From an uncultured Butyricicoccus sp. (GTDB lineage Bacteria > Bacillota > Clostridia > Oscillospirales > Butyricicoccaceae), in the NCBI GenBank assembly GCA_944384655.1, contig CALWUF010000035.1, forward strand, positions 62,001 through 126,000: DNA of 64,000 nt. The letters are read 5' to 3'. Below, one piece after another: positions 1-64,000 of the stretch. The translations under genes were made by a program, and so were the position numbers. Numbering within the stretch: the first letter of the stretch is position 1; each line of letters starts with the position of its first letter. The notes beneath the pieces were generated by a model. It had not been told where the DNA came from. It worked only from the letters and a program-made list of their open reading frames with translations, and searched no databases.

Positions 1-1
1 T

Positions 2-313
2 TGTGAATTCTTTAACGTCAGCATTACGTATGAGAGCGATTTGGAGCATGCGATTCACATTCTGAGGGAAGAAGTGATGAAACAGCCTCTGCATTTGGAT
101 GTACGCGACCCGAAGACACAGGCGCATGATCCGGAAGTGCAGGTTGAGGTTTTAGAACTTGCAGATTCTGCTGTTGTATTGCGCGCCTGGTTGTGGGCGT
201 CCGATTTGAACAATGCGATGAAATTAAAATTTTTGCTGAATCGCTCAGTAAAAACCCGATTTGATGCGGAAGGAATTGAATTTGCCTATCCGCATATTAC
301 GATCAAAAAATAA
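2..313 (+). CDS. Small-conductance mechanosensitive channel (MscS family), C-terminal fragment
   Basis: The reading frame is open from the left window edge, so only the last 103 residues are present. They match the cytoplasmic C-terminal part of MscS channels: a beta segment (FFNVSITYESD), a helix (HAIHILREEV), then strands with VEVLELADSAVVLRAWLW and a final helix rich in Arg/Lys before the closing FAYPHITI. MscS proteins are inner-membrane homo-heptamers that open under membrane tension and release solutes during hypo-osmotic shock. The pore-forming membrane helices lie upstream of the window. The TTG at 41 is in frame but is internal, not a start. An intrinsic terminator follows directly. 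The family call is fairly secure from fold and motif; the subfamily is not determinable. Confidence 0.8.
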   Translation, partial: CEFFNVSITYESDLEHAIHILREEVMKQPLHLDVRDPKTQAHDPEVQVEVLELADSAVVLRAWLWASDLNNAMKLKFLLNRSVKTRFDAEGIEFAYPHITIKK

Positions 314-327
314 GGAATTGTTTTGCC

Positions 328-366
328 ATCCCCGTCCGGTAGTTGTACGCCGGACGGGGATTTTTT
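328..366 (+). terminator. Intrinsic terminator after the MscS gene
   Basis: CCCCGTCCGG (330-339) pairs perfectly with CCGGACGGGG (350-359) and is followed by a run of T from 361. It closes the mechanosensitive-channel transcript. The following stretch (367-545) shows no gene or signal that I can support. Confidence 0.9.
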
Positions 367-545
367 GTGCGATTGATGTAGGTTTCAAGTCATGTCGGAG
401 AAGTTTGTCACGGTTTTCACATTCGTCAACCTATACAAAAACTTTGCATTCAAATTGTGGGGAATAAATAGCGATAAAATGGGAAAACAGACAATATGCA
501 CAAAAAATAAAAGAATAAACTGTGCAACATTATGAACAATTGCGC

Positions 546-574
546 TTGAAGAAAAAGTGGGAAGTGTGTATGAT
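546..574 (+). promoter_or_regulatory. Sigma-A promoter of the microprotein cluster
   Basis: TTGAAG (546-551), a 17-nt spacer and TATGAT (569-574). Transcription would start near 581, giving a leader of about 190 nt before the first small ORF. Confidence 0.65.
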
Positions 575-607
575 ATAGCCAAGCTGAGGGAAACAAAACC
601 GAGGCGG

Positions 608-684
608 CGGATAACGAAGCGTTGTCCGAAACAGTTCCGAAGGAATGCCAAAAGCTCCGGCTTTCGGAACGCCGTGTGAAACGG
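608..684 (+). other. Three tandem hairpins in the microprotein-cluster leader
   Basis: CGGATAAC (608-615) pairs with GTTGTCCG (621-628) with one G-U. GTTCCGAA (634-641) pairs with TTCGGAAC (663-670). CCGT (72-75 of the 600s) pairs with ACGG (681-684). All three lie between the predicted start site and the first ORF. They could be a cis-regulatory or stabilising element; no known riboswitch class was recognised. Confidence 0.45.
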
Positions 685-771
685 AATCTATGATATGATG
701 CGCAGAACAAAGAAATCTGGCGCACAGAAATAGAAAATCCGCTTCATGAAATTTTTGGAGGTGAAACTATC

Positions 772-867
772 ATGAATCGTTCATTCGGTCAGATGGTTCA
801 CATGTATCGAAAGACATTGTGTAACCGAAAGATTGAACAGGCGAGGATTGCTTATTGCGGTAAGTGA
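772..867 (+). CDS. Microprotein 1 of a seven-ORF cluster, 31 aa, unknown function
   Basis: ATG at 772 is preceded by GGAGGTGA at ideal distance. The 31-residue product begins MNRSFGQMVHMYRKTLCNRK and contains two Cys (residues 17 and 29) and several basic residues. It aligns loosely with microproteins 2 and 3 (F-[DG]-[EQ]-[LM], then a conserved Leu and a Lys-Ile pair), so it is probably a diverged member of the same duplicated family. No signal peptide, membrane segment or known domain is visible. It is the first gene after the leader hairpins. The function is unknown. Confidence 0.55.
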   Translation: MNRSFGQMVHMYRKTLCNRKIEQARIAYCGK

Positions 868-905
868 GTCGCCTGCAGGAATACGGACAAAGGAGTTGAC
901 CCGAT

Positions 906-1004
906 ATGATGAAATGGTTTGATGAGCTGACAAGAGCGCGTATGATGGCGCTGGAGCGGGAAAAAATCTCCTGCATGGCTCATTCGAAAAGTCATCGGAC
1001 TTGA
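906..1004 (+). CDS. Microprotein 2 (type A), 32 aa, unknown function
   Basis: Two adjacent ATGs (906, 909) follow AAAGGAG. The product carries the type A core FDELTRARMMALEREKISC. Microprotein 3 shares ELTRARMMALE exactly, yet the codons differ at five of the eleven positions (both Glu, Thr, Arg and Ala codons), all silently. That pattern indicates selection on the peptide, not on the DNA. The core would form a basic, Met-rich amphipathic helix ending in Cys. The start could be either ATG. I do not recognise the family. Confidence 0.65.
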   Translation: MMKWFDELTRARMMALEREKISCMAHSKSHRT

Positions 1005-1049
1005 TTCACACAGAAATAACCCAATGGATAGCATATAGGAGTGATCAAT

Positions 1050-1139
1050 ATGAATTTCTTTTCTGAACTGACCCGCGCACGTATGATGGCGCTGGAAAAT
1101 GAACGGGTTTCCTGTAGAGTTCGCGCAAACAAGCGCTGA
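1050..1139 (+). CDS. Microprotein 3 (type A), 29 aa, unknown function
   Basis: ATG at 1050 follows TAGGAG with 8-nt spacing. The 29-residue product starts MNFFSELTRARMMALENE and keeps the SC dipeptide of microprotein 2, followed by a short basic tail (RVRANKR). It is the closest paralogue of microprotein 2; the differences between them are mostly synonymous or conservative. It is a helix-forming, strongly basic peptide with no membrane segment. Confidence 0.65.
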   Translation: MNFFSELTRARMMALENERVSCRVRANKR

Positions 1140-1185
1140 GCTGGGTTTCAGGAACAACACACATCAATCTAGGAGGTAAATAATC

Positions 1186-1308
1186 ATGCGTTTTGATGAT
1201 ATGAAGAAGAGTGCGATGATCGGCATAAGAATGCTGAACTATGGATATGTATCCCGTGATGAATTCAGCGAGATGATTCGTGCACATCGCGCACAGTATA
1301 AGGCATAA
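1186..1308 (+). CDS. Microprotein 4 (type B), 40 aa, unknown function
   Basis: ATG at 1186 follows AGGAGGT. The product begins MRFDDMKKSAMIGIRMLNYG and continues with VSRDEFSEMIRAHRAQ. The N-terminal pattern (Phe-Asp, then Met/Leu, Lys/Arg and a Met pair) resembles type A. The C-terminal half is shared with microprotein 5 (V-[ST]-R-x-E-F-x-[ED]-M-[IM]-R-x-H), with silent codon differences at Val, Glu, Phe and His. Two short helices joined by a Gly/Tyr turn are likely. Confidence 0.65.
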   Translation: MRFDDMKKSAMIGIRMLNYGYVSRDEFSEMIRAHRAQYKA

Positions 1309-1352
1309 ATTTTTTCACACACAACCGATTGACAACAAAGGAGTGTTGACAT

Positions 1353-1469
1353 ATGAAATTGTTTGATAACATTGACAGAACCATGATGCTTGGCATGCGA
1401 ATGATGTACGGCGGAAGCGTTACTCGTGCTGAGTTTAACGATATGATGCGTGAGCACAGCAAACACTGA
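1353..1469 (+). CDS. Microprotein 5 (type B), 38 aa, unknown function
   Basis: ATG at 1353 follows AAAGGAG with 9-nt spacing. The 38-residue product starts MKLFDNIDRTMMLGMRMMYG and ends with SVTRAEFNDMMREHSKH. It is the clear paralogue of microprotein 4. It is unusually Met-rich (seven Met in 38 residues). A helix-turn-helix hairpin is plausible. No known domain. Confidence 0.65.
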   Translation: MKLFDNIDRTMMLGMRMMYGGSVTRAEFNDMMREHSKH

Positions 1470-1540
1470 TTGTATTTGCCGGTATGCCCGGCACACAAAC
1501 CGCCTGTAAGACGCATAAAGACCCGGAAGAAGGGAATGCT

Positions 1541-1636
1541 ATGAAACGAACGACCATGACCCGAATCCGATTCGCAGACCGGCATATTCCCGTGACAGTT
1601 ATGGTACAGGAATTTCCCGGAGCAAAAGGTCTGTAA
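1541..1636 (+). CDS. Small ORF 6, 31 aa, unrelated to its neighbours
   Basis: ATG at 1541 is preceded by GAAGAAGGG. The predicted peptide (MKRTTMTRIRFADRHIPVTV plus 11 residues) does not show the type A or B signature. It is kept because it sits in the same transcript with similar size and spacing and has a ribosome-binding site. It is the least certain of the seven. Confidence 0.4.
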   Translation: MKRTTMTRIRFADRHIPVTVMVQEFPGAKGL

Positions 1637-1660
1637 TCGTCCGAGAGGAGGTCTGCCTCT

Positions 1661-1780
1661 ATGAAAGGCAGAGGATTTTTTAGCGAACTGGTCCGTGCAA
1701 GGCAGTTGGGGCTGGAGCGGGAACGAGTAAAGGACCGCATCCGTCTCGAACGGGAGGCGCGGAAAAAAACAGATAAGTAA
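1661..1780 (+). CDS. Microprotein 7 (type A), 39 aa, unknown function
   Basis: ATG at 1661 follows GAGGAGGT. The product contains FFSELVRARQLGLERERVKD, which matches the type A core of microproteins 2 and 3 (F-[SD]-E-L-x-R-A-R-x-x-x-L-E-x-E) and extends into a long, highly charged Arg/Glu/Lys helix. The ribosome-binding site and start codon sit in two overlapping hairpins (AGAGG/CCTCT and CTGCC/GGCAG), which may limit its translation. It ends 20 nt before the cluster terminator. Confidence 0.6.
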   Translation: MKGRGFFSELVRARQLGLERERVKDRIRLEREARKKTDK

Positions 1781-1800
1781 CCGCAAACACATATGTATGG

Positions 1801-1850
1801 AGCGGCGTTCCAAATCCCTTGAAAGAGGGAAGCGGAACGCCGCTTTTGTG
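1801..1850 (+). terminator. Intrinsic terminator of the microprotein cluster
   Basis: AGCGGCGTTCC (1801-1811) pairs perfectly with GGAACGCCGCT (1834-1844). A second hairpin (TCCCTT/GAGGGA) is nested inside, and TTTTG follows. It closes a transcript of about 1.27 kb starting near 581. Confidence 0.85.
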
Positions 1851-1869
1851 ATATATTTGAGGAAAAACC

Positions 1870-2871
1870 ATGACAGAATACGCTTCCTGTGGTATGATGG
1901 TAGAAATGCAGGAAACGGAGGCGGCGAATATCAACTGGAAAAAAGAAGAACGATTGCGAGTACGCCGCAGTGCGGATCTGATTGGCATGGTAGAGATGGC
2001 CAGTATCGTGGTCAATCTGTTGTTGTATCCGTTGATTCGGCGGCTGCCCGTGTTCCGGGAAGGCAGTTTGGGCGCAGAGATATATGATCTGCTGTTGTAT
2101 GTGATTGTATTTGCGCTCCCGATGATCGTGGCAGCGCGATGGACAGGGATGGATATGCGTGATCTGATGGGACGTGGAAAACCATCTGCAACCATCTATC
2201 TGATGACCATTGGTCTGACGCTCGGCTGGTCATACACTGCAAGCTGGATGGCAGGCGGTATAGAAGCGTTGTTGAATGGAATTGGGTTGACAGAAATACA
2301 GGACAGTTTTGTGATGCCTATGGGCGGCACAGCAATGGTCGTGCGGTTTGTTTCGGTGGCGTTGATCCCTCCTCTGGTGGAGGAGTTGTGTTACCGTGGA
2401 TTTTATCTGAACACGGCAGTGCATTCTATGGGGACATGGGGCGCGATTGTATTGACCTCATTTGCGTTTTGGATTGCGCATTACAGTGTGGAAATTTTAC
2501 CGCTGGCATTCGGCTTCGGTCTCATTGGCGGCTATATTCGGCGGCGTTATGGCTCGCTGCTGCCGTCTATGTGCGGGCATTTCGCAGTCAACAGCATCTA
2601 TCTGATTGTCAATGTTGGATGGGAAGCAGGTACGCGTGTCGGCGTAGGGCTTTCTCTTTTGGTTGCACTGATTGAAATTTTTTGCGGTGCAATCGGCGTG
2701 ACATTGTTTGTGCGTGAGGGCTGTCTGAAAGAGATCTGGAATGGTACGTTTGGTCGGCATTCGGCATTGACGCCGCGCGAACAGGTGTGGGCTGTGCTGA
2801 CCAGTATCCCCGCGTTGCTGGTGCTGCTGACAGGGATGTATTTTATGGTAAAAAATCTGGAGGCTTTGTAA
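1870..2871 (+). CDS. CPBP-family intramembrane metalloprotease
   Basis: A 333-residue polytopic membrane protein of the CPBP (CAAX protease / bacteriocin-processing) family, an ABI-type glutamic/metal protease in the membrane. The diagnostic motifs are present in order: EELCYRGF (EExxxR, about residue 178), FWIAH (FxxxH, about 208) and GHFAVN (HxxxN, about 240). These residues form the active site within membrane helices. A ribosome-binding site (GAGGA, 1859-1863) supports ATG 1870. A promoter-like pair (ATGACA and TATGAT, 17-nt spacer) lies inside the first codons, so an internal start near 1906 is possible. tadA follows after 4 nt and is probably co-transcribed. The substrate is unknown. 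Confidence 0.85.
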   Translation: MTEYASCGMMVEMQETEAANINWKKEERLRVRRSADLIGMVEMASIVVNLLLYPLIRRLPVFREGSLGAEIYDLLLYVIVFALPMIVAARWTGMDMRDLMGRGKPSATIYLMTIGLTLGWSYTASWMAGGIEALLNGIGLTEIQDSFVMPMGGTAMVVRFVSVALIPPLVEELCYRGFYLNTAVHSMGTWGAIVLTSFAFWIAHYSVEILPLAFGFGLIGGYIRRRYGSLLPSMCGHFAVNSIYLIVNVGWEAGTRVGVGLSLLVALIEIFCGAIGVTLFVREGCLKEIWNGTFGRHSALTPREQVWAVLTSIPALLVLLTGMYFMVKNLEAL

Positions 2872-2875
2872 CCAC

Positions 2876-3361
2876 ATGACGGAACAGGAAAAGTATATGA
2901 GGGCGGCGCTCCGGCTGGCAAAAAAGTCCGCTGAAGAAGGGGAAGTACCGGTCGGTTGTGTCGTCGTCTGCGATGGAAAGATTGTGGGGCGCGGTCGAAA
3001 CCGCCGCGAGACCAAAAAAACAGCGCTGTCCCATGCGGAAATCGAGGCCATTGGCAAGGCATGCAAAAAATTGGGCGGCTGGCGCCTGCACCGTTGTGAC
3101 CTGTATGTGACGTTGGAACCGTGCCCGATGTGTGCGGGCGCAATTATCAATGCGCGAATCAAAACGGTCTATTATGGTGCAGATGACAGGAAAGCAGGGT
3201 CATGCGGCAGTTTGATCAATCTGTTTGACGTGGCGTACAATCATAAGCCGAAAACCGTGCGCGGATTGATGCGGGATGAATGTGCAGATATACTGACAGA
3301 ATTTTTCCGCGAACTGCGCAAAAAACGAAAAGAAGCGCGCAAAGCCGCTGTGGAGCCATAA
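2876..3361 (+). CDS. tadA: tRNA-specific adenosine deaminase TadA
   Basis: A 161-residue zinc deaminase that converts A34 to inosine in tRNA-Arg(ACG), which allows one tRNA to read CGU, CGC and CGA. Visible catalytic motifs are HAE (zinc His and proton-shuttle Glu, about residue 53) and PCPMCAG (two zinc Cys, about 83-86). The N-terminal helix and the C-terminal EFFRELRKKRK are typical of the family. It starts 4 nt after the CPBP gene and is followed by a bidirectional terminator, so these two form a short operon. Confidence 0.95.
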   Translation: MTEQEKYMRAALRLAKKSAEEGEVPVGCVVVCDGKIVGRGRNRRETKKTALSHAEIEAIGKACKKLGGWRLHRCDLYVTLEPCPMCAGAIINARIKTVYYGADDRKAGSCGSLINLFDVAYNHKPKTVRGLMRDECADILTEFFRELRKKRKEARKAAVEP

Positions 3362-3392
3362 ATTTTTATAAATAAGACGTAAAAAAGCAAAG

Positions 3393-3427
3393 AAAAAAGT
3401 CATGACCGATGGGATCATGACTTTTTT
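3393..3427 (+). terminator. Bidirectional intrinsic terminator between convergent units
   Basis: AAAAAAGTCATGA (3393-3405) pairs with TCATGACTTTTTT (3415-3427). The A and T flanks let it work for tadA on the plus strand and for the small membrane gene on the minus strand. Confidence 0.9.
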
Positions 3428-3440
3428 TGCCTGTGATAAA

Positions 3441-3743
3441 TCACTGCATCATTGCGCCGCAGGCAATTGCACCTACCAGGCAGACGATCGATAGGAGGGA
3501 AAACAACAGTTGATGGCGAAATTTCTGTTCAGCTTTGTGCTTTGCCGCAGCAATGTCGATGTCATTTTTTTCGCTGCGGTGAAACAATTGCATCGCGCGT
3601 CCGTCGCGCTTGGCGATGGAGTCGTCAGACAGCTTATCCGATTCGACAGCAAGCTGATTCCAGTCGTGCGTCAGGCGGAAATACATGCCGATGGCGCCGG
3701 ATACCAGAAATCCGATGAGAAACACGATCATAAGAATTTTCAT
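3441..3743 (-). CDS. Small protein with two membrane segments, unknown function
   Basis: A 100-residue protein. ATG (3741-3743) is preceded on the minus strand by GGAGGTGTCCC, which favours this start over the ATG nine codons upstream. Residues 2-20 are an N-terminal membrane helix (ILMIVFLIGFLVSGAIGMYF) and residues about 78-98 a second one (LLFSLLSIVCLVGAIACG). A charged, probably helical stretch lies between them (residues 30-70). This gives a hairpin topology with a loop on one side of the membrane. It lies downstream of secG, separated by a weak hairpin. I recognise no domain. Confidence 0.65.
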   Translation of the reverse strand: MKILMIVFLIGFLVSGAIGMYFRLTHDWNQLAVESDKLSDDSIAKRDGRAMQLFHRSEKNDIDIAAAKHKAEQKFRHQLLFSLLSIVCLVGAIACGAMMQ

Positions 3744-3770
3744 TGGGACACCTCCGGTTTGTCGCAAATG

Positions 3771-3800
3771 ACAAAGCGGATGGAAGCCAGTCCATCCGCA
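3771..3800 (-). terminator. Hairpin after secG
   Basis: On the minus strand GCGGATGG and CCATCCGC form an 8-bp stem (3776-3783 with 3792-3799) followed by TTTG. The T tail is short, so some read-through into the small membrane gene is likely. Confidence 0.5.
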
Positions 3801-3815
3801 TTATGCCGCCGTTCA

Positions 3816-4049
3816 TCAGCCCATCAGGACGAGAAACAGCGAATCAACTACAAAAATAATGGCGAAAATTTTGGTCAGATTTGCCAGGACCGCTTCAATG
3901 CCAGTTGCCTTGTTGGAACCGAAAAAAGTTTCCTGTCCGCCGCTGATTGCACCGGACATTCCCTGGCTCGGCGCTTTCTGCAACAGAATCGTGACGATCA
4001 GGAACAGGCAGGCGATGACCTGGATGACAGATAAAATAGTAACGACCAT
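3816..4049 (-). CDS. secG: Preprotein translocase subunit SecG
   Basis: A 77-residue protein with two membrane helices flanking the conserved SecG loop: an N-terminal helix (VIQVIACLFLIVTILLQ), then the family signature QGMSGAISGG and FFGSNKATG, then a C-terminal helix (IFAIIFVVDSLFLVLMG). SecG joins SecY and SecE in the membrane channel and assists SecA-driven export. The start is placed at MVVTIL; GGAGG lies 11 nt upstream, slightly far, and the longer frame upstream has no family resemblance. In many Firmicutes secG sits next to rnr and smpB; here rnr lies about 3 kb away. Confidence 0.93.
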   Translation of the reverse strand: MVVTILSVIQVIACLFLIVTILLQKAPSQGMSGAISGGQETFFGSNKATGIEAVLANLTKIFAIIFVVDSLFLVLMG

Positions 4050-4128
4050 GAAAGAATCAACCTCCGAAAAAGTGAAAACAGCGGCGTTCATTGCGCCGGA
4101 TTTCTCAATAAAATAAAACAGTGAAATT

Positions 4129-4157
4129 ATCATAGCATACGCCGCACAGATTTTCAA
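4129..4157 (-). promoter_or_regulatory. Sigma-A promoter of secG
   Basis: On the minus strand TTGAAA (4157-4152), 17 nt, TATGAT (4134-4129). Confidence 0.8.
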
Positions 4158-4206
4158 GGGAGGATTGTCCATCTGGGGCATACTTTTTTGGGAAAACAGG
4201 GAGGGG

Positions 4207-4734
4207 CTATTTTACCTTGCTGACGGTCAACTTGACGCGGTTGGCGAGCGCACGCCCATGGGTATTGACACGGCATGTGCCGTCAGACAGATCGACAACA
4301 CACAGCCGTGCGCTGCACCAGCCATAGCCGTCCTCCGGACGTTTGCGTGTTTCCTCATGCTTGTATTTTTTGATGACTTTCTGTGTTGCGCGGTCAGGTG
4401 TACCCGCAGTGAGTACAATCATGCTCAGCATGGAAAAGCCATGAGACGGTTCTGACCACGGCACATATTGCGCTGCCATGTTGTCGAGCACGGCACAATA
4501 CTCGCCCACAACGGATTCATTCAAACATTCACACACATCGAAATAACAGAACTCATAGGATCGTACCGATTTGCCATTTTTCATAATCAATGTCGAGGTA
4601 TCCTCATGGACATAGGAGGCAAACAGTGGAAACCGGCGTCCGCCGAAGTCCGCGTTGGGAATGAGATGAAAATCGCGTTTCATATCCGATTCAAAGGCGT
4701 TGAGATATTGTGCGGCATGGGTATGGAAATCCAT
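4207..4734 (-). CDS. Conserved hypothetical protein (possibly DUF8052-like)
   Basis: A 175-residue soluble protein starting MDFHTHAAQYLNAFESDM. It has no signal peptide or membrane helix. Recognisable blocks are FPLFASYVHED, KSVRSYEFCYFDVCE, MSMIVLTAGTPDRATQKVIKKYKH and GYGWCSARLCVVDLSDG. From memory these recall a small uncharacterised Clostridia family (DUF8052), but I cannot verify that. It lies 11 nt downstream of the nucleotidyltransferase gene and is almost certainly co-transcribed with it, so a role in the same sugar-nucleotide or surface-glycan process is possible. The function is unknown. Confidence 0.75.
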   Translation of the reverse strand: MDFHTHAAQYLNAFESDMKRDFHLIPNADFGGRRFPLFASYVHEDTSTLIMKNGKSVRSYEFCYFDVCECLNESVVGEYCAVLDNMAAQYVPWSEPSHGFSMLSMIVLTAGTPDRATQKVIKKYKHEETRKRPEDGYGWCSARLCVVDLSDGTCRVNTHGRALANRVKLTVSKVK

Positions 4735-4745
4735 CGGTATCCCTC

Positions 4746-5645
4746 TTATTCCGCCGGATATAATCCATCCTCAGTCATGCGGCGCAGCGCCTCGACGACA
4801 ACCGGCTTGTCTTCCTGATAGGTGACGCCATACCATTGAGCAGATGTTTGCAAAACCTGTGCAGTGGCACGTCCTGCCTGGATCAGGCTGTCAACTGCGG
4901 ATGGCAGATAATATTCGCCTTTCATGGGATTCTTCGGCAGTTCGTTTTGCAAAAATGCCTTCATGCCGGCGTCAAGTTCATCGAGAAATGACGGCGTAAA
5001 GCCCCACATGTTCATGGACACGATCGTACCTTCCGGGATTTCGCCTGCTTCCGGGTCGGAAATCACGCCGTTGGTATTGCGGGAGATCGCTGTGCGTTCG
5101 ACGATATCCGTCAGATATCCGTTGTCATCTGTTTCACAGATGCCGCGCGAAACCGTACCATTTTCAGTCAGCGTATTTTCAACACGGTATCCGACCATGC
5201 AGTAACGGTATGTATCGTCATCCGTTGCGTTCTTTAAGTAGTCATACATACACTGGAACGCCTCAGCGCCGTAGAAATCATCGGCATTGATGACAGCAAA
5301 TGGTTCATTGACCACGCCGCGGATGCAATAGACAGCATGACCTGTACCCAGGGGCTTGACACGATCTTTGGGGATTGTACAGCCTTCCGGCAGTTTATCC
5401 GGGCTTTGGAATACATAGTCTACCTGCATGAGCGATTCCGCCGCAGTGCCGATGCGCTCACGGAATGCATCGAGCAACTCTTCTTTTATGATAAAGACGA
5501 CGCGGCGGAAGCCGGCTTTCCATGCGTCATAGATAGAATAATTCATAATAATTTGACCATTCGGACCGACCGGATCAATCTGCTTCAGACCGCCGTAACG
5601 GGACCCCATACCTGCGGCCATAACGACAAGTACCGGATTTGCCAT
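4746..5645 (-). CDS. Sugar-phosphate nucleotidyltransferase family protein
   Basis: A 299-residue protein with the N-terminal nucleotide-binding signature VVMAAGMGSRYGGLKQ (residues about 6-21), the hallmark of NTP_transferase enzymes that join NTP and sugar-1-phosphate. VKPLGTGHAVYCIRG and FAVINADDFYG (metal-binding Asp pair) follow in the expected order. The start MANPVL is chosen because AAGGAGGAC precedes it on the minus strand; the longer frame has no ribosome-binding site. It carries its own promoter and a leader hairpin. The exact sugar cannot be told. The neighbouring LCP gene, divergently transcribed, suggests cell-surface glycan metabolism. Confidence 0.85.
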   Translation of the reverse strand: MANPVLVVMAAGMGSRYGGLKQIDPVGPNGQIIMNYSIYDAWKAGFRRVVFIIKEELLDAFRERIGTAAESLMQVDYVFQSPDKLPEGCTIPKDRVKPLGTGHAVYCIRGVVNEPFAVINADDFYGAEAFQCMYDYLKNATDDDTYRYCMVGYRVENTLTENGTVSRGICETDDNGYLTDIVERTAISRNTNGVISDPEAGEIPEGTIVSMNMWGFTPSFLDELDAGMKAFLQNELPKNPMKGEYYLPSAVDSLIQAGRATAQVLQTSAQWYGVTYQEDKPVVVEALRRMTEDGLYPAE

Positions 5646-5664
5646 GGGAAATGTCCTCCTTATA

Positions 5665-5681
5665 TGCCTGTGCAACAGGCA
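5665..5681 (-). other. Hairpin in the nucleotidyltransferase leader
   Basis: TGCCTGT and ACAGGCA form a 7-bp stem with a 3-nt loop directly upstream of the ribosome-binding site on the minus strand. In the plus direction it is followed by seven T, so it might also stop antisense transcription. Confidence 0.45.
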
Positions 5682-5696
5682 TTTTTTTCTGCGTCT

Positions 5697-5725
5697 ATTA
5701 TACGGGATTTTTATCATAATTACAA
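5697..5725 (-). promoter_or_regulatory. Sigma-A promoter of the nucleotidyltransferase operon
   Basis: On the minus strand TTGTAA (5725-5720), 17 nt, TATAAT (5702-5697). Confidence 0.8.
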
Positions 5726-5795
5726 TAGTTGTGCATTGTTGTTTACAAAAAGGCATCACAATTGTGAAAATTTCTCGAAATTCGCCGGGATTTGG

Positions 5796-5824
5796 TTGCA
5801 TCTGGACGCGAAGGCGTGTATGAT
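5796..5824 (+). promoter_or_regulatory. Sigma-A promoter of the LCP gene
   Basis: TTGCAT (5796-5801), 17 nt, TATGAT (5819-5824). It is divergent from the nucleotidyltransferase promoter. Confidence 0.75.
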
Positions 5825-5869
5825 TAAACTACATCATGATTCCATAAAGCGGAAGAAGGGGGTTCGCCT

Positions 5870-7069
5870 GTGAACCGCGATTTCAATAACAGCAGAAAAA
5901 ATGGAAAACCCAAATATTATGATCAATACGGGCAGCCAGTGGATGAATATGGCAGACCGGTTGACCGGAATGGCATCCCGTATGCCGAATATGATGCAGA
6001 AGGAAATGCACCCAGACAGCGGGTATCGGCACAGCGGAAGCCTTCCCGTCCACAGAACAGACAGAATACAGGCGTACCGAAAAGAAAGTCTGTGCAGAAA
6101 AAACGCCGCATTCCGTTTGGTCGCATTCTTCTCATTGTTTTCGCAGTGTTTGCGGCTGTGCTTGCCGTGGCGATATGGGATATCAATCATCTGTTGAATG
6201 AGTACACATATGACGACACCGATGAGAGCAGTTTGGCAGCCAATACACAGGATGGCATTATGACATTGGCGTTGTTCGGTGTGGATACGCGCGAAGATGG
6301 AGACAGCGGTACACGTGCAGATGCGATCATGATTATGAGCATTGACCCGGCGCGCAGCTCCATCAAATTGGTGTCACTTATGCGTGACAGTTATGTTGAA
6401 GTTCCCGGTCATGGCAAAACAAAACTTTGTCATGCCTATGGATATGAGGATGGCGGTCCGCAATTGATGATGGAAACGTTGAATGAATCGTTTGATATGA
6501 ATATCACCGAATATATGACGGTTGATTTCGCACAGATGGCGTCCATTATTGATGCGGTGGGCGGTGTAACCGTTACGCTGACAGAAGAAGAACTGGAAGA
6601 AACAAATAAATACATTGATGAATATTGTTGGGAAAACGACATGCCGACACAGCGAATTGAAGCTGCCGGCGAACAGGAGCTCAACGGCATTCAGGCAATG
6701 ACGTATGGTCGCATCCGGAAGGGCAATACCGGCGGTGACTGGCAGCGCACAGAACGCCAATCTGTTGTGCTCAATCAGGTATTTTCCAAAGCTACGGGCA
6801 ACCCTGTGACACTGTTGAAATTCCTGCATGGCTTGATGCCGAATATCACCTCATCGATGAGCAAATCAGATTTTTGGTATATGGGTCTGCGGACCATTGT
6901 GCATGGCATGCCGTCCATGGATCACATCCGTTTGCCGCTCGAAGGGGAATGGCAATATGGCACGACAAGCAGCGGCATGTCGGTCATTATGTTCAATGAC
7001 GATGTGTTGGCGGAACATCTGCACAATTATATTTTTAATGACGTTACACCACAGGCCATTGAGGAATAA
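5870..7069 (+). CDS. LytR-CpsA-Psr (LCP) family cell-wall glycopolymer ligase
   Basis: A 399-residue protein with GTG start at 5870, preceded by AGAAGGGGG. Residues 1-85 are a cytoplasmic, Tyr/Asp/Gly/Pro-rich tail with DEYGRPVDRNG-type repeats. A single membrane helix (RILLIVFAVFAAVLAVAIW, about 87-105) follows, then the extracellular LCP domain. LCP motifs include LFGVDTR, RADAIMIMSID, SLMRDSYVEVPGHG and YGRIRKGNTGGDWQRTERQ, which hold the Asp and Arg residues that bind polyprenyl pyrophosphate and Mg. LCP enzymes transfer teichoic acid or capsule polymers from the lipid carrier to peptidoglycan. It is monocistronic, ending at a strong terminator. Confidence 0.92.
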   Translation: MNRDFNNSRKNGKPKYYDQYGQPVDEYGRPVDRNGIPYAEYDAEGNAPRQRVSAQRKPSRPQNRQNTGVPKRKSVQKKRRIPFGRILLIVFAVFAAVLAVAIWDINHLLNEYTYDDTDESSLAANTQDGIMTLALFGVDTREDGDSGTRADAIMIMSIDPARSSIKLVSLMRDSYVEVPGHGKTKLCHAYGYEDGGPQLMMETLNESFDMNITEYMTVDFAQMASIIDAVGGVTVTLTEEELEETNKYIDEYCWENDMPTQRIEAAGEQELNGIQAMTYGRIRKGNTGGDWQRTERQSVVLNQVFSKATGNPVTLLKFLHGLMPNITSSMSKSDFWYMGLRTIVHGMPSMDHIRLPLEGEWQYGTTSSGMSVIMFNDDVLAEHLHNYIFNDVTPQAIEE

Positions 7070-7078
7070 ACATAAATG

Positions 7079-7121
7079 AAAAAGATGCACGCAGGAATTT
7101 GATTCCGCAGTGCATCTTTTT
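7079..7121 (+). terminator. Bidirectional terminator between the LCP gene and rnr
   Basis: AAAAAGATGCAC (7079-7090) pairs with GTGCATCTTTTT (7110-7121). It serves the LCP gene on the plus strand and rnr on the minus strand. Confidence 0.9.
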
Positions 7122-7136
7122 GTCATTTCATTCGAT

Positions 7137-9293
7137 TTAACCGACGGTATGATCTTCCGGCGTGAAAATAAAATCAATCAGACCGGTGGTGGGTGAGGCG
7201 TTGACAAGCGTGACGTTGACTGGCATACCGAGGTGATAATTCTGTCCGGTGTGTTTGCCAAATAACGTGATGCGGTCGGGGTTGAATTCGAACCAGTCAT
7301 TTTTCATCGTGTCCAGCCGTACCATGCCTTCAATCATATTGTCCAATTGCACATATACGCCGAAATTGGTGATGTTGGAGATATACCCGTCAAACGTATG
7401 ACCGATATACTGAGAAATATAATCCGCCATATATAACTTTTCAATCTCGCGTTCAGCGGCATCGGCGGCAAGCTCGCGTTCGGTCGATTGCAGCGCTGCC
7501 TGTTCACAGACCGCGGTCAACTGGTGGCTGCTCTGTTCACCTGCGAGCATACGGGTCAGCATGCGGTGTACAACCAGGTCGGGATACCGCCGGATGGGTG
7601 AGGTAAAATGGAGATAATATTTCAATGCCAGACCGTAATGCCCAAGGCATTCAGGGGAATAGCGCGCACGGGCGAGCGAACGGAGCAGCATGGTAGGCAG
7701 GGCTTGCTGTTCCGGATTGCCTGCGGTCTGATCGATGATGTGCTGTAACTGATGGGTATCGGTCAGATCTTTTTCGCGCAGACGATAGCCAAACAGCCGC
7801 GCCTGTGTTGCAAAGGCACGCAGCTTATCGAGATCGGGATTTTCGTGCACGCGATAAACAGCAGGCATCTGATGATGGAACAGCGCCGCTGCAACGGCTT
7901 CATTTGCGATCAGCATGAATTCTTCGATCAGGCTTTCCGCATCACCGCGACCGCGTTTTTCCACGCCGGTGGGATCGCCGTTGCGATCACACAAGATGAC
8001 CGCTTCCGGGATATTCAGTTCAAGAGAGCCGCGCTGCATACGCCGTCCGTGCAGGATTTTTGCAAGTGTATTCATTTCGTCGAGCACAGGCGCGATATCC
8101 TGCCGCAGATTTCGTTCCTTCTCGTCACCGGCAAGCATGCGATTGACCTGCGCATAGGTCAGGCGTGCATAGGAACAAATGACTGAGCGGTGGAAATCGG
8201 CGGAATAGCGTGTACCATCTTTGCCCAGCTCGATAAATGCCGAAAAGGCGAGGCGGTTGACACCTGGATTGAGCGAACAGATGCCGTTGGACAGCGGCAG
8301 AGGCAGCATGGGAATGACCTGATCGGCATAATAGACCGACGTACCCCGTTTGAATGCTTCCTTGTCCAGTGGAGAATCCGGTGTAACATAATACGATACG
8401 TCAGCGATGTGTACGCCGAGACGATAATGCCCATTGGGCAGTGTTTCGAGGGAAATCGCGTCGTCAAAATCCTTTGCCGTATCGCCGTCAATGGTGAACA
8501 ATTTCTGGCTGCGCAAATCAAGCCTGCCCGTCCAATCGGATTGCTGTACGAACAGAGGGATGCGTTCCGCCTGCTCCATGACATCTTGTGGAAATGGCAC
8601 GGAAATATCATGTTCGTACAGGATCGCGGAGGCTGCGGCGTCGCGCGTCAGACCGGAGCCGAATACGCGCGTGACAACGCCTTGCGGCAGGAATTTTTCG
8701 TTGCCGCGGAACGATACCTTGACCGCGACGCGGTCGCCGGGATGGGCATCTCCGATGTGCTTCTTGCTGATGACAATTTCGGGCAGCCTGCCGCTGTCGT
8801 CGCGGAACATCGTCATTTTCCCGCGCATGACAATACAGCCGGTGATATCATCGCGTGCCTGCGACAAAATACGCACGACCTCGCCTTCGCGGCGATTGGG
8901 TTTGTTATCCTGTCCGGTGCGGCGCGCAGGAGGCGTCCGGTGGACGCGGACGAGCACGCGGTCGCCGTGCCAGGCGTCCTTGCCGCGGTGCGGTGGGATA
9001 AAGATATCTTCCTCTTTGCCGGATTCGGGACGGACAAATGCATAGCCGCGCCCGGTCGCACAGTACGTGCCTGCAAGGCAGCCGAACGCTTCCGGTCTGC
9101 CATAGCGGCTGCTGCGCGCGCGCATCAAGCTGCCGTCATCGACCAGTTCGGCGAGTACGCGCACGAGATCGTGGTGTTTGGGGCGTGCGCCGCGTGTTTC
9201 CAGTGCGCGGATGATGTCATCCGGCGTGCAGACCTCCTGCGCGATTTCTAGAATCAGTTGCTTCAACATGGTATCTTTGCATTCAGCGGTCAT
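7137..9293 (-). CDS. rnr: Ribonuclease R
   Basis: A 718-residue 3'-5' exoribonuclease of the RNase II/R family that degrades structured RNA. Visible order: N-terminal winged helix (about residues 10-65), cold-shock OB folds, the RNB catalytic domain with TIDGDTAKDFDDAISLE (catalytic Asp cluster) and HIADVSYYV, then FTSPIRRYPDLVVHR, and a C-terminal S1 domain (GYISNITNFGVYVQLDN). The start is uncertain: GGAGG on the minus strand overlaps the first ATG (9312-9314) and is only 1 nt from the second (9302), so the third ATG (9293), 10 nt away, is preferred. Confidence 0.93.
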   Translation of the reverse strand: MTAECKDTMLKQLILEIAQEVCTPDDIIRALETRGARPKHHDLVRVLAELVDDGSLMRARSSRYGRPEAFGCLAGTYCATGRGYAFVRPESGKEEDIFIPPHRGKDAWHGDRVLVRVHRTPPARRTGQDNKPNRREGEVVRILSQARDDITGCIVMRGKMTMFRDDSGRLPEIVISKKHIGDAHPGDRVAVKVSFRGNEKFLPQGVVTRVFGSGLTRDAAASAILYEHDISVPFPQDVMEQAERIPLFVQQSDWTGRLDLRSQKLFTIDGDTAKDFDDAISLETLPNGHYRLGVHIADVSYYVTPDSPLDKEAFKRGTSVYYADQVIPMLPLPLSNGICSLNPGVNRLAFSAFIELGKDGTRYSADFHRSVICSYARLTYAQVNRMLAGDEKERNLRQDIAPVLDEMNTLAKILHGRRMQRGSLELNIPEAVILCDRNGDPTGVEKRGRGDAESLIEEFMLIANEAVAAALFHHQMPAVYRVHENPDLDKLRAFATQARLFGYRLREKDLTDTHQLQHIIDQTAGNPEQQALPTMLLRSLARARYSPECLGHYGLALKYYLHFTSPIRRYPDLVVHRMLTRMLAGEQSSHQLTAVCEQAALQSTERELAADAAEREIEKLYMADYISQYIGHTFDGYISNITNFGVYVQLDNMIEGMVRLDTMKNDWFEFNPDRITLFGKHTGQNYHLGMPVNVTLVNASPTTGLIDFIFTPEDHTVG

Positions 9294-9335
9294 TGCCGTC
9301 ATGCCTCCGTTCATTGAAAAGCTTTCTTTCCTGCT

Positions 9336-9344
9336 ATTATACCA
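9336..9344 (-). promoter_or_regulatory. Extended -10 promoter of rnr
   Basis: On the minus strand TGGTATAAT (9344-9336) is a TGnTATAAT extended -10 element. No good -35 box is present, which is usual for this class. Confidence 0.5.
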
Positions 9345-9403
9345 GATTTACCGCAGGAAGCATACCATACTTTGCAGAAAAAACGCGATACCTGGATTGC
9401 GCG

Positions 9404-9437
9404 CAAAAAAAGACGGCTCCGTTATTACGAAGCCGTG
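9404..9437 (-). terminator. Intrinsic terminator of the minus-strand RNA unit
   Basis: On the minus strand ACGGCT and AGCCGT (9436-9431 with 9418-9413), extended by CG pairs, are followed by seven T (9411-9405). Confidence 0.85.
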
Positions 9438-10176
9438 ACCAACACGTTGCATTTGGGTTCTATGCAATAAATTTTAAAATTTTTGGAAAACAGGATCGCA
9501 GCAGATATATCATACCTTTCCGTTTCAGTTGCCTTTTGGCTGATCTGCACGTTCGCACAATTTAGAGGAGAAACATCGCTCTCAATGCGGAACAAAAGAG
9601 GAAAACCAGATCACTTACCGGTGGTTTATCATATCCCTCCGCCACAGATTCAAAGAAACTGTTCGATGTGATACAAATTCGGTTGTTTTAGACGATACAA
9701 AGACATATTTGGTAGCATGTTGCTGATGAGCGATAGCTCGATGTCTGGTAATCTGTCGTTCAAGCGAAGTGTAATTCAGGTATCCGGAAGGGGGTTCTCC
9801 TGATTTTACAAACCGGAATAACCAATCAGACCCACCTCGATGCGATTTAGCTGGGGGTAATGGGGGATATTATAGTGCATCGGAATGTCTATCATGATCC
9901 ACCATCGGTTTTTCTTTCAGGCACCCAACGGGATGTAACGCTGAACATCGAATTGTTTGGAGAATGCATCCGGAATCCGGAGCACGAATCTGTGAATGGT
10001 TTGCGATTGGACGTGTACCCGGAGGCTGTTCGAATCGGTTATCCGACCAGTCTGCTGCGAGTCCTGCTGTTCCAATACTGTTCATCTACCATCGGACTCA
10101 CCTTCCTTCGATAAACTTCAACTTTCAAAAGGAACCATCAGGATAATTCTGATATGTCTTGACTCTCTTTTGATGT
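9404..10176 (-). ncRNA. Candidate large structured non-coding RNA (about 770 nt), class unknown
   Basis: A minus-strand unit bounded by a consensus promoter (10211-10183) and an intrinsic terminator (9437-9404). No frame on either strand gives a convincing protein: ORFs are short, overlap randomly and lack homology. The only well-placed ribosome-binding site, GGTGAG near 10100, precedes a 17-codon ORF and is itself paired. Local helices visible by eye include an 8-bp stem 10057-10064/10094-10101, 9701-9706/9741-9746 enclosing GAGC/GCTC (9728-9739), 9501-9506/9543-9548 enclosing GCC/GGC, CGATGC/GCATCG across about 9837-9882, and 9447-9452/9462-9467. Length and form are in the range of ornate large bacterial RNAs such as ROOL, GOLLD or OLE, but no specific class was recognised. 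A decayed gene is the alternative. Confidence 0.5.
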
Positions 10177-10182
10177 GAATAT

Positions 10183-10211
10183 ATAATATCATAACCAGGT
10201 GTTTTTGTCAA
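10183..10211 (-). promoter_or_regulatory. Consensus sigma-A promoter of the large RNA unit
   Basis: On the minus strand TTGACA (10211-10206), 17 nt, TATTAT (10188-10183). The -35 matches the consensus exactly; start near 10176. The surrounding 10160-10330 is strongly AT-rich. Confidence 0.8.
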
Positions 10212-10291
10212 TAACATTTTCAAAAAAATGAATATTTTTTTGAAAAAATTGGGGACGAAATAAAAAAATCTATCAAATTTTCAACTTTTTA

Positions 10292-10320
10292 TTGATTTTT
10301 AGAAAAATATATGATATACT
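10292..10320 (+). promoter_or_regulatory. Sigma-A promoter of the asparaginase gene
   Basis: TTGATT (10292-10297), 17 nt, TATACT (10315-10320), divergent from the RNA promoter about 80 bp away. Confidence 0.7.
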
Positions 10321-10418
10321 AAAATTGTTAGGGAGTATTGCGTAATATACAAATAGTAAAAATAGAAATATAATTTACAATTTGTATTATTTTTGAGGTC
10401 GAGGAAACGGGGGGACAG

Positions 10419-11327
10419 ATGATGAAACAGATTTTGCTGCTGTCCACCGGAGGGACGATCTCATGTCGCACGAGTGTGGATTGCCTTACACCGCAGATGC
10501 ACGGTGTGCAGCTGTTGGGCGCGGTGCGCGTGCCGGCGGATGTGTGTGTGCAGGTGCGCGACCTGATGTGTGTGGATTCCACCGATGTGACAGATGCGCA
10601 GCGGCTGGAGATGGCGCGTGCGCTGTGGAAAAACCGAAGTGTATATGACGGCTTTGTACTGACACATGGAACAGACACCATGGCGTACACGGCCGCTTTT
10701 TTATGCCGCGTATTGCCGCACTTTGATAAACCGGTCATTCTGACGGGTTCACAATTGCCGATGGAGTCAGAAGGGTCGGATGCACCGGGCAATCTCGCAG
10801 ATGCGTTTGTTTGCGCGGCGTCTGCATATCGCGGCATAGCAGTGTGTTTTGCCGGGACACTGCGGCGCGGTACGCGTGTGACAAAAGCGCATACACAGGC
10901 GTTTGATGCATTTTCCGGCGGCAATACAGATGGTTCGCCGGACGGCGTCATCAGCAATGGCGTACTCACGCTGTCTGACAGACCGGCGCCGGGTCAGCCG
11001 TATTTCCGCACACCCGTACCGGTGCGCGCGGCGGTGTTGTTTGTTACGCCGCTGCTGGATACGGAGACGGTGCTCGCCTGCTGCGGGCGGGAGGCGCTGC
11101 TGCTGTATGGATATGGTGTGGGCGGCGTGCCGGAAGCGCTTGCAAATGCGATCGAACAGGTGGTTCGATCGGGGACACGCGTCTATCTCGGAACACAGTG
11201 CGCGTATGGAAGTGCGGACAGCTCCGTGTATGCCGTCGGGCGGCGCATGCAGGCGCTGGGTGTACATTGTCTTGGGACGCGGACGCTGGAAGACGCAGTT
11301 GCCTGCATTCAGTGCGGGCTTTTGTAG
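10419..11327 (+). CDS. L-asparaginase (asparaginase/glutaminase family)
   Basis: A 302-residue enzyme that hydrolyses L-asparagine to aspartate and ammonia. The two active-site threonine motifs are clear: LLSTGGTISCR (residues about 6-16) and VLTHGTDTMAYTAAFL (about 78-93), and LTGSQLPM supports the family. The C-terminal subunit-contact domain (LLYGYGVGGVP) is present. There is no signal peptide, so it is the cytoplasmic type. ATG at 10419 or 10422 follows GGGGGGAC. It has its own promoter and is probably monocistronic. Confidence 0.92.
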   Translation: MMKQILLLSTGGTISCRTSVDCLTPQMHGVQLLGAVRVPADVCVQVRDLMCVDSTDVTDAQRLEMARALWKNRSVYDGFVLTHGTDTMAYTAAFLCRVLPHFDKPVILTGSQLPMESEGSDAPGNLADAFVCAASAYRGIAVCFAGTLRRGTRVTKAHTQAFDAFSGGNTDGSPDGVISNGVLTLSDRPAPGQPYFRTPVPVRAAVLFVTPLLDTETVLACCGREALLLYGYGVGGVPEALANAIEQVVRSGTRVYLGTQCAYGSADSSVYAVGRRMQALGVHCLGTRTLEDAVACIQCGLL

Positions 11328-11551
11328 TCTGTCAGGGCGATATGCACGGGAATATCGGCAAATTGTGAAAAACAACTGAGCAAATCGCCAAAAATTTGTT
11401 CTGTTTTTGTCTCGCATATAAGGGGCGTTTGCCGTATAATAAAAGATATATATAAGTGTCGCGGTATCGGGCGATACGGCGGGCGGTTGGTTTGCCTGCC
11501 CGTCCACGATATGGTACGGTCATCCCTAAAAACAGCGAGGTATCTTGATTT

Positions 11552-12631
11552 ATGGATAAAATGAATCTGATTGTCATTTTCGGCGGTGTTTCCTCCGAAC
11601 ACGACATCTCCTGCATCTCCGCAGCATCGATCTTGCGCAATGCGGATGCAGACAAATATAACATTTATCCGGTTGGCATCACCAAATCCGGCAGTTGGAA
11701 GCTGTGCGAATCGACGGATTATGACAGTGTGGAAAATGGAAGCTGGGAGACGAATGGAACAACAGTCCCGGCGATGCTGTCGCCTGACCGTGAGATGCAC
11801 GGTTTGCTCGTGTTGCGCGGGGACAGCACAGAAGTGATTCATGCGGACTGTGTTTTCCCGGTGCTCCACGGCGTCGGCGGCGAGGACGGTACGCTGCAAG
11901 GTCTGCTTGAGCTGGCGAATATCCCATATGTCGGTCCGGGCGTCGCGGCGTCCGCGTGCAGCATGGATAAGAGCCTGACCAAGATCATCGTCGAGAATGA
12001 GGGTGTGCGTCAGGCGGCATTTTATCTGGCGCGCCGTGCCGCGTTTCAGGCAGATGCTGAGGCGGTTTGCGCCGAGGCGGAGCGCAAGCTGGGTTCCTAT
12101 CCGGTTTTTGTTAAGCCGTGCAGGGAAGGCTCCTCTGTCGGTGTTTCCAAGGCGACAGACCGCGCATCTCTTCAAAAGGGTCTGGAGGAAGCCTTCCGGT
12201 ATGATGCCAAGGTGTTGATTGAAGAGTTTATTGATGGTCATGAAATCGAGGTTGCCGTGCTGGGCAATGATGCGCCGACTGCATCTGTCGCGGGTGAGAT
12301 CGCGCCGAGCCAGGAGTTTTATACCTTTGAAGCCAAGTATATCGATGGCACGTCCGGTCTGTACATCCCGGCGCACATCAGTGACAGCGCCATGGCGAAC
12401 GTACGCGAGGCGGCTGTCCGTGTATATACTGCGCTTGGCTGCAAAGGGTTGTCCCGCGTGGATTTCTTCTGCACCTATGCAGACGACGAGATTGTGTTCA
12501 ACGAGATCAATACGATACCTGGATTTACCAGTATCAGCATGTACCCGAAACTGCAGGAGCACATGGGTGTGAGCTATTCCGCGCTCATCGATGCGCTGGT
12601 TTCGCTGGCAATGGAGCGGTATGATGGATAA
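11552..12631 (+). CDS. ddl: D-alanine-D-alanine ligase
   Basis: A 359-residue ATP-grasp enzyme that joins two D-Ala for the peptidoglycan stem peptide. Seen: N-terminal GGVSSEHDISC, VFPVLHGVGGEDGTLQGLLE, the ATP-grasp segment PVFVKPCREGSSVGVSKA, FEAKY of the omega loop (Lys-Tyr favours D-Ala over D-lactate in this family), and NEINTIPGFTSISMYPKL with the metal-binding Glu/Asn. The upstream 224 nt hold a TATAAT-like box and a hairpin (CGGGC/GCCCG, about 11480-11503) but no clear -35. Its 3' end overlaps murI by 8 nt, so the two wall-precursor genes are translationally coupled. Confidence 0.95.
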   Translation: MDKMNLIVIFGGVSSEHDISCISAASILRNADADKYNIYPVGITKSGSWKLCESTDYDSVENGSWETNGTTVPAMLSPDREMHGLLVLRGDSTEVIHADCVFPVLHGVGGEDGTLQGLLELANIPYVGPGVAASACSMDKSLTKIIVENEGVRQAAFYLARRAAFQADAEAVCAEAERKLGSYPVFVKPCREGSSVGVSKATDRASLQKGLEEAFRYDAKVLIEEFIDGHEIEVAVLGNDAPTASVAGEIAPSQEFYTFEAKYIDGTSGLYIPAHISDSAMANVREAAVRVYTALGCKGLSRVDFFCTYADDEIVFNEINTIPGFTSISMYPKLQEHMGVSYSALIDALVSLAMERYDG

Positions 12632-13442
12632 CAGAGCAATCGGCGTCTTTGATTCCGGTCTCGGAGGTCTGACTGCTGTGCGGCAGTTGCACCGCATTAT
12701 GCCGGACGAGCATATCATTTATTTTGGCGATACAGGGCGTGTCCCCTATGGTACGCGCGGTCGCCAGACAATCATCAATTATACCAGACAAGATACGGCA
12801 TTTTTGTGCAGCCATGACATCAAAGCGATTGTCGTCGCCTGTGGTACGGTCAGTTCTGTGGCACTGGGCATCGTGAAGACGGAAAATACCGTCCCGATGG
12901 TCGGTGTGGTCAAGCCTGCCTGTTATTCGGCTATGCGGTTGACCAAAAACAACCGCGTTGGCATCATTGGAACAAAAGGCACGATCCACAGCGGCTCCTA
13001 TGAGGCTATGCTGCACACGCTTGACCCGTCGGTGCATACCATTGCGCGAGCCTGTCCACTGTTTGTCCCGCTGGTTGAAAACGGACGGTTTTCGCCGGAT
13101 GACCCGGTTGTGCAGCTCGTGGTAGAAGAATATCTGTCGGAGATCCGCGCATTCGGTGTGGACACGCTGATCCTGGGCTGCACACACTACCCGTTGCTGC
13201 GCTCGGCAATCCGGGCGTATCTCGGCGACGGTGTGGCACTCGTTGATCCGGGTGCGGAAGCAGCGGATTATGTGCGCACGTTCCTGGAGCCTGCACAAGC
13301 GGGCAATGGGCGCACGGAATATTTTGTCTCGGACGATCCGGACAGCTTTGATACCTATGCGGAAATGTTCCTCGGTGAGCCGGTCGGTGTACATGCCACC
13401 CTGGTCGAGGATATCGCATCGTATGGAAAGGAAAGAGGGTGA
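12624..13442 (+). CDS. murI: Glutamate racemase (variant active-site motif)
   Basis: A 272-residue protein that makes D-glutamate for peptidoglycan. The family order is intact: GVFDSGLGGLTAVRQL (catalytic Asp), YFGDTGRVPYGTR, the first catalytic Cys in VVACGTVSS (about residue 72) and the second in LILGCTHYPLL (about 183). The residue after the first Cys is Gly where MurI usually has Asn (CNT). The start could be ATG 12621 or 12624; GGAG at 12613 is 7 nt from the latter. It overlaps ddl and is followed by the DUF1934 gene with 5 nt between. Confidence 0.9.
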   Translation: MDNRAIGVFDSGLGGLTAVRQLHRIMPDEHIIYFGDTGRVPYGTRGRQTIINYTRQDTAFLCSHDIKAIVVACGTVSSVALGIVKTENTVPMVGVVKPACYSAMRLTKNNRVGIIGTKGTIHSGSYEAMLHTLDPSVHTIARACPLFVPLVENGRFSPDDPVVQLVVEEYLSEIRAFGVDTLILGCTHYPLLRSAIRAYLGDGVALVDPGAEAADYVRTFLEPAQAGNGRTEYFVSDDPDSFDTYAEMFLGEPVGVHATLVEDIASYGKERG

Positions 13443-13447
13443 CCGCC

Positions 13448-13909
13448 ATGGAGCAGGAAACTTCACTGAAAAAAGACGTCATCATCACCATTGCGAGCAG
13501 TCAGGATTTTGAAGGCTGTGAACCCGACCGCATCGATCTGATTACAGCAGGGCGGCTGTACTGCCGCGGAGGCAAATATTTTGTCTCGTATGAAGAGAGT
13601 GAATTGACTGGTATGGAAGGTACGCGCACAACGCTCAAGCTGGAGGACCAGCAGGTAACCATGACGCGCACAGGGACACATCCGACACAGATGTTGTTTG
13701 CCAAAAATAAACGGCATGTCGGCCTGTATCAAACCGATGTCGGAGCAATGACAATTTCTACACATACGTCTCATCTGGTCAATACGATTGGAGAAAATGG
13801 CGGTAGTCTTGCCATCGATTATACAGTGGAAATTGATTCCGCTTTGGCGGGTACACATCGGTTTGAAATGGCGGTTACGCCGTCGAGCGGTGCGCCGCAT
13901 ATGTCATAA
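13448..13909 (+). CDS. DUF1934 (YwiB-like) beta-barrel protein
   Basis: A 153-residue soluble protein matching the DUF1934/YwiB family, a small lipocalin-like barrel of unknown role. Features: an N-terminal strand (VIITIASSQDFEG), LYCRGGKYFVSYEESELTG, TTLKLEDQQVTMTRTG and DYTVEIDSALAGTHRFEMAV. ATG 13448 is preceded by AGAGGG at 8 nt; a GTG nine bases upstream is in frame. It lies in the ddl-murI unit just before argS, a neighbourhood in which this family is often found in Firmicutes (from memory). Confidence 0.85.
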   Translation: MEQETSLKKDVIITIASSQDFEGCEPDRIDLITAGRLYCRGGKYFVSYEESELTGMEGTRTTLKLEDQQVTMTRTGTHPTQMLFAKNKRHVGLYQTDVGAMTISTHTSHLVNTIGENGGSLAIDYTVEIDSALAGTHRFEMAVTPSSGAPHMS

Positions 13910-13924
13910 ACATACGGAACCATT

Positions 13925-13969
13925 GCGGGCGGAAATTTTTTTCGCCCGTTTCGGGCGCTTATACAGCGC
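13925..13969 (+). promoter_or_regulatory. Mutually exclusive hairpins in the argS leader
   Basis: CGGGCG (13926-13931) can pair with CGCCCG (13943-13948), which can alternatively pair with CGGGCG (13952-13957). The last segment can instead form GCGCT/AGCGC (13955-13959 with 13965-13969). This arrangement resembles an attenuator or switch, but the T run lies in the loop, not after the stem. It is too short for a T-box. Confidence 0.35.
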
Positions 13970-14002
13970 TGCAGGAATGAAAAAAAGAAAGGTTAGAATA
14001 CC

Positions 14003-15691
14003 ATGAATTTGATCGAACAGGCGAAGAAGCAGGCGGCAGAAGCGGTCCTGAATGCATACCGCGCTGCGGTTGCCGCAGGAGACCTGCCGGAAGGTGATGT
14101 GCCGGCAGTTGCCGTTGAAATCCCCAAGGACACAAAAAATGGCGACTATGCTTCGTCGTTTGCGATGCAGTGCGCACGTGCACTGCATATGGCGCCGCGC
14201 AAGATTGCCGATGCATTGGTGGCGCATACTGCGCTGGACGGCACATATTTTGAGAGGATTTCGATTGCTGGTCCTGGTTTCATGAACTTCCATCTGGGCA
14301 AAAAATGGTATGCCGACGCCGTTCGGTTGGTATCGGATATGGGGAAGGCGTATGGACGCATTCAGGCGGAAAATCCAGAGAAGATTATGGTGGAATTTGT
14401 TTCCGCCAATCCAACCGGTCCGATGCACATGGGCAATGCCCGTGGCGGCGTGCTGGGTGATTGCCTGGCTGAGGTGCTCGATTGGGCGGGACATGACGTG
14501 ACCCGTGAGTTTTATATCAACGATGCAGGCAATCAGGTTGATAAGTTTGCGCACTCGGTCGAAGGGCGTTACATCCAGCAGCTGAAGGGTGAAGACGCCA
14601 TTGTATTTGATGAGAGTTGGTATCAGGGCGCGGATATCCGTGAACTGGCAGCCGACCTTGTCAAACTCCATGGCGATTCACTGCTTGAGATGGACGGCGA
14701 GGAGCGACGCAAGATCATTGTAGAATATGGTTTGCCGACCAATATTGCACGCATGCAGCGCGATCTGGAACGCTATAAAATTCATTATGATGTGTGGTTC
14801 CGCGAGAGCGGTCTGCATGACTCCGGTTATGTCAAAGAAACGGTCGATATGCTGACGGAAAAGGGCGCCACGTATGAAAAAGAAGGCGCACTGTGGCTGC
14901 GTTCCACCGACTTCGGCTGCGACAAGGATGACGTGCTTCGCCGTGCGAACGGATTTTACACCTATTTTGCGGCAGATATTGCATATCACCGCAATAAGTT
15001 TGAAGTGCGTGGATTTGACCGCGTCATCAATATTTGGGGCGCAGATCACCATGGTCATGTGCTGCGCCTGAAGAGCGCACTGGATGCGCTGGGACTGGAC
15101 GGTTCCAACCGTCTGGAAATCGTGCTCATGCAGCTTGTGCGCATGATGCAGGGCGGGGAAGTTGTCCGCATGTCCAAGCGCACGGGCAAGTCGCTGACGC
15201 TGTCCGATCTGTTGGACGAAATCCCGGTGGATGCAGCGCGGTATTTCTTCAATTCGCGCGCGGCGGAAACACAGATGGAATTTGACCTCGATCTCGCCGT
15301 CAAGCAGGACAGTGAAAACCCACTGTATTACTGTCAGTATGCACATGCGCGTATTTGCAGCCTGCTGCGAAAGATGGAGGAAGAGGGCGTTCCTGTGCCG
15401 CAGGCGGCTGACCTGACTGTGTTGAACGAGGCAGAGGAGCTGGCGCTGGTCAAACAGATCAGTCTGCTGCCCGAAGAGATCCGTGTGGCGGCAGATGAAC
15501 GCGATCCATCCCGCCTGAACAAATATGCGGTTGCTTTGTGCGCACAGTTCCATCGTTTCTACAATGCGTGCCGCATCAGGGAGGCAGAGGATACCGTGCG
15601 CGATGCACGTCTTGTTCTGTGCTGTGCGGCGCGCCAGACGATTTATAATGTATTGACCATGATCGGCGTAGAAGCGCCCGAACATATGTGA
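14003..15691 (+). CDS. argS: Arginyl-tRNA synthetase
   Basis: A 562-residue class I synthetase charging tRNA-Arg. It has the N-terminal Add-1 domain (residues 1-110), the HIGH-type motif FVSANPTGPMHMGNARG (about 132-148), WGADHHGHVLRLKSAL, the KMSKS-like VVRMSKRTGKSLTL (about 388-401) and the C-terminal DALR anticodon-binding domain beginning near YYCQYAHARI. Full family length. The start follows AAAGAAAGG. It is likely transcribed with the upstream wall genes and the downstream 15726 gene. Confidence 0.97.
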   Translation: MNLIEQAKKQAAEAVLNAYRAAVAAGDLPEGDVPAVAVEIPKDTKNGDYASSFAMQCARALHMAPRKIADALVAHTALDGTYFERISIAGPGFMNFHLGKKWYADAVRLVSDMGKAYGRIQAENPEKIMVEFVSANPTGPMHMGNARGGVLGDCLAEVLDWAGHDVTREFYINDAGNQVDKFAHSVEGRYIQQLKGEDAIVFDESWYQGADIRELAADLVKLHGDSLLEMDGEERRKIIVEYGLPTNIARMQRDLERYKIHYDVWFRESGLHDSGYVKETVDMLTEKGATYEKEGALWLRSTDFGCDKDDVLRRANGFYTYFAADIAYHRNKFEVRGFDRVINIWGADHHGHVLRLKSALDALGLDGSNRLEIVLMQLVRMMQGGEVVRMSKRTGKSLTLSDLLDEIPVDAARYFFNSRAAETQMEFDLDLAVKQDSENPLYYCQYAHARICSLLRKMEEEGVPVPQAADLTVLNEAEELALVKQISLLPEEIRVAADERDPSRLNKYAVALCAQFHRFYNACRIREAEDTVRDARLVLCCAARQTIYNVLTMIGVEAPEHM

Positions 15692-15725
15692 TATTTAACA
15701 GCCTGTTGAGGGCGGAAGGAGAGCT

Positions 15726-16760
15726 ATGGAACCCGTTCCTTTATGTAGAGGGGAAGTTATTTTGACAATGGAACGGCCGCAGCAGATGATGTCGGTAAAT
15801 TGGAAACGATGCCGGGCGTCTGCCGTTGTCGTGCCGGATGCGATGAGCGTTGAGACTGCAAAGAGCTGTGTCGGAAACCGGCTGGTTGGCATGCTGGTCA
15901 ATGCGGACGGTTGGAATGCCGAGGAAGATATCGGTGCAAAATGGCCGTCGGAACGTCTGATTGGTCGATTCCGCAACATTGCACGCCGTGCGATGCATGA
16001 GGAAGCGGATTTTGTCTACATCCGTATGCGGCAAAATCTGCACGTTTTACGCGCGGCTGTGCTGGCTGCGACAGAGCTGGACGAATTGGGCGTTTTTGTG
16101 GAGATTCCAGTGGATGAAGACGGATGCACGGCGGATGGATCATGCGCCATGGCGGTCATGGGCATTTTACAGCGCATTGGTGTGGCTGGTATCATCTTGA
16201 CAGGCGAACCGCAGGACATTGACGATACGATTGAAGAGCTTGCGCCGCATGCGAGCATAGCACTGGGCGTATCCGTCAAGCCGTCCGAATTGCGCAATAT
16301 GCGCGAGCTGGCGAGTGTGGAATTTTATCACACACGTGAGCCGGAAGATGTGCGTCGTCTGCTGGAGATTGCGCCGCCGAGCAGCGGTAAAAATGAGCCG
16401 GATGCGGACGACGATTACGTCCTTGCGCCAGTCGGTGAACATGCGCACTTTGTGGACGTCACCATTGATATTTCGGATCCGGTTGATCTGGAAGACCACT
16501 TTGGTGAAACACTGTTGGAGTTGGAAGACCAGTGGTCGGGCGCGCTCAAGCTGGAGATCAACACGCCGGAGGATGTACATCTTCTCGCGGAAGGTCAGTA
16601 TATGATTAACCGTCCGGTTTGCCTTGCGTCAGAAAATCCCGAACTGCTGGAACAGGCGCTGTGTGTATTTGACGGCATTGCGCTGTATGATGGAACCTGG
16701 GAACTGGATAAAGAGAAAATCGATTATTTCCGCCGTCATTACGGCATGGTGGCGCTGTAA
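15726..16760 (+). CDS. Homocysteine S-methyltransferase-like orphan lacking zinc cysteines
   Basis: A 344-residue protein with no clear active site. Residues about 100-190 (LRAAVLAATELDELGVFVEIP, then DEDGCTADG and VAGIILTG) recall the second half of the homocysteine-binding barrel of MetH-type methyltransferases. The tail (RPVCLASENPELLEQAL and YDGTWELDKEKIDYFRRHYG) recalls the end of such proteins in Clostridia. The Cys expected after the Gly-x-Asn position is replaced (GIILTG) and the later Cys pair is absent, so zinc and homocysteine binding looks lost. It begins 34 nt after argS with AAGGAG and ends at a terminator. The relationship is my inference; it may be annotated simply as hypothetical. 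Confidence 0.6.
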   Translation: MEPVPLCRGEVILTMERPQQMMSVNWKRCRASAVVVPDAMSVETAKSCVGNRLVGMLVNADGWNAEEDIGAKWPSERLIGRFRNIARRAMHEEADFVYIRMRQNLHVLRAAVLAATELDELGVFVEIPVDEDGCTADGSCAMAVMGILQRIGVAGIILTGEPQDIDDTIEELAPHASIALGVSVKPSELRNMRELASVEFYHTREPEDVRRLLEIAPPSSGKNEPDADDDYVLAPVGEHAHFVDVTIDISDPVDLEDHFGETLLELEDQWSGALKLEINTPEDVHLLAEGQYMINRPVCLASENPELLEQALCVFDGIALYDGTWELDKEKIDYFRRHYGMVAL

Positions 16761-16778
16761 TCGGGACAGAAGTGAAAG

Positions 16779-16820
16779 CGCAGGCGGGGGAGGGTTTTTT
16801 CTCCTGCCTGCGTTCTTTTT
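16779..16820 (+). terminator. Intrinsic terminator ahead of prmA
   Basis: CGCAGGC (16779-16785) with the following G run pairs with CTCC-TGCCTGCG (16801-16812), followed by TTCTTTTTTT. It lies only 19 nt before the prmA start, so prmA needs read-through or a promoter that I did not find. Confidence 0.85.
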
Positions 16821-16838
16821 TTGCAAAGGAGGATGTTT

Positions 16839-17804
16839 GTGAACAATTGGACAGAAGTGACGGTCTGGACGTCGACCGCTGGCATCGATGCTGTGACCGG
16901 TATGCTGATGGATCTGGGTATTGATGGATTTGTCATTGAAGATGCCCGGGATTTCGCCGATTTTTTGCAGGATACGGAGATATACTGGGATTATGTGGAT
17001 GAGGATCTGGCGCAGGAGAAAACAAATGCTGAGACCAATGTCAAAATCTATATTGAGGACAGCCCTGCGGGTGCAGAGCTTCTTGCACAGGTAAATGCGG
17101 GGTTGGCAGGGCTGCGCAAGCGTGATGTCGCGCATGCATTTGGTCGCTGTGTAACGGAATTGGCATCCATCCGGCAGGAGGACTGGGAAAATAATTGGAA
17201 GCAATATTTCAAGCCGTTCCGTGTCGGTGAGACGTTTCTCATCAAACCGTCATGGGAGACCTGCGAGCCGGAGGAAGGGCGTAAGATTTTAGAAATTGAT
17301 CCGTCGTCCAGCTTCGGTACGGGTACGCATAACACCACGCAGCTATGTATCTGTGAGTTAGAGCGGCGGGTGCGTGCAGGTGACCGCCTGTTGGATATGG
17401 GCTGCGGCAGTGGGATTTTGTCGGTGGCAGCACATATGCTGGGTGCGTCGGAGGTCACTGCGGTGGATATCGATCCGAATGCGGTCAAAATCGCGCAGGA
17501 AAATGCAGAGAAAAATGGCTTTTCGCTGCGCGCTCATGTCGGTGACGTCGTCGGCGATGCGGCGTTATCCGAGGCAATTGGCAGCGGGTATGACGTCATT
17601 GTCGCGAACATTGTCGCAGATGTGATCATGGGTATGCGGTATATCCTGAAGGACAAGCTGAAGCCGGAGGGTACGCTCATTGTATCGGGTATCCTTGCGG
17701 TGCGTGCCGACGAGGTACAGCAGTCGCTGCAGGATGCAGGCTTTGCACTGGAGCGCCGTGATCAGTCGGGCGATTGGGTGGCGATGACGCTGCATCAGGC
17801 ATAA
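16839..17804 (+). CDS. prmA: Ribosomal protein L11 methyltransferase
   Basis: A 321-residue SAM-dependent enzyme that trimethylates L11. An N-terminal substrate domain (residues 1-110, containing TVWTSTAGIDAVTGMLMDLG) precedes the Rossmann domain. IDPSSSFGTGTHNTTQLC and LLDMGCGSGILSVAA (motif I) are diagnostic, with AVDIDPNAV and VIVANIVADV (NxxA). GTG at 16839 lies 6 nt after GGAGG; the TTG further upstream contains the ribosome-binding site and is rejected. The start falls immediately downstream of a terminator, hinting at attenuation. Confidence 0.94.
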   Translation: MNNWTEVTVWTSTAGIDAVTGMLMDLGIDGFVIEDARDFADFLQDTEIYWDYVDEDLAQEKTNAETNVKIYIEDSPAGAELLAQVNAGLAGLRKRDVAHAFGRCVTELASIRQEDWENNWKQYFKPFRVGETFLIKPSWETCEPEEGRKILEIDPSSSFGTGTHNTTQLCICELERRVRAGDRLLDMGCGSGILSVAAHMLGASEVTAVDIDPNAVKIAQENAEKNGFSLRAHVGDVVGDAALSEAIGSGYDVIVANIVADVIMGMRYILKDKLKPEGTLIVSGILAVRADEVQQSLQDAGFALERRDQSGDWVAMTLHQA

Positions 17805-17835
17805 ATCAAACGCGAATTGGGAAAGGAGGGCGGCA

Positions 17836-18903
17836 ATGCAGGCGATAGACAAAAAAATTCTATTGGTGCTCCTGATTGTCGTGGCTTTTTTCGTTGTATG
17901 GAAGCTCAAAGCGCCGGAGCAGGAAGCGGTTTCTCTGGCGAAGACGAGCGTGGAAGCGGCCGACGAGCTTGCGGCGGCATATGCGGACGGACGCGATACG
18001 CTGTTGTTTCACAGCCCGGACATTGAGGAAAAGCAGGTATATCATTTGTTGCAGGCGCAGAATCCCTATTTGTCCACGTTGTCCACCGCAGCATATGAAA
18101 ACGGCAATTTGTCGCTGACCTATGAGATTCAGAAAAAAGAGGAACAGGATACAGGCTTGGACGCTGCACGCGCCGCAGGGGCAGAAGCGGCTGCCGGGAA
18201 AAAGAGTATTACGGGCAAGTTAAAAGCCATCCATGATACACTGATTCGCAATTGTGTGTATGCAGAAGATGACAATGACCGCATACACATGGCAGCAGGC
18301 GCAGTTGAAGATGGTCGCGCTGTATGTGCGGGATATGCACGGGCGTTCCAGGCGATGTGTGACGGTGCAGGCATCGATGTATATTATGTGGAAGACGACG
18401 ACATGACACACGCATGGAATGCGATCCGGCTGTATGGGCAAACATTTTTCATTGATTGCACCTATGATGATCCGGTGCCCGATCAGGGCGAGCGCGTCAG
18501 CCGGGAGTATTTTATGTTGACAGAAGATGAAATGCGCGAGCAACGCGATTGGGATGAAGCGTTGTATGACGAATTCCTTGACAGCCGCTACCCGGAAGAT
18601 TTTGCATATATCCAGCGCATGCAGGATCTGACCCTGGCAAGCGACTCGCTGCGCGCAGCGGATACCAATATGCCCGCCACACAGGAAGAGTTGGATATGC
18701 TCAATGAAACATTGGGGACGACGTTGGCGGAATCGGTCACCAGTGAGGATGAAACAGGAACTGCCGTCACGATGACGCGGGGGGAACTGTATCGCCGTGG
18801 CTATGAGGCGCTTTGGGATGAGGTCGATGGTCGCCGCCGTATAGAAGATTTGATCGATGCGTATCGCGTTCCACCGGTTCCTGCGCGGAAGATGGGGTTT
18901 TAA
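17836..18903 (+). CDS. Membrane-anchored transglutaminase-like protein
   Basis: A 355-residue protein with an N-terminal membrane anchor (residues 8-24, LLVLLIVVAFFVVWKL) and an extracellular transglutaminase-like domain. The papain-type triad is visible: Cys in GRAVCAGYARAFQAMC, His in DDDMTHAWNAI, and Asp in FFIDCTYDDP. Residues 265-355 are a charged helical tail. Such proteins in Firmicutes are usually putative surface proteases or peptide-processing enzymes; the substrate is unknown. It begins 31 nt after prmA with GGAGGGCGG and is likely co-transcribed. It ends before the tRNA promoter. Confidence 0.88.
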   Translation: MQAIDKKILLVLLIVVAFFVVWKLKAPEQEAVSLAKTSVEAADELAAAYADGRDTLLFHSPDIEEKQVYHLLQAQNPYLSTLSTAAYENGNLSLTYEIQKKEEQDTGLDAARAAGAEAAAGKKSITGKLKAIHDTLIRNCVYAEDDNDRIHMAAGAVEDGRAVCAGYARAFQAMCDGAGIDVYYVEDDDMTHAWNAIRLYGQTFFIDCTYDDPVPDQGERVSREYFMLTEDEMREQRDWDEALYDEFLDSRYPEDFAYIQRMQDLTLASDSLRAADTNMPATQEELDMLNETLGTTLAESVTSEDETGTAVTMTRGELYRRGYEALWDEVDGRRRIEDLIDAYRVPPVPARKMGF

Positions 18904-18963
18904 GCCTGAAATCGTGCCAAACTATGATGCACAAAAAAACAAAAAAGTTTTTTAAAAAAAGTG

Positions 18964-18992
18964 TTGACATTTGGCGCCCCGCGAGATATAAT
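18964..18992 (+). promoter_or_regulatory. Perfect consensus promoter of the tRNA operon
   Basis: TTGACA (18964-18969), 17 nt, TATAAT (18987-18992); both boxes match the sigma-A consensus exactly. Start near 19000; the first tRNA begins at 19054. Confidence 0.93.
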
Positions 18993-19053
18993 AATCATCG
19001 TCATCTGACGAGAGACAAAAAACAAACCTCTCGTTTTGAATGCGATGATATAT

Positions 19054-19130
19054 GGCGGTATAGCTTAGTTGGCTAGAGCGTCCGGTTCATACCCGGAAGG
19101 TCATTGGTTCAAGTCCAATTACCGCTACCA
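19054..19130 (+). tRNA. tRNA-Met (CAU), elongator
   Basis: A complete cloverleaf with encoded CCA. Acceptor GGCGGTA pairs with TACCGCT, the D loop holds TTAGTTGGCTAGAGC, and the anticodon CAT is at 19088-19090 between CCGG and CCGG. The three consecutive G-C pairs of initiator tRNA are missing, which argues for elongator Met. Ile2 (lysidine) is less likely from the overall sequence. Confidence 0.95.
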
Positions 19131-19136
19131 CAATTT

Positions 19137-19211
19137 GGCCCGTTGGTCAAGCGGTTAAGACACCGCCCTTTCACGGCGGTAACACGAGTTCGATTCTCGT
19201 ACGGGTCACCA
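19137..19211 (+). tRNA. tRNA-Glu (UUC)
   Basis: Acceptor GGCCCGT pairs with ACGGGTC, with encoded CCA. Anticodon stem CCGCC/GGCGG with loop CTTTCAC and anticodon TTC at 19170-19172. It follows tRNA-Met after 6 nt. Confidence 0.96.
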
Positions 19212-19213
19212 AT

Positions 19214-19289
19214 GGAAGTTTAGCTCAGCTGGGAGAGCATCTGCCTTACAAGCAGAGGGTCACAGGTTCGAGCCCTGTAACTTCCACCA
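19214..19289 (+). tRNA. tRNA-Val (UAC)
   Basis: Acceptor GGAAGTT pairs with AACTTCC, with encoded CCA. Anticodon stem TCTGC/GCAGA with anticodon TAC at 19247-19249. Last gene of the three-tRNA operon. Confidence 0.96.
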
Positions 19290-19292
19290 CAA

Positions 19293-19322
19293 AACCACTC
19301 TGAGAAATCAGGGTGGTTTTTT
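19293..19322 (+). terminator. Intrinsic terminator of the tRNA operon
   Basis: AACCACTCTGA (19293-19303) pairs with TCAGGGTGGTT (19308-19318) around a GAAA loop, followed by T. Confidence 0.92.
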
Positions 19323-19330
19323 GCATCTGT

Positions 19331-19359
19331 TTGACAAGCCCCGGCGTGTATGATAGCAT
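19331..19359 (+). promoter_or_regulatory. Sigma-A promoter of rarA
   Basis: TTGACA (19331-19336), 17 nt, TAGCAT (19354-19359), directly after the tRNA terminator. Confidence 0.7.
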
Positions 19360-19397
19360 GACCGATAGATGGATACGGTGGACTGGAGGGGAGTGCA

Positions 19398-20720
19398 GTG
19401 GAACAACAGGTTTTATTTGGTGAGGACAATTTGCGGCCATTGGCGGCACGTCTGCGCCCGCGCACGCTGGAAGAATTTGTGGGACAGACACACCTGCTCG
19501 GTGAAGGCAAAGTGCTGCGCCGCCTGATTGAGAGCGACCGCATTTCTTCGATGATTTTTTGGGGACCGCCGGGCGTGGGGAAGACGACGCTTGCGCGCAT
19601 TATTGCACAGCGGACACGCGCAGCATTCATCGATTTTTCCGCAGTGACCAGCGGGATCAAGGAGATTCGCCAGGTCATGCAGCGCGCGGAGGAAAATCGC
19701 CGGTTTGGAGATCGAACCATTGTCTTTATCGATGAAATCCATCGATTCAACCGCGCACAGCAGGATGCATTCCTTCCATTTGTGGAAAAGGGCAGTATCG
19801 TGCTCATCGGGGCGACGACGGAAAATCCATCGTTTGAAATCAACGGTGCATTGTTGTCGCGTTGTAAAGTGTTTGTGCTGCAGGCGTTGACAACACGCGA
19901 TCTGACTGCATTGTTGTCCCGTGCCTTGTGCGATCCGCGCGGATTTGGCGGACAACACATTGAAATCTCCTCTGATATGCTGGAACTGATTGCGAATTTC
20001 GCCAACGGCGACGCGCGAAGCGCGTTGTCCACGTTGGAAATGGTTGTCCTCAATGGCGATATGAATGGGGATACTGTGATTGTAACAGAAGATATACTGG
20101 CGCAATGCCTGTCCAAAAAATCTCTGCTGTATGACAAAAAAGGTGAGGAGCATTATAACCTTATTTCAGCCCTGCACAAGTCCATGCGCAATTCAGATCC
20201 GGATGCAGCGGTTTACTGGCTGGCGCGGATGCTGGAGGCGGGAGAAGATCCGTTGTATGTCGCGCGGCGCGTCATCCGCTTTGCGAGTGAAGATGTGGGC
20301 ATTGCCGACCCGCGTGCGCTGGAACTCGCAGTGGCGGCATATCAGGCGTGTCATTTTATCGGCATGCCGGAATGTTCGGTCAATTTGACGCAAGCCGTTG
20401 TATACCTGTCTATGGCGCCCAAGTCCAATGCGCTGTATATGGCGTATGAGGCTGCAAAGAAGGATGCGTTGACGCAATTGGCGGAGCCGGTGCCATTGGT
20501 TATCCGAAATGCGCCGACTCGGTTGATGAAGGAATTGGAATATGGCAAAGGGTATCAATATGCACATGACACGGCGGAGAAGCTGACGGATATGCAGTGC
20601 CTGCCCGACGCTTTGCTTGGAAAAGAATATTATCGCCCGACTGAACAGGGGATAGAAGCAAAATATAAAGCCCGTCTGGAACGGATCAAAGCGTGGAAAA
20701 GACAACACGGCTGCAAATAA
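19398..20720 (+). CDS. rarA: Replication-associated recombination protein A (RarA/MgsA)
   Basis: A 440-residue AAA+ ATPase acting at stalled replication forks. Seen: RLRPRTLEEFVGQ (family start), Walker A FWGPPGVGKTTLARII (about residues 50-65), Walker B TIVFIDEIHRFNRAQQDAFLP, sensor 1 IGATTENPSFEINGALLSR with the arginine finger, and the C-terminal tetramerisation domain (YWLARMLEAGEDPLYVARR; DVGIADPRAL). GTG start preceded by GGAGGGGAG. It is monocistronic between a promoter and a terminator. Confidence 0.96.
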   Translation: MEQQVLFGEDNLRPLAARLRPRTLEEFVGQTHLLGEGKVLRRLIESDRISSMIFWGPPGVGKTTLARIIAQRTRAAFIDFSAVTSGIKEIRQVMQRAEENRRFGDRTIVFIDEIHRFNRAQQDAFLPFVEKGSIVLIGATTENPSFEINGALLSRCKVFVLQALTTRDLTALLSRALCDPRGFGGQHIEISSDMLELIANFANGDARSALSTLEMVVLNGDMNGDTVIVTEDILAQCLSKKSLLYDKKGEEHYNLISALHKSMRNSDPDAAVYWLARMLEAGEDPLYVARRVIRFASEDVGIADPRALELAVAAYQACHFIGMPECSVNLTQAVVYLSMAPKSNALYMAYEAAKKDALTQLAEPVPLVIRNAPTRLMKELEYGKGYQYAHDTAEKLTDMQCLPDALLGKEYYRPTEQGIEAKYKARLERIKAWKRQHGCK

Positions 20721-20735
20721 AAGAATAGAATATAC

Positions 20736-20780
20736 GATCCCGCCAAAGCGCACACAACACGTTTGGGCGGGATCTTTTTT
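20736..20780 (+). terminator. Intrinsic terminator of rarA
   Basis: GATCCCGCC (20736-20744) pairs with GGCGGGATC (20766-20774), followed by six T. Confidence 0.93.
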
Positions 20781-20811
20781 ATCGGCAAGAATTCTGTGCC
20801 ATGCCCTATGG

Positions 20812-20846
20812 TTTCGGCAAATTTTTTATTTATGGTTCTCTATACT
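20812..20846 (+). promoter_or_regulatory. Putative Spo0A-activated promoter of spoIIE
   Basis: TTTCGGCAAA (20812-20821) is the reverse complement of TTTGCCGAAA, one base off the 0A box TTTGTCGAAA. A -10 box TATACT (20841-20846) lies 19 nt downstream, and the -35 position (CAAATT) is poor. The box is centred near -36, where Spo0A activates sigma-A promoters. Confidence 0.5.
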
Positions 20847-20876
20847 ATAGGTACGGAACAGGAGGCGCAGAGAGAT

Positions 20877-23195
20877 ATGTTGGAAAGGCGGAACATACAG
20901 AGGCAGAAATCGGCAAAAAATGCGCGTGTGCGCCGTGCCGGGCTGCCCTTTCTATATTTTGTAGCGGCAGGTGTGCTGTCATGTGCAGAGGTGGCAGGCG
21001 TTGGGTCACCGTTCGGCGTGGCGTTTGCAGCGGCGGCATGCCGGACAGGAAATGGGTTTGCCGCAGTCTTGGGAACCTTTGGCGGTTATTTGTTGTCACA
21101 TCCCGGCGCAGTGGGTGTGCAATATGCAGGCGCTGCGCTCATCGTGCTGACGGCGGCAACGGTATTTTCGGGTGTTGGCGTGGCGGCGAGCCGCGGATTT
21201 TTTCCGGCGTGCGCAGCGGGAGCAATCGGCGTCACCGGCTGTATTTTCCTCGTTGGAGAGGCATGGGATTGGCAGGTTCTTGTGTTGTTTGCCTGCCGGG
21301 TTGCATTGGCGGCAGGTGCGGCGTATTTTTATGAAGCGGCGCTGGATACTGTGCGTGGACGACCACAGGTCATTCGTTTTGGGGGAATGTTGGTGCTGGC
21401 GGCGACGGTGCTTATGGCGGCCTATCCATTCCAGGTGGTTGATCTGATCTGCCCGGCGCGTATGGCAGCGTTGTTGTCCGTCATGGCGGTGGGCTATATG
21501 GGCGGGTTTTCATATGGTGCAGCGTGCGGCGTGGGCATTGGCATTGCAATGGATGCCGCAGGCGGCGCAGGGCTGTATTATGCGGGCATCTATGCGGTCG
21601 CGGGCATGATAGCTGGATTTTTTCAGCGTTCCGGGCGCGTGGTTTTTGCCATGGTGTTTGTGCTGACACACGCGGCAGTCAATTTATTCGGCGGACAAGA
21701 GGCATATTTGTCCGGTCTGTATGAATGCTTTGTTGCATCGGTGTGTTTTGTGCTTGTGCCTGACCGGACATGGCGCGCCGTACAGGACAGGTTGCTGCCG
21801 CCCAACCCGGAACCTACCGATTATGCGGCACGTGTGTGCCGGACAGCCAATCATTATGCATCGGTGGTATCTGACGCATTTTCTGAGATGTATCAGGCGT
21901 TGGCGGGTGGAAACCGCCATAAAGAGGAAAATGATCTGGGCGCCGTATTTGACCGCGCGGCAGACCGTGTGTGCCGCCGGTGCAGCGCCCGGCAATCGTG
22001 CTGGGAACGGGACAAGCTGGCGACATTGCGCACATTGGACTGCATTTCCGGACCGCTGCTGCGCAATGGGCATGTCGTGGCGAGCGATTTTCCGGGACAT
22101 TTTGCGGCGCAATGCCTGCGGTTTTCCGACTTTGTCGTTGCGGTCAATGAAGGCATGGATGCGCTGTATCAGCGGAGGCAGGCGCAGCGCAGAAATGAAG
22201 CTGGGCGCAGGCTGATTGCTCAGCAGTATGCCGGTGTGACTGGGATTTTGAAACAGGTAGGCGAGAGCATGGGAACCGGACCGGAAGCGTTGCCGTCACG
22301 TGAGCGCGAACTGCGCACCTATGCGGAGGCATTTGGCCGGGTGCGCACAGCGGCAGCCTGGAAAGATCGGCGCGGGCGGTTGCATTTTGAATTGTCCGGC
22401 GAATGCGTGACACGCATTGTGCGCAACCGGGAGGGCTTTTTATCCGGGTTGAGTGCGTTGATGAGTGTTCGGCTGACCGGACCGGAAAGCGTACATGGAC
22501 CGGGAGGATTGAGTCTGTTGTTCCGCGAACGGGAACCGTATTCCATCACCGTCGGTGTTGGGACGCGTACGCGCGAGGGACAGCAGGTATCCGGCGACTG
22601 TATTCGATATTTTACGACAGAGGAAGGCATTGCATGTGTGCTGTTGTCCGATGGCATGGGTTCGGGAGAGCAAGCGCGGGAAGATGCAGAAAGTACGGTC
22701 CGCATGGCGGAACAATTTTTGCGCGCAGGAATTTCTGCGGCGGACAGTGTGCGCACAATCGGACCTGCGCTCAAACTGCGCACACAGGGAAGACAGTTTG
22801 TGACGCTGGACGTCAGTACGATCGATCTGTTTACGGGTGCGGCAGATTCAGTCAAATGCGGAGCCGCGCCGAGCTTTGTACGTGCAGTGGATGGTGATGG
22901 GACCGTGCGTGTGCGACGTATTTTGTCATCCACATTGCCAGCCGGACTGGAAGAATCGGGAGAGATGGATGTGACGCAGTTCCGCATGGGAGATGGCGAT
23001 GCGTTGCTGCTGCTCAGCGACGGCATTGTTGATGCGGATGGTTCCAATGCGGGGTGGGTAGAAGAACTGATTGCAGGAAGTATGCATTTGAGTGCGCGTG
23101 AGCTGGCAGCGCGTATTGTATTGGAGGGGTCCGCGCGCGGCGCACCGGATGATATGAGTGCGGCGGTGGTGTATTTGAACCGTCGTGACGGTTGA
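20877..23195 (+). CDS. spoIIE: Stage II sporulation protein E (serine phosphatase)
   Basis: A 772-residue protein that dephosphorylates the anti-sigma antagonist SpoIIAA and so activates sigma-F in the forespore; it also helps position the polar septum. The N-terminal half has about ten membrane helices (residues about 20-330). A linker with a Cys cluster (CRRCSARQSCWE, about 402-413) follows, then a C-terminal PP2C phosphatase domain with CIRYFTTEEGIACVLLSDGM, GSGEQAREDAE and LLLLSDGIVDADGSN carrying the metal-binding Asp residues. The start at ATG 20877 has AGGAGG 11 nt upstream; the earlier in-frame codons lie inside the rarA terminator. It marks the organism as a spore former. Confidence 0.95.
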   Translation: MLERRNIQRQKSAKNARVRRAGLPFLYFVAAGVLSCAEVAGVGSPFGVAFAAAACRTGNGFAAVLGTFGGYLLSHPGAVGVQYAGAALIVLTAATVFSGVGVAASRGFFPACAAGAIGVTGCIFLVGEAWDWQVLVLFACRVALAAGAAYFYEAALDTVRGRPQVIRFGGMLVLAATVLMAAYPFQVVDLICPARMAALLSVMAVGYMGGFSYGAACGVGIGIAMDAAGGAGLYYAGIYAVAGMIAGFFQRSGRVVFAMVFVLTHAAVNLFGGQEAYLSGLYECFVASVCFVLVPDRTWRAVQDRLLPPNPEPTDYAARVCRTANHYASVVSDAFSEMYQALAGGNRHKEENDLGAVFDRAADRVCRRCSARQSCWERDKLATLRTLDCISGPLLRNGHVVASDFPGHFAAQCLRFSDFVVAVNEGMDALYQRRQAQRRNEAGRRLIAQQYAGVTGILKQVGESMGTGPEALPSRERELRTYAEAFGRVRTAAAWKDRRGRLHFELSGECVTRIVRNREGFLSGLSALMSVRLTGPESVHGPGGLSLLFREREPYSITVGVGTRTREGQQVSGDCIRYFTTEEGIACVLLSDGMGSGEQAREDAESTVRMAEQFLRAGISAADSVRTIGPALKLRTQGRQFVTLDVSTIDLFTGAADSVKCGAAPSFVRAVDGDGTVRVRRILSSTLPAGLEESGEMDVTQFRMGDGDALLLLSDGIVDADGSNAGWVEELIAGSMHLSARELAARIVLEGSARGAPDDMSAAVVYLNRRDG

Positions 23196-23231
23196 ATGCG
23201 AGCGGTTTACATAGAAGGAAGGCGTGCCGTG

Positions 23232-23270
23232 AGACAGCAGCAGGGTCTGCGGCATGTCTTCTGTTGTTTT
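23232..23270 (+). terminator. Possible weak terminator after spoIIE
   Basis: AGACA (23232-23236) pairs with TGTCT (23255-23259) around GCAG/CTGC (23237-23240 with 23247-23250), followed by a T-rich stretch. Confidence 0.35.
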
Positions 23271-23317
23271 CAAATTTGAATACAACATGAATAGAATGTA
23301 AATTGTTAAAATTGAGC

Positions 23318-23346
23318 TTGAAACACAAGGAAAAAAACGATATGAT
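23318..23346 (+). promoter_or_regulatory. Sigma-A promoter of the 23387-24182 pair
   Basis: TTGAAA (23318-23323), 17 nt, TATGAT (23341-23346). Confidence 0.8.
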
Positions 23347-23386
23347 AAATAAAAGAGGGAAACCATGACAGGGAGACACAAAATCG

Positions 23387-23674
23387 ATGAAGCAACTGAC
23401 CGCGTTTTTGCTTCCGTTGGAGCTGAGCGCACAGACGAAAGATGAAATTTTGCCGATCGTCCTGTTTTTTGGCATGTTTTTTCTTGTATTCGGTTTGGGT
23501 GGAATCGTCATTCGATTTGTACCACGGAAACCTGGTTCTATGCTAGATGAAATCCTGAACGACCGATGGGATGACATAGAAGATCAAGATAATGCCGATG
23601 TATCCGAACAGCCGGCGACGAAGCCGGCGCAGGATGAACAAATGGACAGGGCGGATGAATACGACAGGAAGTGA
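23387..23674 (+). CDS. Small single-pass membrane protein, unknown function
   Basis: A 95-residue protein with a short N-terminal stretch, one membrane helix (LPIVLFFGMFFLVFGLGGIVI, trimmed here to about residues 22-42), a basic RFVPRKPG and an acidic, Asp/Glu-rich cytoplasmic tail (residues 55-95). The spacing from its ATG to GGGAG is about 15 nt, which is poor. A 26-codon ORF (ATG 23365, preceded by AGAGGG) overlaps it in another frame, so translation may be coupled. It lies 10 nt before the DedA gene and shares its promoter. No family recognised. Confidence 0.6.
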   Translation: MKQLTAFLLPLELSAQTKDEILPIVLFFGMFFLVFGLGGIVIRFVPRKPGSMLDEILNDRWDDIEDQDNADVSEQPATKPAQDEQMDRADEYDRK

Positions 23675-23684
23675 GGAAAAACAC

Positions 23685-24182
23685 ATGGAATTAAGCACGG
23701 TTCTGGGGTTATTGTCTCAATATGGTGTGCTGGTTCTGCTGGTTGTGACTTTTCTGGAGGCGCTGAACTGTCCGGGTATGCCTGCGGGGATTATCCTGCC
23801 TGCCGCTGGTATGTATGCTTCGCACAGCAATGTGTCAATTTTGGGCATTATCGGCTTGACCATCGCGGGCGGTATGATCGGAAGCATTATTCTGTATATC
23901 ATTGGACGGATTGGCGGGCAGCCGTTGCTGGATTGGCTCAAAAAGCGCAGCAAGCACGCACGGCATGCCGCTGAACGCTGTGAACAGTTTCTTGCAAAAG
24001 GCGGGTTTTTCACCGTATTTGTCGGACGTATCGTCCCGGTTGTGCGGACTATTTTTCCCCTGCCGGCCGGTGTATTTCGCGTGGCGGTCTGTCCGTTCCT
24101 GACGGCGAGCGCACTTGGCATCGCATGTTATAATATTGTGTGTGTGGGTGCGGGATATTATTTTGGATATGTGTTTCTGTAA
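23685..24182 (+). CDS. DedA-family membrane protein
   Basis: A 165-residue polytopic membrane protein of the DedA/SNARE-associated family; some members are undecaprenyl-phosphate or phospholipid flippases. The signature FVGRIVPVVRTIFPLPAG (about residues 112-129) matches the family F-x-G-R-x-x-P-x-x-R-T motif, and the N-terminal EALNCPGMPAGIILPAAG includes the conserved Glu and Pro/Gly re-entrant region. ATG 23685 follows GTGAGGAAAA. It is shorter than typical DedA (about 200 aa). Probably co-transcribed with the upstream small gene. Confidence 0.88.
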   Translation: MELSTVLGLLSQYGVLVLLVVTFLEALNCPGMPAGIILPAAGMYASHSNVSILGIIGLTIAGGMIGSIILYIIGRIGGQPLLDWLKKRSKHARHAAERCEQFLAKGGFFTVFVGRIVPVVRTIFPLPAGVFRVAVCPFLTASALGIACYNIVCVGAGYYFGYVFL

Positions 24183-24197
24183 TCAGAATGGCAATTG

Positions 24198-24226
24198 CGG
24201 CGGAGTCACTGGCTCTGCCGTTTTTT
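24198..24226 (+). terminator. Intrinsic terminator after the DedA gene
   Basis: CGGCGGAG (24198-24205) pairs with CTCTGCCG (24213-24220, one G-U), followed by six T. Confidence 0.88.
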
Positions 24227-24266
24227 GTGCCTTTTGTGGCGCCGGTTCAAAAACAGCTTGCGCGAG

Positions 24267-24295
24267 TTGAAAAATAACATGTGGCGTGCTATACT
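24267..24295 (+). promoter_or_regulatory. Sigma-A promoter of the PfpI gene
   Basis: TTGAAA (24267-24272), 17 nt, TATACT (24290-24295). Confidence 0.82.
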
Positions 24296-24355
24296 GAAAA
24301 TGGAAATTCCGAAAACGCCGGATTCATGACATTCGGGGAACAAGGAGGTTGTTCT

Positions 24356-24934
24356 ATGAGCAAGAAGATTTTGCTCCTCTGCGGAGATTATACAGAGGAT
24401 TATGAGACCATGGTGCCGTTCCAGGCGTTGTCCATGCTGGGCTATCAGGTTGATGCGGTATGCCCGGACAAAAAGGCGGGCGATACGGTTGCAACCGCTG
24501 TGCATGATTTCCTGGGTGCACAGACGTATACCGAATTACAGGGTCATCGCTTTGCATTGACAGCGGATTTTGATGCTGTTGATCCGGCGGCGTATGCCGG
24601 TTTGTTTATCACAGGTGGTCGCGCGCCTGAGTACATCCGTCTGAATCCGCGTGTGATTGAGATTGTACAGGCGTTTTTTGCGGATGGCAAGCCGGTTGCG
24701 GCCATTTGTCATGGTCCGCAGGTGCTGACGGCGGCAGGCGTTCTCAAGGGCTATAAGGCGACCGCTTATCCGGCAGTGGGACCGGATATCACAGTGGCAG
24801 GCGGTACATATGTCGAGGTTCCCGCAGATCAGGCAGTTGTCGACCGCAATTTGGTCACAGCGCCTGCATGGCCGGGTGATACCGCAATTTGCCGTGCATT
24901 TATTGAGCTGCTGGGCGCAAAAATTGAAATCTGA
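24356..24934 (+). CDS. DJ-1/PfpI family protein
   Basis: A 192-residue protein of the class I glutamine-amidotransferase-like DJ-1/PfpI superfamily, whose members act as glyoxalases, deglycases or proteases. Seen: N-terminal strand [20 protein letters not shown] (catalytic-type Glu), [14 protein letters not shown]-like block ([18 protein letters not shown]) and the nucleophile elbow [11 protein letters not shown] with the reactive Cys (about residue 121) followed by His. ATG 24356 follows AAGGAGG at 7 nt. Monocistronic. Confidence 0.9.
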
Positions 24935-24961
24935 TACATCGGTCCGACATTGGAGTTGTAT

Positions 24962-25005
24962 GGCGGTGGAGTGAGGGAGACCTCTTTCCGCCGCCTGTTC
25001 TTTTT
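24962..25005 (+). terminator. Probable terminator after the PfpI gene
   Basis: GGCGG (24962-24966) pairs with CCGCC (24988-24992), with additional partial pairing in the loop; TTCTTTTTG follows. Confidence 0.5.
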
Positions 25006-25073
25006 GTGGGGATGCCTGAGTGCCTTGCGCAGAGCTGTCTGGAGAGGATTTGGACGCATAAACCGGCTTTATC

Positions 25074-25102
25074 TTGCAAGTTGCGCCAAACAATGCTACA
25101 CT
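25074..25102 (+). promoter_or_regulatory. Sigma-A promoter of dusB
   Basis: TTGCAA (25074-25079), 17 nt, TACACT (25097-25102). Confidence 0.65.
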
Positions 25103-25135
25103 AACAATGATTTTATCTTTCACAGGAGTGACCCT

Positions 25136-26113
25136 ATGTCTGGCTTTACGATTGGAAATGTGAATATAGCGGGGCGCTTTATTCTGGCGCCCATGGCGGG
25201 TGTGACAGATCGTGCGTTCCGGCAGATTTGCCGTGAATGCGGTGCGCCGATGACCGTCAGCGAGATGGTCTCCGCCCAGGCGTTGCTGTTTCAGGACAGA
25301 AAGACGCGTGAACTGTTGTCGCTTGCGCCCAATGAAAAGCCGGGCTGGATTCAGATTTTTGGCAGCAATCCCGCGTATATGGCGGCGAGTGCACAAAAAG
25401 CATTGGAAATTTCCGGTGCGGCACTGATTGATATCAATATGGGCTGCCCTGCGCCGAAGATTGTCAAAGGCGGTGACGGCAGTGCATTGATGAATGATCC
25501 GAAGCTGGCGGCGCAGATTATCCGCGCAGTGGTTGAGGCCGTGGATGTACCGGTAACAGTCAAGTTCCGCAAGGGCTGGGATGAAGATCATCAAAATTAT
25601 CTGGATTTTGCGAAGATGGCAGAAGATTGCGGTGCGGATGCGGTCACACTGCACGGGCGCACCCGCGCGCAGATGTATGCCGGAAAAGCGGACTGGGAAG
25701 CGATTGCAGCGGTCAAGCATGCGGTGTCTATCCCGGTGATCGCAAACGGGGATGTGATGAGCGCACAGGATGCACAGGATATTTTGCAGGTGACAGGTGC
25801 GGATGCAGTCATGATCGGGCGCGGAGCACTCGGCAATCCATGGTTGTTTGCGCAGTGTATGGCTGTGGACGAGGGACGTGAAATCCCTCCCCTGCCGCCG
25901 CTGGCGCAGCGTATGCAAACTGTGCGCCGCCAAATTGTGTTGGCAGCCGAGCACAAAGGGGAACGTATCGCTCTGCTTGAGGCACGCAAACACTTCGCAT
26001 GGTATCTCAAGGGCGTGCACGGCACAAAAAAACTCAAGGCACGTATTTCTTCCTTGACGTCATTTGCTGAACTGGATGAATTGCTCGCGGAGGCGTCCGC
26101 ACTGGAGGGCTGA
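25136..26113 (+). CDS. dusB: tRNA-dihydrouridine synthase (DusB type)
   Basis: A 325-residue FMN-dependent enzyme that reduces uridines in the tRNA D-loop. Visible: LAPMAGVTDRAFRQICRECG, IDINMGCPAPKIVKGGDGSA with the catalytic Cys, VTVKFRKGWDEDHQNYLDFA, TLHGRTRAQMYAGKADW (Dus signature) and VIANGDVMSAQDAQ plus IGRGALGNPWLF for FMN phosphate. The start at MSGFTIG (ATG 25136) follows AGGAGTG; the long in-frame extension upstream covers the terminator and promoter and is rejected. The stop lies 1 nt before the sigma-factor gene, so the two are coupled. Confidence 0.94.
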   Translation: MSGFTIGNVNIAGRFILAPMAGVTDRAFRQICRECGAPMTVSEMVSAQALLFQDRKTRELLSLAPNEKPGWIQIFGSNPAYMAASAQKALEISGAALIDINMGCPAPKIVKGGDGSALMNDPKLAAQIIRAVVEAVDVPVTVKFRKGWDEDHQNYLDFAKMAEDCGADAVTLHGRTRAQMYAGKADWEAIAAVKHAVSIPVIANGDVMSAQDAQDILQVTGADAVMIGRGALGNPWLFAQCMAVDEGREIPPLPPLAQRMQTVRRQIVLAAEHKGERIALLEARKHFAWYLKGVHGTKKLKARISSLTSFAELDELLAEASALEG

Positions 26114-26114
26114 G

Positions 26115-27383
26115 ATGTTTGATGAAAACAGCATTGTTGACCGCATATTGAGCGGCGATGATTCCGCGTTTGAACGTCTGATTGACCGCTATGAACACAG
26201 GGTTTATCAGTATGCCCTGCGCTTTCTTGGGCGGCAGGAAGATGCCTGCATTGCGACGGAAGAAATTTTTTATCAGATTTATCGAAAAATTCAGACATGT
26301 ACAGATACCCAACTGTCTACCTGGGTGTTCCGCATTGCTGCCAATGTATGCGCGGAATATCAGCACCACAGGCGCAGTTCTAAAAATTCTGTTTTATCCG
26401 ATGTGTTCCATCTGCGGGAAAACACATCAAATGACAGGGGAACGATCAACGAGGGTATGCAGGTTGTTTTACTCCGGTTGACCCGGCAACAGCGAGAGGT
26501 GTTGTTGCTGCACGACTTATGCGGGCTAAATGATGAGCAGACCGGGCAAGTGCTCAGTCTGGATGAGAACGGCGTGCGTCAGCGGCTGTCGCGTGCACGG
26601 AAGAACCTGAGGGAACTGCTGCTGCGGCAGGGGATTTTACAGCCGCCGGAGGACGATGCGACGCCGAAAAAGGATTGCCAGCAGTATCGCGAACTGTGCA
26701 GCCAGTATGTAGATGAATATATTTCCGATGTACACAAGGCGGCATTGCTCGACCATATTCAGGAATGCAAAGCTTGTGCCGCCTATTTGGGTGATCTCAC
26801 GCTCATTGGGCGTTCGCTTGCACATATGGAGGAGGAAGCCCCGCCGCAGGAATTGCGGGAAAAGATCATCACCGCATCACGCAGACAGGCAGGACATATA
26901 CAACTTCACCGCAAGCGTGCGGCGCACTGGCCGTTGATGCTTATCTGTTGCTTTGCAGTGGTGATGCTTCTGTTGCTCGGTACCGGTGTGATTGGCGGGC
27001 TGTTTGTCAATTCATATCGGGATGTGACGGTTCCTCAGATGGGGACCAATGATGAAGACCAGGAAACAGATGACATTGCTCCGACGCTTGAAGAGGAGAT
27101 TGTCATTCCGGATTCGGTCACAGCCAACAGTTATGCGTTTGTCATTGCCGCAGAAGGCAATACGGATTTGCCGGAGTTGTCCACGTCTGCGACGCTGCTT
27201 TCGGGCGATACGGGAGATGGCGTAGAATATTATCTGGTAGACAATGACCTGAATCTTGTACAAAAGCTGACCGACGGTATGGAATCTGTCGGTTATGAGA
27301 TAGAAACGGTAAACAATCATCAGCTGGTCATTTCATCCGGCGCAGCACAGGGGTTGTTTATCGTGATCCACAAAGATCCGTGA
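26115..27383 (+). CDS. Fused ECF-type sigma factor and zinc-finger anti-sigma factor
   Basis: A 422-residue protein with two usually separate proteins in one chain. Residues 1-170 are an ECF sigma factor: region 2 (SIVDRILSGDDSAFERLIDR to STWVFRIAANVCAEY) and region 4 (LLRLTRQQREVLLLHDLCGL and VRQRLSRARKNLREL). Residues about 190-235 hold an anti-sigma zinc finger (CSQYVDEY and DHIQECKACAAYL, the HxxxCxxC motif). A membrane helix follows (WPLMLICCFAVVMLLLLGTG, about 280-300), then a 120-residue extracytoplasmic domain of unknown fold. It is expected to sense an envelope signal and control transcription in cis. It starts 1 nt after dusB. Confidence 0.85.
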   Translation: MFDENSIVDRILSGDDSAFERLIDRYEHRVYQYALRFLGRQEDACIATEEIFYQIYRKIQTCTDTQLSTWVFRIAANVCAEYQHHRRSSKNSVLSDVFHLRENTSNDRGTINEGMQVVLLRLTRQQREVLLLHDLCGLNDEQTGQVLSLDENGVRQRLSRARKNLRELLLRQGILQPPEDDATPKKDCQQYRELCSQYVDEYISDVHKAALLDHIQECKACAAYLGDLTLIGRSLAHMEEEAPPQELREKIITASRRQAGHIQLHRKRAAHWPLMLICCFAVVMLLLLGTGVIGGLFVNSYRDVTVPQMGTNDEDQETDDIAPTLEEEIVIPDSVTANSYAFVIAAEGNTDLPELSTSATLLSGDTGDGVEYYLVDNDLNLVQKLTDGMESVGYEIETVNNHQLVISSGAAQGLFIVIHKDP

Positions 27384-27388
27384 CCGGG

Positions 27389-27414
27389 AAAAAGGGCGCA
27401 TTGGCGTCCTTTTT
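27389..27414 (+). terminator. Intrinsic terminator after the sigma/anti-sigma gene
   Basis: GGGCGC (27394-27399) pairs with GCGTCC (27404-27409, one G-U) around ATTG, flanked by A and T runs. Confidence 0.82.
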
Positions 27415-27497
27415 GTGCAATTTTGGCGAAGAGATGCCAATTGTGCTGAAATCATAAAAGAACCGTATAATTTTCGTAAAAATCAGCAAATATTTTC

Positions 27498-27526
27498 TTG
27501 ACATTGCAGGAAAACTGAGATAGAAT
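27498..27526 (+). promoter_or_regulatory. Sigma-A promoter upstream of the S10 operon RNA
   Basis: TTGACA (27498-27503), 17 nt, TAGAAT (27521-27526); start near 27533. Confidence 0.82.
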
Positions 27527-27532
27527 ATAGAG

Positions 27533-27767
27533 GCACTCGCAAGAAGCGGGTGAGCGATGATGCCGGAGATTGCTGCCAGACGCAGGTAACTTCGGCGGAG
27601 TAAGTCCGACAATCGGGCGGTTGAGACAACTGCTAACCTAATCACTGGAATGTTCCCACGTAAGCTCGGGACTGCCAGCGCATATGCTGGAAAGCCGACG
27701 GCAGGAACCACTGCGGTGCAAAATAAGCCGGATCGCTGAACAATACCATCGTTTTGTCCGGTTTTTC
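27533..27767 (+). ncRNA. Structured RNA of about 235 nt, possibly raiA-motif-like
   Basis: A unit with its own promoter and a terminator hairpin (AGCCGGA 27726-27732 with TCCGGTT 27757-27763, then T). No ORF with a ribosome-binding site is present. Helices seen include a 7-bp GCGGTTG/CAACTGC stem with AGA loop, CGGA/TCCG, CTGCC/GGCAG enclosing CCAGC/GCTGG, and GTTCCC opposite GGGAC. The run GGAATGTTCCCACGTAAGCT followed by CGGGAC reminds me of the raiA-motif RNA of Clostridia, but this is from memory. The alternative is an attenuating leader of the ribosomal operon. Confidence 0.5.
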
Positions 27768-27811
27768 TTATGCCCTGACGTGATACACACGGATGGGTTG
27801 CAGTATCTCTC

Positions 27812-27847
27812 CGAACGCGAGGACACATTTTAATAATGTAGTGTTCG
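27812..27847 (+). promoter_or_regulatory. Hairpin directly upstream of the rpsJ ribosome-binding site
   Basis: CGAAC (27812-27816) pairs with GTTCG (27843-27847), enclosing ACATT/AATGT (27825-27829 with 27835-27839). It abuts the GAGGAGG of rpsJ and could modulate the first cistron. Confidence 0.4.
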
Positions 27848-27863
27848 AGGAGGAAAACACACA

Positions 27864-28175
27864 ATGGCTAACGCAGAGAAAATCAGAATCAGACTGAAAG
27901 CTTATGACCATTCGCTGATCGATCAGGCTTCCGAGAAGATCGTGGAGGCTGCCAAGCGCACAGGCGCAAAGGTATCCGGTCCGATCCCGCTGCCGACCGA
28001 GCGCGAGGTTGTTACCATTCTCCGTGCGGTACACAAGTATAAGGACAGCCGTGAGCAGTTCGAGCGCCGTACCCACAAGAGACTCATCGACATCATGAAC
28101 GCAGGCAAGAATACGGTTGAGACGCTGATGACCCTCGACCTGCCGGCTGGCGTTGAGATCGAGATTAAGCTTTAA
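27864..28175 (+). CDS. rpsJ: 30S ribosomal protein S10
   Basis: A 103-residue head protein of the small subunit, also the NusE partner of NusB in antitermination. [20 protein letters not shown] and the loop [18 protein letters not shown] are diagnostic. First gene of the S10-spc-alpha super-operon; GGAGG precedes ATG 27864. Codon usage turns to the highly expressed type (GTT, AAG, CGT, GGC) from here on. Confidence 0.98.
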
Positions 28176-28259
28176 TGCCTGCGCCGCAGCAGAGCGGCAA
28201 GGTCAAGTTGGTGCGCGGAAACCGCCCATCAACCAATAACCTACAAGGAGGAAAAACAA

Positions 28260-28895
28260 ATGCAAAAGGCAATCATCGGCAAGAAAATTGGCATGACCCA
28301 GATTTTCGATGCTGACGGCAAGGTAATTCCGGTTACCGTAATCGAAGCTGGTCCGTGCTCCGTCACTCAGATCAAGACGGAGGAGAAGGAAGGCTATAAT
28401 GCAGTACAGCTCGGTTTCGCCGACGTTCAGGAGCGCAAGCTCAACAAGCCGCAGCTCGGTCACCTGAAGAAGGCTGGCGAAGCGGTTAAGAAGTATCTCA
28501 AGGAATTCCGTTTTGACGATATGTCGTCCTACAAACTGGGCGATGTCGTCAAGGCTGACGTATTCGCTGAAGGCGACAGCGTAGACATCACCGGCATCAG
28601 CAAGGGCAAAGGCTACGCAGGCGTCATCAAGCGCTATGGCGCACATCGTTCCCCGATGAGCCACGGTGCAGGTCCGATGCACAGACATCAGGGTTCCATG
28701 GGTTCCTGCTCCGATCCGTCCCGTATCTTCAAGGGCAAGATGATGCCTGGTCAGATGGGCAACGAGCAGGTAACCGTACAGAATCTGGACGTTGTTAAGG
28801 TTGATGCTGAGATGAACATGATCGCAGTCCGCGGCGCCGTTCCGGGTCCGAAGGGCGGAATCGTGTTCCTCAAGAATACCGTTAAGAACGCCTGA
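28260..28895 (+). CDS. rplC: 50S ribosomal protein L3
   Basis: A 211-residue protein binding near the 3' end of 23S rRNA, an early assembly protein. [20 protein letters not shown] opens the protein; the extended loop [35 protein letters not shown] and [10 protein letters not shown]-type core ([17 protein letters not shown]) are typical. AAGGAGG precedes the ATG. Confidence 0.98.
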
Positions 28896-28918
28896 GGAAA
28901 GGGAAAGGAGGATACATC

Positions 28919-29542
28919 ATGCCTAATGTAGCAGTATATGATATGACCGGCGCAAAGACCGGTGAGATGGAGCTGAACGCTTCCGTATTTGGCATCGAGC
29001 CGAATGAAGTTGTCCTTCATGCTGCTGTCAAGAATTATCTTGCAAACCAGAGACAGGGCACCCAGTCCACCCTGACCCGTACCGAGGTTCGCGGCGGCGG
29101 CATCAAGCCGTGGCGTCAGAAGGGCACCGGTCGTGCTCGTCAGGGTTCCATCCGTGCGCCGCAGTGGACACACGGTGGTATCGCGCTCGGTCCGAAGCCG
29201 AGATCCTACAATTACTCGCTGAACAAGAAGACCCGCCGCCTGGCGCTGATCTCCGCACTGTCCGCAAAGGCTGCGGCTGGCGAAATCATCGTTGTTGACG
29301 GTCTGGATATGAGCGAGATCAAGACAAAGACGTTCGCAGCATTTCTGAAGGCTGTTGACAGCACCGGCAAGAGCCTGGTTGTCACCCCGGAGGTCCGCAA
29401 GAACGTTGTCAAGTCCGCAGCAAACATTCCGGGCGTACGCACAACCCCGGTTTCAACGCTGAACGTATACGACATCCTGAACGCTGACAAGTTCATCATT
29501 GACAAGGCAGCGGTTGCAAAGCTTGAGGAGGTGTACGCATAA
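28919..29542 (+). CDS. rplD: 50S ribosomal protein L4
   Basis: A 207-residue protein lining the peptide exit tunnel. [20 protein letters not shown] and the tunnel loop [20 protein letters not shown] are diagnostic, as is [17 protein letters not shown]. In enterobacteria L4 represses its own operon; no such site was established here. The stop overlaps the rplW ATG by 1 nt, so they are coupled. Confidence 0.98.
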
Positions 29543-29835
29543 TGAAGACGGCTTACGATATCATTAAAAAGCCGGTCATCACCGAGCGTTCCATGTCCGG
29601 CATCGGCGAGAACAAATATGTTTTTGAAGTGCTGATGAGCGCAAACAAGGTTGAGATCAAAAAGGCGATCGAAGAGATCTTCGGCGTCAAGGTCGCTTCC
29701 GTCAACACCGTCAAGCTTCCGGGCAAGTGGAAGAGAATGGGTGTTCACACCGGTAAGACTCCGGCAATGAAAAAGGCCATCGTAACCTTGAAGGCCGATT
29801 CCAAGCCGATCGAGATCTTCGAGGGTATGCTCTAA
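29542..29835 (+). CDS. rplW: 50S ribosomal protein L23
   Basis: A 97-residue protein at the tunnel exit and docking site for trigger factor and [43 protein letters not shown] and the extension loop [20 protein letters not shown] match the family. Coupled to rplD. Confidence 0.97.
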
Positions 29836-29908
29836 GTCCCGGTCAGCGGGAACCCGAACCGTGCCGGAAACGGCACCTGTTTGATATCATGTAAAGGAGT
29901 TGAATCAC

Positions 29909-30742
29909 ATGCCGATAAAGACCTATACTGCGTCCACTCCGTCGAGACGCAACATGACTGTTGTCGATTACAGCGGTCTTTCCAAGGTCAAGCCTGAAAA
30001 GAGCCTTCTCGCACCGAAGAAGAAGAACGCAGGCCGAAACAGCTATGGCAGAATCACCGTGCGCCACCAGGGCGGCGGCAACAAACAGAAGTACAGAATC
30101 ATTGACTTCAAGCGCGACAAGATGGACATGAACGCCACCGTTCTGACCATCGAGTACGATCCGAACCGTTCCGCAAACATTGCGCTGGTTCAGTATGAAG
30201 ACGGCGAGAAGAGATATATCATCGCGCCGCAGGGTCTGGCCGTAGGCGACGTCATTGTTTCTTCCGCAGAGGCTGACATCAAGCCGGGCAACTGCCTGCC
30301 GATCGAAAACATTCCGGTCGGTACCGTCATCCACAACATTGAGCTGTATCCGGGCAAGGGTGCACAGCTCGTTCGCTCCGCAGGCGGCGCTGCACAGCTC
30401 ATGGCAAAGGAAAATGGCGTTGCACAGGTTCGTCTTCCGTCCGGCGAATATCGTTATATCCGCCTGAGCTGCAAGGCAACCATCGGTCAGGTCGGCAACC
30501 TTGACTACAGCAACAGAAAGCTGGGTAAGGCTGGCAAGACCCGTCATCTGGGTATCCGTCCGACTGTCCGCGGTTCCGTTATGAACCCGTGCGATCACCC
30601 GCACGGCGGCGGTGAAGGCAAGAGCCCGGTAGGTCGTCCGGGCCCGGTAACCCCATGGGGCAAGCCGGCTCTGGGTTACAAGACCAGAAAGACCAAGAAC
30701 CGCACTGACAAGCAGATTGTCAGACGTCGCAACGGTAAGTGA
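29909..30742 (+). CDS. rplB: 50S ribosomal protein L2
   Basis: A 277-residue protein at the peptidyl-transferase centre and subunit interface. [18 protein letters not shown] opens it; [20 protein letters not shown] and the C-terminal signature [20 protein letters not shown] are diagnostic. AAAGGAG supports ATG 29909; a TTG three codons upstream is in frame. The 73-nt spacer before it holds a GTGCCG-GAAA-CGGCAC hairpin. Confidence 0.98.
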
Positions 30743-30760
30743 GAAAGGAGAACATAAAGA

Positions 30761-31042
30761 ATGGGCAGAAGCATTAAGAAGGGCCCTTTTGTGGCTCCTG
30801 AGCTTATCAAAAGGGTTATCGCACTCAATGAGGCCGGTGAAAAGAAGGTCCTGAAGACCTGGTCCCGTGCATCCACGATTTTCCCGGAATTCGTTGGTCA
30901 TACCATTGCCGTGCATGACGGCCGCAAGCACGTCCCGGTATATATCACCGAGGACATGGTAGGTCATAAGCTGGGCGAGTTCGTCCCGACCCGCACCTAC
31001 AAGGGTCATGCTGGCAGCAAGACCTCCAATAACGGCAAGTAA
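30761..31042 (+). CDS. rpsS: 30S ribosomal protein S19
   Basis: A 93-residue 30S head protein. [18 protein letters not shown] and the signature [20 protein letters not shown] plus [16 protein letters not shown] fit the family. Eighteen nt after rplB with GAAAGGAG. Confidence 0.98.
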
Positions 31043-31065
31043 GGCTGAAGGAGGATAATTAGAAA

Positions 31066-31401
31066 ATGGAAGCAAGAGCATATTTAAGAAATGTTCGCAT
31101 CGCTCCGCGCAAGGTAAAGATTGTCTGTGACCTGATCCGCGGCAAGTCCGCAGCAGAAGCCAATGCGATCATGATGAATACTCCCAAGGCTGCATCCGAG
31201 CTTTTAGTCAAGCTCTTAAAGAGTGCTGTAGCAAACGCAGAGAACAACCACAGTATGGATCCGGAAAAGCTCTACGTTGCTGAAGTGTCTGTATCTCCTG
31301 GTCCGGTGCTCAAGCGCATCCGTCCGCGTGCGCACGGTCGTGCGTTCCGCATCCTGAAGAGAACATCGCACATCACTCTGGTACTCAAAGAGAAAGAATA
31401 A
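31066..31401 (+). CDS. rplV: 50S ribosomal protein L22
   Basis: A 111-residue protein whose beta hairpin reaches into the exit tunnel, where macrolide-resistance mutations occur in other species. [20 protein letters not shown] and [20 protein letters not shown] are diagnostic. GAAGGAGG precedes ATG. Confidence 0.98.
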
Positions 31402-31417
31402 GACGAGGAGGTAGGTT

Positions 31418-32182
31418 ATGGGCCAGAAAGTTAATCCGCACGGTCTTCGTGTTGGCGTAATTAAAGATTGGGATTCCCGCTGGTTCGCCAAGGACAATGA
31501 GTTCGGCGACCTTCTCGTGGAAGACTATAACATCCGTAAGTATCTGAAGAAGACTCTGCACGCAGCAGGCGTTCCGGCTATCGAGATCGAGCGCAGCAAC
31601 GGCAGAGTGAAGATCTTCATCTCCTGCGCTCGCCCGGGCATCGTTATCGGCAAGGGCGGCGAGGACATCGAAAAGCTCCGCAAGGAAATGGAGAAGATGC
31701 TGGGCAAGCCGGTGTCTCTCAACATCATCGAAATCAAGAACCCGGACACCAACGCACAGCTGGTTGCCGAGAGCATTGCATCTCAGCTCGAAAAGCGCAT
31801 CGCATTCCGCCGCGCAATGAAGCAGTGCATGGGTCGTGCCATGCGCATGGGCGCCAAGGGCATCAAGATCAAGTGCGGCGGCCGTCTGAACGGCGCCGAG
31901 ATCGCACGCAGCGAGTCCTATCATGAGGGCACCATCCCGCTGCAGACCCTGCGCGCAGACATCGACTATGGCTTTGCTGAGGCAAACACCACCTATGGCA
32001 GAATCGGCGTCAAGGTTTGGATCTACAAGGGCGAAGTCCTGCAGGGCGGTCCGCGTCTGAACCGCAACATCGAAGCGCCGAAGCCGGCATTTGATCGCCG
32101 CGACCGTCGTGATCGCCGCGATCGCCGTGACCGCCGCGGCGGTGGTTTCCGTCGTCAGAGACAGGAAGGAGGCAACCGCTAA
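31418..32182 (+). CDS. rpsC: 30S ribosomal protein S3 with charged repeat tail
   Basis: A 254-residue protein at the mRNA entry site. [20 protein letters not shown] and the KH domain ([16 protein letters not shown]) are typical, as is the C-terminal [12 protein letters not shown] and [11 protein letters not shown]. Residues about 222-254 add a low-complexity Arg/Asp tail of repeated D-R-R units followed by Gly/Arg/Gln, which is longer than the usual S3 terminus. The stop overlaps rplP by 1 nt. Confidence 0.97.
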
Positions 32183-32607
32183 TGCTTCTCCCAAAGAGAG
32201 TGAAGTACCGCAGAGTACACAGAGGCCGCATGAAGGGCAAGGCTCAGCGCGGCAATTTCGTAGCCTATGGCGAGTTTGGTCTGCAGGCAACTGAGCCGGC
32301 ATGGATCACCTCGAACCAGATCGAGGCAGCTCGTATCGCCATGACCCGTTACACCAAGCGTGGCGGTCAGGTTTGGATTAAGATTTTCCCGGATAAGCCG
32401 GTATCGAAGAAGCCGGCCGGCACTCGAATGGGTTCCGGTAAGGGCGCACCGGAGTACTGGGTAGCAGTTGTTAAGCCGGGACGCGTCATGTTTGAGATCG
32501 CAGGCGTATCGGAAGAGCAGGCCCGCGAAGCACTCCGTCTGGCATCTCACAAGCTGCCGCTCAAGACGAAGTTCGTCAAGCGTGAAGAGAAGGTTGGTGA
32601 AGAATAA
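32182..32607 (+). CDS. rplP: 50S ribosomal protein L16
   Basis: A 141-residue protein organising the A-site region of 23S r[23 protein letters not shown] and the signature [20 protein letters not shown] are diagnostic. Overlaps rpsC by 1 nt and rpmC by 1 nt. Confidence 0.98.
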
Positions 32608-32807
32608 TGAAGGCGAAAGAGATCAGAGAGCTGAGCGCAGAAGAGCTCGCAGTCAAGCTCGTAGAGCTGAAGAAGGACCTCTTCAACCTGCGTCTCCAGC
32701 ACGCAACCAACCAGCTCGACAATCCGACGAGAATTGCAGATGTCAAGCGCGATATTGCCAGAGTCAACACTATTCTCCGTGAGCGTCAGCTTGCGGAAAA
32801 GGCGTAA
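32607..32807 (+). CDS. rpmC: 50S ribosomal protein L29
   Basis: A 66-residue two-helix protein near the tunnel exit. ELSAEELAVKLVELKKDLFN and LRLQHATNQLDNPTRIADVK are typical. ATG overlaps the rplP stop. Confidence 0.97.
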   Translation: MKAKEIRELSAEELAVKLVELKKDLFNLRLQHATNQLDNPTRIADVKRDIARVNTILRERQLAEKA

Positions 32808-32822
32808 GGGAGGTAACTACTA

Positions 32823-33080
32823 ATGTCTGATAGAGCTTTCCGCAAGACAAGAGTCGGCAAGGTCGTTTCTGACAAAATGGACAAGACGATTGTCGTTGCG
32901 ATCGCGGACAGCGTTCAGCATCCGCTGTATAAGAAGATCATCAAGAGAACCTACAAGCTCAAGGCGCATGACGAGAACAATGAGTGCCGCATCGGCGATA
33001 CCGTTCGCGTTATGGAAACCCGCCCGCTGTCCAAAGACAAGCGCTGGAGACTTGTAGAAGTCATCGAAAAGGCGAAGTAA
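32823..33080 (+). CDS. rpsQ: 30S ribosomal protein S17
   Basis: An 85-residue OB-fold protein binding 16S rRNA early in assembly. [20 protein letters not shown] and the signature [20 protein letters not shown] match. GGGAGG precedes ATG. Confidence 0.98.
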
Positions 33081-33092
33081 GGAGGAGCGCAC

Positions 33093-33461
33093 ATGATTCA
33101 GCAGGAAACATTTCTCCGCGCAGCCGATAACTCCGGCGCAAAGGAGCTGAAGTGCATCCGTGTTCTGGGCGGCTCCGCACGCAAATATGGCAACATCGGC
33201 GATGTTGTTGTCTGCTCGGTTCGCAAGTGCACGCCGGGCGGCGGCGTAAAGAAGGGACAGGTCGTCAAGGCCGTTATCGTCCGCTCCCGCAAGGGCGTGC
33301 GCCGCGCGGACGGCAGCTACATCCGTTTCGACGAGAATGCCGCTGTCATCATCAGAGAAGATAAAAACCCGCAGGGTACCCGTATTTTTGGGCCTGTCGC
33401 AAGAGAGCTGCGCGATAAGGATTATATGAAGATCCTGTCGCTGGCTCCGGAAGTACTGTAA
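33093..33461 (+). CDS. rplN: 50S ribosomal protein L14
   Basis: A 122-residue interface protein. [28 protein letters not shown] and the C-terminal [20 protein letters not shown] are diagnostic. First gene of the spc segment; GGAGG precedes ATG. Confidence 0.98.
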
Positions 33462-33476
33462 GGAGGTCGTCCGGTA

Positions 33477-33794
33477 ATGAATACTCTGCATGTAAAGAAG
33501 GGCGACACCGCAGTCGTTCTTTCCGGTAAGGAAAAGGGCAAGCGTGGTAAGATCATCACTGTTTCCCCGAAGAAGGCACAGGTTGTCATCGAGGGCGTCA
33601 ACATGCTCACCACCCACGTCAAGCCGCGCCGCCAGGGCGAATCCGGCGGTATCGTAAAGCGCGAGGGCGCCATCCGTGCCTGCAAGGTAATGGCTGTTTG
33701 CCCGAAGTGCGACAAGCCGACCCGCCCGGCTCATAAGTTCCTGGAGGACGGCACAAAGGTTCGCGTCTGCAAGCATTGCGGCGAAGTATATTAA
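33477..33794 (+). CDS. rplX: 50S ribosomal protein L24
   Basis: A 105-residue assembly initiator with a KOW motif (KKGDTAVVLSGKEKGKRGKI) and CPKCDKPTRPAHKF plus VCKHCG, a Cys pair arrangement that could bind zinc. GGAGG precedes ATG. Confidence 0.97.
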   Translation: MNTLHVKKGDTAVVLSGKEKGKRGKIITVSPKKAQVVIEGVNMLTTHVKPRRQGESGGIVKREGAIRACKVMAVCPKCDKPTRPAHKFLEDGTKVRVCKHCGEVY

Positions 33795-33810
33795 GAGGAG
33801 GTTGTAACAA

Positions 33811-34353
33811 ATGCCAGTATTAAAGGATAAATATCAGGCAGAGGTTGCTCCTGCTCTGATGAAGAAGTTTGAGTACAAGAGCCCGATGCAGATCCCGACG
33901 CTCGACAAAATTGTCATCAACGTCGGCTGCGGCACCGAGGCAAATGGCAATGCCAAGGTACTCGATGCAATTGTTCGTGATATCACTGCAATCACCGGTC
34001 AGAAGGCGATTGTCACCTACGCAAAGAAGTCCATTGCGAACTTCAAGCTGCGTGAGGGCATGCCGGTTGGCGTAAAGGTTACGCTGCGCGGCAACCGCAT
34101 GTGGGAATTCCTCGATCGTTTCTTCAACATCGCGCTCCCGCGTGTCCGTGACTTCCGCGGCATCAATCCGAATGCGTTTGACGGTCGCGGCAACTATGCA
34201 ATTGGTCTGAAGGAACAGCTCATTTTCCCGGAAATTGAGTACGACAAGATCGATAAGATCCGCGGCATGGACATCGTTATGTGTACCACCGCAAAGACCG
34301 ATGAAGAAGCGCGTGAGCTGCTCGCAGCTCTGGGCGCACCATTTGCGAAGTAA
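33811..34353 (+). CDS. rplE: 50S ribosomal protein L5
   Basis: A 180-residue 5S rRNA-binding protein. [40 protein letters not shown], the loop [20 protein letters not shown] and [20 protein letters not shown] are diagnostic. Confidence 0.98.
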
Positions 34354-34366
34354 GGAGGCGTAGAAA

Positions 34367-34552
34367 ATGGCTAAGAAGGCAATGGTTCTCAAGCAGCAGG
34401 CGAAGCCGAAGTTCTCTACCCGTGCGTACAACCGCTGCAAGATCTGCGGCCGCCCGCACGCTTACCTGCGCAACTATGGTATTTGCCGTATCTGCGTCCG
34501 TGAGCTGGCATATAAGGGTCACATCCCGGGCGTAAAGAAAGCATCCTGGTAA
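34367..34552 (+). CDS. rpsZ: 30S ribosomal protein S14, zinc-binding type
   Basis: A 61-residue protein of the short C+ form, with CKICGRPH and CRICVREL giving four zinc-ligand Cys. Typical of Gram-positives that rely on the zinc form. A long structured spacer follows it. Confidence 0.97.
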
Positions 34553-34724
34553 TTAAAAACCGTGAAAAACAGCTGACAGAAGGCGACTCACGCCGTCTGT
34601 TGACTGTTTGTCTATATCATCATTCTGTAAAGTATCATCCCGCAGCCGGGGAGATGAAAGGGATCAACCCGGTTCGGAAAAGTGGAGAGAGACTCTCTCT
34701 AACTTCTGTAAGGAGGACAAAGTA
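34553..34724 (+). promoter_or_regulatory. Long structured spacer between rpsZ and rpsH
   Basis: 172 nt in an operon where spacers are mostly 10-20 nt. It contains nested stems AACAG/CTGTT (34568-34572 with 34604-34608), ACAGA/TCTGT and GGCG/CGCC around ACTCA, and further down GAGAGA/CTCTC. No ORF or good promoter is visible in it. It could be a binding site for autoregulation, for example by S8, or an RNA processing site. Confidence 0.45.
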
Positions 34725-35120
34725 ATGCAGATTACAGACCCGATTGCGGATATGTTAACCCGCATCAGAAATGCGGGCACTGCACGCCATACGACTGTTG
34801 ACGTTCCGGCTTCCGGCATGAAGAAATCGATTGCTCAGATTCTTCTCGACGAAGGCTATATCAAGGACTTCAAAGTGATCGAAGGCGGTCAGGGCACCAT
34901 CCGCATCACCCTGAAGTACACCGCAAACAATGAAAAGGCAATCTCTGGTCTCAAGCGTGTATCCAAGCCGGGCCTTCGCGTCTATGCCGGCGCACAGGAA
35001 CTGCCGAAGGTACTGCGCGGTCTGGGTATTGCCATTATTTCCACGTCTAAGGGCGTCATGACCGATAAGAAAGCGCGTGAGCTGAATGTCGGCGGCGAAG
35101 TCCTGGCGTTCGTATGGTAA
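34725..35120 (+). CDS. rpsH: 30S ribosomal protein S8
   Basis: A 131-residue 16S rRNA-binding protein and known spc-operon repressor in E. coli. [20 protein letters not shown] opens it; the C-terminal signature [20 protein letters not shown] is diagnostic. ATG 34725 with AAGGAGG; the longer frame upstream is in the spacer. Confidence 0.98.
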
Positions 35121-35132
35121 GGAGGTACTGAT

Positions 35133-35678
35133 ATGTCTAGAATTGGTAGAATGCCGATCACAGTACCGGAAGGCGTTGAGGTCAAGCTCGACGGCAATAC
35201 CATCACCGTCAAGGGCAAGAATGGCGTCCTGACCCGTGATATCCATCCGGCAATGACTGTTGCTGTTGAAGGCAACACCATCACCGTAACCCGTCCGAAC
35301 GACGAGAAGCAGAATCGTGCCCTGCACGGTCTGTCCCGCACCCTGATCAACAACATGGTAATCGGCGTAACCGAGGGCTTCAAGAAAGTCCTGGAAGTCA
35401 ATGGCGTCGGCTATCGTGTGCAGAAGCAGGGCAAGACGCTGACGATGAACCTGGGTTATTCCCATCCGGTCGTTGTCGAGGAGATCGATGGCATCAAGAT
35501 TGATGTCGAAGGCGCCAATAAGATCGTCATCTCCGGTGCGGATAAGCAGAAAGTCGGTCAGTTTGCAGCAGAAGTCCGCGAGAAGAGACCGCCGGAGCCG
35601 TATAAGGGCAAGGGCATCAAGTACGCAGACGAAGTGATCCGCCGCAAGGAAGGCAAGACCGGCGCGAAGAAGAAGTAA
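35133..35678 (+). CDS. rplF: 50S ribosomal protein L6
   Basis: A 181-residue protein near the GTPase centre. [20 protein letters not shown], the repeated beta-alpha domains and the signature [20 protein letters not shown] fit the family. Confidence 0.98.
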
Positions 35679-35694
35679 AGGAAGGTGTGCCTAA

Positions 35695-36054
35695 ATGGTT
35701 TCAAAGAAAGACTCTAACAAGCAGCGTCTTAGACGCCATAAGAGAGTACGCGGCGCAGTTTCCGGTACTGCTCAGCGCCCGCGTCTCAATGTATTCAGAA
35801 GCTCCAAGAACATTTTTGCTCAGGTGATCGATGATGTTCAGGGCGTAACGCTTGCAGCTGCATCCTCCACCGAGAAGGACTTCAGCGAGTACGGCGGCAA
35901 CAAGGAAGCTGCACGCAAGGTTGGCATGATGATTGCTGAGCGTGCAAAGGCTAAAGGTATCGAAGAAGTCGTGTTTGACCGCGGCGGCTACGTGTATCAT
36001 GGCCGTGTCAAGGAACTCGCAGAAGGCGCCCGTGAGGGCGGTCTGAAGTTTTAA
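35695..36054 (+). CDS. rplR: 50S ribosomal protein L18
   Basis: A 119-residue 5S rRNA-binding protein. [36 protein letters not shown] and [20 protein letters not shown] are diagnostic. Confidence 0.98.
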
Positions 36055-36072
36055 TCGGAAGGAGGTTATTAC

Positions 36073-36570
36073 ATGGCTGGTAAGTATGAGCGCGGCGAAT
36101 CCGAATTTCAGGAAAAAGTCGTCGCATTAAATCGAGTATCAAAGACCGTCAAGGGCGGTCGTATCTTCAAGTTCGCGGCTCTGGTAGTCGTCGGCGATCA
36201 GAAGGGTACAGTCGGTTTCGGCCTTGGTAAGGCTTCCGAAGTTCCGGACGCCATTCGCAAGGGCATCGAGGACGCAAAGAAGAACCTGGTCAAGGTCAGC
36301 CTGAAGGGCACTACCATTCCGCACGAGGTAATCGGCGAGTTTGGTGCAGGTCGTGTCCTGCTCAAGCCGGCTGCTCCCGGTACTGGCGTAATTGCCGGCG
36401 GCGCAGTCCGTGCAGTTGTAGAAATGGCGGGCATCAAGGACATCCGTACCAAGTGCCTGCGTTCCAACAACCCGCAGAACGTTGTTTCCGCAACCATCGA
36501 GGGTCTGAAGGAACTGCGCGATGCATCCCAGGTTGCTGCTGTACGTGGCAAGTCGGTTGACCAACTTTAA
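36073..36570 (+). CDS. rpsE: 30S ribosomal protein S5
   Basis: A 165-residue fidelity protein. [20 protein letters not shown], the glycine-rich [20 protein letters not shown] and [20 protein letters not shown] are typical. Confidence 0.98.
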
Positions 36571-36589
36571 TAAGGAGGGGTAGTTCATC

Positions 36590-36772
36590 ATGGAAAACCT
36601 GAAGATTACCCTGGTTAAGAGCCTGTCCGGCAGAAAGCAGAAGCACATTGCCACGGCTCATTCCCTGGGACTTAAGACGATTAACGATGTAACCATTCAG
36701 CCCGACAATGCGCAGACTCGTGGCAAGATCGCTCAGATCAGCTACCTGCTCAAGGTCGAGGCAGACGCATAA
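36590..36772 (+). CDS. rpmD: 50S ribosomal protein L30
   Basis: A 60-residue protein. LKITLVKSLSGRKQKHIATA and GLKTINDVTIQPDNAQTRGK fit the family. AAGGAGGGG precedes ATG. Confidence 0.97.
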   Translation: MENLKITLVKSLSGRKQKHIATAHSLGLKTINDVTIQPDNAQTRGKIAQISYLLKVEADA

Positions 36773-36785
36773 GGAGGTGTAGAAC

Positions 36786-37226
36786 ATGAAGTTACAGGAT
36801 CTCAAGCCGGCTGAAGGTTCTACTCAGCCTGCATACCGCAAGGGTCGCGGACATGGTTCCGGCAACGGCAAAACTGCCGGCCGTGGACACAAGGGTCAGT
36901 GGGCTCGTTCCGGCGGCGGTGTCCGTCCGGGTTTTGAAGGCGGTCAGATGCCGCTGGCGCGCCGTCTGCCAAAGCGCGGCTTCCACAACATTTTCGGTAC
37001 GGAAAATGCGGTGGTCAATGTTTCTGATCTGAATCAGTTTGAAGACGGTGCAGTTGTCACTGTCGCTGACATGGTCGAAGCAGGTCTGGTGAAAAAGACC
37101 CTCGACGGTGTCAAGGTTCTGGGCAATGGTGAGATCACCAAGAAGCTGACTGTCCAGGCAGCTGCTTTCTCTGCTTCCGCAAAGGAGAAAATCGAGGCAG
37201 CAGGAGGAAAGGCCGAGGTGGTATAA
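36786..37226 (+). CDS. rplO: 50S ribosomal protein L15
   Basis: A 146-residue late-assembly protein. The N-terminal glycine/arginine-rich [20 protein letters not shown] and [18 protein letters not shown] are diagnostic. One nt separates its stop from the secY start. Confidence 0.98.
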
Positions 37227-37227
37227 G

Positions 37228-38508
37228 GTGTTACAGACCTTAAAAACCGCTTGGCATGTGCCGGAACTGAGAAAAAAGCTGATTTATACGGCATTCATCA
37301 TTCTTTTGTTCCGCATCGGCTCTTCTATCCCGGTACCTTATATCAATATTGAGGAACTTGCAACGTACTTTGATTCCGTGTCAAATACGATGCTCGGTTT
37401 CATGAACGTATTTGCTGGCGGCGGTCTGTCGAATGCGACGATCTTCGCGATGTCCGTCACGCCCTATATCAATGCATCCATCATCATCCAGTTGCTTACC
37501 GTTGCCATTCCGGCATTGGAGCGCATGGTGCGTGATGGCGGCGAAGAAGGTCGTAAGAAGCTCTCAGCGATCACCCGTTATGTCGGCGTGGCGCTGGGTC
37601 TTCTCCAGGGCTATTCCTACTATGTTTTGCTCAGAAGCAACGGTTTGCTCGATTATACAGACTTCTGGCATGGCATGGTTATCGTTCTGACCTTTACCGC
37701 CGGCTCTGCATTGATTATGTGGATGGGCGAACTCATCACAAAGAATGGCGTGGGCAATGGTATCAGCCTGCTGCTGTTCGCAGGCATCATTTCCAGAGGA
37801 CCGGCGATGGTTTCCTCTTTGATCGAAATGATCCGCGGCGGTCTGAGCTGGTTCATCGTAGCGCTGGTTGTATTGATTTCGCTGGCAATTGTCATTTTCG
37901 TCGTCTTTATTTCGGACGCGGAGCGCCGGATTCCGATCCAGTATGCAAAGCGTGTCGTTGGACGCAAAATGTATGGCGGTCAATCGACGCACCTGCCGAT
38001 CAAGGTCAATGCTTCGGGCGTTATGCCGATCATCTTTGCTGCTTCGATCATGTCGCTGCCGGCTACGATTCAGATGATGGTAAATCCGCAGGCAGGTTCG
38101 CTCAGTGAGACCATCTTTAATTGGTTTTCGTCCAATCATCCGGTTTACATTGTGCTGTATATCCTGTTGATCTTTATGTTCAGCTACTTTTATGCAGCGA
38201 TTCAGTTTAATCCGGTTGAGATTGCGAACAACCTCAAAAAGAATGGCGGCTTTATTCCGGGCTTCCGTCCGGGTCGCCCGACTTCCGACTTCATCACCAA
38301 GGCGCTGAATAAGGTGACGTTCCTCGGAGCCATTTTCCTGAGTATCGTCGCGGGCGTTCCGCTGATCGTGGGTTCACTGAATTCCAGCTTGAACAGCGTC
38401 GCATTGGGCGGTACTTCGGTATTGATCGTCGTCGGCGTCGCACTGGAAACAGTCCGTCAGTTGGAAAGCCAGCTTATGATGAGAAATTATAAGGGATTCC
38501 TTGAATAA
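37228..38508 (+). CDS. secY: Preprotein translocase subunit SecY
   Basis: A 426-residue membrane protein with ten helices forming the protein-conducting channel. GTG start at 37228. Seen: the plug region IEELATYFDSVSNTMLG and FAGGGLSNATIFAMSVTPYI, QLLTVAIPALERMVRDGGEE, the cytoplasmic loop RRIPIQYAKRVVGRKMYGGQ, LPIKVNASGVMPIIFAAS and the tip-loop FIPGFRPGRPTSDFI that contacts the ribosome and SecA. Embedded between rplO and adk as in most Firmicutes. Confidence 0.98.
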   Translation: MLQTLKTAWHVPELRKKLIYTAFIILLFRIGSSIPVPYINIEELATYFDSVSNTMLGFMNVFAGGGLSNATIFAMSVTPYINASIIIQLLTVAIPALERMVRDGGEEGRKKLSAITRYVGVALGLLQGYSYYVLLRSNGLLDYTDFWHGMVIVLTFTAGSALIMWMGELITKNGVGNGISLLLFAGIISRGPAMVSSLIEMIRGGLSWFIVALVVLISLAIVIFVVFISDAERRIPIQYAKRVVGRKMYGGQSTHLPIKVNASGVMPIIFAASIMSLPATIQMMVNPQAGSLSETIFNWFSSNHPVYIVLYILLIFMFSYFYAAIQFNPVEIANNLKKNGGFIPGFRPGRPTSDFITKALNKVTFLGAIFLSIVAGVPLIVGSLNSSLNSVALGGTSVLIVVGVALETVRQLESQLMMRNYKGFLE

Positions 38509-38513
38509 AAATG

Positions 38514-38542
38514 TTGCAATTCCAGGAATAAGCGGCTATAAT
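38514..38542 (+). promoter_or_regulatory. Internal sigma-A promoter ahead of adk
   Basis: TTGCAA (38514-38519), 17 nt, TATAAT (38537-38542), between secY and adk. It would give adk-map and downstream genes extra transcription. Confidence 0.72.
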
Positions 38543-38558
38543 AGAGGAGATCGAAAAA

Positions 38559-39203
38559 ATGAAACTCGTTTTATTAGGCGCTCCGGGCGCTGGTAAAGGT
38601 ACGCTGGCGGCTTACCTCATCGAGAAGATGGGCATTCCGTCGATCTCTACTGGCAATATGCTCAGAGAAGCAATCAAAAATCAGACCGAGCTGGGTCTGA
38701 GCGCGAAGAAGTACATGGATGCCGGCGATCTCGTTCCGGACGAGGTGGTCATTGGCATGATCAAGGAACGCCTTGCAAAGGATGACTGCGCAAATGGCTG
38801 CATTCTGGATGGCTTCCCGCGCAATATCCCCCAGGCAGAAGCGCTGGAGAAGGTTGTACCGATGGATTGTGCACTGTCCATCGAAATCCCGGATGAGACC
38901 ATTGTAGCCCGTATGAGCGGCAGACGCGTATGCCTCAAGTGCGGCGCAACGTACAATGTCAACAGTGAGACAATGGCCCCGAAGCAGGAAGGGATCTGCG
39001 ACGTGTGCGGCGATGAGGTCGTGATCCGCAAGGATGACGCGCCGGAAACCGTGCTTGCCCGTCTGGAAACCTATCACAAGCAGACGGAACCGGTAAAAGG
39101 CTTTTATGCCGACCTCGGTAAGCTGAAGAGCATCGAAATTGACAACGATTTCGAACGCACCAAGAAGCTGGCTTGTGAGGCACTGGGGATTGAAACGAGA
39201 TGA
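38559..39203 (+). CDS. adk: Adenylate kinase, zinc-containing
   Basis: A 214-residue enzyme interconverting ATP + AMP and 2 ADP. P-loop LLGAPGAGKGTLAAYL, NMP-binding SIPSTGNMLR-like (PSISTGNMLREA), LDGFPRNIPQAEAL, and a LID domain with CLKCGATYNVN plus CDVCGDEV, four Cys that bind structural zinc as in Gram-positives. Overlaps map by 4 nt. Confidence 0.97.
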   Translation: MKLVLLGAPGAGKGTLAAYLIEKMGIPSISTGNMLREAIKNQTELGLSAKKYMDAGDLVPDEVVIGMIKERLAKDDCANGCILDGFPRNIPQAEALEKVVPMDCALSIEIPDETIVARMSGRRVCLKCGATYNVNSETMAPKQEGICDVCGDEVVIRKDDAPETVLARLETYHKQTEPVKGFYADLGKLKSIEIDNDFERTKKLACEALGIETR

Positions 39204-39967
39204 TTAGACTGAAATCCAGCAAAGAGCTGGAATTTATGCGTCAGGCAGGACGAATCACCGCAGCGGCACGAGCCGCTGCGGCTCGTGCTGTCCGGCCAGG
39301 GGTCACCACAGGTGAAATCGATAAAATCGTACGGAGAACCATTGAACAGGCAGGGGCGACCCCGTCTTTCCTCGGTTATGGGGGGTTTCCGGGAAGCGCC
39401 TGTGTTTCGATCAACGATGAGGTAATCCATGGCATCCCCTCGCATTCCCGTGTCATTCACGAGGGAGATATTGTCAAAGTGGACGTCGGTGCATATATCA
39501 ACGGCTTCCATGGCGACTGTGCCGCCACCATCCCGTGCGGGGAGGTGTCGGAAGAGGCAAGAAAACTCATCGAAGTGACCCGACAGAGTTTCTATGAGGG
39601 CATCAAGTTTGCCCGCAAGGGCAATCGAATATCAGACATTTCCCATGCCATTCAGACGTATGTTGAGGCGCATGGCTTTTCGCTGGTGCGCGATTATGTC
39701 GGACATGGTGTAGGAGCAAAGCTGCATGAAGATCCTGAAGTGCCGAACTTCGGACAGCCCGGACACGGCGTGCGGCTTCTGCCGGGAATGACCCTCGCCA
39801 TTGAGCCTATGGTAAATGTAGGGACGTATGCAGTCAAACGCCTGTCGGACGGTTGGACCGTCAAGACAAAGGACGGAAAGCTGTCTGCGCACTACGAAAA
39901 TTCGGTTGCGATCACCGAAGGAGAGCCATATATTTTGACTCTTCTGGAAAACGGAGAAGAATGGTGA
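39200..39967 (+). CDS. map: Methionine aminopeptidase, type I
   Basis: A 255-residue metalloprotease removing N-terminal Met. Metal ligands are visible: VKVDVGAYINGFHGDCAATI (two Asp), GHGVGAKLHEDPEVPNFG (His) and LAIEPMVN and AHYENSVAI (two Glu). Start ATG overlaps adk. A terminator follows, so read-through to infA may be limited. Confidence 0.97.
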   Translation: MIRLKSSKELEFMRQAGRITAAARAAAARAVRPGVTTGEIDKIVRRTIEQAGATPSFLGYGGFPGSACVSINDEVIHGIPSHSRVIHEGDIVKVDVGAYINGFHGDCAATIPCGEVSEEARKLIEVTRQSFYEGIKFARKGNRISDISHAIQTYVEAHGFSLVRDYVGHGVGAKLHEDPEVPNFGQPGHGVRLLPGMTLAIEPMVNVGTYAVKRLSDGWTVKTKDGKLSAHYENSVAITEGEPYILTLLENGEEW

Positions 39968-40016
39968 CACAGAGCACCGAATCCACATGATTTGAGAATT
40001 CCCGCGTGCGGCTGGG

Positions 40017-40044
40017 AACAGGGGATGCTGAATCCTGTTTTTTT
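40017..40044 (+). terminator. Terminator-like hairpin between map and infA
   Basis: AACAGG (40017-40022) pairs with CCTGTT (40034-40039), with GGAT/ATCC as alternative inner pairing, followed by T. Confidence 0.6.
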
Positions 40045-40105
40045 GCGCGGGGGCCAGGCAAATAATGCAGGGCCGTAGACTTCATTGACAAAGGGAGGAA
40101 TTGAG

Positions 40106-40330
40106 ATGCCGAAAGAGGACTTAATTGAACTGGAAGGTACCGTCATAGAGGCGCTGCCAAACGCTACCTTTAAGGTAGAATTGAACAATCCGGCGAAGCC
40201 GGTCATTCAGGCTCATATCTCCGGTAAGCTTAGAATGAACTATATCCGCATCCTGCCCGGCGATAAGGTAACCGTTCAGGTCTCCCCCTATGACCTGACA
40301 AAGGGCAGAATTACCTGGAGATCCAAATAA
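40106..40330 (+). CDS. infA: Translation initiation factor IF-1
   Basis: A 74-residue OB-fold protein binding the 30S A site. [47 protein letters not shown] and [15 protein letters not shown] match. ATG 40106 with GGGAGG at 7 nt. A KOW-domain gene often found between map and infA is absent here. Confidence 0.97.
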
Positions 40331-40522
<192 letters not shown>

Positions 40523-40556
40523 TTCCCAGTCAACCACACAGGAGGTGCGTTAATAA

Positions 40557-40922
40557 ATGGCAAGAATTGCCGGTGTAGACCTTCCGAGAGAAAAGCGCGT
40601 AGAAATTGGCCTGACCTACGTCTACGGCATCGGACGGAAGCTGTCCAACGAAATTTTAGAGAAGGCCGGAATCAATCCGGATACCCGTGTTAAAGACCTG
40701 ACCGAAGCAGATGAAATCAAACTGCGTGAGGTCATTCATGATTATACTGTAGAAGGCGATCTGCGCCGTGAAGTTGCGCTGAACATCAAGCGTCTGGTGG
40801 AAATCGGTTCCTATCGTGGTGTTCGGCACAGACGTGGTCTGCCGGTTCGCGGTCAGCGTACCAAGACCAACGCTCGTACACGCAAGGGTCCGAAGAAGAC
40901 CATTGCGAACAAGAAGAAGTAA
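40557..40922 (+). CDS. rpsM: 30S ribosomal protein S13
   Basis: A 121-residue head protein contacting P-site t[37 protein letters not shown] and the C-terminal signature [20 protein letters not shown] are diagnostic. Confidence 0.98.
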
Positions 40923-40938
40923 GGAGGCGTACTGAAAA

Positions 40939-41340
40939 ATGGCAAAGGCACAGAAAAAGGGCGCCGTTTCTCGTAAGCGCCGCGTAAGTAAGAATATCGA
41001 AAAGGGTGCGGCTCATATCCGTTCCTCCTTTAACAATACGATTGTCACCATCAGCGACCTGAATGGCAATGCAATTTCGTGGGCTTCCGCCGGCGAAATG
41101 GGCTTCCGTGGTTCCAGAAAGTCTACGCCGTTTGCAGCGCAGACTGCTGCGGAAACCGCCGCAAAGGCTGCAATGGAGCATGGCCTGAAGACTGTTGAAG
41201 TCTATGTAAAGGGGCCGGGTTCCGGTCGTGAGGCTGCAATCCGTGCACTTCAGGCAACCGGTCTGGAAGTAACCATGATTAAGGATGTCACCCCCATCCC
41301 GCACAATGGCTGCCGCCCGCCGAAGAGAAGAAGAGTTTAA
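40939..41340 (+). CDS. rpsK: 30S ribosomal protein S11
   Basis: A 133-residue platform protein. [40 protein letters not shown] and [20 protein letters not shown] are diagnostic. Confidence 0.98.
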
Positions 41341-41358
41341 TAAGGAGGACACAGACCT

Positions 41359-41952
41359 ATGGCAAAGAACACACAGCCGATTCTCAAGAGATGCAAGACT
41401 CTGGGCATTTCTCCGGCCGTTCTGGGCATTTCCAAGGAAACCAACAGAAAACCGAAGCAGGCGAGAAGAAAGCAGTCTGAATATGCGCTGCAGCTCAATG
41501 AGAAGCAGAAGGTTAAGTTCATTTACGGCGTCCTGGAGACCCCGTTCAGAAGATATTATGAAAAGGCTGAAAAGATGGAAGGCAAGACCGGTGAAATGCT
41601 GCTCCAGCTGCTGGAGCGCCGCCTGGATAACGTTGTATTCCGTCTGGGCTTCGCAAAGACCCGCCGTGAGGCTCGTCAGTTGACCGCTCATGGTCATTTC
41701 ACTGTAAATGGTCAGAAGGTAAATATTCCGTCTTACCTCATCAAGCCGGGCGACATTGTCGCTGTCTGCGAGAAGAGCCGTTCTTCTGCAAAGTTTAAGG
41801 CTCTGATCGAAGAGCTGGGTTCTACTTCTACCCCGAAGTGGCTGGAGCGCGAGAAGGACAGCTTCGAAGGCAAGGTTGTTGCACTGCCGCAGCGTGACGA
41901 CATCGACTACGAAGTTGCTGAACACCTCATCGTCGAGTTGTATTCCAAGTAA
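41359..41952 (+). CDS. rpsD: 30S ribosomal protein S4
   Basis: A 197-residue primary 16S rRNA-binding protein and translational fidelity factor. [20 protein letters not shown] and the S4 domain [20 protein letters not shown] with [19 protein letters not shown] are typical. The N-terminus shows no zinc Cys knuckle (the C- form). AAGGAGG precedes ATG. Confidence 0.98.
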
Positions 41953-42011
41953 GAATTGCCCTCATTTGTTTGTTTCATTATTTCGCCGACTGATAAGGAG
42001 GGTATCATTAA

Positions 42012-42959
42012 ATGATCGAAATTGAAAAGCCCCGTATAGACTGCGAAAACCTTGCAGAAGATGGGTCCTACGGCAAGTTTGTCGTTGAGCCGCTGGAGCG
42101 CGGCTACGGAACCACTCTTGGCAACTCTCTTCGCCGCATTCTGCTGTCGTCCCTGCCTGGCACGGCGGCCAGCAGCATCAAGATCGCCGGCGTACAGCAT
42201 GAGTTCTCTACCATTCCCGGTGTGAAGGAAGACGTCACGGAAATCGTGCTGAATGTCAAGGGCATTATTGCGAAGCTCTACTGCGACGGTCCGAAAACCG
42301 TCTATATTGAAGCGAGTGGGGAAGGTACTGTCACCGCTGGCGACATCCATTCTGACGGTGAGGTTGAGATCCTCAACCCGGATCTGCACATTGCTACGTT
42401 GATGAGCGATGCACGCCTGTCCATGGAGATCACCTTGACCAGCGGTCGCGGCTATGTTTCCGCAGAGCGCAATAAGCAGTATCAGACTGCCATCGGCGTG
42501 ATCCCGGTTGACTCGATCTATACGCCGGTCTATAAGGTAAACTACACAGTTGAAAATACTCGTGTCGGCAACATGACCGATTATGACAAGCTGACGCTGG
42601 AGGTCTGGACTGACCGTACCATTACTGCAAAAGATGCGGTATCGCTCGGCGCAAAGGTACTGACAGACCATCTGTCTCTGTTTGTTGACCTCTCTGAGGA
42701 AATCGGTTCGCATTCCACCGTTGTTGAGAAGGCGGAGACACAGCATGATAAGGTGCTTGAGATGACCATCGAAGAATTGGATCTCTCTGTCCGTTCGTTC
42801 AATTGCCTCAAGCGTGCCGGTATCAACACGGTAGAAGATCTCATCAATACTTCTGAAGACGACATGATGAAGGTTCGTAACCTCGGCAAGAAGTCGTTGG
42901 AGGAAGTTATCTTCAAGCTGGAGGCAATGGGGCTGTCCCTTGCCAAGAGCGAAGATTGA
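42012..42959 (+). CDS. rpoA: RNA polymerase subunit alpha
   Basis: A 315-residue subunit that dimerises to nucleate RNA polymerase and contacts UP elements and activators. N-terminal domain: [37 protein letters not shown]-terminal domain (residues about 245-310): [20 protein letters not shown] and [16 protein letters not shown]. Standard position between rpsD and rplQ. Confidence 0.98.
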
Positions 42960-42989
42960 TTTTTTTCATTTAAACCATATCCGTGGATT

Positions 42990-43011
42990 CCCGGCGTTTT
43001 CTTTCGCCGGG
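42990..43011 (+). other. Intercistronic hairpin between rpoA and rplQ
   Basis: CCCGGCG (42990-42996) pairs with CGCCGGG (43005-43011) around TTTTCTTT. No T run follows; probably an mRNA element and not a full stop. Confidence 0.6.
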
Positions 43012-43059
43012 CGTCCCGCAGGGAATAGATAGACCTGAACCCAAAGGAGGTATTTTCTC

Positions 43060-43401
43060 ATGGCCGGAAACCGTAAACTCGGCAGAACCACTGACCATAG
43101 AATGGCAATGCTCAGAGCAATGGTAACCTACCTGCTGGAAAATGGCAGCATTGAGACCACTGTTGCAAGAGCCAGAGAAGTTCGTCCTCTCACTGAGAAG
43201 ATGATCACGCTCGGTAAGAAGAACACCCTCGCATCCCGCCGTCAGGCAGCTGCTTTCATCACCAAGAAGGAAGTTGTTGCAAAGACGTTTGGCGAGCTGT
43301 CTGAGAAGTATGCTGACCGCAATGGCGGCTATACCCGCATCGTAAAGATCGGTCCGCGCCGCGGCGATGCAGCAGAAATGGCTATCATCGAGCTTGTCTG
43401 A
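43060..43401 (+). CDS. rplQ: 50S ribosomal protein L17
   Basis: A 113-residue protein near the exit tunnel. [40 protein letters not shown] and [20 protein letters not shown] are diagnostic. Last gene of the super-operon; AAAGGAGG precedes ATG. Confidence 0.98.
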
Positions 43402-43421
43402 TTGAATTTGATCTGACATCC

Positions 43422-43466
43422 AAAAGGAATTGTTTCGAGCGCATGCTATCGGAACAATTCCTTTTT
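43422..43466 (+). terminator. Terminator of the ribosomal super-operon
   Basis: AAAAGGAATTGTT (43422-43434) pairs with AACAATTCCTTTT (43453-43465), followed by further T. It closes a transcript of about 16 kb. Confidence 0.94.
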
Positions 43467-43558
43467 CGTTCTGTGTTGGTTTATTCGAGATGTTGTGAAC
43501 ATTGTGGGAAAATAGGAAATTGAGCAGGTATATCGGTCAATTTATGTCATATCGCGTA

Positions 43559-43587
43559 TTGAAATGGCAAAATACCGGTGTTATAAT
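43559..43587 (+). promoter_or_regulatory. Sigma-A promoter of the flippase gene
   Basis: TTGAAA (43559-43564), 17 nt, TATAAT (43582-43587). Confidence 0.88.
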
Positions 43588-43625
43588 CAATACAATATCA
43601 ATTCATACAGTAAGGAAGTCACTTT

Positions 43626-45050
43626 ATGGCACAAAATCGTTATAAAAGGTTGCTGTCGAATACGTTGATCTTTGCAATCGGTACCTTTTCCTCTAAAGTA
43701 CTTGTGTTCTTCATGTTGCCGTATTATACAAATATCCTCACCACCGGTGAATACGGCACCGTGGATGCGCTCATCAATGTCGGACAGCTCATGATTCCAA
43801 TCGCATCGGTCGGCATCAACAATGCCGTCATTCGATTTGGTCTGGAAAATGAATCGGATAAAAGAACAGTGTTCAGCAATGGTCTGTATACGATTCTGAT
43901 CGGGTTTGCGGTGTTGGCGGCTGTTTCTCCTATTCTGCCGCAGTTGATGAATTTTATGTCGGGCTATACCATTGCGGTATTGGCATTTGTGCTTGCATCC
44001 AGCTTGCGCACCCTGTGCATTCAGTTTGCACTCAGCCTCGGCTATAACAAAATGTATGCGGCCAACGGCATTGCAAATACACTGCTGAATATTACGCTGA
44101 ATATCCTGCTGCTGCCACATTTCCGCATCATGGGATATATCCTGGCGAATATTATTTCCGATTTGCTCATGGGTCTGCTGTGCTTCTTTATGGCGAAGGA
44201 GTACCGTTATATGCGTTCGCCATGGAGCAAAAAATATGATCGCCCGCTTGCAAAGCGCATGCGTCAATATGCGTTGCCGCTTGTGCCGCAAACGGTCTGC
44301 CAGTGGATCATCAACATGTCTGACCGGTACATGATTATCTTTTTCATCAGCACGGAGGCGAATGGTCTGTATGCCGCTGCGAATAAAATCCCCAATGTCC
44401 TGCTGATCGTCGCCAATCTGTTTGCAGAGGCCTGGCAGATCTCGGCGGTTAAGGAAAGCAATCCCAAACAGCAGGTTGATTTTTTCAGCAAGGTGCTCGG
44501 CGCGTATTCTTCCATTGCTTTTATTGGCAGCTCCGGTTTAATTATGCTGTCCAAATTCATTATGACGTTCATGGTCGGCGAGGATTTCTTTATTTCATGG
44601 CGTTTTGTTCCGATCCTGACTTTGGCAACGACGTTTGGTCTGTTGGCTACCTTCCTTGCAAGCGTGTATATGCTCAAGCTGCGCAGCAAAAATTCCATGG
44701 TTACTACCGTCATCTGTGCGTTGGTCAACGTGACGCTCAATGCGATTCTGATTCCATTGCTCGGATCGATCGATCCGCTTTACGGTGCGCTCGGCGCAGG
44801 TATTGCGACATGCATCAGCTACTTTGTGCTGTTTCTCATTCGTGCATTCAACACGCAGCGTTATTTAAAAATCCGTTGGAATATCGGCAAAACAGTCATC
44901 AGTGTGTTGATTCTGTTTGTGCAGGCGTTGTATATGTCGATTCAGGCGCCGCTTTGGATTGTGGTTGTTCCTGCGTTGTTCGTTTTGTTGTTTGTGATCA
45001 ATGCAAGGGAAATCCTGCTGTCTGTCAACAAGCTGCTGCGCCGCGGATAA
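43626..45050 (+). CDS. Polysaccharide biosynthesis flippase (Wzx/MOP superfamily)
   Basis: A 474-residue integral membrane protein with about 14 hydrophobic helices. The N-terminus (SNTLIFAIGTFSSKVLVFFM and PYYTNILTTGEYGTVDALIN) and LVPQTVCQWIINMSDRYMII are typical of PST/Wzx transporters in the MATE-like MOP group, which flip lipid-linked oligosaccharides. Central GADFFISWRFVPILTLAT-like segment (EDFFISWRFVPILTLATTFG) supports it. It stands alone with its own promoter; no glycosyltransferases are nearby, so the substrate is unknown. AAGGAAG precedes ATG 43626. Confidence 0.9.
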   Translation: MAQNRYKRLLSNTLIFAIGTFSSKVLVFFMLPYYTNILTTGEYGTVDALINVGQLMIPIASVGINNAVIRFGLENESDKRTVFSNGLYTILIGFAVLAAVSPILPQLMNFMSGYTIAVLAFVLASSLRTLCIQFALSLGYNKMYAANGIANTLLNITLNILLLPHFRIMGYILANIISDLLMGLLCFFMAKEYRYMRSPWSKKYDRPLAKRMRQYALPLVPQTVCQWIINMSDRYMIIFFISTEANGLYAAANKIPNVLLIVANLFAEAWQISAVKESNPKQQVDFFSKVLGAYSSIAFIGSSGLIMLSKFIMTFMVGEDFFISWRFVPILTLATTFGLLATFLASVYMLKLRSKNSMVTTVICALVNVTLNAILIPLLGSIDPLYGALGAGIATCISYFVLFLIRAFNTQRYLKIRWNIGKTVISVLILFVQALYMSIQAPLWIVVVPALFVLLFVINAREILLSVNKLLRRG

Positions 45051-45084
45051 TTTTCAAATTTATGTGCGAATGGCAAAGTTTTGC

Positions 45085-45113
45085 TTGCATATGCAGCGCT
45101 GGTGTGCTATACT
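45085..45113 (+). promoter_or_regulatory. Sigma-A promoter of the rimP-nusA-infB operon
   Basis: TTGCAT (45085-45090), 17 nt, TATACT (45108-45113); start near 45120. Confidence 0.78.
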
Positions 45114-45144
45114 ATTCAATAGTGTAAGAATTTTCGATCCAAGG

Positions 45145-45172
45145 AGAGTGGGGAAACCCACTCTTTCTTATT
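45145..45172 (+). terminator. Leader hairpin/attenuator of the rimP operon
   Basis: AGAGTGGG (45145-45152) and CCCACTCT (45157-45164) pair perfectly around a GAAA tetraloop, then TTCTTATT follows. It lies about 25 nt after the predicted transcription start and 20 nt before rimP. Its position suggests attenuation, and NusA in this operon is a natural candidate for feedback. Confidence 0.65.
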
Positions 45173-45193
45173 GCTTTGGCTAGGGAGGTAAAA

Positions 45194-45658
45194 ATGACGG
45201 CAAAAGAAGTCTGCAAGCGCGTCTGGGAACTCAGCGAACCGTTTGCGCGCGAGATGGGCGTGACTTTGTGGGATGTCACCTTTGAAAAAGAAGGCGGACA
45301 GTATATGCTGACCATTACGATTGACCGCGATGGGCATACCGATATTGATGACTGCGAAAAACTGTCGCGCGCGGTGGACCCGCTGCTTGACGAAAAGGAA
45401 TTTGCATCGCTCCCGCCGTATACGCTGTGCGTATCCTCGGCAGGTCTGACCCGCAGGCTCAAGCGCCCGGAGCATTTCGCCGCTTTCCTTGGCAGCGAAG
45501 TGGAAGTAAAATTCTATCGTCCCATCGACGGCAGTAAGCTTGCCGTAGGCATATTGCGAGCCTATGAAGACGGCTGTGTTACACTTGAGGCGGATGGCCG
45601 CGTGACAGTCTATGAGCCGAAGGATATCGCAGCGGTGCGCCTGTCTGTAACCATTTAA
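45194..45658 (+). CDS. rimP: Ribosome maturation factor RimP
   Basis: A 154-residue 30S assembly factor. An N-terminal alpha/beta domain (EMGVTLWDVTFEKEGGQYML and IDRDGHTDIDDCEKLSRAVD) and the signature YTLCVSSAGLTRRLKRPEHF precede a C-terminal SH3-like barrel. ATG 45194 follows GGGAGG; the upstream in-frame codons lie in the leader. The family usually has SSPGL; here the residue is Ala (SSAGL). Confidence 0.95.
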   Translation: MTAKEVCKRVWELSEPFAREMGVTLWDVTFEKEGGQYMLTITIDRDGHTDIDDCEKLSRAVDPLLDEKEFASLPPYTLCVSSAGLTRRLKRPEHFAAFLGSEVEVKFYRPIDGSKLAVGILRAYEDGCVTLEADGRVTVYEPKDIAAVRLSVTI

Positions 45659-45722
45659 TTTGTCCTCAATCGGGTATGGCGCTGTGCCATACCGCACACA
45701 ATAAGGAGTGAATACCAAAAAC

Positions 45723-46829
45723 ATGAACGCAGAATTTTTTGCAGCTCTGGAACAGTTGGAAAAGGAAAAGGGGATTCCGGTAGATTACATGTTGGATCGT
45801 GTCTGTCAGGCTCTGTTGACTGCATATAAAAAGGACAATGACGGTCTGAAATGCGACAATGTCTATGTCGAACCGGATATGGACGAAAAAACCATTCATA
45901 TGTATGTGGCCAAAGAGGTCGTCGATGAGGCGGAAGATCCGCTGACTGAAATTTCCCTTGAGGATGCAAAGAAGATCAGTCCGCGTGTGTCGCTGGGCGA
46001 TACGGTGCGCGTCGATGTACAGACCCGTAAGTTCGGTCGCATCGCTGCACAGGCTGCCAAGCAGGTCATCATTCAGGGGATCCGCGAATCGGAACGCGGC
46101 ATGGTATACAATGAATACAGCTCCCGTGAACATGAGATCCTGAGCGCCGTGGTCAGCCGTATTGATCCGCGCAATGGCAATATCATTTTGGAAATGATCA
46201 GTGACGGCGAAAAGACAGAAGCTGTCCTGACACAGAATGAGCAGGTCCCGGGCGAGGATTTGCACGAAGGTCAGCGCATCAAGGTATTTGTTGTAGAAGT
46301 TCGCCGTGGCAGCCATGGTCCGCAGGTTTTGATTTCCCGTACACATCCGGGTTTGGTCAAGCGCTTGTTTGAGCTTGAGGTCCCGGAAATTCATGATGGC
46401 ATTGTTGAGATCAAATCCATCGCACGCGAGGCAGGTAATCGTACCAAGATCGCTGTCATGACGCATGATGAAAAGGTTGATCCGATTGGCGCCTGTGTCG
46501 GTCCGCGCGGTTCGCGTGTCGGCAGCATTGTCACGGAGCTGTCTGGTGAGAAGATCGATATCATCAAGTATTCCGAAGATACAGCGACGTTTGTCTCCGA
46601 GGCACTCAGCCCGGCGGACGTCATCAGCGCTGTGATGCTGCCGGATGGCAAGAGCTGCCGTGTCACTGTACCTGATGACCAGCTCTCACTTGCCATCGGA
46701 AAGGAAGGTCAAAATGCGCGGCTTGCTGCCAAACTGACCGGCTGTAAGATCGATATCGGTTCTGAAAGCGCAGCAAAACAGCAGGAAGCAGAGGAAGATG
46801 ACGACCTGATTGCAGACGACGAGGGCTGA
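45723..46829 (+). CDS. nusA: Transcription termination/antitermination protein NusA
   Basis: A 368-residue RNA-polymerase-binding factor. Order: N-terminal polymerase-contact domain (residues 1-125), S1 domain (around KKISPRVSLGDTVRVD onward), KH1 with LKRLFELEVPEIHDGIVEI-type sequence (LVKRLFELEVPEIHDG) and KH2 with AVCVGPRGSRVGSIV-like GACVGPRGSRVGSIVTELSG. It ends in an acidic tail, the usual Gram-positive form without C-terminal acidic repeats. GGAG lies 14 nt before ATG 45723, rather far; GTG 45708 overlaps the ribosome-binding site. Confidence 0.96.
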   Translation: MNAEFFAALEQLEKEKGIPVDYMLDRVCQALLTAYKKDNDGLKCDNVYVEPDMDEKTIHMYVAKEVVDEAEDPLTEISLEDAKKISPRVSLGDTVRVDVQTRKFGRIAAQAAKQVIIQGIRESERGMVYNEYSSREHEILSAVVSRIDPRNGNIILEMISDGEKTEAVLTQNEQVPGEDLHEGQRIKVFVVEVRRGSHGPQVLISRTHPGLVKRLFELEVPEIHDGIVEIKSIAREAGNRTKIAVMTHDEKVDPIGACVGPRGSRVGSIVTELSGEKIDIIKYSEDTATFVSEALSPADVISAVMLPDGKSCRVTVPDDQLSLAIGKEGQNARLAAKLTGCKIDIGSESAAKQQEAEEDDDLIADDEG

Positions 46830-46845
46830 AAAGGAGGTCGGCACA

Positions 46846-47121
46846 GTGCAGAAAAAGAAAATTCCGATGCGTCAATGCGTCGGTTGCCGGGAAATGAAGC
46901 CCAAGCGTGAATTGCTGCGTGTGGTTCGCTCCCCGCAGGGAGAAATTGCCCTGGATTTCCGCGGCAAGAATCCTGGACGCGGCGCATATGTCTGTTCGGA
47001 TGCCGCTTGTTTGGCACGTGCAAAAAAAAGCCGTGCATTGGAACGCGCGTTTGGCGTGCCTGTGCCGGATGAGGTGTACGATCAGTTGTCCCAGCAATTG
47101 GAGGAACATGCCGATGGATGA
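46846..47121 (+). CDS. rnpM: RNase P modulator RnpM (YlxR family)
   Basis: A 91-residue protein of the YlxR family, recently reported to bind RNase P RNA and modulate its activity. KIPMRQCVGCREMKPKRELL and the signature GRGAYVCSDAACLARAKKSR are diagnostic. GTG 46846 follows AAGGAGG. Overlaps ylxQ. Confidence 0.93.
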   Translation: MQKKKIPMRQCVGCREMKPKRELLRVVRSPQGEIALDFRGKNPGRGAYVCSDAACLARAKKSRALERAFGVPVPDEVYDQLSQQLEEHADG

Positions 47122-47578
47122 TGTGCTTTGTTTGCTGGGGTTGTGCCTGCGGGCGGGGAAGCTGGTGTACGGCGATGACGCAGTGGCGGATGCTGTCGCC
47201 ACAGGGGAGGCTCGATTGCTTGTGCTCGCCGCTGATGCAGGGGTAACGATCAGCCGCCGTGCCGCCCGCCATACGGAAATGAAGGGCATACCGGTCATCC
47301 GTATCACGGAGGATGCAGCGCAAATGGGCTGGGCGATCGGTCGCAGACCCGTTGCGATCTGTTGCATCACAGATATTGGATTTGCCGCCTCCGCTGCACA
47401 AAAAGCGGCGCAAACAGACGCGCAATATGCTGCGCTTGCACAGCAACTGAGTGAAAAAAAGAAGCATATCCAATCCCGACGCCATACAAAAAAGACGCGA
47501 AAAAAATCCGCTGGCACAAAGCCCGCCGGCGGTGTGAATCAGTCAACCCATACGAAACGTGGAGGTGAACGCGCATGA
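47114..47578 (+). CDS. L7Ae-like RNA-binding protein YlxQ with basic extension
   Basis: A 154-residue protein. Residues 1-95 are an L7Ae/L30e-type K-turn-binding domain ([49 protein letters not shown]). Residues 110-154 are a Lys/Arg-rich extension ([18 protein letters not shown]) not usual in YlxQ. The start is ATG 47114 or 47108; GGAGG is 9 nt from the former. ATGA overlap with infB. Confidence 0.88.
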
Positions 47579-50058
47579 GTATTGACAATAAATACCGTGT
47601 ACATGAAGTAGCCAAAGATTTTGGCGCGAGCACAAAGGAAATCACCGATGTGCTCACAGAATACTCCCAGACCCCGAAAAACCATATGCAGGTTCTGGAA
47701 CAGCAGGAACTGAATCTGATATTTGATTATATGACCAAACACCATCCGGTGGACAATATGGAAGAGGTCCTGAGTAAGCAGGCTGCAGAGCGAAAGGCGC
47801 CGACAACGCAGATTGTCCGTCAGCAGCCGGCAAAAAAGACCGCCAAGGGTGAGAGCAAAAAAGCCGAGACAAAGAAAGCTGAATCGCAAAAGAAGGTTGC
47901 AGCACAGCCCGCAAAGGAAGCGGAAAAGCAGACGGCTGCGGATCGGAAAAAGCGCGACAACAAAAAGCGCCATCAGCCGGCGAAGCCGCATGAGCAGCGT
48001 CAGATCCTGCGTCCGCAGGGTTCAAATGAGGAAGCGACTTCTACCGTCACAACGGATGAGAACAAGCAGCAGGGCAAGGGCAAACAGATTCATCGCATCG
48101 ATACGCGCGGCAGCGGGAATGTCAACCTGGCACGCTATGATGAGCGCATTGACGCGCTTGTACCGCAAAAAGCCGACCGCATGAAGCAAGGCAAACAAAA
48201 GATTACCCGCAAGGCGGATTCCCGCAAACAGTTCTCCAGCAAGCGCCGGCAGGAAGAGCAGGAGAAGTTTAAACGCTTACAACGCCAACAGCAGCAAATC
48301 AAAAAAGTCCAGCTCAAGGTGATGATCCCGGATGAGATCAATGTAGGTGAATTGGCATCCCGTCTGAAGCGCACCGCGGCGGATGTCATCAAGGAGCTGC
48401 TCAAGCTGGGTGTCATGGCGAATATTTCTCAGACCATCGATTTCGACACGGCGGCCATCGTTGCAGAGGAGATGGGGGCAAAGGTTGAGAAAGAAGTCTT
48501 TGTCACGATTGAGGAAAAGCTGTTTGATGAAAGCGAGGACAAGGAAGAGAATCTGGAGCCGAGAAGCCCGGTTGTCGTTGTTATGGGACACGTAGACCAC
48601 GGCAAGACCTCTCTGCTTGACTCCATCCGTAAGACCGATGTCGCAGCCGGTGAAGCAGGCGGCATTACGCAGCACATCGGCGCATATCGCGTCAAGGTTG
48701 ACGGGCGTCCGATCACCTTCCTGGATACGCCGGGTCATGCTGCATTTACGTCCATGCGTGCCCGCGGCGCACAGGTCACGGATATTGCGATTTTGGTTGT
48801 CGCAGCGGATGACGGCATCATGCCGCAGACCATCGAGGCAATTAACCATGCCAAGGCGGCGGGCATTCCGATCATCGTTGCTGTCAACAAGATTGATAAG
48901 GAAAATGCAGATCCTGACCGCGTACTCCAGCAGTTGACCGAGTATGAACTGGTTCCGGAAGACTGGGGCGGTGATACCATTGTCTGCAAAATTTCCGCCA
49001 AGTATGGCAAGGGCATCGACAATCTGTTGGAAATGGTTCTGCTGACTGCGGATATGCAGGAGCTGCGTGCAAATGCAAACCGTCAGGCAAAGGGTACGGT
49101 CATTGAGGCCAAACTGGACCGCGGTCGCGGTCCGGTTGCAACCGTTCTCGTGCAGAATGGTACATTGCATGCCGGGGATACAGTCATTGCGGGTAAGGCA
49201 GTCGGTCGTGTCCGTGTCATGACTGACGAGCGTGGACGCAAACTCGAACATGCAGGTCCATCTGTACCGGTTGAAATCATTGGTCTTGGCGAAGTGCCGG
49301 ATGCGGGCGATGTCTTCTATGCCGTTGATGACGAGCGCATGGCGCGTGAATTGGTCGAGCAGCGCAAAGAAAAGGAAAAAGAAGAACGAAACAAGGTCAT
49401 GCAGAAGGTCACGCTGGAGAACTTGTTCGATACGATTCAGCAGGGCAATATGAAGGAATTGAACATCATTATCAAAGCGGATGTTCAGGGTTCTGTGGAA
49501 GCGGTCCGTTCTTCGCTGCTCAAGCTGTCCAATGACGAAGTGCGCGTGAATGTCATCCATGGCGCCGTCGGCGCAATCAATGAGTCAGACGTCATGCTGG
49601 CAGCGGCATCCAATGCGATTATTGTCGGATTTAATGTCCGTCCGGATCGCATTGCACAGGATTCCGCTCACCAACAGGATGTTGAAGTTCGCACCTATCG
49701 CGTCATCTACGACTGCATCGAAGAGATGGAGCAGGCGATGAAGGGTATGCTTGATCCGAAGTTTAAGGAAGTTGTGGTCGGTCATGCCGAGATACGTCAG
49801 ACCTTCAAGGTTTCCGGCGTGGGCACGATTGCAGGCGCATATGTCCTGGATGGTAAAATTGTCCGTTCCTGTGAGGTGCGTATTGTCCGCGATGGCATTG
49901 TCATTCATGAAGGTCACCTGAATTCACTCAAGCGCTTTAAGGACGATGTCAAGGAAGTTGCACATGGCTTTGAATGCGGCATGGGTATTGAAAATTACAA
50001 TGATCTCAAAGAAGGCGACGTCATTGAATCGTTCGTCATGGAACAGATCAAACAGTAA
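47575..50058 (+). CDS. infB: Translation initiation factor IF-2
   Basis: An 827-residue GTPase delivering initiator tRNA. Residues 1-60 are an IF2N domain ([20 protein letters not shown]), 70-230 a Lys/Gln/Ala-rich low-complexity linker, 245-310 a second IF2N domain ([20 protein letters not shown]). The G domain has [20 protein letters not shown] (G1), DTPGHAAF (G3) and [15 protein letters not shown] (G4). The C-terminal domains bind fMet-tRNA. ATG overlaps the ylxQ stop. Full length, no interruption. Confidence 0.97.
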
Positions 50059-50066
50059 GCAATCTA

Positions 50067-50117
50067 AAACCGCGGGTGGGGTATGCCGCATGTCGCCGCC
50101 CGCCTGCGGTTTTTTTG
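50067..50117 (+). terminator. Strong terminator-like hairpin between infB and rbfA
   Basis: AACCGCGGGTGGG (50068-50080) pairs with CCCGCC-TGCGGTT (50098-50112), followed by T to 50116. rbfA starts 23 nt later and no promoter is evident, so partial termination within the operon is likely. Confidence 0.82.
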
Positions 50118-50139
50118 ATTCAAAAAAGGAGAAGAATCT

Positions 50140-50493
50140 ATGTCTCAGAGGAGTGAACGCATCAGCGAAGAATTCCAGAAAGCATTGTCTGAATGCATCC
50201 GCACGCTCAAGGATCCACGTGTTCATGAGGCAATGGTCTCTGTTACCCGCTGTGAGGTAACCGGCGATCTGCGCTATGCCAAGGCATTTATCAGCATATA
50301 CGGTTCCGATCAGCAGAAAAAGGATGTCATGCGTGGCTTGAAGTCGGCATCTGGTTTTTTGCGCCGCAATGTGGCGGCGAAAATTCGCTTGCGCTATGCG
50401 CCGGAGATTTTGTTCCTGTTGGACGAATCAATTACGCATGGCGCCCATATCAATGCCGTCCTGCATGAGCTGGAGGAGGAGGGGAAGCTGTGA
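50140..50493 (+). CDS. rbfA: Ribosome-binding factor A
   Basis: A 117-residue KH-fold protein needed for 16S rRNA 5'-end maturation. RSERISEEFQKALSECIRTL, the kinked AVSVTRCEVTGDLRYAKAFI-like segment (MVSVTRCEVTGDLRYAKAF) and LRYAPEILFLLDESITHGAH are typical. AAAAAGGAG precedes ATG. The stop overlaps the next gene. Confidence 0.95.
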   Translation: MSQRSERISEEFQKALSECIRTLKDPRVHEAMVSVTRCEVTGDLRYAKAFISIYGSDQQKKDVMRGLKSASGFLRRNVAAKIRLRYAPEILFLLDESITHGAHINAVLHELEEEGKL

Positions 50494-51452
50494 TTGGAAC
50501 AGTATCCCGTGCCGCCGAAGTCTTGAAAGCGGCAGATCATATCATTATTTTGACGCATCGCCGTCCGGATGGCGATACAGCCGGGTGTGCAGGGGCATTG
50601 TGTCTTGCATTGCGCAAGCTGGGTAAAAAAGCGTTTGTTGCACCCAACAGTGAGATTACAAAACGATATGCCAGGTTGATTGTGCCATATGCGCCATATG
50701 ACGGCTTTGAGCCGAAATTTGTCGTATCGGTGGATTGTGCCGATGAGGGTATGATCCCGGAAGAAATGAAACAGTATGCACACCACGTCGATCTCGTCAT
50801 CGATCATCACCGTTCAAACGAAGGCTTTGGCACGCATAATCTTGTCATCGGACATTGTGCGGCATGTGCAGAGATCGTCTGCGCTGTGATTGAAGAGATG
50901 GGGATTTCGCTCGACCGCAACATTGCGGAAGGTATTTATATCGGTGCATCGACGGATACCGGCTGTTTTAAATTTTCCAATACAACAGCGAACACACACC
51001 TGGTTGCTGCAAAATGCCTGGCGGCAGGTGTAGATGGCGGAGAAATCAACCGTGCACTGTTCGAGACCAAATCGCGTGCACGCTATCAAATTGAGGGCAT
51101 GCTGTTTTCCGGTATGCGCTTTTACCATGATGGAAAGATTGCCGTTGCACTGATTACGCGGGAGGCAAAGCAGAAAACGGGTGCGGATTGGGACGACCTC
51201 GATGCCATTGCAGGCATCCCGCGCCAGATTGAGGGCGTGGAAGTCGGTCTGACGCTGACCGAACTGGACAACGGTGATACAAAGGTATCTGTCCGCACGA
51301 CAAAGGAAGTGGATGCATCTGCCATCTGCACACTGGTTGGCGGGGGCGGTCATCTCCGCGCGGCGGGTGCGACATTGCATTGTGATTCGGAAGAGACCAT
51401 TCGCCGTATGCTTGCGGCGACAGAAAGGGTGTATGCGGGTGAAACGGCGTGA
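50490..51452 (+). CDS. nrnA: DHH-family phosphoesterase (NrnA-like oligoribonuclease/pAp phosphatase)
   Basis: A 320-residue protein that degrades nano-RNAs and pAp. DHH motifs: ILTHRRPDGDTAGCAGALCL, VVSVDCADEG and VDLVIDHHRSNEGFG (metal ligands), and the DHHA1 domain ends with LVGGGGHLRAAGATL. GTG start at 50490 with GGAGG and overlap with rbfA. Confidence 0.93.
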   Translation: MIGTVSRAAEVLKAADHIIILTHRRPDGDTAGCAGALCLALRKLGKKAFVAPNSEITKRYARLIVPYAPYDGFEPKFVVSVDCADEGMIPEEMKQYAHHVDLVIDHHRSNEGFGTHNLVIGHCAACAEIVCAVIEEMGISLDRNIAEGIYIGASTDTGCFKFSNTTANTHLVAAKCLAAGVDGGEINRALFETKSRARYQIEGMLFSGMRFYHDGKIAVALITREAKQKTGADWDDLDAIAGIPRQIEGVEVGLTLTELDNGDTKVSVRTTKEVDASAICTLVGGGGHLRAAGATLHCDSEETIRRMLAATERVYAGETA

Positions 51453-52362
51453 ATCGCGCTACAATGGCGTGTTAATTGTCAATAAGCCGCAGGATTTTAC
51501 GTCCTTTGATGTTGTTGCCAAATTGCGCGGCGTCCTGCATGAACGCCGCATCGGGCATGGCGGTACGCTTGACCCGATGGCAACCGGTGTATTGCCGGTA
51601 TTTGTCGGCGGCGCAACCAAAGCCGCAGATATGGCGGCGGCACAGGCAAAGGAATATATTGCAGATTTTGCGCTGGGATATGCGACGGATACGCAGGACA
51701 GCACAGGGACACAGACCCTGTATTCCGACAAACGCGCGGTCTGGTCCGAGGTACAGGCGGCAGTGGACGCCATGCGCGGCGAACAGATGCAGGTGCCGCC
51801 GATGTATTCAGCAGTCAAGGTGGGCGGCAAGCGGTTGTATGACCTGGCACGGAAAGGCGTGGAAGTGGAACGCACACCGCGCCCCATCACAGTCCATCAG
51901 GCGGAATTGTTGTCGTTTGACGAACAGGCACAGGTTGGACAATTGCGCGTTGTGTGTTCCAAGGGCACCTATGTGCGCACGCTGATCCATGATCTCGGTC
52001 AGGGGTTGGGGACATATGCCGTGATGTGTGCATTGCAGCGCACGGCGTCCGGACAATATACGTTGGAACAAAGCCATACGCTGGATGAGATTCAGCGCGC
52101 CGCGGATGCCGGCGCATTGGAACCGTTGATGTTGCCGACCGACAGTTTGTTTGCGGCATATCCGGCGGTGCGCATGGACGATTACGGATATGAACGCGCA
52201 CAGAACGGTGCGTTTATTACGCCGCAGCATGTTGCAGATATGCCGATGCAGGCAGGGACACTGTGCCGTGTATATTATCGCGGGGATTTCTGGATGCTCG
52301 GTCGCGTGGATGTGCTTGACCGCGGCGGTCTCGCATTGTTTTATGAAAAAAGATTCCGGTGA
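51439..52362 (+). CDS. truB: tRNA pseudouridine(55) synthase TruB
   Basis: A 307-residue enzyme making pseudouridine 55 in the T loop. NGVLIVNKPQDFTSFDVVAK, the catalytic GHGGTLDPMATGVLPVFVG (Asp), VPPMYSAVKVGGKRLYDLAR and CSKGTYVRTLIHDLG are diagnostic. GTG 51439 is 9 nt from AAAGGG; ATG 51433 is the alternative. It overlaps nrnA by 14 nt. Confidence 0.95.
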   Translation: MKRRESRYNGVLIVNKPQDFTSFDVVAKLRGVLHERRIGHGGTLDPMATGVLPVFVGGATKAADMAAAQAKEYIADFALGYATDTQDSTGTQTLYSDKRAVWSEVQAAVDAMRGEQMQVPPMYSAVKVGGKRLYDLARKGVEVERTPRPITVHQAELLSFDEQAQVGQLRVVCSKGTYVRTLIHDLGQGLGTYAVMCALQRTASGQYTLEQSHTLDEIQRAADAGALEPLMLPTDSLFAAYPAVRMDDYGYERAQNGAFITPQHVADMPMQAGTLCRVYYRGDFWMLGRVDVLDRGGLALFYEKRFR

Positions 52363-52400
52363 TGCCTGCGCAGAGCCGGGGGGAAGAGGATCAACCAATC

Positions 52401-53312
52401 ATGATAGAGAAAGATGCAAAGCGCGCCATTGCGCTGGGATATTTTGACGGTGTGCACTGTGGGCACCAGGCGTTGATGCGTCTCGCTGTGCAGCGGGCGC
52501 AGGAAACTGGTGCAATTTCCTCGGTATTTACGTTCGATGTGCATCCGGATACCGTGATTACCGGACAATCTGTGCCGCTTATCACATCGGAGGCACGCCG
52601 CAGGGATGAGATCCGTGAACTGGGCGGTGTAGACGAAGTCATCTTTGCCCATTTTGATACGGAGATGCGCAACATGGATTGGCGCAGTTTTGTCCATGAT
52701 GTATTGGTCGGGCAATTTCATGCGTGCTGGATCATTACGGGCGAAAACAATCGGTTTGGATATCGCGGAAAAGGCACGCCGGAGCGTCTGCGGGAGGAAT
52801 GCGCGCGCCTGGGCATCGGCTGCGACATTGTGGATAGTGTGAAGATTGATCATATCGTTGTCAGTTCAACCTATATCCGCCAACAGATTGCGGCGGGCAA
52901 TTTGGAACGCGCTGCACAATTCCTCGGTCATCCATATACCATTGCGGGCGCTGTTCAGCATGGTCGCCGTGTCGGGCGCACCCTTGGCTTCCGCACGGTC
53001 AACCTGATGTTGCCAAAGGAGATGCAGGCGCCGCCGTTTGGCGTATATGTCTCGCGTGTGATTGCAGGCGGACAGTCTCATATGGCTGTGACCAATATCG
53101 GCGTACATCCGACCTTCGGAGAAGGGGAGGCTGCGTGTGTTGAGCCGCACATTCTGGACTTTGACGGCGATCTATATGGGACGTTCATTCAAGTGCAGTT
53201 GCTGCATTTTTTGCGCCCGGAACGCAGGTTTGATGACAGTGAACAGCTCAAAGCTGCGATTTCACAAGACATTGCACAAACTCGAACATGGTTTGAAATT
53301 ACCGAAAAATGA
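52401..53312 (+). CDS. ribF: Bifunctional riboflavin kinase/FAD synthetase
   Basis: A 303-residue enzyme making FMN and FAD. N-terminal adenylyltransferase domain: AIALGYFDGVHCGHQALMRL, FTFDVHPDTV, ITGENNRFGYRGKGTPERL and SSTYIRQQIAAGNLERAAQF. C-terminal kinase domain: GRRVGRTLGFRTVNLMLPKE and PPFGVYVSRVIAGGQ. ATG 52401 follows AGAGGA by 10 nt; it leaves a shorter N-terminus than usual, and a GTG at 52359 overlapping truB is the alternative. Confidence 0.94.
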   Translation: MIEKDAKRAIALGYFDGVHCGHQALMRLAVQRAQETGAISSVFTFDVHPDTVITGQSVPLITSEARRRDEIRELGGVDEVIFAHFDTEMRNMDWRSFVHDVLVGQFHACWIITGENNRFGYRGKGTPERLREECARLGIGCDIVDSVKIDHIVVSSTYIRQQIAAGNLERAAQFLGHPYTIAGAVQHGRRVGRTLGFRTVNLMLPKEMQAPPFGVYVSRVIAGGQSHMAVTNIGVHPTFGEGEAACVEPHILDFDGDLYGTFIQVQLLHFLRPERRFDDSEQLKAAISQDIAQTRTWFEITEK

Positions 53313-53332
53313 CACAAATGATATCGCAATAG

Positions 53333-53366
53333 ATACCCTGCAGTCGGACGGCTGTGGGGTATTTCC
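53333..53366 (+). terminator. Possible terminator after ribF
   Basis: ATACCC (53333-53338) pairs with GGGTAT (53357-53362), with CAG/CTG inside; TTTCC follows, so the T run is short. Confidence 0.45.
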
Positions 53367-53438
53367 TGTTTTGCGATAAAAAAGCGCAAAAAAGGTGGAC
53401 AAATATACAGGTTTTTCGTGTTTTGATGCAAAACTTGC

Positions 53439-53467
53439 TTGAAATAGACGTGAAAATAGCCTATTAT
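53439..53467 (+). promoter_or_regulatory. Sigma-A promoter of trmL
   Basis: TTGAAA (53439-53444), 17 nt, TATTAT (53462-53467). Confidence 0.8.
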
Positions 53468-53523
53468 TATTACATGGCAGATGCGGCTGTATGCGCACTG
53501 CACCAGATAGAAAGGGAATAACT

Positions 53524-54009
53524 ATGCTTGGCATTGTTTTGGTAGAGCCGGAGATTCCGCAAAACACCGGCAACATTGCACGTACCTGTGCGGTCACGGG
53601 TTGTGCACTGCATTTGGTTGGACCGCTTGGGTTTCAAATTACAGACAGACAGCTCAAACGCGCGGGATTGGATTACTGGCATCTGCTCGATGTGCATTAT
53701 TACGATTCATTGGATGAATTTTGGGAGAAAAATCCCGGCGGCACCTATTTTTATGCCACCAGCAAGGGAGCACAACGGTATACGGACGTCACCTATCCGC
53801 CGGATGCATATCTGCTGTTTGGAAAAGAGACAAAAGGGTTGCCGGAAGCCATGCTGGCGGAACATCCGGAGCGCTGTGTACGCATTCCAATGCGTGAGGG
53901 GGCGCGATGCCTGAATTTGTCCAACAGTGCGGCAGTGTTGGTTTATGAAGCGCTGAGGCAGAATGAGTTTGAAGGGCTGGTCAGTGCAGGACCGTTTTTT
54001 GAAGAGTGA
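53524..54009 (+). CDS. trmL: tRNA (cytidine/uridine-34 2'-O)-methyltransferase TrmL
   Basis: A 161-residue SPOUT-class enzyme methylating the wobble ribose in tRNA-Leu. LGIVLVEPEIPQNTGNIART, the knot motifs LLFGKETKGLPEAML and the C-terminal CVRIPMREGARCLNLSNSAA are diagnostic. ATG 53524 follows AGAAAGGGAA. degV follows 13 nt downstream. Confidence 0.94.
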   Translation: MLGIVLVEPEIPQNTGNIARTCAVTGCALHLVGPLGFQITDRQLKRAGLDYWHLLDVHYYDSLDEFWEKNPGGTYFYATSKGAQRYTDVTYPPDAYLLFGKETKGLPEAMLAEHPERCVRIPMREGARCLNLSNSAAVLVYEALRQNEFEGLVSAGPFFEE

Positions 54010-54022
54010 AAGGTAGCACAAA

Positions 54023-54895
54023 ATGGAAAAAATTTGCATTTTTACAGATTCGACATCCGATCTGCCGCGCGAACAGGCGGAGCGCTGGCAGATTGACATT
54101 GTCCCCATTCAAATTCAGGCAAATGGGAAGACGTATCGTGAATATTATGACATCACGCCGCAGGAATACTGGCAACTCCTGATGGAGAGTGAGGAAATCC
54201 CGCAGACATCACAGATCAAAATGGAAGACTTGATGGCGCAGTATAAAAAGGCGAAAGCCGAAGGTTGTACGCATTGTGTCGGCGTCATCATCAATGCCGC
54301 AGGCTCGGGATCATATCAGACAGCGAATATTGTCCGTGACATGTTTTATGAGGAATACGGGCAAGATATGGTGATCGAATTGATCGATTCGGAGAGCTAT
54401 ACCTATATGTACGGCAATGTCGTTATTGAGGGCGCAAAGCTGCGTGAGGCAGGTGCATCGTTTGAGGAAATTGTCCGCACCATGCGCCACAGCATCCGGT
54501 GTATGGAGGCATATCTCGGCGTGTACAGCCTGCGTCATCTCAAAAAAAGCGGTCGCATTTCCGGCGGCGCAGCATTTGTCGGTGAAGCGCTTGGTCTGCG
54601 CCCGATTTCACTCGTGCGCGCGGGTCTGGTCGATGTGTGTGCAAAGGTGCGCGGCGACAAAAATGTCGTGCCCAAAATCGTTGAGTTGGCGAAAAAAGAA
54701 GCGGTCGATCCCGCGGGACAAACAGCATATGTCGTGTATGCGGCTGTGCCGGAAGAACAGATTGCACTGGCAGAAAAACTGATGCTGGAAGCAGGGTTTG
54801 GCGCTGTCGAGCGGTATCCGATCGGCATGGCGGTGACGACAAATGCCGGTCCACAGTCGATTGCCGTCATTTTCCGCGGCAAGAAACGCGGCTGA
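54023..54895 (+). CDS. DegV family fatty-acid-binding protein
   Basis: A 290-residue protein of the DegV family; homologues (FakB) bind fatty acids for the FakA kinase. ICIFTDSTSDLPREQAERWQ, TSQIKMEDLMAQYKKAKAEG, IELIDSESYTYMYGNVVIEG and LKKSGRISGGAAFVGEALGL match the family. No fakA is nearby. Co-transcribed with trmL. Confidence 0.92.
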   Translation: MEKICIFTDSTSDLPREQAERWQIDIVPIQIQANGKTYREYYDITPQEYWQLLMESEEIPQTSQIKMEDLMAQYKKAKAEGCTHCVGVIINAAGSGSYQTANIVRDMFYEEYGQDMVIELIDSESYTYMYGNVVIEGAKLREAGASFEEIVRTMRHSIRCMEAYLGVYSLRHLKKSGRISGGAAFVGEALGLRPISLVRAGLVDVCAKVRGDKNVVPKIVELAKKEAVDPAGQTAYVVYAAVPEEQIALAEKLMLEAGFGAVERYPIGMAVTTNAGPQSIAVIFRGKKRG

Positions 54896-54949
54896 TTCGC
54901 TATTTTGCTGAAAAAATCGCCGAATTGGGCATTTTTTAACAAAAGCATC

Positions 54950-54978
54950 TTGAAAACTACGCCGTGAGACGGTATAAT
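54950..54978 (+). promoter_or_regulatory. Sigma-A promoter of the glycolytic operon
   Basis: TTGAAA (54950-54955), 17 nt, TATAAT (54973-54978). Leader of about 70 nt before pgk. Confidence 0.88.
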
Positions 54979-55056
54979 TTTTGGGTGGAAACGCGCATAT
55001 TTGCCGATTTCCACGTATGACAGTACGTTGTTCCAGTTAATAAGGAGTGTTATACA

Positions 55057-56262
55057 ATGGACTACAATAAGAAGAGTGTCGTAGATATCGACGTAAAAGG
55101 CAAGAAGGTACTTCTGCGCTGCGATTTCAACGTCCCGATGGCGAAGGATGGAAGCGGTGTCATCACCGATGACAAGCGCATCCATGCGGCGCTGCCCACC
55201 ATCCAGTATCTGCTGGACAATGGCGCGGCAGTTATCGCATGCTCGCATATGGGCAAGCCGAAGGGCGAGTGGAAGCCGGAGCTTTCCATGGCGCCGGTTG
55301 CAGCACGCCTGAGCGAGCTGCTGGGTAAGGAAGTCATCCTTGCAAAGGATATCGTCGGTGAAGACGCAAAGGCAAAAGCAGAGGCTCTCCAGCCGGGTCA
55401 GATCCTGTTGCTTGAGAACCTGCGCTATGACAACGGCGAAACCAAGAACGATCCGGCATTTGCAAAGGCTCTGGCTGATCTGGCTGGCGAAGGCGGCGTC
55501 TATGTTTCCGACGCATTCGGTACCGTACACCGCGCACATGCATCCACCGCAGGCGTTGCCGCATATCTGCCGGCAGTTTCCGGTTTCCTGATCCAGAAGG
55601 AACTGGAGATCATCGGCGGCGCACTGGCAGCGCCGAAGCGCCCGCTGGTTGCCATTCTGGGCGGTTCCAAGGTTTCGTCTAAGATCGGCGTAATCAACAA
55701 CCTTCTTGAGATCGCAAATACCATCATCATCGGCGGCGGTATGGCATACACCTTCTCTGCTGCACAGGGCGGCAAAATTGGTGATTCCCTGCTGGAAGAA
55801 GACTGGAAGGGCTATGCGCTTGAGATGATTGAAAAGGCAAACGCAAAGGGCGTCAAGCTGTTGCTGCCGGTTGACACTGTCATCGCGGACAAGTTCGCAC
55901 CGGATGCAGACAGCAAGGTTGTCGCTTCCGGCGAGATCCCGGACGGTTGGCAGGGTCTGGACATCGGTCCGAAGACGGTCGAGGCATATTGTGATGCAGT
56001 CGCTGACGCAGGTACGGTCATCTGGAATGGTCCGATGGGCGTATTCGAGTTCGAGAAGTTTGCAGTTGGTACCAAGGCTGTTGCTGAGGCGCTGAGCAAG
56101 ACGGATGCCATCACCATCATTGGCGGCGGCGATTCCGCAGCGGCTGTCCAGCAGTTGGGCTATGCCGACAAGATGACGCATATTTCCACGGGCGGCGGCG
56201 CTTCGCTGGAGTTCATGGAAGGTAAGGTTCTTCCGGGCATCGCGTGCCTCGAAGATAAGTAA
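55057..56262 (+). CDS. pgk: Phosphoglycerate kinase
   Basis: A 401-residue enzyme forming ATP from 1,3-bisphosphoglycerate. [56 protein letters not shown]-like ([20 protein letters not shown]), [18 protein letters not shown] and [11 protein letters not shown] are diagnostic. AAGGAGTG precedes ATG. Codons are of the highly expressed type. gapA is not adjacent. Confidence 0.97.
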
Positions 56263-56277
56263 ATTTTCGTTCAGTCC

Positions 56278-56304
56278 GTCCCTGCGGCTGTGCGCCGCAG
56301 GGAC
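56278..56304 (+). other. Intercistronic hairpin between pgk and tpiA
   Basis: GTCCCTGCGG (56278-56287) pairs perfectly with CCGCAGGGAC (56295-56304). No T run follows; probably an mRNA-stabilising or processing stem. Confidence 0.75.
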
Positions 56305-56375
56305 GCTGAGACATAAAAGGTTTCGGCATACCCTGCCGATCAAACAAGGATTTTTCTAGGAAGGGGAAAACCAAT

Positions 56376-57146
56376 ATGAATCGCAGATATCGCAAGACTA
56401 TTATCGCTGGTAACTGGAAGATGAACATGACCCCGAGCCAGGCAAAGGCTCTGATCGAAGAGCTGAAGCCGCTGGTCAGCAAGGTCAAGTGGTGTGAGAT
56501 GGTACTGTGTGTACCGTACGTAGACATCCCGACCGCTGTCAAGGCTGCAAAGGGTTCTAAAATTGCCATCGGCGCACAGAACATGCACTTTGAACCGAAG
56601 GGCGCGTACACAGGTGAAGTTTCCGCTGACATGCTGAAAGAATGCGGCGTGAAGTATGTGATTATCGGCCATTCCGAGCGCCGTCAGTATTTCGCAGAGA
56701 CCGATGAGACCGTCAATAAGAAGGTCAAGGTTGCATTGGAAAACGGCTTCCGTCCGATCGTTTGTGTGGGTGAGTCCCTAGACGAGCGTGAACAGGATAT
56801 CTGGTCTGAAGTCGTCCGCAAGCAGGTCAAGTGTGCCATGCAGGGCGTATCCGTTGACGATGTCAAGAAGGTTGTCATCGCTTACGAGCCGATCTGGGCG
56901 ATTGGTACCGGCAAAACCGCTACCGCAGATCAGGCAAATGAAGTTTGCGGCGCAATCCGCGACTGCCTGAGAGAGCTGTATGGCGCGCGCGCTGCACGTG
57001 CCATCACCATCCAGTATGGCGGTTCCATGAATGCAAAGAATGCAGCAGAACTGCTTTCCAAGCCGGATGTTGACGGCGGTCTGATTGGCGGCGCTTCCCT
57101 GAAGCCGAACGATTTCTTCGCAATCATCGAGGCAGCAAACCAGTAA
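56376..57146 (+). CDS. tpiA: Triosephosphate isomerase
   Basis: A 256-residue TIM barrel. Catalytic residues are visible: Lys in [20 protein letters not shown], His in [14 protein letters not shown] and Glu in [20 protein letters not shown]; phosphate loop [21 protein letters not shown] precedes ATG. Second gene of the glycolytic operon. Confidence 0.97.
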
Positions 57147-57161
57147 TTCAACTGCACATTT

Positions 57162-57202
57162 CATCGGCGGGCTGTTTCATCTGTTTGAGCGGTCCGCCGA
57201 TG
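57162..57202 (+). other. Intercistronic hairpin between tpiA and gpmI
   Basis: CATCGGCGG (57162-57170) pairs perfectly with CCGCCGATG (57194-57202) with a 23-nt loop and no T run. Confidence 0.7.
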
Positions 57203-57275
57203 CACGTTTCCGCACGGTAGAATTGACTTCCCCTTCCCATGCCGTGCGACGGAATTTTTAGAAACGAGGTTAATT

Positions 57276-58790
57276 ATGAAAAAACCGTTAATACTCATTA
57301 TTATGGACGGCTTTGGTCTGCGCGAAAGCGATATGGGCAATGCAATCCATGCTGCAAATCATCCGAACCTGACCCGCCTGTTTGCGGAAAATCCGACCAC
57401 TCAGCTCGGTGCTTCCGGTCTGGATGTCGGTCTGCCGGACGGTCAGATGGGCAACAGTGAGGTCGGTCACACCAACATCGGCGCAGGCCGCGTTGTATAC
57501 CAGGAGCTGACCCGCATTTCCAAGGCGATCAGGGAAGGTACGTTTTTTGAAAATGAAGCATTCCTCGGCGCAGTGGACAACTGCAAAAAACATGACAGTG
57601 CGCTGCACATCTATGGTTTGATGAGCGATGGCGGTGTACACTCCCATATCGAGCATATTTTTGGTCTGGTTGACCTGGCGAAGAAGAACGGTCTGACCAA
57701 GGTCTTTGTGCATTGCTTTATGGATGGCCGTGACGTACCGCCGACTTCTGGCATCGATTTTGTCCGCCAGATGAAGGAGAAGCTGGACGAGGTCGGTGTG
57801 GGCAAAATCGCCACCATTGAGGGACGTTACTATGCGATGGATCGTGACAATCGGTTTGAACGCGTTTCCAAGGCATATGCCGCTATGGTATACGGTGAAG
57901 GTGAATTCAATCCGGATCCGGTTGCCGCTATGCAGGCATCTTATGACGCAGGTGTAACCGATGAGTTTGTTGTCCCGGTTGTGACTGCAAAGGATGCACA
58001 GATTCGGGAGAATGACTCCATTATCTTTGCAAACTTCCGCCCGGATCGTGCACGTGAAATTACCCGCACCTTTGTCGATCCGGAATTCTCCGGCTTTGAG
58101 CGCCGCAATGGCTGCTTCCCGGTCTACTATGTTTGCATGACGCAGTATGATGCGACCATGCCGAATGTCCATGTGGCATTTAAGCCGGAGTCGTTGACCA
58201 ATACATTTGGTCAGTATATTGCGGATCAGGGTCTGACGCAGCTTCGCATTGCCGAGACGGAAAAGTATGCGCATGTCACGTTCTTCTTTAATGGCGGCGT
58301 CGAAGCGCCGTATACCAATGAATCGCGCGATTTGATCGCCTCGCCGAAAGTTGCGACGTATGACCTTCAGCCGGAGATGAGCGCATATAAAGTGTGCGAC
58401 AAGGTTGTTGAGGAAATCAAGAGCGGTAAATTTGACGTCATCATCCTCAACTATGCGAACTGTGACATGGTCGGTCATACCGGTGTATTTGACGCCGCAG
58501 TGAAGGCGGTTGAAGCCGTTGATACCTGTGTGGGCAGAACGGTGGACGCCATTCTTGAGATGGGCGGCGTCGCCATGATTACGGCTGACCACGGCAATGC
58601 AGATCAGATGCTGGAAGAGGACGGTGTTTCCCCGTTCACCGCACATTCGTGCAATCCGGTACCGTTCTGTGTGGTCGGATATCCGTGCACACTGCACGAG
58701 GGGCGTCTGGCGGATATTGCGCCGACAATGCTTCAGGTTCTCGGTCTGCCTCAGCCGGCTGAGATGGATGGCAAGTCCCTGATGGATTGA
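57276..58790 (+). CDS. gpmI: 2,3-bisphosphoglycerate-independent phosphoglycerate mutase
   Basis: A 504-residue Mn-dependent enzyme of the alkaline-phosphatase superfamily. LILIIMDGFGLRESDMGNAI (metal Asp), GQMGNSEVGHTNIGAGRVVY with the phosphorylated Ser, FMDGRDVPPTSGIDFVRQM, FRPDRAREITR and MITADHGNADQML with metal Asp/His are diagnostic. The Mn dependence is often linked to spore-former metabolism. A strong terminator follows, before eno. Confidence 0.97.
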   Translation: MKKPLILIIMDGFGLRESDMGNAIHAANHPNLTRLFAENPTTQLGASGLDVGLPDGQMGNSEVGHTNIGAGRVVYQELTRISKAIREGTFFENEAFLGAVDNCKKHDSALHIYGLMSDGGVHSHIEHIFGLVDLAKKNGLTKVFVHCFMDGRDVPPTSGIDFVRQMKEKLDEVGVGKIATIEGRYYAMDRDNRFERVSKAYAAMVYGEGEFNPDPVAAMQASYDAGVTDEFVVPVVTAKDAQIRENDSIIFANFRPDRAREITRTFVDPEFSGFERRNGCFPVYYVCMTQYDATMPNVHVAFKPESLTNTFGQYIADQGLTQLRIAETEKYAHVTFFFNGGVEAPYTNESRDLIASPKVATYDLQPEMSAYKVCDKVVEEIKSGKFDVIILNYANCDMVGHTGVFDAAVKAVEAVDTCVGRTVDAILEMGGVAMITADHGNADQMLEEDGVSPFTAHSCNPVPFCVVGYPCTLHEGRLADIAPTMLQVLGLPQPAEMDGKSLMD

Positions 58791-58802
58791 TGTCCATTTT
58801 GA

Positions 58803-60215
<1,413 letters not shown>

Positions 60216-60222
60216 CGGCAAT

Positions 60223-60258
60223 AAAAAAGCAGGCGGACCGTTTGGTCTGCCTGCAAAA
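60223..60258 (-). terminator. Terminator of the FUSC-family gene
   Basis: GCAGGCGGACC (60229-60239) pairs with GGTCTGCCTGC (60244-60254). On the minus strand six T follow (60228-60223); on the plus strand only AAAA, so it mainly serves the minus gene but can also block eno read-through. Confidence 0.85.
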
Positions 60259-60259
60259 C

Positions 60260-61180
60260 TCAAAGTTCGAGCATCATAGTCAGATATTCGTTGGAATCGA
60301 GGAACATTTTGAGGTAGTAATTCAAAACCACCGAGTCTTCCGGTGCACAAACACCGTCGAGAATCGTTTCCGTTTTGCCCTCTTCACGTGTCAATCCGAG
60401 CGCTTCGATGCGCGCAAGGTTTTCCGCCGATGGGCTTGGCATGGTGTCAATACAGCAGATACCGATGAGTGCGTCACGCATTTTCCACAGCAATTGCTGG
60501 CAGCCGCGCAGATGGGCGACTTCCGATTTTTTGAGTGATTTGTTCATGCGTTCGTCGAGCAGTATACTCACATTGCGGTCAAGGTCGTTGATGTGCGCCC
60601 GCAGATCGCGCAGATCAGGGATGCGCCCGCGCAGCACACGCTGTTCCAACAGTGGGAGCATGGCCTTTTGGGCTTTGATAATACTGTCCTTGGTGTGTGC
60701 CGCGCCACTGTATGGGCGGATCAGCATGTTGACTGCGAGTGCAATGGCTGTACCGATCACGGTATCACGGAACCGCAGCAGACCATACATGGGATTGCTG
60801 GTTGAAAGCATATCAGTCAAACAGCAGCAGAATACGACACAGGCCAGGTTGGTTGTAGAGGCGGGGATATGCAACATGTTGCATGCGACAATCATGATGA
60901 CAACACCGATTGCACAGCCGATTGCCAGATGTCCGGAAAAGACCACTGTAAATGCAATGGCAAGCAGTGCACCGATAAAATTGCCAACGGTCAGATTGCG
61001 TGCGCCTCTAAATGAAGCGGTAATGGAGGACTCCATTGCCCCGAGCGCACCGATGGCGAGAAATGGCGGATATTCACTTTTGATGGCATAGCCGGTCAAA
61101 AGGGAGAGACCGACAGCAAGCGCGGTTTTCAATGTGCGCATGCCGATATGGAATGGAAATTTTTTTTTCGTTATAGTCAT
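60260..61180 (-). CDS. FUSC-like / aromatic acid exporter family membrane protein
   Basis: A 306-residue protein with about six N-terminal membrane helices (MRTLKTALAVGLSLLTGYAI, ARNLTVGNFIGALLAIAFTV and similar; residues 10-160) and a C-terminal cytoplasmic helical domain (residues 165-306). This matches the aromatic acid exporter/FUSC family (half-size form), proposed to export weak aromatic acids. Substrate unproven. Convergent with eno. Confidence 0.88.
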   Translation of the reverse strand: MTITKKKFPFHIGMRTLKTALAVGLSLLTGYAIKSEYPPFLAIGALGAMESSITASFRGARNLTVGNFIGALLAIAFTVVFSGHLAIGCAIGVVIMIVACNMLHIPASTTNLACVVFCCCLTDMLSTSNPMYGLLRFRDTVIGTAIALAVNMLIRPYSGAAHTKDSIIKAQKAMLPLLEQRVLRGRIPDLRDLRAHINDLDRNVSILLDERMNKSLKKSEVAHLRGCQQLLWKMRDALIGICCIDTMPSPSAENLARIEALGLTREEGKTETILDGVCAPEDSVVLNYYLKMFLDSNEYLTMMLEL

Positions 61181-61226
61181 CTTTTGTCACCTGATATTCT
61201 CATAAAAAACACTCCAAACTTGGCTC

Positions 61227-61254
61227 ATTATAACATATTGATAGCATTCGTCAA
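61227..61254 (-). promoter_or_regulatory. Sigma-A promoter of the FUSC-family gene
   Basis: On the minus strand TTGACG (61254-61249), 16 nt, TATAAT (61232-61227). Confidence 0.75.
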
Positions 61255-61345
61255 TCAGCAAATGTGCCAATCATCGCATTCTTGGTGTATTTGCTGTGAA
61301 AATAGCAGAAACTGCAAGATGAATTGGGAATATTTTATGGAAAGA

Positions 61346-61375
61346 TTGACAGATTGAAAGAATTTGTGGTAACAT
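61346..61375 (+). promoter_or_regulatory. Probable promoter of the acidic membrane-protein gene
   Basis: TTGACA (61346-61351), 18 nt, TAACAT (61370-61375). Start near 61382, leaving a leader of about 105 nt. Confidence 0.5.
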
Positions 61376-61487
61376 ATAACTATTATAGAACAAAGATGTG
61401 TTCGCAACCTTGTCGTGTTTTGCCGGTGAGGAGTATATCAGATGATTACCCGCGGAGTACCGCGGCGACGAGAGGGAGTTTTTCGCA

Positions 61488-61889
61488 ATGAAAGCCAAAA
61501 AGACTGAAAACAAGAGAAAGATTGGCATCGGCGTTGCCGCTGCCGGCGCCGTCGCCGGTGCTGTAGTAGCAGGCGTTGCGGCATATCGCCGCAGCAAGAG
61601 TGAGCAGGTGTATCATGAGGCGGAGCTCAAGGCAATGAGTGAGCTGGATGATATGAATGCAGAGAATGAAAATGCATGTGAATCCTGCGAATGTGCAGAT
61701 GAATGCGCTGCAAGCGGGGAGACCTGCGAGACTGCTGAAGAGCAGATGAGCATGATGGAAGATATGGAAGAAACTGCTCAAGAGCCGCAAGAAGAAGCTG
61801 ATGCTGAGACCCCAGAGGAAGCTCCTGTTGAGGAACCCGCTGTGGAGGAAGCCGATGAGATAAAAGCTTCCGATTCTGACGAGGACTAA
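61488..61889 (+). CDS. Membrane-anchored acidic protein, unknown function
   Basis: A 133-residue protein. A basic N-terminus (MKAKKTENKRK) precedes a Gly/Ala/Val-rich membrane helix (IGIGVAAAGAVAGAVVAGVA, residues 12-31), then a basic RRSK and a long Glu/Asp-rich tail with five Cys near residues 64-85 (ACESCECADECAASGETCET). The Cys cluster could bind metal or form disulfides. GAGAGGGAG precedes ATG 61488. No domain recognised; low-complexity makes homology hard to judge. Confidence 0.7.
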   Translation: MKAKKTENKRKIGIGVAAAGAVAGAVVAGVAAYRRSKSEQVYHEAELKAMSELDDMNAENENACESCECADECAASGETCETAEEQMSMMEDMEETAQEPQEEADAETPEEAPVEEPAVEEADEIKASDSDED

Positions 61890-61905
61890 TTCCCGTAAAC
61901 AAATC

Positions 61906-61945
61906 CGGGCGGGGCACGCGTGCGCGGCGCTCCGCCTGCTTTTTA
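61906..61945 (+). terminator. Intrinsic terminator after the acidic-protein gene
   Basis: CGGGCGG (61906-61912) pairs with CCGCCTG (61932-61938, one G-U), followed by T. Confidence 0.7.
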
Positions 61946-61982
61946 TGCAAAAATATTTTTTCCTGAGGAGTAAAAACTACGT

Positions 61983-62852
61983 ATGAGATATGAAGGCCGC
62001 GTATTTCGTCCGCCGAGTGAAGCCTATAGCCTGATCGTACAGGTGACCGTCGGGTGCAGCCACAACCGGTGCACATTTTGTGATATGTACAAGGAGAAAC
62101 AATTCCATTTGCGCAAGCTGGAGGATGTACTCGAAGATTTTCTGTTGGCGCGCCGCGCATACAACCATATTGAACGCATTTTTCTCGCGGATGGCGATGC
62201 GCTCATGCGGCGGACAGAGGACCTTGCCATTATTTTGCAGCATATCCGCGATACCATTCCAGAGTGCAGGCGTGTGACCAGTTATGGTTCACCCAAAAGT
62301 ATTTTGACCAAAACGCCGGAACAGCTTGCTCTGTTGCATGCACTCGGTCTGGATATGATCTATTTGGGATTGGAATCTGGCTGTGACGATGTGCTGACGC
62401 ATGTGAACAAAGGCGCCACAGTAGATGAAATCGTCCATGCGGGACAGATGGTGAAAGATGCAGGTATGAAATTGTCCGTTACCGCAATCAATGGTCTCGG
62501 CGGTACGGAATTGTGGCGTGAGCATGCGCTGGGTACGGCCGATGCATTTACCCGTATGAAACCGGATTATATCGGCTTGTTGACGTTGATGTTTGAAGGT
62601 GGTACACCGCTGCAAAAGGAATGGGAAGCTGGAACCTTTCAATTGCTCACTGCGCCACAGGTGGCACAGGAAACATTGCTGATGCTTGAACATATCGACT
62701 CCGAAGGCAGTATTTTCCGCTCCAATCATGCATCCAATTACCTTTCGCTCAAAGGTACGCTCAATCGTGACCGCGATATGCTGTGCGACACGCTGCGCCG
62801 TGCGCTCGACGGTGAACTGGGGTATAAGAGTGAATATTATCGTGCGCTGTGA
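61983..62852 (+). CDS. Radical SAM protein with CX4CX2C cluster motif
   Basis: A 289-residue radical SAM enzyme. The 4Fe-4S motif is VTVGCSHNRCTFCDMYKEKQ, in which the first two Cys are four residues apart (CX4CX2C) and not three as in the classic motif. IFLADGDALMRRTEDL, LDMIYLGLESGCDDVL and AGMKLSVTAINGLGGTE match the Elp3/MiaB-like fold. The reaction is unknown; homologues are widespread in Clostridia as uncharacterised radical SAM proteins. TGAGGAG precedes ATG 61983. Confidence 0.88.
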   Translation: MRYEGRVFRPPSEAYSLIVQVTVGCSHNRCTFCDMYKEKQFHLRKLEDVLEDFLLARRAYNHIERIFLADGDALMRRTEDLAIILQHIRDTIPECRRVTSYGSPKSILTKTPEQLALLHALGLDMIYLGLESGCDDVLTHVNKGATVDEIVHAGQMVKDAGMKLSVTAINGLGGTELWREHALGTADAFTRMKPDYIGLLTLMFEGGTPLQKEWEAGTFQLLTAPQVAQETLLMLEHIDSEGSIFRSNHASNYLSLKGTLNRDRDMLCDTLRRALDGELGYKSEYYRAL

Positions 62853-63045
62853 GAATAGCTTTGTGTACAGAATAGCAAATTTATAAAAAAGCTCATGTTT
62901 TATCCATTCAAAAGGGAAGAGAATACTTTTTTGGTGAAAAATTTAAGAATATGACAAAAAACTTTACAAACAATTCACGGTTTTGCCGTTTTCATTGTGC
63001 GCAGAGTATGGTACACTGAAAACAACAAAGAGAGGAGTGATGCCG

Positions 63046-63669
63046 ATGGATTCAGTGTCCCATACGACGGTGGCGCATTACCTGCTGGACTACGTGGAAA
63101 AGACTGATGGCATTTCGTTCGATAAAAAGGCATTCGTTTTTGGCAACTTGAAACCGGATCTGAAGGGCGAATATTTGACCAAGCGGCATTATCCGTCCAT
63201 CATGTTTGAAGAAGTGATGCAGCGCATCCGCGATTTTGCATCCAAATTTCGTATTTGTGAAACCAATGGCGCAAAGCTCAGTGAGGAGCTTGGTGTAATT
63301 TGCCATTATATTACAGATTTCTTTAGTTTTCCCCATAACGATGATATCTATAAACATGGATTGTTTGCCCATTATGTATACGAAAAACGCACGAGCCTGA
63401 CGATTTCCAAGCGAATTAACGAAACCAAATTTCATGGCTGGGTGAAGCCTGTGTTAGCGGATATCCCGCAGACGCCAGAAGCCCTGATTGCTTCCATTAC
63501 GGAACAGCATCGGAGCTATGTCGCACAGCCGGAACATAGTATCAGCAATGATGTATTCCACATTTGCCGCATTCTGACAATCGTAGTGATGTCGATGATC
63601 CGTATCACCTGCAATGTTTTTGCAGATCTGCCCTTTGGAGCATCGATGCCAATTGCGCAACCGGCGTAA
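63046..63669 (+). CDS. Zinc-dependent phospholipase C-like protein
   Basis: A 207-residue protein recalling the bacterial zinc-dependent phospholipase C / S1-P1 nuclease-like fold found in Clostridia. Metal-ligand-like residues: SHTTVAHYLLDY (His), FGNLKPDLKGEYLTKRHY (Asp, His), ELGVICHYITDFFSFPHND (His, Asp, His) and KHGLFAHYVYEKRT (His). There is no secretion signal, so it is probably cytoplasmic. ATG 63046 is 8 nt from GAGGAG; ATG 63040 is too close. The enzymatic activity is not established. Confidence 0.8.
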   Translation: MDSVSHTTVAHYLLDYVEKTDGISFDKKAFVFGNLKPDLKGEYLTKRHYPSIMFEEVMQRIRDFASKFRICETNGAKLSEELGVICHYITDFFSFPHNDDIYKHGLFAHYVYEKRTSLTISKRINETKFHGWVKPVLADIPQTPEALIASITEQHRSYVAQPEHSISNDVFHICRILTIVVMSMIRITCNVFADLPFGASMPIAQPA

Positions 63670-63678
63670 CAAATCTGC

Positions 63679-63713
63679 ATCCGCCCTTCCAGCAGTGGGG
63701 TGGATTTTTTTTT
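63679..63713 (+). terminator. Intrinsic terminator after the PLC-like gene
   Basis: ATCCGCCC (63679-63686) pairs with GGGTGGAT (63698-63705, one G-U), followed by eight T. Confidence 0.88.
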
Positions 63714-63737
63714 GCCATAAATTGCGGTGAAAACCGA

Positions 63738-63766
63738 TTGACATTGGCGTAAAAAAGGCGTATGCT
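63738..63766 (+). promoter_or_regulatory. Sigma-A promoter of the DUF134 gene
   Basis: TTGACA (63738-63743), 17 nt, TATGCT (63761-63766); start near 63773. Confidence 0.75.
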
Positions 63767-63780
63767 ATAAGAGCAATAAA

Positions 63781-63792
63781 TGACATATGTCA
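63781..63792 (+). promoter_or_regulatory. Candidate operator palindrome
   Basis: TGACATATGTCA is a perfect 12-bp palindrome about 8-20 nt after the predicted start and before the ribosome-binding site of a predicted DNA-binding protein. Autoregulation is an inference. Confidence 0.4.
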
Positions 63793-63809
63793 GAAATGGA
63801 GGCGCAGTC

Positions 63810-64000
63810 ATGCCGAGACCGATAAAATGCCGCCGGGTGTGCGGATTACCGGAACATACGGCATTTGGTCCGATCGGACAGGTCAACACACCCAAAATTA
63901 CGATGACGGTAGATGAATATGAAACCATCCGCCTGATTGATTTGCAAGGGCTGACACAGGAAGAATGCGCTGCACAGATGGGCATTGCCCGCGCGACGGT
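63810..64000 (+). CDS. DUF134 family DNA-binding protein, N-terminal fragment
   Basis: The first 63 residues are present and the gene runs off the window. MPRPIKCRRVCGLPEHTAFG and TMTVDEYETIRLIDLQGLTQ, followed by EECAAQMGIARATV, match the DUF134/UPF0251 family, a sigma-70 region-4-like helix-turn-helix protein often next to Fe-S or NifX-type proteins. GGAGG precedes ATG 63810. The partner genes are outside the window. Confidence 0.9.
   Translation, partial: MPRPIKCRRVCGLPEHTAFGPIGQVNTPKITMTVDEYETIRLIDLQGLTQEECAAQMGIARAT

Follow-up and report, generated by a model that had tools for sequence, protein, structure and literature searches.

A conserved array of microprotein genes with a candidate structured leader RNA in Butyricicoccus

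Organization of the array

The stretch of DNA analysed here, 64,000 nucleotides from an uncultured Butyricicoccus sp. (referred to as the window), carries an array of seven forward-strand ORFs, each 29–40 codons in length and together spanning positions 772–1780. The array is preceded by two operator-like dyads, a putative promoter and a structured leader, and is followed by a predicted terminator (Table 1). The sequence and the list of ORFs place all seven where an earlier note on this DNA had located them. That note also assigned each ORF its own ribosome-binding site, which holds for six of the seven (Shine–Dalgarno (SD) match of at least 5 bases) and only weakly for ORF6 (gaAGGGaatgct). 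Between positions 751 and 1800, six ATG ORFs of 25–45 codons have an SD match of at least 5 bases, whereas 1000 dinucleotide shuffles of the same region average 0.35 such ORFs and never exceed 3; the minus strand of this region contains none. A gene on the opposite strand was considered and rejected: minus-strand stop-free runs of 82–224 codons occur in some genomes, but their lengths vary freely, no SD-led short minus-strand ORF is found in the window, and the plus-strand frames account for the substitutions. Annotation normally skips genes this small, and length cut-offs conceal the whole operon.

Table 1 Features of the array and its upstream region, in window coordinates.
Feature	Position	Strand	Evidence and remarks
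Operator-like dyad 1	433–460		Half-sites ATACAA (433–438) and TTGTGG (455–460); distance to −10 fixed in 10 of 12 genus genomes
Operator-like dyad 2	498–525		Half-sites GCACAA (498–503) and CTGTGC (520–525); position conserved, left half especially
Putative sigma-70-like promoter, TTGAAG-17-TATGAT	546–574	+	Promoter scan; −10 block GTGTATGATATAG recognisable in 10 of 12 genus genomes, with hardly any change in 9 of them
Structured 5′ leader RNA (candidate), ~90 nt, stem-loops SL1–SL3	581–670	+	Covariation; covariance-model search
ORF1 (type D), MNRSFGQMVHMYRKTLCNRKIEQARIAYCGK	772–867	+	SD GGAGGTGA; G001 and G010 carry homologues; start codon gone in G004
ORF2 (type A)	906–1004	+	SD AAGGAG; HMM E 2.7e-16; purifying selection
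ORF3 (type A)	1050–1139	+	SD AGGAG; HMM E 6.9e-15; purifying selection
ORF4 (type B)	1186–1308	+	SD AGGAGGT; HMM E 1.5e-18
ORF5 (type B), predicted helical hairpin H2-18/H25-37	1353–1469	+	SD AAGGAG; HMM E 6.0e-22; pLDDT 77.8, pTM 0.44
ORF6 (type E), MKRTTMTRIRFADRHIPVTVMVQEFPGAKGL	1541–1636	+	Aligned in 7 genomes; GAKGL end invariant, codons silently variable; broken in G005
ORF7 (type C, sub-type of A), predicted single helix 4–38	1661–1780	+	SD AGGAGGT; type A homologue; pLDDT 86.7
Predicted rho-independent terminator, GCGGCGTTCC...GGAACGCCGC-TTTTG	~1800–1850	+	Sequence; relatives have a hairpin followed by T in the corresponding position, with different stem sequences

Selection on the encoded peptides

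The earlier note had proposed that selection acts on the peptides. Across 15 paralogue or orthologue pairs (509 codons), pN/pS is 0.30 (bootstrap 0.24–0.38) and dN/dS is about 0.23 rather than near 1, in agreement with that proposal; the five silent codon differences described for the ELTRARMMALE block are likewise present. Values near 1 are confined to a few pairs, ORF4 with G003_3 (perhaps not true orthologues) and G005_1 with G005_2. A particularly clear case is provided by genome G010, in which four of the five type A copies encode identical peptides and their DNA differs at 0–4 bases, all of them third codon positions. The pN/pS value and the third-position-only differences require selection at the level of the peptide. 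Codon adaptation is 0.376 in frame, compared with 0.39 for background genes and 0.24 out of frame; as far as codon usage can tell, it does not indicate very high expression. When selection, the third-position changes in G010 and codon adaptation are taken together, the peptides are very likely to be translated, and we are nearly certain that the array is a real coding operon.

Promoter, operator-like dyads and terminators

Promoter-like matches between positions 300 and 2000 number 7, where 3.0 ± 1.7 are expected, and the match at 546–574, taken alone, would be weak evidence for a promoter. Its −10 hexamer (TATGAT) is aligned in 10 of the 12 genus genomes. The terminator hairpin at ~1800–1850 was absent from the output of a simple terminator scan and has counterparts in relatives. 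The single promoter and single terminator of the earlier note are both retained. A separate strong terminator (328–361) closes the preceding mscS gene and, because mscS ends there, the array probably forms a transcription unit of its own.

The two dyads are spaced 65 bp apart, stand at −135/−113 and −70/−48 relative to the −10 block, and have the genus consensus GYACAA-N16-TTGTGY, with half-sites that are degenerate in some genomes. In G008 and G011, only a site resembling dyad 2 is present. Searched genome-wide in the 12 genus genomes, the consensus gives 55 matches compared with 9 for a reversed control, a count in which many palindromes appear twice. The neighbouring genes are mixed and, given this double counting as well, we claim no genome-wide regulon. 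Among the matches are sites in G008 and G011 that precede a gene resembling a membrane transporter.

Downstream of the array, the next gene in 10 of 12 genus genomes encodes a CPBP/Rce1-like membrane protein and carries its own conserved promoter-like box. In the window, this box (ATGACA-17-TATGAT, 1870–1898, conserved in relatives) contains the ATG at 1870 of the longest CPBP reading. The true start of the CPBP gene is probably located downstream of 1870, near 1930.

A candidate leader RNA

Single-sequence folding yields the same three stem-loops of the leader in nearly all of ten genomes. SL1 is near-invariant in sequence, whereas SL2 and SL3 carry compensatory changes and are conserved mainly in shape. 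SL1 contains a 3x3 purine-rich internal loop (GAR/GRA) that hardly varies and is flanked by GCU:AGC and GG:CC. A covariance-model alignment of ten loci contains 23 pairs, with 95.2 % of cells paired and 14 pairs changed on both sides, counts that lean towards pairing since the alignment was fitted to the structure. The pairing score was reached by 0 of 500 shuffles, and sliding does not reproduce it either. Although its sequence is not the same from group to group, SL2 keeps its pairing; RNAalifold applied to a plain MAFFT alignment missed the misaligned SL2, which the covariance-model alignment resolved.

The leader is confidently matched once per genome in 10 of the 12 genus genomes, and the model does not recognise it in G008 and G011. 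A genome-wide covariance search of 87 genomes of the family returned no confident match elsewhere; distant matches in other genera (E 0.002–0.08) were taken as chance. No Rfam covariance model matched between positions 400 and 1900 up to E = 1. We regard the leader as a well-covarying candidate for a new RNA motif. Elsewhere in the window (27549–27629), an S10-Clostridia ribosomal protein leader (Rfam RF03136) lies ahead of a ribosomal protein operon.

Peptide families and predicted structures

ORFs 2, 3 and 7 form one family with the core FFxxLVxARxxxLxxxR, and the motif that the earlier note had described for type A holds in dozens of homologues. ORF7 represents a sub-type, C, which is the final ORF of the array in 7 genus genomes and is related to type A with an hhalign probability of 96.5 %. 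The same note had joined types A and B and ORF1 into a single duplicated family. Only the kinship of A and C is borne out; the hhalign probabilities for A and B, and for A and D (ORF1), are 3.9 % and 5.6 %, respectively, and do not support the wider grouping. Some single-sequence hints exist between A and B: for two of twelve B members, 0 of 300 shuffles reached the observed similarity, and for the others there was no hint. ORFs 4 and 5 constitute a second family (type B) found only in this genus. Two further type B matches (E 0.003–0.005) were not accepted, and one that was examined had no matching ORF. ORF6 belongs to a third, separate family (type E) that ends in GAKGL; seven genomes conserve it, and in one more the ORF is broken. 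Type D was seen in three genomes, with its start lost in G004. As judged by these profile comparisons, at least three microprotein families without detectable mutual relation share one operon.

Pfam, NCBIfam, PHROG, PADLOC and Rfam contain no relative of the array peptides or the leader, in keeping with the earlier remark that the family was not recognised. Two partial likenesses were pursued and rejected. Type B resembles SHOCT (PF09851) in G-x-[VI]-T-x-x-E-F-x-x-[MK] over 11 residues, but the hhalign probability is 25.7 %, HMM scores are no better than those of shuffled peptides, and no SHOCT domain was found in the window's own genome. FbpB of Bacillus (Fur-regulated, PF13040) is a small basic protein with an F-x-x-L-V-like start, a likeness that extends to type A; neither a search of the own genome nor one with 25 type A members gave a Pfam match to it.

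AlphaFold2 predicts one helix for type C (pLDDT 86.7) and a helical hairpin for type B (pLDDT 77.8), in models that rest on 11 and 19 sequences and have pTM values of 0.41–0.44, low values being expected for such short chains. A PDB sequence search found no relative of type A, and Foldseek with the type B model returned nothing below E 1. Weak matches to calmodulin-like proteins were returned for type B (best E 0.017); they have the same helix–linker–helix pattern and were judged to be chance. The peptides are rich in E and R, and mean net charge is +3.3 for type A and +6 for type C. The hydrophobic moment of type A is 0.35, compared with 0.33 ± 0.09 for shuffled sequences (a shuffle made for type A), and membrane attack is therefore not indicated. 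The most conserved residues of type A (F5, L8, R12, L16 and E19) would share one face of the helix, which suits a protein-binding surface.

Synteny, copy number and distribution

The array is located directly downstream of the mscS gene (Pfam MS_channel) in all 12 sampled genus genomes, one of which is Candidatus Butyricicoccus stercorigallinarum (Butyricicoccaceae). This synteny, the leader RNA and the two dyads go beyond what the earlier note had described. The DNA between 540 and 1860 matches 9 of the 11 other genus genomes in a nucleotide search, which missed the arrays of G008 and G011; these were found with a peptide profile. In one genome (G003), leader and array are on two contigs. The constant mscS neighbour, with its own terminator, suggests shared location and not shared transcription. 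In G008 and G011, the CPBP gene is found at another place, without an array beside it. The arrays of these two genomes include an additional small ORF that is absent from the other genomes (L108, ~4060–4360, and L109, ~3310–3730, on the array strand), which in G008 encodes 57 amino acids (MGLIHELAVAQEIGGKRACLKAY...).

Homologous clusters and a variable copy number, two of the observations that the earlier note had looked to relatives for, are both found. Intact loci hold 3–8 ORFs each; G001, for example, has three, G002 and G009 have eight, and the six of G010 are five of type A and one of type D. Across these loci, paralogues come and go by tandem duplication. In the same taxonomic family, a second genus keeps the A/C family, mostly as one gene with a second copy in a few species, and with the peptide MKGFFNDLVAARMLDLDxxRVKxxSRKARRTAK. 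In many species of that genus, the lone type A microgene is located between an aminotransferase gene and an EamA transporter gene (L110, L111, L113, L114 and L117). The loci of the two genera have no functional neighbour in common. One genome of a further genus gave a single match to the A/C family. Among 394 genomes of the order, matches were confined to this genus and the second one, apart from a weak match inside a longer frame; at E ≤ 0.001, there was no match outside the own genome among 391 class-wide and 398 phylum-wide genomes.

Possible functions

The locus comparisons show a conserved operon of very small protein-coding genes, complete with dyads, promoter, leader, tandem ORFs and terminator. 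Tentatively, we favour a regulated operon of intracellular helical microproteins that are adaptor- or regulator-like, are induced as a set, and act on a protein or RNA partner. Types A, C and D would be short basic α-helices and type B helical hairpins, all acting in the cytoplasm and docking on that partner as other regulator or adaptor microproteins do. Induction of the set would come from a DNA-binding regulator acting at the dyads. How stable the mRNA is, or how well it is translated, would be governed by the leader, and having several copies, each with its own start, would increase the dosage and keep it balanced. Somewhat unlikely, in our estimate, is a self-contained module of a new kind, in which the two-operator promoter and the private leader would drive an expandable array of helical paralogues whose copy number tunes the output. 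Within such a module the paralogues would act jointly, either as helical assemblies of mixed composition or through binding to RNAs, the leader of the operon among them.

The same helices are basic, and the leader is confidently found only ahead of the array, with SL1 near-invariant and the other two stem-loops conserved mainly in shape. These observations speak for autogenous control, whereby one or more of the basic peptides would bind the leader, through SL1 and its purine-rich internal loop, and regulate their own synthesis. As in autogenous ribosomal-protein operons, a structured leader stands ahead of small basic protein genes; this leader differs in having no Rfam match, and autoregulation is here only a candidate. 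We consider it unlikely, with G008 and G011 keeping type A peptides although the model does not recognise the leader there.

CPBP/Rce1-like proteins occur as bacteriocin immunity factors. Given such a neighbour in 10 of 12 genomes and several short, unprocessed cationic peptides of ~30 residues encoded in tandem without a leader peptide, leaderless bacteriocins are the most tempting known analogue; the exported peptides would kill competitors, and the adjacent CPBP/Abi-type protein would confer self-immunity. Leaderless bacteriocins of the LsbB type are, moreover, single helices (PMC6131525). Four features of the array make this reading very unlikely. No transporter gene adjoins it in the genus; the E/R-rich peptides are not amphipathic above chance; the immunity-like gene has its own promoter-like box and stays at its locus in G008 and G011 without the array, so that it is unlinked to the array's presence. 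Finally, the array is conserved genus-wide at a syntenic core position, which to our knowledge is unlike most bacteriocin loci.

The strong covariation of the leader, and peptides for which no target is known, could also point to an RNA-only element, either a small RNA or a cis-regulatory element with ORFs that are incidental or regulatory upstream ORFs; peptide-level selection, the retention of the peptide without the leader in the second genus and a terminator that ends the unit ahead of the next gene make this highly improbable. We give equally little credence to a toxin–antitoxin or anti-phage module built of microproteins: copy number changes fast, several small types occur together and the second genus has single copies, but PADLOC and PHROG gave no match, the array is absent from the viral contigs and phages searched, its location is core and syntenic, and none of the peptides resembles a hydrophobic type I toxin.

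Comparison with known small-protein families

In gut bacteria, small-protein families have been recorded by the thousand, by comparative genomics and MetaRibo-Seq (PMC7324362) and in the GMSC catalogue (PMC11364881). The array ORFs share with these their shortness, conservation and usual lack of annotation, as well as ribosome-binding sites, purifying selection and the lack of a known domain. They differ in that five types and several paralogues stand in one operon with a dedicated leader and paired dyads. Taken singly, conserved microproteins are of a known kind; what is new is the grouping of several families into one array that has a leader and paired dyads of its own.

Conserved bacterial microproteins of fewer than 50 residues are numerous and have mostly been studied as orphan single genes. 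Here, microprotein families without recognisable kinship are held in one regulated, syntenic operon of a gut genus, together with a leader RNA that occurs once per genome. With its natural copy-number variants, the array offers a small, self-contained system in which to ask what bacteria gain from maintaining multiple tiny paralogues.
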